This document shows positions 1 to 32,107 of a stretch of 32,107 nucleotides of DNA, one piece after another. The position numbers and the translations under genes are program-made. Within the stretch, counting starts at the first letter, position 1, and every line of letters begins with the position of its first letter. The notes below the pieces were generated by a model that was not told the origin of the DNA, did not search any database, and saw only the letters and a program-made list of their open reading frames with translations. Source of the DNA: Crocinitomicaceae bacterium. GTDB taxonomy: Bacteria > Bacteroidota > Bacteroidia > Flavobacteriales_D > CAJJDF01. The stretch is taken from contig JAHEIE010000023.1 of the NCBI GenBank assembly GCA_024639505.1, positions 32 through 32,138 on the forward strand, given 5' to 3'.

Positions 1-2162
1 CCCACATATACGATTCCAATTCCTTCGTTCCCCATTACTTCAATGTCTGTCCTCTGTGGCTTTTCTACATAACCTTTGGCATCCATCAAGATTACTTGTT
101 GTTTTGCATAGCCAATTTGGTGTGCTCGGCTTAAGATTACTTCGTCTTGTCCTTCTCTCAAATAACCAAGCTCATACGCTTCTTGTCCCGAAGTAGAAAC
201 TTTGGCTTGACCAATTGTCAAGAATCTATTTCTCAATTGATTTGTTCTAATGTCACCTTCTTTTAATTCATCATTTAACCTGACAACAAATTCTTTGGTT
301 CCGCCACCACTAGGAATCAATCCAACACCAAACTCTACCAATCCCATATAGGTTTCGGCATTGGCAATTACCTTGTCTGCATGTAAGCAAACTTCGCAAC
401 CTCCACCAAGAGCCATTCCGTGTGGCGCAGCAACCACAGGAATTGAAGAGTATCTTAATCTCATCATTGTATCTTGAAATGCTTTTACACTAAAATTCAA
501 TTCATCCCAATCTTGCTCGATTGCCATCATAAAAATCATCCCAACATTGGCACCAGCCGAGAAGTTTTGACCTTCGTTTGCAATCACAATTCCTTTCCAT
601 TGCGGATCGGTTTCTGCCAAATCAATAGCTTTGTTAAGACCTTGAAGAATTTCACCTCCAATCGTATTCATTTTGGTATGGAATTCAACATTCAATACTC
701 CATCACCTAAATCAATAATATGAACTCCTGCGTTTTTCCATACTGTGTTGCTTTCTCTTAAGTTTTCAAGAGAAATTAAATTCTCAGTTCCAGGAATTAC
801 TTTGTACGTTTTACTGGAAATATCATAATACAAGCGAATTCCATTTTCTACTTTATAGAAAGACTCGTTACCAGCTTCAAGCATCTCATACACCCACTGT
901 GCAGGCTTCAAGTCTGCTTTTTCCATTTGTTTGATAGCTGCTTTTACCCCAATTGCATCCCACGATTCAAAGGGACCAAGTTCCCAACCAAATCCAGCTT
1001 TCAAACCATCATCAATTCTATACAATTCATCAGATATTTCTGGAATTCGGTTGGTTACATATTGGAAAACTCCATTGAATGATTTTTTGTAAAATTCACC
1101 TGCTTTGTCGATTCCATTGTACAACATTTTGGTTCTGTCTTTCAAATTATCGACAGATTTTGTCATTTCCAGAGTTGGGAAATTACATCTCGTTTTCGAC
1201 TGATATTCTAAGGTTTTAAGGTTCAATTCAAGGATTTCACTTTTCCCTTCTGCATTTTTTACTTTTTTGTAAAAACCTTGACCGGATTTACTTCCAAGCC
1301 ATCCGTTTTCCACCATTTTGGAAACATAACTTGGTATTTCGAACAAATCTTTACGCTCGTCATTCGGGCAATTTTCTTTTACTCCGTTTGCTACATGAAC
1401 CAAAGTATCCAATCCTACAACATCGCAAGTACGGAAAGTTGCCGATTTTGGTCTTCCCATTACTGGACCAGTCAATTTATCTACTTCACCAACCGTAAGT
1501 CCCATTTCTTCTACCGTGTGGAACAAAGCTTGAATGGAAAAGACCCCAACTCTGTTTGCAATAAATGCTGGAGTATCTTTTGCCAAAACAGTTGTTTTTC
1601 CTAATATTTTTGACCCATATTCCATCAAGAAATCAACCACGGCCGGGTCGGTTTTTGGAGTAGGAATTATTTCAAATAATTTTAAATAACGAGGAGGATT
1701 AAAAAAGTGAGTTCCTAAAAAGTGTTTTTGGAAATCTTCACTCCTTCCTTCCAACATCATATGAATAGGAATTCCTGAAGTATTAGAAGAAATAAGTGTT
1801 CCTGGCTTTCTGTGTTTTTCAATATTGGTAAAAACTTGTTTTTTTATGTCTAGTCTTTCCACCACCACTTCAATAATCCAATCTGCTTTGGACACTAGAT
1901 GCAAATCGTCATCTATGTTTCCAGTCGTGATTCTACTTGTGTAGCTTTTGCTGTAAATTGGCGAAGGATTCGATTTTAACGATGACGTCAAAGCGTCATT
2001 CACAATTTTATTTCGAGCATTTTTGTCGTCAGTATCTGCGGCTTCTTTTGGTACAATATCCAAAAGGAGTACATCCAAACCTACATTGGCAAAATGACAG
2101 GCAATTCGAGATCCCATAACTCCAGAACCTATTACTGCTACTCTTTTAATGTTTCTTTTCAT
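1..2162 (-). CDS. 3-hydroxyacyl-CoA dehydrogenase / enoyl-CoA hydratase, partial (C-terminus off window)
   Basis: Bifunctional fatty-acid beta-oxidation enzyme: it hydrates enoyl-CoA and oxidises 3-hydroxyacyl-CoA with NAD in the cytoplasm. Translating the minus strand from the ATG at 2160-2162 gives an N-terminal Rossmann NAD-binding segment (VIGSGVMGSRIACHFA). The C-terminal dehydrogenase domain follows (around 1480-1570, with TPAFIANRVGVFS). Towards the window start lies a crotonase domain with the oxyanion/catalytic motif GMALGGGCEV (about 390-430) and a second signature YMGLVEFGVGLIPSGGG. The order dehydrogenase then hydratase is that of FadN-type enzymes, the reverse of E. coli FadB. 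About 720 codons are present and stay open to base 3; relatives are near 800 residues, so roughly 80 are missing. It lies 56 bp downstream of the marR gene on the same strand, a common arrangement in Bacteroidota, where thiolase and acyl-CoA dehydrogenase usually follow. Confidence 0.93.
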   Translation of the reverse strand, partial: MKRNIKRVAVIGSGVMGSRIACHFANVGLDVLLLDIVPKEAADTDDKNARNKIVNDALTSSLKSNPSPIYSKSYTSRITTGNIDDDLHLVSKADWIIEVVVERLDIKKQVFTNIEKHRKPGTLISSNTSGIPIHMMLEGRSEDFQKHFLGTHFFNPPRYLKLFEIIPTPKTDPAVVDFLMEYGSKILGKTTVLAKDTPAFIANRVGVFSIQALFHTVEEMGLTVGEVDKLTGPVMGRPKSATFRTCDVVGLDTLVHVANGVKENCPNDERKDLFEIPSYVSKMVENGWLGSKSGQGFYKKVKNAEGKSEILELNLKTLEYQSKTRCNFPTLEMTKSVDNLKDRTKMLYNGIDKAGEFYKKSFNGVFQYVTNRIPEISDELYRIDDGLKAGFGWELGPFESWDAIGVKAAIKQMEKADLKPAQWVYEMLEAGNESFYKVENGIRLYYDISSKTYKVIPGTENLISLENLRESNTVWKNAGVHIIDLGDGVLNVEFHTKMNTIGGEILQGLNKAIDLAETDPQWKGIVIANEGQNFSAGANVGMIFMMAIEQDWDELNFSVKAFQDTMMRLRYSSIPVVAAPHGMALGGGCEVCLHADKVIANAETYMGLVEFGVGLIPSGGGTKEFVVRLNDELKEGDIRTNQLRNRFLTIGQAKVSTSGQEAYELGYLREGQDEVILSRAHQIGYAKQQVILMDAKGYVEKPQRTDIEVMGNEGIGIVYV

Positions 2163-2182
2163 GTTAAATTTATATTGAGGTG

Positions 2183-2208
2183 AATTTGTCACTGTATGAT
2201 TGACAAAT
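2183..2208. promoter_or_regulatory. Inverted repeat between marR and the beta-oxidation gene, candidate MarR operator
   Basis: Arms ATTTGTCA (2184-2191) and TGACAAAT (2201-2208) are perfect complements separated by 9 bases. They lie in the 56-bp gap just before the start of the dehydrogenase/hydratase gene. The half-site (A)ATTTGTcA resembles the half-site AATTTGTtA of the longer palindrome upstream of marR, with similar centre spacing (9 versus 8 bases). I infer a second binding site for the same regulator. A short transcript hairpin is an alternative. Confidence 0.45.
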
Positions 2209-2218
2209 AATGGTTGTT

Positions 2219-2665
2219 TTATTCATTCGTAAAAAAAATATGGTTTTCATCAATTAGCTCATTGATGTTTTCCATAACCCTAAAAAATATTTCGAGCTTC
2301 TTATTTTTAATGTTTTTTCTTAAATGTTCATTGAATTGAATCACTTTGTTTTTTGAAATCTCTCTTTTCTCTTTTCCAAGTTCTGTCAAGAAAATTCTAA
2401 CTTTTCGTTTGTCATATTTGTCAGCTTCTCTGTAAATTACTTTCTCATCTTCCAGGTTTTTCAAGGTTCTTGTCAGGCTTCTTGCTTCCATACCCATTTT
2501 CGGACCTAAACTAGTAGAGGGAGTTCCTTCTTTTAGATCAATGTTCAACAAAACCATACCTGTAGCCATGCTCACACCATGTTCGGCAGCTTGTAAGTTG
2601 TACATTCTGGCAATTTTATGCCAAGTACTTCTTATATTAAAATCTATGGTTTCTTCTGGTTTCAT
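2219..2665 (-). CDS. MarR-family winged-helix transcriptional regulator
   Basis: A 148-residue protein of usual MarR length. Residues about 35-100 form the winged helix-turn-helix; the recognition helix region is GMEARSLTRTLKNLEDEKVI and the wing carries the D-x-R signature (D85, R87 in KYDKRKVRIFLTELGKE). Flanking helices at both ends would form the dimer interface. MarR proteins usually repress their own operon and release DNA when they bind a small ligand. Its position directly before a 3-hydroxyacyl-CoA dehydrogenase gene suggests control of fatty-acid degradation, with an acyl-CoA as the likely ligand (inference from context). The upstream region has a perfect 12-bp-arm palindrome 27 bp before the start codon, and a related repeat follows the gene. 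The ATG at 2663-2665 has an A/T-rich leader and no competing upstream start was seen. Confidence 0.92.
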   Translation of the reverse strand: MKPEETIDFNIRSTWHKIARMYNLQAAEHGVSMATGMVLLNIDLKEGTPSTSLGPKMGMEARSLTRTLKNLEDEKVIYREADKYDKRKVRIFLTELGKEKREISKNKVIQFNEHLRKNIKNKKLEIFFRVMENINELIDENHIFFTNE

Positions 2666-2877
2666 TTATTTTATTTGAACGAATATAAGAATAATTTGTT
2701 ATGCTTGCATAACAAATTTGTGTAAAATTTATTTAGAACCAAATAATATTGAGTGAAAATGACAGTAATTCAATGATAAATACTATATTCAAGATAAACA
2801 TATAGTCTTTTGGTAACAGTGAGTTTTTAGTTTCGTTTTAAAAGGACGCAGCTTTACTTCAATTAAAAATAATCAAT
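2666..2877. promoter_or_regulatory. Divergent intergenic region between marR and the 551-aa lipoprotein gene
   Basis: 212 bases, very A/T-rich. On the minus strand a -7-like element TATATTCG (complement of 2680-2687) lies just before marR and next to the palindrome at 2693-2718. On the plus strand TAGTTTCG (2828-2835) with TTG at 2810-2812 is a weak match to the Bacteroidota promoter; the spacing of 15 is short. Nothing else recognisable. Confidence 0.3.
2693..2718. promoter_or_regulatory. Perfect palindrome upstream of marR, candidate autoregulatory operator
   Basis: Left arm AATTTGTTATGC (2693-2704) and right arm GCATAACAAATT (2707-2718) are exact reverse complements with a 2-base spacer. 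Long, near-perfect dyads at this position, overlapping or abutting the promoter, are typical MarR operators. Binding here would block transcription of marR and, if co-transcribed, of the beta-oxidation gene. The site is seen directly; the assignment to this MarR is inference from position and from the related half-sites at 2183-2208. Confidence 0.7.
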
Positions 2878-4533
2878 ATGAAAAACATATTTCTAAGCAT
2901 CTCTATATTTCTTTTAATCTCTGGATGTGTGAAAGAAAAAATTGATTTGGACAACATCAATTCTGATTCTTTTGACCCCAGTTTTGCTATTCCTATTGGA
3001 AACGTCAAGTTACAGTTGGGTAGAATAAATGATAGGGCCGACAGAGTTTTGGAAGTTAACGCGACTAACGGACTACTTGAACTGATCTATCTTAATTCTA
3101 TTTTTGAGAGTCAATTCTTGGACTTTTATCAGCTTCCAAATCCAATATTGTCAGGAAATAGCTCTATGAATGCTGCCGAAGTTGTAGTTTTTAATTCAAC
3201 ACCCCTAGGGAGTTCATATAACATTAATACTTCCAATCTATCAATGATAACGGTTACGAACTCAGAACAAATGGATTCTCTTTTGATACAGACTGGAAGT
3301 TTGAGTTTGACTTTTAATTCAACTTATTCTCATTCTGTAAACTTAACTGTTACAATTCCTTCCTTGAGAAAAAATGGGGTAATTTATTCTGCCAATGTTC
3401 CATTAATTTATTCGGGCTCAACTCCAGTTAGTAATACCGCAAGCCTTAATTTAGATGGTTACACTTTGGATTTGACCGATGCCGGTACGACAAGCAATAC
3501 TGTGAGAGTAAACATAAATGCTGTGTTTACTAAAGGTGCTGGAGCAGCCAACACTTCTGAGTCGATAGGGTACACTGCTAACTTTAACCTTTCTCAAGTT
3601 TCTGCAGCTTTTGGATATTTAGGAAATCGGACAATTTCTTATCAAGACTCAGTGAATATTGATTTGAATAATAACTTTCTAGGTGGTGCTGTAAGTTTCG
3701 CGGATCCCAGACTTGAGCTCGAAATCATAAATTCAACTGGTATTCCTTTTCAGTGTCAATTTAATTCTATTGTGGCTATTGGAAATGTATCAAACCCAAA
3801 TATAAGCGGACCTGGACTTACTTCTATTCCTTTTATCAATAAAGCTTTTCAACTGGGCGATTCTACAATAACCAATCACCTAATTGACAACAGCAACACC
3901 TCCCCAACCCTTACAACGATATTTGGTGAAAGGCTTACCGCTTTAAATTACAACGCCTCAATTCAAATGAATCCTAATGGAGCAACCTCCAACTTTGTAG
4001 CTAATGTTTCCAAAATTGCAATTAATTCCAAAATTGCAATACCACTAAATGGATGGGGAAATGGATTTAAAATAAATGATACGACCTCAACTAATCTAAA
4101 GGATGTTATTGGAATAGACACCTCTGATGCGAAAAATTTAAAACAAATAACTCTTAGGATTTCTACAACTAACGGACTTCCTTTGGAATCAGAGATGCAA
4201 ATCTATTTTTTAAATAACAATAATGTTTTGTTGGACTCTTTGTTTGTTTCTGGTTCTAAACAAATATTAGCTGCCCCAACTATTAATTTTTCTGGATCAC
4301 CTTCTAGTTCCAATTATGGAAAAGTTTTAACCCCAAAAAAATCAACTTTTGATGTAGTGCTTACTAAAAACCAATATTTAAATTTAATAAGATTTGGACA
4401 AGAAAAATTGGTGTATTCCATTAAAATTAATACAATTAATAGCTCGGTTCCCAATAATGTTAAAATTTTCCCTGAAGATTTTGTCTCGTTGAAAGTATCT
4501 GCCAAAGTAGACTTACAAGTAGCTATTAACTAA
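2878..4533 (+). CDS. Large hypothetical lipoprotein, beta-rich, operon with OmpA-family gene
   Basis: I do not recognise this 551-residue protein. It starts with a lipoprotein signal peptide, hydrophobic residues 4-15 and lipobox I-S-G-C with Cys17, so it is probably anchored in the outer membrane. The rest is rich in Ser, Thr and Asn with alternating hydrophobic residues, as in secreted beta-sandwich proteins, and has no transmembrane helix or Cys-rich motif. Only 14 bases separate its stop from the start of the DUF5723-TSP3-OmpA gene, so the two are very probably co-transcribed and may act together at the outer membrane (inference). A surface adhesin-like or barrel-accessory role is possible but unsupported. 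The ATG is well defined by the signal peptide. Confidence 0.85.
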   Translation: MKNIFLSISIFLLISGCVKEKIDLDNINSDSFDPSFAIPIGNVKLQLGRINDRADRVLEVNATNGLLELIYLNSIFESQFLDFYQLPNPILSGNSSMNAAEVVVFNSTPLGSSYNINTSNLSMITVTNSEQMDSLLIQTGSLSLTFNSTYSHSVNLTVTIPSLRKNGVIYSANVPLIYSGSTPVSNTASLNLDGYTLDLTDAGTTSNTVRVNINAVFTKGAGAANTSESIGYTANFNLSQVSAAFGYLGNRTISYQDSVNIDLNNNFLGGAVSFADPRLELEIINSTGIPFQCQFNSIVAIGNVSNPNISGPGLTSIPFINKAFQLGDSTITNHLIDNSNTSPTLTTIFGERLTALNYNASIQMNPNGATSNFVANVSKIAINSKIAIPLNGWGNGFKINDTTSTNLKDVIGIDTSDAKNLKQITLRISTTNGLPLESEMQIYFLNNNNVLLDSLFVSGSKQILAAPTINFSGSPSSSNYGKVLTPKKSTFDVVLTKNQYLNLIRFGQEKLVYSIKINTINSSVPNNVKIFPEDFVSLKVSAKVDLQVAIN

Positions 4534-4547
4534 TTATCGCCCCATTT

Positions 4548-6884
4548 ATGAAACTTTCACTAATTTCCCTATTTGTTGTTTTAACAGGTATTGTCTATTC
4601 CCAGCAAGACTTAAACCTGTATTATATGAACAATGTTCCTCAGTCTTTATATTTAAATCCAGCTTTTAAACCGCTTGGGAAAGTAAATATTGGATTACCA
4701 GCAATTTCTTCAATTTATTTTGATCACATAAACACCACATTTACTCCAAACAACCTGTTTGAAACTTCTAGCGGGCAAACAACCTTAGCTATCGATAATC
4801 TAAAAGGAAAAATAGGAAATAACAATTATTTTGGAGCCACTACCCGCATAGATTTGCTATCCTTTGGATTTAAGGCAGGGAAAAATTATTTCAGTTTTAA
4901 TGCCACCGAAAATGTTTTTTTTCGTCTTAATTTATCTCGTGGGTTTTTGGAATTGCCTCTCTATGGAAACGCAGATTTTGATCATCATGAAGGCAATATT
5001 GATATGAGCAATACAGGTGTAAATTTCACTCATTATCGAGAATATGGGTTAGGATGGCAACGAGAGGTTTCAGATAAATTGAATATTGGTGTGAAAGCGA
5101 AACTCCTTGTTGGAAACTCCAATCTTTGGACCAAAACAAACACATTTAATCTACAAACGAACCAAGATACGTATGATTGGACAGTCTCTGGACAATTTGA
5201 AGGAAGATCTTCGGGGTTTGATTCGTCTTCATTTTTGATGAACGAAGATGTTGTAGGATATTTATTGAATAATAAAAACAAAGGAGTTGCCCTAGATATG
5301 GGAGCAACTTATCAGCTCACAAAAAAAATAAATGTAAACGCAAGTATTATCGATCTAGGTTTTATCCGATGGAATTCTGATAATTTTAATGTGAACACCA
5401 ATGACGCATCCTTTGAGTTTCAGGGATTGGACCTTACAGAGGTGATTTATGCCGCAGATTCTGTTTCAGGAGATTCGTTGGAAGCACTTGTCGATAGATT
5501 GACACAATCTGCAGAAAATGAATTGTCGTACTCCGAAAATAATGACGCTTATACTAAAATGTTAATGGCGCGAATTCATTTGGGAGGAACCTATCAGTTG
5601 TATGAAGGGAAAAACTCGAAAGGTAAGGCAGGCATTTTGATTCAATCGGAATTTTATAACAGAACATTGCGTCCATCCTTTACTTTTTCATACAATCAAA
5701 GTGTTGGAAGATGGTTTCAAGCAGCCGTTTCTTATTCTATGGTAAATCGTGGATTCAATAATCTTGGAGTTGGTTTATCACTTAATTTAGGGCCAATTCA
5801 AGTATACGGTTCAATGGATAATGTGCTTGCTACTAGACTCACGGCTTTTCAAGAAAACTCTAACACCGCTTTTGCATATCCTACAAATAGCAAAAAGACT
5901 CACGTACATGCCGGTGTAAATTTCACATTCGGAAGAGAAAGAAAAGACACGGACAAAGATGGTATAAGTGATGACAAGGACAAATGCCCAGATGTGTTTG
6001 GGTTAAAAGAATTTGACGGATGTCCAGATACAGACGCAGATGGATGTCCAGACTGGAAAGATGAGTGCCCTGAAATTTCTGGAAAAATAAATGGTTGTCC
6101 AGACAGCGACAGTGATGGAATTTTAGACAAAAATGATGCTTGTCCCGAGGTAAAAGGAATTGCAGAGTTTAACGGATGCCCAGATACCGATAAAGATGGA
6201 GTTGAAGATAAAAATGACAAATGTCCCGTTGTTGCTGGATCTAAAGAGTTTGATGGATGTCCCGATTCTGATGGTGACAAAATAATAGACAAAGAAGATA
6301 ATTGTCCATTAGTGGCAGGTCCAATAGAAAATAATGGGTGCCCTTGGGGAGATTCCGACAACGATAACGTGAAAGACAACGTGGACAAATGCCCAGAAGT
6401 TGCTGGCCCAATTGAAAACGATGGTTGTCCTTACACGGATAAAGATAATGACGGAGTTTTAGACAAAGATGATGCATGCCCTGAGCTTGCGGGAGTAAGG
6501 GAAAACAATGGTTGTCCTGAGATAGCAAAAGAAGAGCAAGAGGTGCTAAAAAGAGCTTTTGATAATTTGGAGTTTGAGACAGGAAAAGATGTAATAAAAT
6601 CAAATTCGTATGCTTCGCTCAATGAATTGGCTCTGTTATTAGTAAAAAAGAAAGAGTGGAACTTAAAAATTTCTGGTCACACGGATAATGTGGGAGATAA
6701 TAATGCGAATATGAACTTATCAAAATCTCGATCTATTGCGGTTAAAAAATATTTGGTAGAACGAGGAATAAAGGAAGAAAGACTTATTACATTATGGTTT
6801 GGCGAAACTCAACCGTTACAATCAAATGACACCCCAGAAGGACGCCAAAAAAATAGAAGAGTCGAGATGAATATTCAATTTTAA
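4548..6884 (+). CDS. OmpA-family outer-membrane protein with DUF5723-like N-terminus and seven TSP3 repeats
   Basis: A 778-residue envelope protein in three parts. After a signal peptide ending near residue 19 comes a region resembling the DUF5723 beta-barrel family (about 20-460; an opening like QDLNLYYMNNVPQS and a NPAF motif are typical). Residues about 465-660 hold seven thrombospondin type 3 repeats of the form D-x-D-x-D-G-x-x-D-x-x-D-x-C-P...GCP, which bind calcium and contribute fourteen cysteines in regular pairs. Residues about 663-778 are an OmpA C-terminal domain with the peptidoglycan-binding signature (SGHTDNVGD ... LSKSRS ... NDTPEGRQKNRRVE). The protein should span or sit in the outer membrane and reach the cell wall through a rigid calcium-stabilised stalk. 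Second gene of an operon with the lipoprotein before it. Confidence 0.9.
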   Translation: MKLSLISLFVVLTGIVYSQQDLNLYYMNNVPQSLYLNPAFKPLGKVNIGLPAISSIYFDHINTTFTPNNLFETSSGQTTLAIDNLKGKIGNNNYFGATTRIDLLSFGFKAGKNYFSFNATENVFFRLNLSRGFLELPLYGNADFDHHEGNIDMSNTGVNFTHYREYGLGWQREVSDKLNIGVKAKLLVGNSNLWTKTNTFNLQTNQDTYDWTVSGQFEGRSSGFDSSSFLMNEDVVGYLLNNKNKGVALDMGATYQLTKKINVNASIIDLGFIRWNSDNFNVNTNDASFEFQGLDLTEVIYAADSVSGDSLEALVDRLTQSAENELSYSENNDAYTKMLMARIHLGGTYQLYEGKNSKGKAGILIQSEFYNRTLRPSFTFSYNQSVGRWFQAAVSYSMVNRGFNNLGVGLSLNLGPIQVYGSMDNVLATRLTAFQENSNTAFAYPTNSKKTHVHAGVNFTFGRERKDTDKDGISDDKDKCPDVFGLKEFDGCPDTDADGCPDWKDECPEISGKINGCPDSDSDGILDKNDACPEVKGIAEFNGCPDTDKDGVEDKNDKCPVVAGSKEFDGCPDSDGDKIIDKEDNCPLVAGPIENNGCPWGDSDNDNVKDNVDKCPEVAGPIENDGCPYTDKDNDGVLDKDDACPELAGVRENNGCPEIAKEEQEVLKRAFDNLEFETGKDVIKSNSYASLNELALLLVKKKEWNLKISGHTDNVGDNNANMNLSKSRSIAVKKYLVERGIKEERLITLWFGETQPLQSNDTPEGRQKNRRVEMNIQF
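5941..6525 (+). repeat. Seven in-frame TSP3 repeats inside the OmpA-family gene
   Basis: Seven units of about 25-29 codons each, with Asp clusters and two Cys-Pro positions per unit. The DNA is only moderately similar between units, so this is an old protein repeat, not a recent tandem duplication. The repeat composition also produces long meaningless open frames on the opposite strand. Confidence 0.85.
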
Positions 6885-6937
6885 TTTTACTTGTCGGGGA
6901 TTTCTTGAGTTTTGTTTTTGATAATTTTGAGATAACA

Positions 6938-6968
6938 TTGCACTACGTTGCAAATTTCTGTAATTTTG
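6938..6968 (+). promoter_or_regulatory. Promoter of the sufE operon
   Basis: TTG at 6938-6940 and TAATTTTG at 6961-6968, spaced by 20 bases, match the Bacteroidota primary-sigma consensus (TTG-N19-21-TAnnTTTG). Transcription would begin a few bases before the ATG at 6988. A second TAATTTTG at 6922-6929 lacks a well-spaced TTG. Confidence 0.65.
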
Positions 6969-6987
6969 AATCAAAATAAATAAGGGC

Positions 6988-7407
6988 ATGAGTATTTCCG
7001 AAATAGAAAATGAAATTATAGACGAGTTTTCGATGTTTGACGACTGGATGGAAAAGTACGAGCACATTATTGAACTGGGAAAAGAACTACCGATTATTGA
7101 AGAAAGTCAGAAGACGGACCAGAACATCATAAAAGGTTGCCAGTCGAGAGTGTGGTTGCATGCAAAAAAGGAAAATGGAATTATCGCCTACTCGGCAGAC
7201 AGTGACGCAATTATTACCAAAGGAATTATAGCTTTATTAATAAGAGTACTCAACAATCAGGATCCTAAGGAAATTGTGGATGCAAAACTCGGATTTATTG
7301 ATGAAATAGGACTCAAAGAACATTTGTCGCCAACTCGATCTAATGGATTAGTGAGTATGGTAAAACAAATGAAAGTATACGCTTTATTGATGCAACAAAC
7401 TGCATAA
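6988..7407 (+). CDS. sufE: SufE, cysteine desulfurase sulfur acceptor
   Basis: SufE accepts persulfide sulfur from the cysteine desulfurase SufS and passes it to the SufBCD scaffold for Fe-S cluster assembly. The 139-residue length is normal. The sulfur-accepting cysteine is Cys51 in the family motif IKGCQSRVW, and the N-terminal (DDWMEKYEHIIELGKELP) and C-terminal (LSPTRSNGLVSMVKQMK) segments also match the family. It heads a three-gene operon with a SufT-like protein 4 bp downstream and a DUF2007-like protein after that. The sufBCDS genes are not in this window. Confidence 0.96.
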   Translation: MSISEIENEIIDEFSMFDDWMEKYEHIIELGKELPIIEESQKTDQNIIKGCQSRVWLHAKKENGIIAYSADSDAIITKGIIALLIRVLNNQDPKEIVDAKLGFIDEIGLKEHLSPTRSNGLVSMVKQMKVYALLMQQTA

Positions 7408-7411
7408 AAAG

Positions 7412-7723
7412 ATGAAAAAAAAGGAATTAGAAGATACGATAATAGCAGTGATTAAAACAATTTTTGATCCTGAAATCCCGGTAGATATTTATGAGTTGGG
7501 ATTGATTTACGATGTTCGGATAGACAAGGAATTCAATGTAGAAGTAGACATGACACTTACCTCTCCATCGTGTCCTGTAGCAGAAACCTTACCCGTAGAG
7601 GTAGAGGACAAAATTAGAGGAATTGAAGTCGTGAAATCGGCTAAAGTTCAAGTAGTATTTGACCCAACTTGGACCAAAGACATGATGAGCGAAGAGGCTC
7701 AACTGGATTTAGGATTCATGTAA
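7412..7723 (+). CDS. SufT/MIP18-type (DUF59) Fe-S assembly protein
   Basis: A 103-residue single-domain DUF59/MIP18 protein. Such proteins (SufT, PaaD-like) help deliver or mature Fe-S clusters on target proteins. Family hallmarks are the D19-P20-E21 motif in FDPEIPVDIYELGLIYDV and the conserved Cys54 in TSPSCPVAETLP. It has no PaaD-specific C-terminal cysteines, and it sits 4 bp after sufE, so a general Fe-S role is much more likely than phenylacetate metabolism. Confidence 0.92.
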   Translation: MKKKELEDTIIAVIKTIFDPEIPVDIYELGLIYDVRIDKEFNVEVDMTLTSPSCPVAETLPVEVEDKIRGIEVVKSAKVQVVFDPTWTKDMMSEEAQLDLGFM

Positions 7724-7733
7724 AGCATTACCT

Positions 7734-7946
7734 ATGAAAACAGTAGGAGTTTATTTTCATTTGCACGAATCTTATCTCGACAAAGCCGCTTTGGATTTAG
7801 ACGGAATAGAATCCTACATCCAAAACGAAAATACATTTACTGTTCATGCCGATGGGTACAGACCAAATATCAAATTACAAGTTAGCGAAACTGATTTTGA
7901 AACAGCTCTTTTAATTTTGCAAAAACTAAGAGAGGAGGAAGAATAA
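7734..7946 (+). CDS. Small DUF2007-like protein
   Basis: A 70-residue protein with the shape of DUF2007 domains (called putative signal-transducing proteins): an opening strand MKTVGVYFHLHES, a helix that would select a substrate (LDKAALDLDGIESYIQNEN), then IKLQVSETDFETALLILQKL. DUF2007 is a ferredoxin-like/PII-like fold of unknown function, often a single small domain. It ends the sufE operon, 10 bp after the SufT-like gene. The match is from pattern memory and moderately sure; a link to Fe-S assembly rests on the operon only. Confidence 0.75.
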   Translation: MKTVGVYFHLHESYLDKAALDLDGIESYIQNENTFTVHADGYRPNIKLQVSETDFETALLILQKLREEEE

Positions 7947-8013
7947 GATTTTGTTAAAAAAACACCTTTGATATCTTCGCAAATGGGATATTAAAAGGAT
8001 GCAATTATTCCGT

Positions 8014-8021
8014 TAAATTTG
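8014..8021 (+). promoter_or_regulatory. Candidate -7 element for the AsmA-like gene
   Basis: TAAATTTG matches TAnnTTTG exactly and lies 42 bases before the ATG at 8064. No good TTG is seen 19-21 bases upstream, so support is partial. An alternative, TATCTTCG at about 7971-7978 with a TTG 18 bases upstream, is also possible. Confidence 0.4.
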
Positions 8022-8063
8022 CGTTTAACTCAAACGTAAAAAGCCCCAAAAGGCAATCAAATA

Positions 8064-10760
8064 ATGGAAGACCTACCCCAAACAGAGCAAGTAGCATCGA
8101 AATCGAGATGGAAAAAACTAAAAAGAATTATTTTGGTTTTAGCCGCTCTCTTTTTATTGGTGTTGGTTTCTGGATTTGTTTTGGCAAATATTTACGAAAA
8201 AGAGATAAAAAAATATGCCATAGATGAAGTGAATACTTATCTGAAAGCAAAATTGAAAATAGAGGAAGACGATGTTTCGTTTTCTTTTTTCAAAAAATTC
8301 CCCAACGCAAGTCTCAATTTTTCAAACCTTCTTATTGAAGAAGAAAACTCAAAGGACACACTTCTTTTTGCTGAAAATTTTTCTTTAGAATTTGGTTTAG
8401 GATCACTTTTTTCTGGAAATTATGAAGTGAAAGAGATAGATTTGGATGATGCTCATCTTAATTTGATTGTGGACAACAAAGGGGAAGAGAACTACATTTT
8501 TTGGAAAAAATCTGAACAAACAGATTCAACTGAGGCTTCCTTGACTTTTAGTTTAAAAGAAGTGAATTTTAATCGAGTAGAAATAAATTACACAAACGAA
8601 CAAACCAAAAATTTAGCTCAGTTTACTCTCAATTCTGCTCAGTTTGCGGGCGATTTCGCCTTGGATTCTTCAGTATTATCTATTCAGTCGGATTTGTGGA
8701 TTTCGTCCATACAAAACGACAGTACAGTTTATTTTAATGATAAGTCGAGTCTGCTGTCGGTGGAAAAAGCTGTTTTTGACAAAGACAACGTTCGTCTAGA
8801 AAAAGGAAGTTTAAAAGTGGGCGAAATGTCGCTGGATCTCAATGCTATTTTTAACCTCAATAAGCAAAAAAACACGATTAGTGCAGTTGCTAAGAATGTA
8901 GAGATTTCCGAAGTCTTCTCTCTCATGCCAAACGAAGTGAGCGAAAAACTGAAAGCCTATAAAACGGATGGATTTGTGAATGGAAACATTGAAATAAAAA
9001 CAAATAAAAAAGAGACAATCCCTAGGATAAAGGCAGATTTTCATATTGAAAAAGGAACTGTAACTGAAAGTAATTCTGGAGTGAAACTTCAAGATTTGGC
9101 ATTGGATGGGAACTATGAATTATCACCTTTTACACAAAAAATAGAACTAACAAAAGGAAAGGGAAGACTAAGTGGCGGTGAATTTGAACTGAATGGAAAA
9201 TTATTGGGTACAACCATCCAAACTATTTTAACGAACATCAAAGGAAATTTTAAACTGGACGAGTTAGCTCAGTTTTTGAATGTAGCTTCCATAGAAAATA
9301 TGGGCGGAACACTTAATTTGAATAACGAATTTCGAGGAAGTTATAGAGACGGTAATTTATCAGTTTCAGAATTTTTGGGTACAGCAAAACTGAATGAAGC
9401 TTCATTGAAGCTAAAAAACAACAAAACGAGCTATACCAATTTTAATGGCAATATTACTTTCAACAGATTCAAATCTAATGCGAGTTTAACGGGGAATTAC
9501 GGAAATTCTGACTTGTCGATTAGCAGTCAGTTTTCCAATTTTATTCCTTATTTGTTCAACAATCAAACGCTTGACGCTAACATTTATGTTCAATCTAAGT
9601 TTTTGGAGCTAGATGAATTATTGGGGAACGAAAAAGCTGAGGTAGAACAAGGAATGGATACATCTGGCGTTAAAATTCCTAATGACATTACGGCTACTTT
9701 GAGAGTTTCTGTCGAAAAACTTACTTATCAAAAGCATGAATTAGAACAAGTTTCGGGGTCGCTTGCCATGAATGGTAATGGAATTCGCACAAATGATTTG
9801 CTTTTTGTATCCAATAAAGGAAAAATAAATTTAAAAGGAAGTTTGACTGCAAACAATCAAGGATTTGAATTGAAATCAGACATTGTGCTAGGACAAATTG
9901 ATATCAGTGATTTATTGTTGAGGTTCAATAATTTTGAGCAAAATGTGGTGCGAAGCGAGCACTTAACTGGAAGGGCAAATGCAATTATTTCAATTCAGTC
10001 CACTTTGAACGAACACTTGGAGCTAGATTTAAATTCCTTGATTGTAAATGCAGAATATTCCATTTCTGAAGGAGAATTAAAAAATCTAGAATTGTTTGAG
10101 GAAATCGGAGATTATTTAAAATCTAACGTGATATCTAAGAATATCGTAAAAGTGGATGAACTTTCAAAGAGGCTCAAATTGGTGAAGTTTTCTGAGTTTA
10201 GCAATACGCTCGAAATCAGAGACAGAATGATTCATATTCCTTCCATGATTATCAAAACTTCGGCAATGGATATTGGGCTTTACGGAACCCAAAGCTTTGA
10301 TTTTGACATTAATTACGGAATAAACCTCAGGCTAAAAGATATTTTGACCAAAAAGAAAGACACTGAAGATGGATACATAGTGGATGATGGCAGCGGAGTG
10401 CGTTTATTTTTATTGATGACTGGGACTATTGACAAGCCTGTTTTTAAACTGGACAAAGAGGGGAGAAAAAATTATAAAGAAGAGCAGAGAGCACAAGAAA
10501 AGGGCAATGTAAAAGGAATTTTGAAAGATGAATTTGGACTTTTTAAAAATGACAGTTCAGCTAAAAAATCTCCAGAAAAACCAAAGGCTAAGCCAAAGTT
10601 TGAAGTGGAATGGGAAGAGAATAAATCGACCCCTACAACACCCAAAAAATCCGAGAGCCAAGAAGAAACAGAAGAGAAAGCTAAGAAGAGAAAGACTTGG
10701 TTGGATAAATTAAAAGGGGAGGAGGAAAAGAAAAAGAAAGTAGGTTTTGAAGTAGAATAG
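8064..10760 (+). CDS. AsmA-family inner-membrane-anchored envelope protein
   Basis: An 898-residue protein with a short cytoplasmic N-terminus, one transmembrane segment (about residues 22-43, IILVLAALFLLVLVSGFVLA) and a long periplasmic region of repeated beta strands. The segment after the membrane helix (YLKAKLKIEEDDVSFSFFKKFPNASL) and the C-terminal region (LLLRFNNFEQ ... LTGRANAIISIQ, about 610-800) fit AsmA-like proteins, now thought to be bridge-like carriers of phospholipids between membranes. The last 70 residues are low-complexity Lys/Glu/Pro-rich. The gene stands alone between the Fe-S operon and dsbD, 72 bp before the latter. Confidence 0.85.
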   Translation: MEDLPQTEQVASKSRWKKLKRIILVLAALFLLVLVSGFVLANIYEKEIKKYAIDEVNTYLKAKLKIEEDDVSFSFFKKFPNASLNFSNLLIEEENSKDTLLFAENFSLEFGLGSLFSGNYEVKEIDLDDAHLNLIVDNKGEENYIFWKKSEQTDSTEASLTFSLKEVNFNRVEINYTNEQTKNLAQFTLNSAQFAGDFALDSSVLSIQSDLWISSIQNDSTVYFNDKSSLLSVEKAVFDKDNVRLEKGSLKVGEMSLDLNAIFNLNKQKNTISAVAKNVEISEVFSLMPNEVSEKLKAYKTDGFVNGNIEIKTNKKETIPRIKADFHIEKGTVTESNSGVKLQDLALDGNYELSPFTQKIELTKGKGRLSGGEFELNGKLLGTTIQTILTNIKGNFKLDELAQFLNVASIENMGGTLNLNNEFRGSYRDGNLSVSEFLGTAKLNEASLKLKNNKTSYTNFNGNITFNRFKSNASLTGNYGNSDLSISSQFSNFIPYLFNNQTLDANIYVQSKFLELDELLGNEKAEVEQGMDTSGVKIPNDITATLRVSVEKLTYQKHELEQVSGSLAMNGNGIRTNDLLFVSNKGKINLKGSLTANNQGFELKSDIVLGQIDISDLLLRFNNFEQNVVRSEHLTGRANAIISIQSTLNEHLELDLNSLIVNAEYSISEGELKNLELFEEIGDYLKSNVISKNIVKVDELSKRLKLVKFSEFSNTLEIRDRMIHIPSMIIKTSAMDIGLYGTQSFDFDINYGINLRLKDILTKKKDTEDGYIVDDGSGVRLFLLMTGTIDKPVFKLDKEGRKNYKEEQRAQEKGNVKGILKDEFGLFKNDSSAKKSPEKPKAKPKFEVEWEENKSTPTTPKKSESQEETEEKAKKRKTWLDKLKGEEEKKKKVGFEVE

Positions 10761-10832
10761 TTAAATTCTGTATTTGAAATCGGGTTAAAATCCTGAAAAA
10801 AACTAACTTTACTCTTCTCAAAAAAACAAGAT

Positions 10833-13304
10833 ATGAAAAACTTCATTGCATCAATTATTGTAGCCTTATCGGCATTCGTAGGATTTTCGCAAGTATACGA
10901 TCCAGTAGACTGGGAGTATTCTGTAGAACAAAATGGAAATGAGGCAACTTTAATTTTTACAGCAACAATTGAAGAAGGATGGCACGTGTATTCGCAAGTA
11001 TTGGAAAGTGAAGACGGACCAATAGCAACTGAAGTAACTTTCACTCCAAATCCAAACTACGAATTGTTAGGAAAAACTACCGAATCTAAAACCTACAATG
11101 AGTACGACCCTAATTTTGAGATGAATCTCACTTTTTTTAAAACCAAAGCTGTTTTAAAACAAAAAGTAAAACTAAAAACGGACAAACCCTTTAATATCGA
11201 AGGAGGGGTTTACTTCATGGTTTGTAACGAATCTATGTGTTTGCCGCCAAGTGACGAACGACATAATTTTGAGCTAAATGGAGATAATTCAACCCAAGAA
11301 AAAACAGATGCTCCTGGACTGAAATTAGTCGAAGGCGATGAGGTTGTAACCCAACAAGAAACGAATAGTGGATCAGGAATAGAAGATCCGATTGACTGGG
11401 AGATTACATCGAAAAAAATTGGAAAAAATACATTTGAAATATCGGCAAAAGCAAAGCTTGATAAGCATTGGCATATCTACGCAAACAGGCAAGTAAGTGA
11501 TATGATTATTCCTACGGAATTTTACATTGCTGATTCAATGGGAAAGCTTCAAGGAGAAATAAAGGAGTTGGGTGACATTCATGAAGTATACGAGGAAGTA
11601 AACGATGCAGATAGCAGATATTATGAAGATGAGGTAACGTTTATTCAGCAATTTCAATCCGCAGAAGGACTCGCAAATTTCACTGTAGAGTTATCCTATA
11701 TGCTTTGCGATACAAGTCACTGCTTAGCTCCAACTTACGAAGAAATAAAAGTAGACGTAGCTACCGGAAACATCATTAAAGGAGCAACTTCGAGTGTTGA
11801 CAATAGTGGAGCATTAGAGATTTTGCCGGCAATGGAAAATTTTGATTTGGACAATCCAATTGCTGATTGTGGAGGAGAATCAACAAATTCAGAAGAAAAA
11901 AAAGGTCTTTGGCTGCTCTTTCTTTTGGGAATTGGTGGAGGACTTTTTGCAATATTAACTCCGTGTGTATATCCTATGATTCCTTTAACGGTAAGTTTCT
12001 TCACCAAAGGTGGTCAAGATTCCAAAGGTGGTTTTGGTAAAGCCGCTTTGTACGGATTGTTTATCTTTTTAATTTACACCTCGTTAAGTTTACCATTTTG
12101 GTTTACAGATGCCGACCCGCAAGTACTAAACGGAATAGCAACAAATCCGATTTTGAACCTAGTGTTTTTTGCTGTCTTTGTATTTTTCGCCTTTTCCTTT
12201 TTGGGTTATTATGAGCTTACACTTCCTTCAAAATGGAGCAACAAAGTAGATTCTGCCTCTAACGTAGGAGGAATTATTGGAATAGCATTAATGGCATTAA
12301 CTCTTGCCTTGGTTTCATTTTCTTGTACTGGACCAATTTTGGGTTCTGTATTAGCTGGAGTGTTAAAAGATGGACCATTACCTCTCACAGTTGCTTTGGC
12401 TGGTTTCGGACTAGCACTTGGGTTGCCTTTCGCAATTTTTGCTGCTTTCCCTAGTTTAATGAAAAAACTGCCTTCTTCTGGGGGCTGGTTGAACTCAGTA
12501 AAAGTAGTTCTTGGATTTTTAGAGTTAGCTCTAGCTATTAAATTCTTATCCAATGCCGATTTAGTAATGCAGTGGGGATTAATAAAAAGAGAAGTATTCT
12601 TTGCATTATGGATTCTTATCGGATTAGGATTAGTAGCCTATTTATTTGGGCTCATCAAGTTTCCTCACGATCACGGAAAAACAAAATTATCTTTCTTTAG
12701 AGTGTCGTTTGCAATTATGATACTTGCTTTTGTGGTTTATTTAATTCCAGGATTAACTGGTGGAGAAAATGCAAACAGAAAACTAGTAAGTGGATTTCCA
12801 CCACCGATGCATTACAGTTATTTTGGTGGAGAAATGTTCCATGCTTACAAAGATTATGAAGAAGGAAGAAAAGCAGCCGAAGAACAAGGAAAACCAATGT
12901 TGGTTGATTTTACAGGATGGGCATGTGTAAACTGTAGAGAAGTTGAAGAAAATATTTGGCCAAACGAAGAGGTAATGAAGTTGATTTCAGAAGAATTTAT
13001 CTTGGTTTCATTGTACGTAGATGAAGACATTGAACTTGCAAAAGAAGATCAGGGAGAAGTGGATATTAAATACGACAACGGTAAGGTGAAAAAGAAGAAA
13101 ATTAAAACAGTGGGTGACAAGTGGTTTACATTTGAAACTATCGTGTTTAAAAACAACGCTCAGCCGAGGTATATTTTGTTGTCAGATGACGGAAGATTGC
13201 TAAATAACCCAATCAGTTATGCCGACATCAAAAAAGGTGGTGGAGCTCAATTTTATGCAGATTTCTTGAAATGTGGATTGGAGGCTTACAAAACGATGAA
13301 TTAG
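10833..13304 (+). CDS. dsbD: DsbD-type thiol:disulfide reductase with two N-terminal DsbD domains
   Basis: DsbD carries electrons from cytoplasmic thioredoxin across the inner membrane to periplasmic partners. The 823-residue protein has a signal peptide (about 1-20) and two consecutive periplasmic DsbD N-terminal-like domains (about 22-150 and 185-315). Each has a paired-cysteine motif (MVCNESMCLPP; MLCDTSHCLAP). Then comes a multi-helix membrane domain (about 355-650) with its redox pair Cys378 (LTPCVYPMIP) and Cys498 (FSCTGPILG), and last a thioredoxin-fold domain with Cys698-Val-Asn-Cys701. Classical DsbD is near 550 residues with one N-terminal domain, so the extra copy explains the length. 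The M23 peptidase gene follows after 22 bp, probably in the same transcript. Confidence 0.9.
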   Translation: MKNFIASIIVALSAFVGFSQVYDPVDWEYSVEQNGNEATLIFTATIEEGWHVYSQVLESEDGPIATEVTFTPNPNYELLGKTTESKTYNEYDPNFEMNLTFFKTKAVLKQKVKLKTDKPFNIEGGVYFMVCNESMCLPPSDERHNFELNGDNSTQEKTDAPGLKLVEGDEVVTQQETNSGSGIEDPIDWEITSKKIGKNTFEISAKAKLDKHWHIYANRQVSDMIIPTEFYIADSMGKLQGEIKELGDIHEVYEEVNDADSRYYEDEVTFIQQFQSAEGLANFTVELSYMLCDTSHCLAPTYEEIKVDVATGNIIKGATSSVDNSGALEILPAMENFDLDNPIADCGGESTNSEEKKGLWLLFLLGIGGGLFAILTPCVYPMIPLTVSFFTKGGQDSKGGFGKAALYGLFIFLIYTSLSLPFWFTDADPQVLNGIATNPILNLVFFAVFVFFAFSFLGYYELTLPSKWSNKVDSASNVGGIIGIALMALTLALVSFSCTGPILGSVLAGVLKDGPLPLTVALAGFGLALGLPFAIFAAFPSLMKKLPSSGGWLNSVKVVLGFLELALAIKFLSNADLVMQWGLIKREVFFALWILIGLGLVAYLFGLIKFPHDHGKTKLSFFRVSFAIMILAFVVYLIPGLTGGENANRKLVSGFPPPMHYSYFGGEMFHAYKDYEEGRKAAEEQGKPMLVDFTGWACVNCREVEENIWPNEEVMKLISEEFILVSLYVDEDIELAKEDQGEVDIKYDNGKVKKKKIKTVGDKWFTFETIVFKNNAQPRYILLSDDGRLLNNPISYADIKKGGGAQFYADFLKCGLEAYKTMN

Positions 13305-13326
13305 GAAAAAAGAACAAAATAAATTA

Positions 13327-14634
13327 ATGAAAAACCCATTTATTGCCCTAGCGCTTGTGGTGATCGTTTCGTTGTGGTCTTGCAGCGAAGAAAAACCGCA
13401 AACACAAGAATTCCTTGATGAAGTGGAAGTTGTAACTCCTGACATGAGATTTGGATTCGATTTCAATGATTTTGATGTCCACCAGGGTTTGGTGGAGAAA
13501 GACTGGACGCTTAGTCATTTGTTTGCAAAATATGACGTGTCGCAAGCCGAAATAAATGAGGCATACCTTATTTCCAAAGATAGTTTAGACCTAAACTACA
13601 TTGTCCCGAACAGAGAATATTATATGCTTTGCCGCATCGATGAAGATTCGGTAAACAACTTGCAGTACGCTATTTATATCAAAAATGCAGTAGAATATTT
13701 TATTTTTGATTTTAACGATACCGTGGCCGTTCAGGCAAAAAGAAAAACTGTAACAGTAGTTGAGAAAGAAATAAGTGCTCGAATAAGAAAAGGAGGAAAC
13801 CTTTCTTTTGCGATAGATAGACAATTACAAAACCCAACCGTTACATATCCATTGGTAGATGAAATTGCCAATATTTATTCCTGGTCCATTGATTTTTTCC
13901 ATTTGCAAGTAGACGATAAGCTGAAAATTATTTACGAAGAAAAAACCGTAGGAGGCGAAGCCATTGGAATAGGAAAAGTAAAAGCCATTTTATTTAATCA
14001 TAAAAACACTGATTTCTATGCGTTTGGATATTCCATTGACTCTAGTTATAGTTTTTATACAGAGAAAGCAAAAACAATGAAAAGCATGTTTTTGTCAGCA
14101 CCACTCAAGTATTCTCGAATGAGTTCGGGATACAATTTGAAACGTTACATCAAACTATACGGACGAGTAAAGCCTCACCTAGGAACGGATTATGCTGCAC
14201 CATACGGAACGCCAATTTGGACTACCGCAGACGGAACAATATCTAGGGCTGGCTACGGGAGAGGAAACGGAAATTTTGTTAAAGTAAAGCACAACAAACA
14301 ATACTCTACTCAATACTTGCACATGTCGCGTATTGCCAAAGGAATAAAAGTTGGAAAGTACGTAAAACAAGGAGAGATTATAGGATACGTAGGAAGTACA
14401 GGTTCATCTTCTGGAAATCATGTTTGTTACCGTTTTTGGAAAGATGGAAAACAAGTAGACTCACGAAAGCAAAACTTCAACAGTGCAAAACCTATGAAGG
14501 AAGTTCATGTCCCAAAATACTTGGAATACGTGGATTCTGTGAAGCCACTTTTGGATAAAATTATGTTTCCTGTTCTCGATACCATTTCGGATGACACAGA
14601 TTCCACTTTGAATGAAGTGATGGATAGTTTGTAA
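13327..14634 (+). CDS. M23 metallopeptidase lipoprotein
   Basis: Probable cell-wall endopeptidase of the M23 (LytM) family, anchored as a lipoprotein (S-C lipobox, Cys19). The N-terminal 250 residues resemble the OapA/opacity-type domain seen in Bacteroidota M23 proteins. The peptidase domain (about 260-400) has the zinc ligands His284 and Asp288 in HLGTD and the catalytic His332 in QYLHMS. The last motif, normally H-x-H, reads H365-V-C367-Y-R-F, so the residue that usually provides the third zinc ligand is cysteine. Cysteine can bind zinc, and I recall this variant in other Bacteroidota, so activity is not excluded. 22 bp after dsbD. Confidence 0.88.
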   Translation: MKNPFIALALVVIVSLWSCSEEKPQTQEFLDEVEVVTPDMRFGFDFNDFDVHQGLVEKDWTLSHLFAKYDVSQAEINEAYLISKDSLDLNYIVPNREYYMLCRIDEDSVNNLQYAIYIKNAVEYFIFDFNDTVAVQAKRKTVTVVEKEISARIRKGGNLSFAIDRQLQNPTVTYPLVDEIANIYSWSIDFFHLQVDDKLKIIYEEKTVGGEAIGIGKVKAILFNHKNTDFYAFGYSIDSSYSFYTEKAKTMKSMFLSAPLKYSRMSSGYNLKRYIKLYGRVKPHLGTDYAAPYGTPIWTTADGTISRAGYGRGNGNFVKVKHNKQYSTQYLHMSRIAKGIKVGKYVKQGEIIGYVGSTGSSSGNHVCYRFWKDGKQVDSRKQNFNSAKPMKEVHVPKYLEYVDSVKPLLDKIMFPVLDTISDDTDSTLNEVMDSL

Positions 14635-14704
14635 TTCTCTCAGGAATTAGCCATTAAAAAAGCATTTTTATCCCTAATTTTAACCAACCAAAAATACGGT
14701 TGAC

Positions 14705-16000
14705 ATGAATTTGATAGAAGAATTGACTTGGAGAGGGATGTTGCATGATAGCATGCCCGGAATGGAGGAACACATAGCAGAGCAAATGCGTGCGGCTTAT
14801 GTTGGAATAGACCCAACAGCTGATTCATTGCACATTGGGCATTTGGTGTCTGTGATGATGCTAAAACATTTGCAGGTGGCAGGGCACAAGCCAATTGCGC
14901 TTGTGGGTGGTGCTACCGGAATGATTGGTGACCCAAGCGGAAAATCAGCAGAAAGAAACTTATTGGACGAAGAAACTCTTCGTAAAAATGAAGATGGACT
15001 AAAAGCTCAATTAAAAAAGTTTTTGGATTTTGAATCGAAAGAAAAGAACGCAGCAGAATTGGTAAACAATTACGACTGGATGAAGAATTTTTCTTTTCTT
15101 GGTTTTATTCGTGATGTAGGAAAACACATAACTGTAAACTACATGATGGCAAAGGATTCTGTAAAAAAGAGAATTGCAGGAGAGGATAGCGATGGAATGT
15201 CTTTTACGGAATTCACTTACCAATTGGTTCAAGGATATGACTTCTTACATTTATACAGAGAAAAAAATTGCACCATCCAAATGGGAGGTAGCGACCAATG
15301 GGGAAACATTGTAACAGGGACTGAACTGATAAGAAGAATTGGTGGAGGAAAAGCCTTTGCAGTAACTTGTCCATTGATAACCAAAGCCGATGGAGGAAAA
15401 TTTGGAAAAACCGAAAGCGGAAACGTATGGTTGGACCCAGAGAAAACTTCGCCATATAAATTTTACCAATTTTGGTTGAATACAAGTGACGAAGATGCCG
15501 AAAAATACATAAAGATTTTCACCCTTTTTGGAAAAGAGGAAATAGAAAAACAAACGGCAGAGCACAAAGAAGCACCGCACGAAAGAAAGTTGCAAAAGAC
15601 ATTGGCAGAAGATATTACGATAAGAGTTCACTCCAAAGAAGAATATGAAAATGCTGTAAAGGCATCAGAAATACTTTTCAAAAAAGGACAAGAGGCAGTA
15701 GATGGACTAAAGTCATTGCCAGCAAATTTGATTCAAGATATTTTTGAAGGAGTGCCACAAGCCACATTTACAAAAACCGATTTAGCAAATGGTATAGATA
15801 TTGTATCTGCCTTGGTAGAAAAAGGACAGTTTTTGAAATCGAACGGAGAGGCGAGAAGAGAACTGAAGCAAAATGCAATAAGCGTAAACAAAGAAAAAGT
15901 AACGGATACCAAGATTCTTGGAGAAGATGATTTGATAGGAGGAAAGTACATTTTGTTGCAGAAAGGGAAGAAGAATAATTTTTTAGTTACCGTGGAGTAA
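14705..16000 (+). CDS. tyrS: Tyrosyl-tRNA synthetase
   Basis: Charges tRNA-Tyr with tyrosine in the cytoplasm. The 431-residue length is normal for the bacterial enzyme. The class I HIGH motif is H43-I-G-H46 in DSLHIGHL; the KMSKS loop is K232-F-G-K-T236, the usual form in bacterial TyrRS. The tyrosine pocket motif QGYDFLHLY and the [11 protein letters not shown] segment are present. An S4-like RNA-binding domain closes the protein ([19 protein letters not shown]). Stands between the M23 gene (70 bp upstream) and rpoN (110 bp downstream). Confidence 0.98.
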
Positions 16001-16046
16001 AATCAGTATATTTAGGTTATAAGAGAAAAAATTAGAATTAAAAATT

Positions 16047-16073
16047 CACCGCAAAGTCGCAAAGGACGCAAAG
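16047..16073. repeat. Triple CGCAAAG motif between tyrS and rpoN
   Basis: CGCAAAG occurs three times at 16050, 16058 and 16067 (spacing 8 and 9 bases) after CAC. This pattern, a run of (C)GCAAAG or related units, is familiar as a short dispersed intergenic sequence in many Bacteroidota and other genomes, with no established function. It lies in the 110-bp gap where no terminator is otherwise visible. Confidence 0.5.
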
Positions 16074-16110
16074 AATAAACTTGCAACAAGATTAACACGA
16101 GCAACCAACA

Positions 16111-17559
16111 ATGTTAAGACAACACCTATCACAGAAGCTTTCTCAGAAGCTATCGCCACAGCAAATTCAGTTGATGAAATTGCTGCAGGTTCCTACTGTG
16201 GAGTTAGAGCAAAGGATAAAAGACGAAATAGAGGAAAATCCTGCACTAGAAGAGGGAGTAGAAAAGGAAGAAGATGAGTTTGGTGAAGACCAATACGAAG
16301 AAGATTTAACAGATTCGCGCGATGATTTTGATGTAAGCGATTACTTGGATAATGAATCGCATTATTCTACTAAATCAAACAATTATGCTGATCCAGAGCA
16401 AGAAACAAACATTCCTATTTCTGGAGGTAAAACATTTCAGGAGAGGCTCACAAATCAAATTTCGTTGAGGTTGCGCCAGGAGAGAAAGCTTATTATCGCT
16501 CAAAATATTATTGGAAACTTAGATGAATCTGGATATTTGAGAAGAGAACTCATTAATATTTCGGATGATTTGGCTTTTATGTACAACATCATGGCCGAGG
16601 AAGATGAAATAGAAGAAGTATTGTACGAAGTTCAGGACTTGGACCCAGCAGGAGTGGGCGCAAGAGACCTCAAAGAGTGTATACTTATTCAGTTGGAAAG
16701 AAAGCAAATGCTGCACGAGGAAGAGCCAGGATTACTTGCCGATGCTATTAATTTGGTAGAACACCAGTTCGAAGCTTTTACAAAAAAGCATTACGCCAAG
16801 ATTCTTGAGAGATTGAGTTTTTCGGAAGAAAGATTAAAAGAAACAATAGAGGTGGTAACTAAATTGAACCCAAAACCTGCGGGATCTATCAAAGAAAGTT
16901 CGATGCCGGCTCAGCATGTTATCCCTGATTATATCTTGACAGACGAAGACGATGAATTGAACCTAATGTTGAATGCTAGAAATGCCCCTCAACTCAGCGT
17001 AAGTAGAACTTACCATAATATGCTGGATACTTACGACAAAAGTAAAAAGACAAAAAAGGATAAAGAGGCAATCATGTTTATCAAGCAAAAACTAGATGCA
17101 GCTTCTTGGTTTATTGATGCGATAAAACAGCGTCAGCACACCATGATGAGCACCATGCAAGCTATTTTGAATTACCAAAGAGAATATTTTCTTACTGGAG
17201 ATGAAACGAAGCTAAAACCGATGATACTGAAAGATATTGCCGAGATTGTAGAGCTCGATATTTCCACAGTTTCTCGTGTTACCAATTCAAAATACATTCA
17301 AACTCCTTTTGGTACGTTTTTATTGAAATCATTCTTCTCCGAATCACTTTCTACCGATTCTGGCGAAGATGTTTCTACCCGTGAAGTGAAGAAAATACTT
17401 CAGAATATCATTGAAGACGAAAACAAAAAGAAACCCTTTACAGATGGAGTTTTGGCAGAAATGTTGAAAGACAAAGGATACAACATTGCTCGAAGGACAA
17501 TAGCTAAATACCGAGAGCAATTGGAAATTCCTGTTGCCAGATTAAGAAAAGAATTGTAG
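16111..17559 (+). CDS. rpoN: RNA polymerase sigma-54 factor
   Basis: Sigma-54 directs RNA polymerase to -24/-12 promoters and needs an AAA+ activator. The 482-residue protein has the Leu/Gln-rich activator-interacting region I (about 1-50, LSPQQIQLMKLLQVPTVELE), an acidic region II (about 55-110), the core-binding domain, the helix-turn-helix (DIAEIVELDISTVSRVTNSKY) and the diagnostic RpoN box ARRTIAKYRE (460-469). No enhancer-binding activator gene and no convincing -24/-12 promoter are in this window. The PAP2-like gene follows 4 bp after the stop. Confidence 0.97.
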   Translation: MLRQHLSQKLSQKLSPQQIQLMKLLQVPTVELEQRIKDEIEENPALEEGVEKEEDEFGEDQYEEDLTDSRDDFDVSDYLDNESHYSTKSNNYADPEQETNIPISGGKTFQERLTNQISLRLRQERKLIIAQNIIGNLDESGYLRRELINISDDLAFMYNIMAEEDEIEEVLYEVQDLDPAGVGARDLKECILIQLERKQMLHEEEPGLLADAINLVEHQFEAFTKKHYAKILERLSFSEERLKETIEVVTKLNPKPAGSIKESSMPAQHVIPDYILTDEDDELNLMLNARNAPQLSVSRTYHNMLDTYDKSKKTKKDKEAIMFIKQKLDAASWFIDAIKQRQHTMMSTMQAILNYQREYFLTGDETKLKPMILKDIAEIVELDISTVSRVTNSKYIQTPFGTFLLKSFFSESLSTDSGEDVSTREVKKILQNIIEDENKKKPFTDGVLAEMLKDKGYNIARRTIAKYREQLEIPVARLRKEL

Positions 17560-17563
17560 AAGT

Positions 17564-18184
17564 TTGAAACACATAGCCCGAGTACTTTCCATCGTTATCA
17601 ATCCATTTATAATGCCTCTGCTTGGCGTTATTTTCGTATTCAAAATTCACGCTATTTATCGAATTATTTATCCGAATGATTTTGGCAATCTACTAATTTT
17701 ACTGGCAAGCATCTTGACTTTAGTGTTTCCATTCGTTTCTATCTATGTGCTTTATCGATCGGGAATGGTGTCGGATTTGTCACTTACTAATCGAAAAGAG
17801 AGGTTGTTGCCCTCTGTAATTACAGTTGCATATTATCTTGGATTTTATTATTTCATCCGCAGGATAAACGGACTTGACGAACCAATTTTGGCAGGCTATT
17901 TTGGAGGTTGCCTCGCTTTGATAGTAAGTATTGTAATCACTTCTAAGTGGAAAATAAGCCTACACACACAAGGAATAAGTTCGCTAGCAGGAATGATAAC
18001 GGGAGTAACTCAAGTTACTTTTGTTTCTCACACTGGATTGATAGTTGCCTTGTTGGCTTGTATTGGATTGGTAGGCACAAGTAGGCTTATTCTCAACAAG
18101 CACACTCCTTTTCAAGTCTATGCAGGTGCGTTAGTTGGCTTTGCAATTCCTTATTGGTTTGCGGTGAACGAGTGGGCGATATAA
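17564..18184 (+). CDS. PAP2-like membrane protein, TTG start, incomplete catalytic motif
   Basis: A 206-residue protein with about six membrane helices. The C-terminal helix pair carries S173-R-x5-H180, as in motif 3 of PAP2 lipid phosphatases, and a Lys/Arg cluster at 77-80 could stand for motif 1. However, motif 2 reads H-T-Q-G (134-137) instead of P-S-G-H, and the acid four residues after His180 is Gln184. It may be a divergent or non-catalytic member of the family; Bacteroidota homologues are commonly labelled PAP2. The start is a TTG four bases after the rpoN stop, chosen because it gives a full first membrane helix; the next Met is residue 17. Its stop lies 6 bp from the stop of the convergent gene. 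Confidence 0.75.
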   Translation: MKHIARVLSIVINPFIMPLLGVIFVFKIHAIYRIIYPNDFGNLLILLASILTLVFPFVSIYVLYRSGMVSDLSLTNRKERLLPSVITVAYYLGFYYFIRRINGLDEPILAGYFGGCLALIVSIVITSKWKISLHTQGISSLAGMITGVTQVTFVSHTGLIVALLACIGLVGTSRLILNKHTPFQVYAGALVGFAIPYWFAVNEWAI

Positions 18185-18190
18185 ATGGAA

Positions 18191-18919
18191 TTAATACACC
18201 ATATATTTCACTCCAATGTTTAGGAAGAAACCGTTCTTATGAACTAAATCTCCACCATCAGAACTCACAATATTCAAATTGTACTTTCCTGTTCCAAAGA
18301 ACATTATGTCATCGTTCAGTTGGTAATTTACTTTAGGTCCTATAGCCAAAAATGTACCAAAAGAACTTTCGGCATTGGCTGCCTCCCAAGTAGTTAAATT
18401 ATAAGGAGAATACAAAAAATTCACCTCTCTGTTAGCTACATTTTTCAATTCAGAATCAAATTGATGAACCGAAAACTGTTGAATAAAAGTAGCGTTGATT
18501 AAAACCTGAAGTGGATCATATTGAATCTCTCCAAGTACAGCTACATCTATTCCTAATCCTATTTTGTAACCACTCATTCTTTCCGAAATTTCTTCTTCAA
18601 ATACAAGTTGTGAAGCCTCGTCCAAAAATTGCCTTTGATGAGTTTTATAATTCCCAGGAGCTAATTCCAACGACCAAACTAACGCTATGCGTTCGCTGAT
18701 TACGTTTTCAAGAATGAACCCAATTTTTTTTTGAAAGAAAGAAGAAGCCTCACTCTCGGTAGAGGAGTATCCAAAGCGAATGGGATCATTTGGGTCTGAT
18801 TCCATAAAACTAAAATTGGCTACTTCGAAACCAGTGTAGAGTCCAATATTAAATTGCGAAAGAGCCGAAGTAAAGCTGAATAAACCAGCCGACAGAATAA
18901 GAATTTTGATATATTTCAT
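18191..18919 (-). CDS. Putative outer-membrane beta-barrel protein
   Basis: A 242-residue secreted protein with a signal peptide (about 1-21, ending SALSQ). The mature part alternates polar and hydrophobic residues with amphipathic strands such as FNIGLYTGFEVANFSF, and ends in a strand close to the terminus (LNIGVKYMVY), as outer-membrane barrels do. Size fits an 8-10-stranded barrel of the PorT/OmpW-like general type; I cannot name a family. Its promoter has the -7 element 4 bases before the ATG, which supports this start and predicts a leaderless or near-leaderless mRNA. Confidence 0.75.
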   Translation of the reverse strand: MKYIKILILSAGLFSFTSALSQFNIGLYTGFEVANFSFMESDPNDPIRFGYSSTESEASSFFQKKIGFILENVISERIALVWSLELAPGNYKTHQRQFLDEASQLVFEEEISERMSGYKIGLGIDVAVLGEIQYDPLQVLINATFIQQFSVHQFDSELKNVANREVNFLYSPYNLTTWEAANAESSFGTFLAIGPKVNYQLNDDIMFFGTGKYNLNIVSSDGGDLVHKNGFFLNIGVKYMVY

Positions 18920-18923
18920 GCTA

Positions 18924-18955
18924 CAAAGTTAGAAAACAAATCTATGTAAACTCAA
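18924..18955 (-). promoter_or_regulatory. Promoter of the beta-barrel gene, adjacent to the start codon
   Basis: On the minus strand TTG (18953-18955) and TAACTTTG (18924-18931) are separated by 21 bases, an exact Bacteroidota-type promoter. Only TAGC lies between the -7 element and the ATG, so transcription should start at or within a few bases of the start codon. Confidence 0.65.
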
Positions 18956-19036
18956 TTGAATTCTCTTTCTGTCATACAGATTTTTCTTTTGCCTTTCAAG
19001 GTCAATTTACTAATCAAACCAGATAAATTTGGGTTT

Positions 19037-19076
19037 AAAAAAACGCCACTCTCAATAGGTAGAGAATGACGTTTTT
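19037..19076 (-). terminator. Rho-independent terminator of ssb
   Basis: Arms at 19039-19053 and 19062-19076 form a 15-bp stem with an 8-base loop. Read as minus-strand RNA all 15 positions pair, including two G-U wobbles; read as plus-strand RNA those two become C-A mismatches. The U-tract follows on the minus strand (run of A at 19037-19043). It sits 22 bp after the ssb stop, so direction and position agree. Confidence 0.88.
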
Positions 19077-19097
19077 CTTTTCAATTTTATTTAGAAA

Positions 19098-19481
19098 TTA
19101 AAACGGTAAATCATCGTCAGATTTTACGCCTTCTTTTCCATTCGAGGGCTTACTTCCCATAAGCAAAAGTTCGTTCACCAATACTTCGGTGGTGTATCTT
19201 TTATTTCCGTCTTTGTCGTCCCAAGTTCTTGAAGTAAGCTTTCCTTCTATCGCAATTTCGCTGCCTTTTTGCACATATTTTTCTATAATCTCGGCCGTTT
19301 TCCCCCAAGCAACTAGGTTGTGCCATTCTGTGTTTTCTATCAGCTCACCTTTGGCATTTTTGTATTTTTCATTGGTAGCAAGGCTAAAATTTGCTACCTT
19401 TTTCCCAGACTCTAAATGTTTTACTTCTGGCGCTTGTCCTAATCTTCCGATCAATTGTACTTTGTTTCTTAAATTACTCAT
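19098..19481 (-). CDS. ssb: Single-stranded DNA-binding protein
   Basis: SSB coats single-stranded DNA during replication and repair and recruits partner proteins through its acidic tail. The 127-residue protein has an OB fold (about 1-105) with family landmarks LIGRLGQAPEVKHLESGKKVANFSLATNE, WHNLVAWGKTAE and YVQKGSEIAIEGKL. It ends with DDDLPF, the partner-docking C-terminal motif. The linker is very short (about 15 residues), typical of the short SSB paralogues in Bacteroidota, so this may not be the only SSB. A strong terminator follows and a structured leader may precede it. Confidence 0.97.
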   Translation of the reverse strand: MSNLRNKVQLIGRLGQAPEVKHLESGKKVANFSLATNEKYKNAKGELIENTEWHNLVAWGKTAEIIEKYVQKGSEIAIEGKLTSRTWDDKDGNKRYTTEVLVNELLLMGSKPSNGKEGVKSDDDLPF

Positions 19482-19511
19482 AATGTAGTGTGTTTTCTTC
19501 CGCCCAAAGGC

Positions 19512-19537
19512 AGGTTCGTTTATGTGCCGTCAAACCT
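19512..19537 (-). ncRNA. Possible hairpin in the ssb 5' leader
   Basis: Minus-strand RNA from 19537 to 19512 can fold with a 7-bp stem (AGGUUUG pairing with CGAACCU, one G-U) around a 12-base loop, followed by a small GCC-CAAA-GGC stem nearer the start codon (about 19502-19511). It would be a transcribed leader element. A regulatory role is speculative. Confidence 0.25.
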
Positions 19538-19629
19538 CGTTGTTTGTTTCGACAGTGCAAATATGCGGCAAGCCTTTTCTACAAGTCGGTTGCTAACTAC
19601 TTGTTTTCGTTTACTTTCGGATGTAATCG

Positions 19630-19662
19630 TTTGTAGTCGTTTGTAATTGATAAATAATTTTG
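19630..19662 (+). promoter_or_regulatory. Promoter of the zinc-ribbon gene
   Basis: TTTG (19630-19633) and TAATTTTG (19655-19662) with 21 bases between them fit the Bacteroidota promoter consensus. Transcription would begin near 19670, leaving a leader of nearly 60 bases and including the TTG at 19704 that is not likely to be the start. Confidence 0.6.
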
Positions 19663-19727
19663 TATCTTACAGCTGTAAAATTCTGATTAACAACTAGAAA
19701 TGTTTGAATCAGCAAAAAAGTAATACC

Positions 19728-20084
19728 ATGGAAAAGAAATGTTTAGAATGCGAAGAAATTGTACGCGGAAGAGCGGACAAGAAATTTTGTTCGGATTATT
19801 GCCGAAATTCTTACAACAATAAATTACACGTGGAGAACAAGAATTTGGTTCGTAATATCAACAATCGACTTAAGAAAAATTATAAAATATTATCGGACCT
19901 CAATCCTGATCAAAAGTCAAAAACACATCGGGATAAATTAATTGCCAAAAACTTTGATTTCAATTACATCACGAGTGTCTACACTACCAAGAAAGGAACA
20001 GTGTATTACTTCGTTTATAATCAAGGATATTTGGAGTTGGACAATGGATTTTTCATGCTGGTTAAACGGGAAGAAGGGTATTAA
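19728..20084 (+). CDS. Small zinc-ribbon protein conserved in Bacteroidota, function unknown
   Basis: A 118-residue cytoplasmic protein. The N-terminus has a C-x2-C ... C-x3-C zinc site (Cys5, Cys8, Cys21, Cys25) in KKCLECEE and KKFCSDYCRNSYNN, like DUF2116-type zinc ribbons. A helical stretch (NLVRNINNRLKKNYKILSDL) and a beta-rich C-terminus (GTVYYFVYNQGYLELDNGFFMLV) follow. I recall close homologues across Flavobacteriia with the same layout, none with a known role. The frame stays open upstream to a TTG at 19704, but the ATG at 19728 puts Met-Glu-Lys-Lys-Cys at the start, as in relatives. Nucleic-acid binding is a reasonable guess, not shown. Confidence 0.85.
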   Translation: MEKKCLECEEIVRGRADKKFCSDYCRNSYNNKLHVENKNLVRNINNRLKKNYKILSDLNPDQKSKTHRDKLIAKNFDFNYITSVYTTKKGTVYYFVYNQGYLELDNGFFMLVKREEGY

Positions 20085-20157
20085 AAAAAATACATAAAGA
20101 TTAAATTTTGTAGATTATAAATAGTAAATTGTATCCATAACCAAATCAAAATACTAT

Positions 20158-21015
20158 ATGAAAACAACAAAATTAACTTTAGGAAAGTACTTAATACTTT
20201 CTTTTTTGAGCTTAGGATTAGTCTTTACTAGTTGTAAAAAAGAAGAGGAAACAACAGCAGAAGAACCAACAGAAAAGCCATTTAGTGCACATGCACAGGC
20301 TCAAGTTCCTTTTATGCTTAAAGAAACAGGTGAGCTTTGCGGACCATGCGGAAGTTGGGGCTGGACAGCTTGGGAAGGGGTAATCAACAACCTAAAGGGA
20401 AAAGCCCTTTTATTCTCACAGTACAGTACATTTTTTGTTTCTAATTCTCATTTTAAAAATCAAGAATTAGACCCAGCAAACTCTGTGATGGAAACTTTTA
20501 GAGCCAACTTTCCATTGTCTACAGCCAAGCCATCTTGGTACATGAATGGAGATTTTTATCAGTACAACGATTACAGCGGAGCTCAGGCTGATGCTTTGGT
20601 TTCTATTGCCACACCACCTGCCGATGTAAATGTTTCTGCAGCATACAGAATTAAATGGGAAGGAGACAAAATAACAGTAGACGCTCAAGCTAAATTGTAT
20701 AAAAATTTGAACGGTAACTATTACATGGGGGTATACTTAATTGAGGATAAAGCAAAAGGAACTCAACAGGGTCACGCTCTAGGAAGTAGCGTGGAAGTAG
20801 AACATCATGTGGTAATGAGAGGTTCAGTTGAAGGTGGAGTTTGGGGTAAAGAAATTATTTCGAGCTCGGCTGATGCAGGAGCTACAATCAATAAGTCATA
20901 TTCGGTAACGGTTCCCTCTTTTTACAAAAAAGAAAATATCTCTGTGGGAGTTATTATTTGGAAGAAAAATGGGACAAAGTATTTTTATGAAAATGCTGCA
21001 ACTAACCAAGAATAA
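20158..21015 (+). CDS. Omp28-like lipoprotein with CGPC motif (tandem copy 1)
   Basis: A 285-residue lipoprotein (Cys26 in FTSCKK, then an acidic/Lys linker). Just after the linker is a thioredoxin-type motif C61-G-P-C64 in KETGELCGPCGSWGW, followed by an alpha/beta region like that of Omp28-related proteins; the C-terminal part is beta-rich (VNVSAAYRIKWEGDKITVDAQAKLY ... ENISVGVIIWKKNGTKYFYE). It is probably attached to the outer membrane. The CGPC pair suggests thiol or disulfide activity, or a retained structural disulfide. The following gene is a close paralogue with the same architecture. A terminator follows 17 bp after the stop, so this copy is its own transcript. The Omp28 label is moderately sure, the lipoprotein assignment very sure. 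Confidence 0.82.
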   Translation: MKTTKLTLGKYLILSFLSLGLVFTSCKKEEETTAEEPTEKPFSAHAQAQVPFMLKETGELCGPCGSWGWTAWEGVINNLKGKALLFSQYSTFFVSNSHFKNQELDPANSVMETFRANFPLSTAKPSWYMNGDFYQYNDYSGAQADALVSIATPPADVNVSAAYRIKWEGDKITVDAQAKLYKNLNGNYYMGVYLIEDKAKGTQQGHALGSSVEVEHHVVMRGSVEGGVWGKEIISSSADAGATINKSYSVTVPSFYKKENISVGVIIWKKNGTKYFYENAATNQE

Positions 21016-21032
21016 TTAGTTTATATAAATGT

Positions 21033-21069
21033 AAAAAAAGGGTCTGCTAGTGCTAGTAGACCCTTTTTT
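21033..21069 (+). terminator. Terminator of Omp28-like copy 1
   Basis: Stem built on GGGTCTGCTA paired with TAGTAGACCC, flanked by A-run and T-run, with a G-U wobble that pairs only in plus-strand RNA. Near-identical to the hairpin after copy 2. Confidence 0.9.
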
Positions 21070-21191
21070 ATGTCATAAATTGAGAGCTCTTTTTTAATTC
21101 TTGAGGCAAGAAGAGAACTAAAAACTGGCTTTATTTTAGTTTTATGGAAAAAATAATAAGTAACTTAAGCCCTCATAAAAAATACAAACAC

Positions 21192-22064
21192 ATGAAAACA
21201 TCAACATTATCATTTGGAAAGTACATTGTGCTTTCAGTTTTAGCACTGGGAATGACCATTTCTAGTTGCAAAAAAGAAGAGGAAGAAGTAATTGAACCAA
21301 AGACTGGAACAACTGCACCAGAACCAACTTTTAGCGCTCATGCACAAGTTCAGGTACCAATTGTATTGAAAGAAACTGGAGAACTTTGCCCACCTTGTGG
21401 AGGTTGGGGATGGACCAATTGGGAAACTTTGATAAACGATTACAGCTCAACGGCTTTTAAATGGGCCAATTATAGCAACTATTTTGTATCAAATTCATTT
21501 TTTGTAAACTCGGAATTGGATCCAGCTAATTCGGTTCAAAATGCATTTCAAGCCAACTTCCCTTACGGAGGATCAAAGCCTTTAATTTATGTAAACGGAA
21601 GTCAAGCAAGTTCCAATACAGGAACAGCTCAGGTAACAGATTCTAAGGTAAAAATTGATCAATCCATTAATACCCCTGCTACAAACGTAAAAGTATCTGC
21701 TGCCTACAAAATTAAGTGGGAAGGAAATAAAATTACTGTAGACGCACAAGCTAAATTTTACCAAAATACAGGCGGTGCTTATTACATGGGTGTTTACCTT
21801 GTAGAAGATGAAGTTATGGCGACACAAAGCGGTCAGTCGGGAATAGTAGCTCATCACCTTGCCATGAGAGGCTCTGTAGAAGGAGGAGTTTGGGGAAAAG
21901 AAATTGTTTCTGGAACCGTTGCAGCTGACGATGTATTTGACGAAACTTACACAACTACAATCCCATCTACTTACAACAAAGAAAACATTACTGTTGGGGT
22001 AATTATTTGGAGAAAGAACGGAACGAAGTATTTTTATGAAAATGCTGCTACCAACCAAGAGTAA
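21192..22064 (+). CDS. Omp28-like lipoprotein with CPPC motif (tandem copy 2)
   Basis: Paralogue of the preceding gene: 290 residues, the same lipoprotein start (MKTSTLSFGKY versus MKTTKLTLGKY; Cys26 in both) and C66-P-P-C69 in KETGELCPPCGGWGW. The C-terminal half is highly similar (RGSVEGGVWGKEI and ENAATNQE are shared). An upstream ATG at 21144 would add 16 residues before the signal peptide; alignment with copy 1 shows the start is the ATG at 21192. The X-X of the CxxC differs between copies (GP versus PP), which in thioredoxin-fold proteins changes redox potential, so the copies may have diverged in activity. Confidence 0.82.
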   Translation: MKTSTLSFGKYIVLSVLALGMTISSCKKEEEEVIEPKTGTTAPEPTFSAHAQVQVPIVLKETGELCPPCGGWGWTNWETLINDYSSTAFKWANYSNYFVSNSFFVNSELDPANSVQNAFQANFPYGGSKPLIYVNGSQASSNTGTAQVTDSKVKIDQSINTPATNVKVSAAYKIKWEGNKITVDAQAKFYQNTGGAYYMGVYLVEDEVMATQSGQSGIVAHHLAMRGSVEGGVWGKEIVSGTVAADDVFDETYTTTIPSTYNKENITVGVIIWRKNGTKYFYENAATNQE

Positions 22065-22082
22065 GTAAATAAAATTTTAAAT

Positions 22083-22118
22083 AAAAAGGGTCTGCTATTT
22101 CTAGCAGACCCTTTTTTT
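22083..22118. terminator. Bidirectional terminator between Omp28-like copy 2 and the DUF4249 gene
   Basis: Perfect 15-bp stem (22083-22097 with 22102-22116), 4-base loop, with A-run on one side and T-run on the other. It pairs fully in both directions and lies between convergent genes that end at 22064 and 22136, so it should stop both transcripts. Confidence 0.92.
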
Positions 22119-22135
22119 ATGCGGTTGATTTATTT

Positions 22136-22930
22136 TTAAGGTATAATTACAATACTTTTTGTATCCGAGGCATACAAACTAAAATTACCCAATGCACCAT
22201 TGCTAAAATTGCTAGATGGATTGGCAGGAGGAGCTCCATTTCCAGAGTTAATTAATGCATCTAAACCTTCTAGGTAAGTAAAAGTAGATTTGTCGCAAGA
22301 AGACAGTTTCATAGTTACATTATCGTATGCCTGAGCCACATCAATTGCAAAAAGAGGAAACTCGATTCTATTTCCATTAAGAAATCCATCATCCAACAAT
22401 ATTAGACTTGAAATATCTCCATAATAAGTACCTTGTACATCCACTTCTATGCGGTAATAATTATCCTTAGCTCCAGGGTCATTGAACTCAATTTGAGTGA
22501 TGTATCCGCTATCACTAAAAGTACTTTGCTCTATAAATTGATAAGCAATTGTATCGATTGTAACAATTGCTGGCATAGTTCCTTTTGCCACAAAACTATT
22601 TCCGTTTTCATTTACTGTAAGAGTATACTCGGTTCCCGAAATTGCATTGAAACCCACCAATTGGTAATTTCCGTCAGCAAAACTCGCCAGTGTATAATCC
22701 GATGTACCGTCATTAAGAACTACGGTTGCATTGGTAATTGGAACAGGAGTATTGTCACCAAAAAAGTTAGAAGATTCCGTAATTCGCACATCAAAATTAT
22801 TGGTTCCTTCGAGTAATATTGCTTCTATTACGGTTCTTTTGTCTGCATCTTCTTGTTCAATGTCTATTATTTTTTGGCAAGAAACTGTCGAAAGAGCAAG
22901 GATTGAAATAGCTAAAAATATTTTTTTCAT
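22136..22930 (-). CDS. DUF4249-family lipoprotein, TonB-receptor partner
   Basis: A 264-residue lipoprotein (signal 1-17, Cys18 in STVSC). The early segment ADKRTVIEAILLEGTNNFDVRIT and the beta-rich body with TPVPITNATVVLNDGTSDYTL match DUF4249, a Bacteroidota family almost always encoded next to a TonB-dependent receptor. By analogy with SusD-type partners it may cover the receptor on the cell surface, but its substrate is unknown. It starts 5 bp after the receptor's stop, so they share a transcript with the receptor first. It ends at the bidirectional terminator. Confidence 0.87.
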   Translation of the reverse strand: MKKIFLAISILALSTVSCQKIIDIEQEDADKRTVIEAILLEGTNNFDVRITESSNFFGDNTPVPITNATVVLNDGTSDYTLASFADGNYQLVGFNAISGTEYTLTVNENGNSFVAKGTMPAIVTIDTIAYQFIEQSTFSDSGYITQIEFNDPGAKDNYYRIEVDVQGTYYGDISSLILLDDGFLNGNRIEFPLFAIDVAQAYDNVTMKLSSCDKSTFTYLEGLDALINSGNGAPPANPSSNFSNGALGNFSLYASDTKSIVIIP

Positions 22931-22935
22931 AACGC

Positions 22936-25251
22936 TTAAAATTTAAAATTATAAGTAACAGAAGGTATGATTTTGAACAAAGCGGTTTGTTCGGCAACCG
23001 TTTGCCCAGGATTGTTTTCATCTTCAATAAAAGCAATTGAAAATGTATTTTCTCTTCCGTAAACATTGTAAATTGAGAAATTCCAGTTGGATTCAAACTT
23101 ATCTGTTTTTTTATTATACCAAGTTACACCCAAATCCATTCTATGATAATCTGGAAATCTCGATTGGTTTCTTCCTGAATAGTAAGGTACGTTGACTCCT
23201 TCTATTTGGTACCCTCCAGCGGGATAGGTTACTGCAAGTCCTGTCGTGTAAACCCAACTGGCAGAAGCTGTCCATTTTTCATTGAATTTGTAAATACCAA
23301 CTGCTGAAATATCGTGGATCAAATCCTGACGAGCAGGATAGTATTCCCCATTGTTGATGGTTTCAAATTTTCTTAAAGAACGAGAGTAAGTATAACTCAA
23401 CCATCCGGTGAATTTCCCTTTCTTTTTCTTCAAATAAAACTCAGCTCCGTAGGCTATTCCACTTCCATAAGTAAGTTCTCTTTCCACTTCACCGTTCAAA
23501 AACAAGTCTGCTCCGTCTTTGTAATCAATTTGGTTTTGTAGATTTTTGTAATATCCTTCTACAGAAAATTCGTAGGCATTTTTCTTGAAATTTCTAAAAT
23601 ATCCAAGAGCAATTTGGTCAATAATTTGTGGTTTCACATTATTGGAACTAGGTACCCACGAATCGGTTGGTGATGAAGTGGTCGCATTCGACAACAAATG
23701 AATATACTGGTAGTTTCTGTTGTAAGATGCTTTTATAGATGACACCTCATTCAGCATGTATTTGGCGGCTAATCTTGGTTCAAATCCTCCGTAGAATTTA
23801 GCTGTCTCGTGACGGTTGTAAAATTGAGAACTTGTAGCATTTCCTGCCTCGTTGTAATCGAAAATTGAATCGTTATTTCCTAGGTAATTAAAAAACGAAT
23901 ACCTCAACCCATATTGAATGCTGAACAATTCAGAAACCTTTTGTTCATTTTGGAGATAAACTGCGTTTTCTGTTGCCAATCTGTCGTTTAGGTTTATTGG
24001 ATTAAAACCGGATATAGAGCTAAACAATTCTCCTGGGTCAAATGTGTGGTAAATCATATTTACACCAAATTTTATGGTGTTTTTATCATTCATAAAATAA
24101 GAAAAATCTTGCTTAATGTTGTAATCCAAAATGGATGCTTTGAAACCAAAAGACTCCTCTCCACTTCCTATTTTGAATTCGTAATCGTAATTACTTACAA
24201 TAAGCGAAGTATTGGAGAATAATTTATCGCTAAAGAGGTGATTCCATCTTAATGTTCCAGTAGCATTTCCCCAATTGAACCCGAAAGTTTCGCCCACTCC
24301 CAATACATCTCTTCCAAAGTATCCAGATAAATAAACTCTGTTTTTTTCGTTGATTTTGTAATTCGCTTTTAAGTTCAAATCATAAAAATATAATTTAGAA
24401 TCTCTTAAGTCTTCATCATTAGATAATTTCAAAAACAAATCAGCATAACTTCTTCTACCAGAAATCACAAAGGAACCTTTGTCTTTTACAATTGGACCCT
24501 CCAGAGTAAGTCGAGAGGAAATAACACCCAAACCTCCTGAGGCACCAAATTTTTTGTTGTTTCCGTCTTTCATGGTAATATCCATCACCGAAGAACCTCT
24601 TCCTCCATATTCTGCGGGCATTCCACCTTTGTAAAGCGATACATCCTTGATGGCATCTGAATTAAAAACCGAGAAAAAACCGAGAAGGTGAGAGGCGTTG
24701 TACACAACAGCTTCGTCCAATAATATGAGGTTTTGATCCACTCCACCTCCTCTTACAAAAAAACCACCATTTCCTTCCCCACCACTTTTTATTCCTGGCA
24801 TCAAAGTAAATGTTTTTACAATATCTTTTTCTCCTAACAGAACCGGAATCGCTTCTATGGACTTAGGATCTAGTTTTTCTATACTCATTTCTGTGGAGGA
24901 TACATTGGCATCTTCAATCTCACCAGTTACCTCAAATTCTTTCAGTTTGGTAGATTGTTCTTTTAATTCAATATTGAATCGTTGGTTATCGTTCAACGAG
25001 ATTTTCTTTTCAATGGGTTCGTATCCTAAAGAAGTAAAAATCAATGTGTAATTCCCTTTGTCGAGCGTAAGCGAGAAAAAACCATATACGTTGGTCACTG
25101 CGCCTGTGGTCGGGATTTCTTTTACTTTTACAGTGGCACCAATTAAATCTTCTCCGTTGGAAGCATCTTTCAAAGTTCCGCTTATTGTAAATTGTTGTGC
25201 GCTGATTCCTATTGGTACAATAAATAGGAGCAGAATAAGGAGTTTGTTCAT
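22936..25251 (-). CDS. TonB-dependent outer-membrane receptor with carboxypeptidase-like N-terminal domain
   Basis: Energised outer-membrane importer driven by TonB-ExbBD. Starting at 25251 the protein has 771 residues: signal peptide (about 1-19, GISAQ), a CarboxypepD_reg-like beta-sandwich (about 20-105, GTLKDASNGEDLIGATVKV), a plug domain (about 130-235, FFVRGGGVDQNLILLDEAVVY ... GGRGSSVMDITMKDG) and a 22-strand barrel ending in phenylalanine. The frame is open 30 codons further upstream, but that extension precedes the signal peptide and covers the TAAATTTG promoter element, so it is not real. Pairs with the DUF4249 lipoprotein. It is not SusC-type (no SusD gene next to it); the substrate cannot be told from sequence. 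Confidence 0.95.
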   Translation of the reverse strand: MNKLLILLLFIVPIGISAQQFTISGTLKDASNGEDLIGATVKVKEIPTTGAVTNVYGFFSLTLDKGNYTLIFTSLGYEPIEKKISLNDNQRFNIELKEQSTKLKEFEVTGEIEDANVSSTEMSIEKLDPKSIEAIPVLLGEKDIVKTFTLMPGIKSGGEGNGGFFVRGGGVDQNLILLDEAVVYNASHLLGFFSVFNSDAIKDVSLYKGGMPAEYGGRGSSVMDITMKDGNNKKFGASGGLGVISSRLTLEGPIVKDKGSFVISGRRSYADLFLKLSNDEDLRDSKLYFYDLNLKANYKINEKNRVYLSGYFGRDVLGVGETFGFNWGNATGTLRWNHLFSDKLFSNTSLIVSNYDYEFKIGSGEESFGFKASILDYNIKQDFSYFMNDKNTIKFGVNMIYHTFDPGELFSSISGFNPINLNDRLATENAVYLQNEQKVSELFSIQYGLRYSFFNYLGNNDSIFDYNEAGNATSSQFYNRHETAKFYGGFEPRLAAKYMLNEVSSIKASYNRNYQYIHLLSNATTSSPTDSWVPSSNNVKPQIIDQIALGYFRNFKKNAYEFSVEGYYKNLQNQIDYKDGADLFLNGEVERELTYGSGIAYGAEFYLKKKKGKFTGWLSYTYSRSLRKFETINNGEYYPARQDLIHDISAVGIYKFNEKWTASASWVYTTGLAVTYPAGGYQIEGVNVPYYSGRNQSRFPDYHRMDLGVTWYNKKTDKFESNWNFSIYNVYGRENTFSIAFIEDENNPGQTVAEQTALFKIIPSVTYNFKF

Positions 25252-25269
25252 TTGTTTGAGTTTAGGCAA

Positions 25270-25277
25270 CAAATTTA
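25270..25277 (-). promoter_or_regulatory. Candidate -7 element of the receptor/DUF4249 operon
   Basis: TAAATTTG on the minus strand, exact TAnnTTTG, 18 bases before the ATG at 25251. The -33 region is a poor match. It lies in the 90-bp gap after the ABC-F gene, which could also read through. Confidence 0.45.
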
Positions 25278-25341
25278 AAACAAACTGAAAGATTAAAATG
25301 TTAAAATCTTGTAACTGGCTATTTTTAGGGATGGTTGGCAA

Positions 25342-27267
25342 TTAACTCAATAGCTCAACCGTTTCTTCCCACAGCCCTTCTTTTTCCGAAAGAGAATTTT
25401 TAAGCTCTTTGTATTCTTCAATTATTTGATTTGCTTTTTCCTCGTCAGAATAATCTAGATTGAGCATTTTGGCATCATATTCTTTGATTTTCTCCTCTAG
25501 CTTCTCAATTTCTCTCTCAAGTTTCTGTACTTTGTTTTGAAGTTTTTTCTGTTCTTTTTGTTCTTCGTAACTCAGTTTGGCTTCTTCTTTTTCTTCCTTT
25601 TTTTCTTCAATTACTTCAGCCTTTTTCTTTCCAGTATTCTCAAATAAGGCAATGCTTTCTTTTTTCTTTCTCTTAAGAAAACTACTTACATCCTCGTGAT
25701 GAACGCTTATTTGTTCGTTGTTAATTTCAAACACTCTATTGGTTAGCATATCCAAGAAATCTCTGTCGTGAGATACCACCAAGAGAGTTCCATCAAACTT
25801 CATTAGCGCATCTTTCAGTACATTTTTACTCGCAATATCTAAGTGATTGGTTGGCTCATCCAAAATAAGAAAGTTGTGAGGTTCGAGGAGTAGTTTACAC
25901 AAAGCTAGTCGAGTTTTTTCTCCACCCGATAGCACTTTCACCTTTTTGTCTTGATCTTCTCCACTGAATAAAAATGAACCCAAAATATTTCGAACTTTTG
26001 TTCTCATGTCCCCGACAGCAATGTCATCTATCGTTTCAAAAATCGTTTTGTTTCCATTTAGTTTTTCTGCTTCGTCTTGTGCAAAATAACCTACCGAAAT
26101 GTTGTGCCCAAGCTCTAATTCTCCTCCTTGGTAATTTTCATCCCCTACCAACAATTTGATGATGGTGGTTTTTCCTACTCCATTTTTCCCAATCAATGAA
26201 ATCCTGTCCTGGGCGTTAATCATCAAATCTGCGTTGTTCAGAATTTTTTTGTCGGGAAATTCTTTGGTAAGTCCCTCAAATTTGGCAGCAAATTTTCCAG
26301 ATCTTGGCGCAGGCTGAAATCTAAAATTGAGTCCTCCGGAATCTACCTGATCCACTTCTACAATTTCTAGTTTATCCAGTTTTTTTATCAACGACTGAGC
26401 AAAAGCAGCTTTGTTCTTTTTTGCTCTAAATTTATTGATGAGCTCCTCCGTTTCTTTGATGTACTTTTCTTGATTTTTGGCAGCAGCCTTTTGCACGATC
26501 AATTCCTCTTCTCGAATTACTTTGTATTTGGAGTAAGAAAATTTGTAATCATAAATTTTTCCGGCATTTATCTCAATTGTTCTGTTGGTTACAAAGTCCA
26601 GAAATGCTCTGTCGTGCGAAATAAGAATGATAGCTCCGTTATAGTTTTTAAGAAAATCTTCTAACCATTGTATCGATTCTATATCGAGGTGATTGGTTGG
26701 CTCATCTAACAAAAGAACATCAGGCTGTTCCAACAAAATTTTACACAACTCCACTCTCATTTTCCACCCTCCAGAAAACTCACTCATTTTTCGTTCAAAA
26801 TCGGGAGAGTTAAACCCAAGACCAAGTAAAAATTTCTCTATGTTTTCTCTCATGTTAAAACCACCTTGGAGAGAAAACTGTTCATTTAGTTCATTCAACT
26901 CTTCAATGAGTTGCATGTAAGAATCACTTTCGTAGTCGGTTCTGGTTTGTAACAAGTGATTGATTTCATCTAGCCTTTGCTCAATGGTGGTTATTTTGGA
27001 ATTAGCGCTCTCCACTTCGTCAATGATCCGGGCTCCATTGTTGTGCTTCATTTCTTGCGGCAAATACCCAATAGTTACTCCTTTTTGTGAGCTAACAGTT
27101 CCGCCAGAGGGAGGAAGCAATCCCATTATTGCCTTGAGCATTGTAGATTTTCCTGCGCCATTTTTACCAACAAGGCCAATTCGGTCCTTTTTGTCAATCA
27201 TAAATGACACATTATCAAAGAGATCCTTGCCTCCTAAAAACACCGAAAGATTATTTACTGAAACCAT
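25342..27267 (-). CDS. ABC-F family ATPase (translation factor type)
   Basis: Soluble tandem ABC protein with no membrane domain; ABC-F proteins bind the ribosomal E site and relieve stalling or protect against antibiotics. The 641 residues contain two ATPase domains. The first has Walker A GKNGAGKST (34-42), signature SGGW and LLLDEPTNHLDIES; the second has Walker A GKNGVGKTT, signature LSGGE and LILDEPTNHLDIAS. A linker with Arg/Lys-rich helices lies between (RAKKNKAAFAQSLIKKLDKL). A C-terminal coiled coil (about 545-641, Lys/Glu-rich) resembles Uup-type members. I cannot say which ABC-F subfamily; a housekeeping role is more likely than drug resistance. The start lies four bases after a TACCTTTG promoter element. 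Confidence 0.94.
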   Translation of the reverse strand: MVSVNNLSVFLGGKDLFDNVSFMIDKKDRIGLVGKNGAGKSTMLKAIMGLLPPSGGTVSSQKGVTIGYLPQEMKHNNGARIIDEVESANSKITTIEQRLDEINHLLQTRTDYESDSYMQLIEELNELNEQFSLQGGFNMRENIEKFLLGLGFNSPDFERKMSEFSGGWKMRVELCKILLEQPDVLLLDEPTNHLDIESIQWLEDFLKNYNGAIILISHDRAFLDFVTNRTIEINAGKIYDYKFSYSKYKVIREEELIVQKAAAKNQEKYIKETEELINKFRAKKNKAAFAQSLIKKLDKLEIVEVDQVDSGGLNFRFQPAPRSGKFAAKFEGLTKEFPDKKILNNADLMINAQDRISLIGKNGVGKTTIIKLLVGDENYQGGELELGHNISVGYFAQDEAEKLNGNKTIFETIDDIAVGDMRTKVRNILGSFLFSGEDQDKKVKVLSGGEKTRLALCKLLLEPHNFLILDEPTNHLDIASKNVLKDALMKFDGTLLVVSHDRDFLDMLTNRVFEINNEQISVHHEDVSSFLKRKKKESIALFENTGKKKAEVIEEKKEEKEEAKLSYEEQKEQKKLQNKVQKLEREIEKLEEKIKEYDAKMLNLDYSDEEKANQIIEEYKELKNSLSEKEGLWEETVELLS

Positions 27268-27271
27268 GCTG

Positions 27272-27279
27272 CAAAGGTA
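27272..27279 (-). promoter_or_regulatory. -7 element directly before the ABC-F start codon
   Basis: TACCTTTG on the minus strand, exact TAnnTTTG, followed by CAGC and the ATG. The nearest TTG upstream is 26 bases away, longer than ideal. Predicts a leaderless or very short leader, as for the beta-barrel gene at 18919. Confidence 0.5.
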
Positions 27280-27366
27280 GGTAAAGGTTTCTGTTTATTA
27301 AAGCACAATAAGTAAATGAACTTTTGACACTTATCTGTGTACAGATTCTCATAAACAAAATCCATT

Positions 27367-28224
27367 ATGAAAAAAACAACGTTTCTATTGATGCTCATCT
27401 CTTCCGTCACTTTTGGTCAAACCAAAAAAATATTTCACAAAAGTCACAGTGGTAAACCGGAGACAATTTTCCTTGATGAAAAAAATAATTTTGGACCCGG
27501 AATGGCTCCAGTTCGATACAGAACTCCCGAGAGCAACATCAAATTAAATTATATAAAAACAAATTATCACGTTTATCCTAAGGTTATTCTCGACAGAGCA
27601 AATAAAACAATGCGTTTTCACGACACCAAAGACTCGCTTATTGGCTGCGATAGAGATTACAGAGAATACCTCAATCATGGTTCGTTAGTTTTTGATGTGG
27701 TGACTTCCGAGTTTTGGGTGTATCAATTGTATTTTTTTCGATGGGATAAATCACAAGCGAGAGCTGCCCGGTTTTTGGCAGTTTCAGATTCACTTCTTCA
27801 TTGGGAAACCAATCCAAGATTCATTCGGAATTCCAACAACTTTATAAGAGATGGCAATAATTATCGCATCTTAATGACATATCCTATTTTGGATTATTCA
27901 ATAACAAGAAATTTGAAACCAGAGCTAATAAATCCAAAAGAATCGTTTCCGATTATAATTGGAGATAAAATCAAGAAAAAAGAAAAAAAGAAGCGCAAAT
28001 TAATTCTCGAAGAGAATCAATTAGAAAAAGATAAAATTCAGGAAAACAATGACCAGAAAAAACAGGATGAATTGGTGCTTCTATCAAAGCCAAAAACTCC
28101 TCCTTTTGATTTGTGGTTAGTGTGGATGGGGATTTTCTTTTTTGTATTTTCCATCTTTATGTTTTTAGGTGTAAAACAAATTGTGAAAGAAGAGATAAAT
28201 AACTTAAACCTAAGAAATAAATGA
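27367..28224 (+). CDS. Unrecognised secreted protein with C-terminal membrane helix
   Basis: I do not recognise this 285-residue protein. It has a signal peptide (about 1-17, SVTFGQ), a globular part with many aromatic and basic residues (about 20-195), a charged Lys/Glu-rich probably coiled segment (about 200-235), and one membrane helix near the end (about 249-272, WLVWMGIFFFVFSIFMFLGV) with a short tail. The layout suggests a periplasmic domain tethered to the inner membrane. Its last codons overlap the start of the DoxX-like gene by 4 bp (ATGA), so the two are translationally coupled and may form a complex. Confidence 0.78.
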   Translation: MKKTTFLLMLISSVTFGQTKKIFHKSHSGKPETIFLDEKNNFGPGMAPVRYRTPESNIKLNYIKTNYHVYPKVILDRANKTMRFHDTKDSLIGCDRDYREYLNHGSLVFDVVTSEFWVYQLYFFRWDKSQARAARFLAVSDSLLHWETNPRFIRNSNNFIRDGNNYRILMTYPILDYSITRNLKPELINPKESFPIIIGDKIKKKEKKKRKLILEENQLEKDKIQENNDQKKQDELVLLSKPKTPPFDLWLVWMGIFFFVFSIFMFLGVKQIVKEEINNLNLRNK

Positions 28225-29345
28225 AAGGATTTTTGTGGGTTTTTACATCTGTATTTTGTCTCTTTTTCGTTGTTACTTTCGAGTTTGAATATTCTATTTT
28301 ACCCGAACTTTATAAATTAGTTAATCCATTTTTTGAGGCCTTAATTCGGTTTTCTGGAACTGTGTTTTTTGGCCTTGATTCTGATTTTAATTCCGAAATT
28401 TCGTCAGATTCATTGGGTCTTTTTGTTCATCTTTTCAATCTGTTTTTTATCTCTTTTGGGATGGCGCTCCTTGTAACAGAGGTTTTTATGTTTAATAGCG
28501 TAAATTTACGCCAAAAGTTATTGCAAATATTGATATACTACTTATCTTTACAACTGTTAATTTACGGCTTCGACAAGTTGTTTAAGGGTCAGTTTTTTTA
28601 TCCAGAACCCAATATTTTACATACAAATCTAAAGGATTTATCACCGGATATTTTGTACTGGAGTACAATGGGTATTTCCAGAGGATATTCTATGTTTTTG
28701 GGTGGGGCAGAGTTGCTTGTTGCTTTTTTGTTGTGGTTTCGAAACACCCGTTTGATAGGATTGATAATTGGAACAGGAATCATGATCAATGTTGTAGCCG
28801 TTAATTTTGGTTTTGATATTTCGGTGAAGGTGTATAGTTGCTTTTTGTTAGCCAGTTTTCTTTTGGTTTTAAGTCCTTATTTTTCATTTTTAATTTCAGT
28901 TTTTTCTCTAAAAATTCCTAGCGAATTCATACAAGTTCCGCAGCCAAATCCGAGATTCAATTTCAAACTGAAAAAGGTGATGAAATGGAGTGTAATTTGC
29001 TTGCTACTTGCTGAAGGATTCTTTCCTTATTTTTCCACTGGAAATTGGAATGACGATACGGCAAAAAGACCAAAATTTCATGGAGCCTATTCTGTTTTGC
29101 CCAATAGATTTGGTATAGAGAAACTCTACATACATCGAGCTGGTTATCTTATTTTGGAGGATGAAAATAAAGTCAAAGAAGATTTTCAGATGGAATTAGA
29201 CACCATGAATCAAGAAATCGTTTTATGGGATTACCGGAATAAAAAAGAATCGATGTGGCGATATATTTCTCAAGAAGACCGTTTAATATGTCTCTTTTCT
29301 AAAAGCGATTCTACTCAATATTTTCAATGCAAATTGATTCATTAA
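28221..29345 (+). CDS. DoxX-like multi-pass membrane protein with C-terminal soluble domain
   Basis: A 374-residue protein with about seven membrane helices. The stretch from GFDKLFKGQF through PDILYWSTMGISRGYSMFLGGAELL to MINVVAVNFGFDISVKVYS closely follows a Bacteroidota family of DoxX-like membrane proteins, in which a (P/F)-E-P motif, a G-x-x-E helix and N-x-x-x-(F/Y)-D are recurrent. The C-terminal 100 residues (FHGAYSVL ... YLILEDENKV ... EIVLWDY) form the beta-rich periplasmic domain usual in that family. Function is unknown; DoxX relatives are linked to quinone- or thiol-dependent redox steps. Coupled to the preceding gene by a 4-bp overlap. Confidence 0.75.
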   Translation: MKGFLWVFTSVFCLFFVVTFEFEYSILPELYKLVNPFFEALIRFSGTVFFGLDSDFNSEISSDSLGLFVHLFNLFFISFGMALLVTEVFMFNSVNLRQKLLQILIYYLSLQLLIYGFDKLFKGQFFYPEPNILHTNLKDLSPDILYWSTMGISRGYSMFLGGAELLVAFLLWFRNTRLIGLIIGTGIMINVVAVNFGFDISVKVYSCFLLASFLLVLSPYFSFLISVFSLKIPSEFIQVPQPNPRFNFKLKKVMKWSVICLLLAEGFFPYFSTGNWNDDTAKRPKFHGAYSVLPNRFGIEKLYIHRAGYLILEDENKVKEDFQMELDTMNQEIVLWDYRNKKESMWRYISQEDRLICLFSKSDSTQYFQCKLIH

Positions 29346-29422
29346 GTTTGAATTTTTGCTCCTTTAAGATTGAAAAAAGAGGGATTGGGTATCGGATTTT
29401 CATTAAAAACAAAAAAATATAA

Positions 29423-29430
29423 TATCTTTG
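29423..29430 (+). promoter_or_regulatory. Candidate -7 element of the Cys-rich mini-lipoprotein gene
   Basis: TATCTTTG, exact TAnnTTTG, 38 bases before the ATG at 29469. No clear TTG at the expected distance. Confidence 0.45.
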
Positions 29431-29468
29431 AGGGTAGAACTTCGCTTTAAAACGAAAAAAACCAAATT

Positions 29469-29687
29469 ATGAAAAGAATAGCTTTATTAGTAGGACTTAC
29501 TTTAGTGATTTTTGCATCTTGTAAAAAAGAATATTCTTGTGAATGTACAAGAACAGATTCTTCGAAAACATTACCAACGGATTCTTCTATAGAGACATTG
29601 AATGGGAAAAAGGCGGATGTAATTGAGTATTGTGAAAAAGGAGATACAACATATGGTACAATTACAATCAAATGTGAGGCAAAATAA
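29469..29687 (+). CDS. Small Cys-rich lipoprotein
   Basis: A 72-residue protein with a lipoprotein signal (Cys18 in FASCKK). The mature part is only about 54 residues and holds four further cysteines: Y-S-C-E-C (Cys24, Cys26), one near residue 56 (EYCEKG) and one near the end (IKCEAK). They could form two disulfides. The start KK-x-Y-x-C-x-C resembles many short Bacteroidota lipoproteins of unknown role. It has its own promoter element and a strong terminator 22 bp after the stop, so it is a single-gene transcript. The compact layout supports it as a real gene despite its size. Confidence 0.8.
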   Translation: MKRIALLVGLTLVIFASCKKEYSCECTRTDSSKTLPTDSSIETLNGKKADVIEYCEKGDTTYGTITIKCEAK

Positions 29688-29709
29688 CTTTATCGATTAA
29701 AACCATTTC

Positions 29710-29742
29710 AAAAGGAAAGAGCACGCTCTTTCCTTTTTTTTT
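29710..29742 (+). terminator. Rho-independent terminator after the mini-lipoprotein
   Basis: 12-bp stem (29710-29721 with 29726-29737), loop CACG, followed by a T-run to 29742. Just upstream of the DoxX-thioredoxin gene start. Confidence 0.9.
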
Positions 29743-29754
29743 GAAAGCATTTTT

Positions 29755-30624
29755 ATGAAATTTATCGTCAAATTTTACATAATAATTATCCTTGGAATAA
29801 CTGGTTTTTCTTTGGTTCAAAATTGTTTTGAGTTTGAACTTAAACTTTACGAAACCTACCTTACCCCTCACTTTTTATCTGGAGTTGTGGCAAGAGTTGT
29901 TCTTTCGCTCTATTTTGTAATTGCTTTGTTCTGGATGTTTGGCAAAGTATCTAGAATTATCAAAACCGCTACTCTTTTTCTTGTTTCACTTCCTATTTAC
30001 TTTTTTGTTTTTGATGTTTTGAAAGATGAAATCATTGTGCTTTCCACACTTTTTAATTTCTCATCAGGATTACAAATTCCGTTCTTTCTTCTTGGCCTCG
30101 TTGCAATAATTTTCGCTGGAAAGAATAGTTTTAGCTTTCTGCCAAATCATCTTTGGGTTCCCTTGACAAAATATTTTTTTTCTATAGGAATGATTGTAAT
30201 TGTTTTTGTAGCAAATCCTTTGTTTTTGGATGAATTCACTGATGAATCGCAACCCTTTGGCTCAGCCGAAATTTTAGAAAGCGAATTAGGCGAAATCTCA
30301 ACCGATACTGAGCTTAGAGCTTATTTTAGCACTTCCTGTCCGTATTGCGAAATGGCAGGTAAAAGACTCATGCTTTTGAAAAAAAATTACGCAAATTTTC
30401 CGAGTGTAAAGCTTTACTTTTTAGGAACGCAAGAAGGTGTAGATTGGTTTTTGGAGGATACAAAAACAGAGTTTGATTTCGAAATAATGGAAACCGAACA
30501 ATTCTTAAGAATAACAAGTGGATCCTTTCCCAAATTCATTCATATCAAGAATGGAACCCCTAATTTCCTGTACTCTGGAAGAACATTCAATTACCTTTCG
30601 CCCAATATTATTTCCCAGAAATAG
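29755..30624 (+). CDS. DoxX/MauE-like membrane protein with C-terminal thioredoxin domain (BT_3928-like)
   Basis: A 289-residue fusion. Residues 1-160 hold four to five membrane helices of the DoxX/MauE type. Residues about 175-285 are a thioredoxin fold with the active-site motif C195-P-Y-C198 in AYFSTSCPYCEMAGKRL; a cis-Pro position is SFPKF. CPYC is the glutaredoxin-type dipeptide. In Bacteroidota a family of DoxX proteins with this added domain is known by name (BT_3928) but not in detail; MauE- and VKOR-like relatives reoxidise or reduce periplasmic thiols. This protein is shorter than typical BT_3928 members (about 360-380). Its ATG comes 12 bp after the terminator of the mini-lipoprotein. 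Confidence 0.82.
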   Translation: MKFIVKFYIIIILGITGFSLVQNCFEFELKLYETYLTPHFLSGVVARVVLSLYFVIALFWMFGKVSRIIKTATLFLVSLPIYFFVFDVLKDEIIVLSTLFNFSSGLQIPFFLLGLVAIIFAGKNSFSFLPNHLWVPLTKYFFSIGMIVIVFVANPLFLDEFTDESQPFGSAEILESELGEISTDTELRAYFSTSCPYCEMAGKRLMLLKKNYANFPSVKLYFLGTQEGVDWFLEDTKTEFDFEIMETEQFLRITSGSFPKFIHIKNGTPNFLYSGRTFNYLSPNIISQK

Positions 30625-30697
30625 AATATAACCACAATTTCTTTCCTACTCATTTATCTTCTTTTTCTGCCTATTGTAAAATGAGAATAGTATCTTT

Positions 30698-32107
30698 ATG
30701 CAAATTTTTACAGCCTTGGAAAATCCTAAAAAATATACCGTAACAGCAGCACTTCCTTATGCTAACGGACCTTTGCATCTTGGTCATTTGGCCGGAGCTT
30801 ATTTGCCTGCCGATATCTATGTTCGTTATTTACGATTGAATAACCGCGATGTTGCATTCGTTTGTGGATCGGACGAACATGGTGCTGCCATAACTATAAG
30901 GGCCAAAAAAGAGGGAGTAACGCCTCAACAAATTGTTGATAAATACCACGAGATAAACAAAAAAGCTTTTCAAGACATTGGAATTGATTTTTCAATTTAT
31001 GACCGAACGTCCTCTTCGGAGCACCATAAAATGGCGCAAGATTTTTTCTTGGATTTGAACGAGAAAAATACGTTTACGAAGGAAACAAACGAACAATATT
31101 ATGACGAGGAAAACAATCAGTTTTTGGCTGATAGATACATCACAGGGGAATGTCCCAAATGTAATAATCCAAGTGCTTACGGAGATCAATGTGAAAAATG
31201 CGGAAGTGATTTAAGTCCTTTGGATTTGATAAATCCTGTTTCGGCAATTAGCGGAAACAAGCCTGTGCTGAAAGAAACATCTCACTGGTTTTTACCAATG
31301 GAAAGGCACGAAGAATGGCTAACTTCTTGGATACAAGAAGGAACACTTGATGGAAAACAATTACACAATCCTAAAGAATGGAAAAACCAAGTGACTGGGC
31401 AAGTGATGAGCTGGATTAATTCCGGACTAAAACCAAGAGCAATGACTCGCGACCTAGACTGGGGAGTGAAAGTACCACTCGAAAATGCCGAAGGAAAAGT
31501 TTTGTACGTATGGCTAGATGCCCCAATTGGTTATATCTCGGCAACAAAAAAATGGGCAGATTCTGAGGGAAAGAACTGGGAAGATTATTGGAAATTGAAT
31601 AATGAAACGGGTGAAGCAGAAACAAAATTGGTTCATTTCATTGGAAAAGATAACATAGTGTTTCACGCTATTATTTTTCCAATCTTGTTGAAACAGCAAG
31701 GAGAGTATGTGTTGCCAGACAATGTTCCTGCCAATGAATTTTTGAACTTAGAAGGAGACAAATTATCTACATCAAGAAATTGGGCAGTATGGCTTCATGA
31801 ATACCTAGAGGGATTTCCCGAAAAAGCGGATGAATTGAGGTATGTTCTTACTTCTATTTTACCCGAAAACAAGGATTCGGAATTTACATGGAAAGATTAC
31901 CAAGATAGAATAAACAATGAACTAGTTGCTATTTTTGGAAACTTCGTAAACCGAGTAGTTGTTCTTACAAATAAATACTACGATGGAGTAGTTCCAGAAT
32001 CAGCAGAAATACTAGATTCTGACAAAACAATTATAGAACAAGTAAAGAAAACGGCTATACAAATTGGCGAAAGTATAGAGGCATATCGATTCAGAGAGGC
32101 ACTTGCT
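30698..32107 (+). CDS. metG: Methionyl-tRNA synthetase, partial (C-terminus off window)
   Basis: Charges tRNA-Met for translation initiation and elongation. The first 470 codons are present and the frame is open to the last base; bacterial enzymes run to about 550-700 residues. The class I motif is H27-L-G-H30 in [12 protein letters not shown], the zinc knuckle is C152-x2-C155-x9-C165-x2-C168, and the KMSKS loop is K355-L-S-T-S359 in GDKLSTSRN. The start at 30698 gives the expected N-terminus before [13 protein letters not shown]; an ATG at 30681 is in another frame. The sequence TATCTTT directly before the ATG may be part of a close promoter, but this is weak. Confidence 0.97.

Follow-up and report, generated by a model that had tools for sequence, protein, structure and literature searches.

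The four envelope genes examined here lie in a window of 32,107 nucleotides, i.e., the whole stretch of DNA that was analyzed, and form two independent two-gene modules, namely module A (27367-29345; P0001 and P0002) and module B (29469-30624; P0003 and P0004). Each module joins two bacterial envelope genes, and each pair is widely conserved. In module A, a 12-residue N-terminal peptide is nearly fixed while the body behind it varies, and it tracks one clade of membrane proteins through Bacteroidota, which is a clear sign of an uncharacterized recognition event.

Gene pairs in the window

All four open reading frames of the original prediction were found where it had placed them (Table 1), and each has relatives in other genomes, so that they are more than chance reading frames. 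That prediction had tentatively joined the four genes in a single periplasmic redox module. In its favor, they are adjacent in the window and in genome G003. The genes do not stay together in relatives. Only 2 of 17 module-B loci also hold a P0002 gene, namely those of the window genome and of G003, which belongs to the same genus; the other 15 lack it. Likewise, 79 of the best 80 module-A loci are without P0003 or P0004 relatives, the single exception (L070) being on a G003 contig. In G001 the two pairs sit on separate contigs, and in G002 a P0003 or P0004 match was looked for and none was found. Because the pairs are apart in nearly all loci examined, we rejected the four-gene module as extremely improbable.

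The predicted translational coupling of P0001 and P0002 was right: their reading frames overlap by ATGA, and the pair is conserved across loci. The redox flavor ascribed to these two genes was not borne out, as no pointer to thiol chemistry was seen; neither the columns of the P0001 family with at least 60% conservation (63 proteins) nor the invariant and nearly invariant positions of the P0002 family (80 proteins) include a cysteine.

Table 1. Coordinates of genes and features within the window.
Feature	Position	Strand	Description
P0001	27367..28224	+	285 aa; signal peptide, conserved mature N-terminal dodecapeptide, variable body, C-terminal membrane helix
Conserved motif QTKKIFHKSHSG	27418..27453	+	P0001 residues 18-29, predicted mature N-terminus
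Predicted C-terminal membrane helix of P0001	28111..28173	+	residues 249-269, direct reading
P0002	28221..29345	+	374 aa; membrane protein, DoxX/GGCX-like fold (predicted), C-terminal beta domain
Lys119 codon of P0002, GxxK lysine	28575..28577	+	GxxK pattern in 80/80
Predicted periplasmic loop 121-153 of P0002 (FKxQF..PEPN...KDILYWS..G.S)	28581..28679	+	many invariant columns, several clade-specific residues
C-terminal beta domain of P0002	29070..29342	+	residues 284-374
P0003	29469..29687	+	72 aa; mini-lipoprotein, four cysteines beyond the lipidated one
Terminator-like hairpin, then T run	29710..29737	+	between P0003 and P0004
P0004	29755..30624	+	289 aa; MauE-like membrane domain fused to thioredoxin-like domain
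CPYC active-site motif of P0004	30337..30348	+	residues 195-198; CxxC invariant in 13/13

The N-terminal peptide of P0001 and its pairing with P0002

By direct reading, P0001 consists of a signal peptide, a body, and a C-terminal hydrophobic helix. Its relatives range from 89 to 416 aa in length, and 69 of 84 have a hydrophobic stretch beyond residue 30. No Pfam or NCBIfam family matched P0001 above cut-off, and the profile of its family found nothing credible among PDB sequences. A structure model of a P0001-like protein had a low pTM (0.49) and gave no fold match (best E 0.19). The predicted mature N-terminus of the family is QTKxI[AS]x[KR]SHSG. Of the related proteins, all 84 have Q, T, S9, H10 and G12, while I5 is present in 81 and K3 in 77; the search pattern imposed Q and, in part, [KRHLQ]S[HAS][SAG]G, and left T2, K3, I5 and H10 free. 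The residue preceding Q is A, S or G in 84/84, [AGSTC]Q having been part of the selection. The accessible text of PMC5837995 describes a Bacteroidetes Q-rule, whereby Gln directly follows the signal peptidase I site; with Gln after its predicted signal peptidase I site, P0001 would be a candidate substrate under this rule. Searches of one open-access library with the motif strings returned no paper. Judged by such searches and by the family libraries, the P0001 family is undescribed.

Of the best 80 loci for P0002, 74 have the motif next to that gene, and the pair records include Chryseobacterium, Flavobacterium and Brumimicrobium. Across 299 genomes of the order, the motif occurs in 57 and P0002 in 66, with both in 55, the motif only in 2, P0002 only in 11, and neither in 231. 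In a sample of the phylum, the motif was found in the two genomes with a high-scoring P0002, and in 0/32 with weaker relatives. G007 and G065 have a P0002 without a neighboring partner, but encode motif proteins elsewhere in the genome; at L085 and L115, P0002 has no recognized partner. No natural fusion of P0001 and P0002 was found by motif in 80 loci. Nor was a conserved third gene found next to module A, the largest neighbor cluster covering 16 of 77 loci, with five of its eight members shown at one repeated place.

Both the adjacency in 74 of 80 loci and the co-occurrence in the 299 genomes argue for a docking tag. In the mechanism we propose, the periplasmic face of P0002, together with its C-terminal beta domain, would recognize the mature N-terminus of P0001, i.e., (pyro)Glu-Thr-Lys-x-Ile-Ala-x-Lys-Ser-His-Ser-Gly. 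The dodecapeptide would thus mark otherwise variable, mostly membrane-anchored partners, much as the propeptide does for GGCX. The residues of P0002 that are specific to its clade map to the face predicted to be periplasmic; five of them are acidic, which argues for docking of a basic peptide. By analogy with GGCX, we consider it quite probable that the P0001 N-terminus docks in this way. When motif positions were compared with columns of P0002 by mutual information (74 pairs), nothing interpretable emerged, the top pairs resting on rare outliers.

Two other readings of the peptide were weighed. P0001 could be part of P0002 constitutively, as a subunit, or could help in its assembly; the P0001 N-terminus would then be packed permanently, with nothing modified, and the variable body would tether or sense some periplasmic component. 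The near-invariance of the motif may indeed just reflect packing; many loci have a single P0001, with only a few bases between its end and the start of P0002, and 67 of 79 motif copies lie within 4.5 kb of P0002, a linkage as compatible with a subunit as with a substrate. However, the additional copies with different bodies, in tandem or unlinked (three in G016, two unlinked in G217, one in G108), and the range of lengths noted above are more in keeping with a single recognizer that serves several clients. We regard a subunit role as possible, if on the doubtful side. Alternatively, the His/Lys/Ser peptide could be a metal or haem site, from which P0001 passes a cofactor to P0002. His10 is present in 84/84 related proteins and His7 in 47/84, and P0002 has two clade-specific histidines, His287 and His305. 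Yet 37/84 have Phe, Tyr or Leu in place of His7, conserved cysteines are absent from the P0001 family, and no known metal-site family was matched in Pfam. This reading is therefore very unlikely.

Fold and possible function of P0002

The predicted model of P0002 is a confident one (pLDDT 93.2, pTM 0.89). In a Foldseek search of the PDB, ranks 1-11 were all GGCX, the vitamin K-dependent carboxylase, which docks the propeptides of its substrates. The matches were weak, with E between 5e-3 and 3.3e-2 (none below 0.001) and a TM-score of about 0.3. The 50 VIA rows did not include GGCX; they were filled by the beta domain, the membrane part being barely tested there. The family sequence profile found neither GGCX nor anything else credible in the PDB, and hhalign of the family against 12 HTTM proteins gave 8%. 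HTTM itself (PF05090) was matched by none of 80 family members at E 0.1, and by none in the host's own genome.

For P0002, Pfam returned no family even at E 1, and all NCBIfam matches fell below curated cut-offs. Among 80 relatives at E 0.1, MauE (PF07291) was reached by 8 (best 8e-4) and DoxX (PF07681) by 3 (best 4e-4); NCBIfam RclC was reached by 16/80 (best 3e-4). The earlier label 'DoxX-like', given to both P0002 and P0004, is weak for either protein. P0002 shares with DoxX, MauE and RclC a small membrane core with GxxK, and differs from them in its additional helices, beta domain and peptide partner.

The GxxK lysine of P0002 is at the spacing of K218, the catalytic lysine of GGCX, counted from A214, K218 and W223, the residues named in the accessible text of PMC12589487; the equivalence of K119 and K218 comes from this motif spacing and not from superposition. 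The spacing also matches that in bacterial HTTM proteins (AG[LI]AK...W), AGxxK being present in 11/12 of those from Bacteroidota. A long loop follows the lysine, as does the cap in GGCX; its location on the periplasmic side is predicted from the model and from charges. As in GGCX substrates, the partner proteins carry a conserved N-terminal sequence. In contrast to GGCX, the beta domain of P0002 is lipocalin-like. Its best VIA match was Tp0751 (Z 9.0, rmsd 2.7, 88 aligned), followed by a Bacteroides lipocalin-family protein (Z 8.9, rmsd 3.0, 88 aligned).

The glutamate pocket of GGCX is formed by Asn159-His160. In P0002, no Asn-His pair was seen among the invariant or nearly invariant columns or in columns 58-75, a comparison made by inspection of P0002 columns rather than by alignment with GGCX. 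In the partner, no Glu column is conserved at 60% or more (63 proteins), so that no carboxylation target is seen. Gamma-carboxylation proper was therefore thought unlikely, and P0002 is probably not a glutamyl carboxylase. Searches of the same open-access library found no paper covering both HTTM and DoxX, and none for a gamma-carboxylase combination of terms.

P0002 belongs to a clade distinct from a broader Bacteroidota family of about 420-550 aa, which forms a separate branch in a quick tree (SH-aLRT 99). In a comparison of 18 proteins, both share D63, Y115, G116, K119, Q124, W147, G151, S153, G161, E164, N195, V202 and G288, whereas the broader family lacks the motif partner and most of the clade-specific periplasmic residues.

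We propose that P0002 is an inner-membrane protein of DoxX/GGCX-like fold. An enzymatic activity is a tentative suggestion, which we would sooner doubt than assume; if present, it would most likely be that of a menaquinol-using membrane enzyme acting on, or through, the docked partner. MenB is encoded in the genome; the host likely has a menaquinone pathway, though MenB shows only that much. More specifically, the pair might correspond, in bacteria, to the vitamin K-dependent propeptide system, with a menaquinol-driven enzyme of GGCX-like fold that modifies envelope proteins recognized by an N-terminal pyroglutamyl-TKxIAxKSHSG tag, by a chemistry not yet known. We consider this unlikely as it stands. 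If the resemblance to GGCX is real, common, genetically tractable environmental bacteria would contain a peptide-tag-directed, quinone-linked membrane system.

Taken as a whole, for modules A and B together, we give the explanation developed here an even chance. Its elements are the observed gene pairing, co-occurrence, conserved residues and hairpin (see below), and a computed fold. The confidence of the P0002 model, its fold matches, the universal GxxK and MenB count in its favor; the weakness of those matches, the lack of a P0001 fold match, the null covariation result and the partnerless L085 and L115 count against it.

The mini-lipoprotein and the MauE-thioredoxin protein

Beyond its lipobox cysteine, P0003 has four more, and these are invariant in 22/22 aligned relatives. 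P0004 ends in a thioredoxin-like domain, and the only invariant columns among 13 aligned relatives are Cys195, Cys198 and Pro259; Pro259 would be the thioredoxin cis-Pro, a state assigned from the sequence. The P0004 family profile found thioredoxin-fold chains in the PDB, the best being plasmoredoxin (E 3.7e-4), while that of P0003 found nothing credible. P0004 itself gave only a weak MauE match in Pfam (E 0.51), and 7 of 13 relatives reach MauE (best 1.3e-20).

The lipoprotein gene lies directly upstream of the MauE-thioredoxin gene in 17 of 30 loci, always on the same strand, with the pair conserved across 9 genera from 5 families. A further pair, at a second locus of G007 (L025), is outside this count. 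The conservation of the pair lends support to the earlier suggestion of the mini-lipoprotein as a client of the thioredoxin protein. The membrane thioredoxin P0004 would have P0003 as its dedicated substrate, making or repairing the two disulfides of the lipoprotein, and module B fits a disulfide system with its own client. The pairing, the invariant cysteines of P0003, the invariant CxxC and Pro of P0004, and the hairpin described below count for this view; the 13 of 30 loci without the lipoprotein, the occurrence of P0003-like proteins elsewhere, and the absence of the GxxK lysine from P0004 count against it. On balance, we slightly favor an action of P0004 on P0003.

The terminator between the two genes had been taken as an argument against a functional link. 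Two terminator-like sites were found in 27200-30800, versus 2.2 in shuffles, so the hairpin at 29710-29737 is not significant on its own; its position, though, is conserved. A terminator-like hairpin precedes the second gene in 15/17 module-B loci versus 7/137 control gaps. The control gaps came from other genomes (L069-L148), shuffles kept base composition only, and the P0004-like start was chosen manually at L150 and L155. The terminator is thus part of a conserved arrangement rather than evidence against a link, which turns the argument round. We find it rather likely that termination here is leaky; it would then set a high ratio of lipoprotein to enzyme.

A working terminator could instead separate P0003 from P0004, making them separately transcribed neighbors with no functional link. 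This would suit the MauE-thioredoxin proteins that lack a lipoprotein neighbor, and the P0003 relatives found away from P0004-like genes, some in tandem arrays. However, the lipoprotein keeps its place upstream and its strand across all the genera named above, and only 8-42 nt separate the end of the hairpin from the start codon, so that a promoter would have little space in between. We therefore hold an unlinked pair to be rather unlikely. With a small proposed disulfide client, its own oxidoreductase and a conserved terminator in between, module B is a simple case for studies of set stoichiometry.

One subunit of methylamine dehydrogenase is the presumed client of MauE. The role of MauE is called speculative in the accessible text of PMC7794033. 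Like the MauE/MauD disulfide system of that enzyme, P0004 combines a MauE-like membrane part with a thioredoxin-like part and has a supposedly dedicated cysteine-rich substrate; module B differs in having one fused protein, a lipoprotein client and a terminator between the genes. The P0004 query also found a longer MauE-thioredoxin protein of about 360 aa (L027 is an example). It has the same architecture as P0004, with no mini-lipoprotein seen at L027, and its gene occupies another genomic place, next to genes that we take to be tpiA and a DUF1599-like gene.

Two modules in place of one cluster

The four ORFs that the original prediction tentatively combined into one periplasmic redox/thiol module are real, and no Pfam or NCBIfam family scores above cut-off for any of P0001-P0004. 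The observation stands, and the single-module reading falls. In a profile check, P0002 was present at 2 of the 17 P0003-P0004 loci (the window and comparison genome G003), and P0003/P0004 relatives at one of 80 P0002 loci, namely the G003 contig (L070). The gene neighbourhoods point instead to two pairs: a membrane protein with a peptide-tagged partner (P0002 and P0001; module A), which is widely conserved, and a lipoprotein with a thioredoxin protein (P0003 and P0004; module B). The module A pair is outside the named families of the libraries searched.

Features and their coordinates
Feature	Location	Strand	Description
P0001	window 27367-28224		signal-peptide motif protein
P0002	window 28221-29345		membrane protein, C-terminal beta domain
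P0003	window 29469-29687		Cys-rich mini-lipoprotein
P0004	window 29755-30624		MauE-thioredoxin protein
TATCTTTG	window 29423-29430	+	putative -7 element
DsbD-like	window 10833-13304	+	thiol:disulfide interchange protein (PF02683, E 2.7e-21)
Omp28 family	window 20158-21015, 21144-22064	+	two adjoining proteins (PF11551, E about 1e-12)
G002 protein	L005:595-1359		254 aa, Cys-containing
Double-length motif protein	L133:1309-2559 (= L009)		416 aa

P0001 and P0002 occur together in all three other genomes of the window's genus, and P0003/P0004 adjoin them in G003 only; in G001, P0003 and P0004 lie on a different contig from P0001/P0002, and G002 has no match to P0003 or to P0004. In G002, a Cys-containing protein sits between P0002 and metG, at the place of P0003-P0004 in the window. 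Across 60 genomes, including the window's own (2.16 Mb in 119 contigs), relatives of P0001, P0002, P0003 (E 0.01) and P0004 (E 1e-3) were found in 5, 12, 17 and 16, respectively.

The motif protein and its association with P0002

A P0002 scan over 84,980 species genomes yielded 174 relatives, of which the best 80 were retained. These are from Bacteroidota, except one labelled Chlorobiota and one unclassified, and the nearest named records among them are Flavobacteriales MAGs. At 74 of these 80 loci, P0002 is adjoined by a gene whose product has a signal peptide and then QTKxI[AS]x[KR]SHSG. As for the other six, P0002 is near a contig end in L103 and L123, the partner gene is interrupted by a contig end in L140, and no motif partner stands beside P0002 in L085, L088 and L115. 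L088 is apparently contig C60 of G065, each being 16,058 bases long; the two motif proteins of G065 are encoded on a different contig. G007 has P0002 with no motif neighbour and one motif protein elsewhere on its chromosome.

Over 84 proteins, the residue counts at motif positions +1 to +12 are Q84 T84 K77 x I81 A61/S16 H47/F22/Y8/L7 K65/R17 S84 H84 S79 G84. Because the search pattern itself required [AGSTC]Q and [KRHLQ]S[HAS][SAG]G, the residues that count as independent evidence are mainly T2, K3, I5 and H10. An N-terminal Gln on the mature protein is the rule in Bacteroidetes and is commonly cyclised (PMC5837995); the motif's Gln alone is unremarkable, and it is the eleven residues after it that are remarkable. 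Beyond the motif these proteins vary, their lengths running from 89 to 416 aa; further along the chain, 69 of the 84 have a hydrophobic stretch. Tandem copies occur (three in G016), and one double-length protein carries QTKxIAHKSHxG twice, with an internal membrane helix and a signal-peptide-like stretch before the second copy.

Among 299 genomes of the order, the motif (E 0.01) occurs in 57, a P0002 relative (E 1e-20) in 66 and both in 55; of the rest, 11 carry P0002 without the motif, 2 the motif without P0002, and 231 neither one (Fisher p 3e-46, kinship ignored). Inspection by eye of 7 of the 11 P0002-only genomes revealed a diverged neighbour in at least five (G012, G028, G035, G205, G277) and none in the stretches inspected of G235 and G243. 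In the two genomes with the motif but no P0002, the motif proteins are 118 and 82 aa long. Most motif copies (67 of 79) lie at most 4.5 kb from P0002. Of 326 genomes from the phylum, only two carry the motif, and it is their P0002 that scores high (420 and 503 bits). Thirty-two others have weaker P0002 relatives, scoring at most 256 bits, and lack the motif. In a quick 98-protein tree, the 80 partner-clade P0002 proteins separate from 18 broader relatives (SH-aLRT 99).

Predicted structure of P0002 and its weak likeness to GGCX

The structure model of P0002 is confident (pLDDT 93.2, pTM 0.89). From this model we read P0002 as having seven helices in the membrane and an external C-terminal beta domain, a reading that the positive charges fit; this domain has lipocalin-like structural matches (Z 8.9, rmsd 3.0, 88 aligned). 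Clade residues, i.e., those in at least 88% of the partner-linked clade and at most 60% of the 18 broader relatives, include K122, E129, N131, D143, N277, D278, D279, H287, H305 and D321, all predicted to face the periplasm; even so, 8 of the 18 have K122 and 7 have D279. The five acidic ones would suit the basic P0001 peptide.

The first 11 PDB matches in Foldseek are all GGCX, the vitamin K-dependent carboxylase (HTTM), with E 5e-3 to 3.3e-2, none below 0.001, and span about 380-400 columns at a TM-score of only about 0.3. The P0002 sequence profile found no GGCX, and hhalign of the P0002 family gave 8% against 12 Bacteroidota HTTM proteins and 6% against the MauE-thioredoxin set. Within a broad DoxX-type fold, GGCX may be the only protein with a solved structure. 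GxxK is present in 80/80 P0002 proteins, and AGxxK in 11 of the 12 HTTM proteins. The GGCX lysine with the same spacing, K218, removes a proton from reduced vitamin K; a long loop after it caps the pocket, and GGCX substrates carry a conserved N-terminal propeptide (sections of PMC12589487); Lys218 is also named in an excerpt of PMC9146348. The GGCX glutamate pocket has N159-H160, whereas the conserved columns inspected in the P0002 family hold no conserved Asn-His pair. MenB is present in the genome, and thus menaquinone is likely available.

The lipoprotein-thioredoxin pair

Thirty P0004-family loci were compared, one per genome and each the top scorer there (L149-L177 and L020). At 17 of them, from 9 genera of 5 families, the mini-lipoprotein is directly upstream on the same strand, with a gap of 17-78 nt by listed ORF starts. 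Four cysteines after the lipidated one are invariant in 22/22 aligned lipoproteins, including members not beside a thioredoxin gene. In L049, L060 and L064, P0003-like lipoproteins form tandem rows, with 2 to 4 members in the stretches examined, not always by thioredoxin genes. The nearest functional parallel is the MauE of methylamine dehydrogenase, which part of PMC7794033 speculates to aid disulfide formation in the beta subunit.

A hairpin with a T run lies between the two genes at 15 of the 17 loci, its end 8-42 nt ahead of the start codon of the downstream gene; its sequence differs among loci and its position is kept. By comparison, such hairpins occur in 7/137 co-directional gaps (17-110 nt), 7/40 convergent gaps and 6/850 shuffles. 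We read the hairpin as a probable leaky terminator, which would hold enzyme levels low and lipoprotein levels high. Located 5' of P0003, TATCTTTG fits the Bacteroidota -7 promoter element (consensus TAnnTTTG) and would give module B its own putative promoter.

The biochemical functions considered for both modules are proposals. The window's DsbD-like protein is a possible redox partner of P0004, through supply or competition. The window also encodes two Omp28-family proteins.
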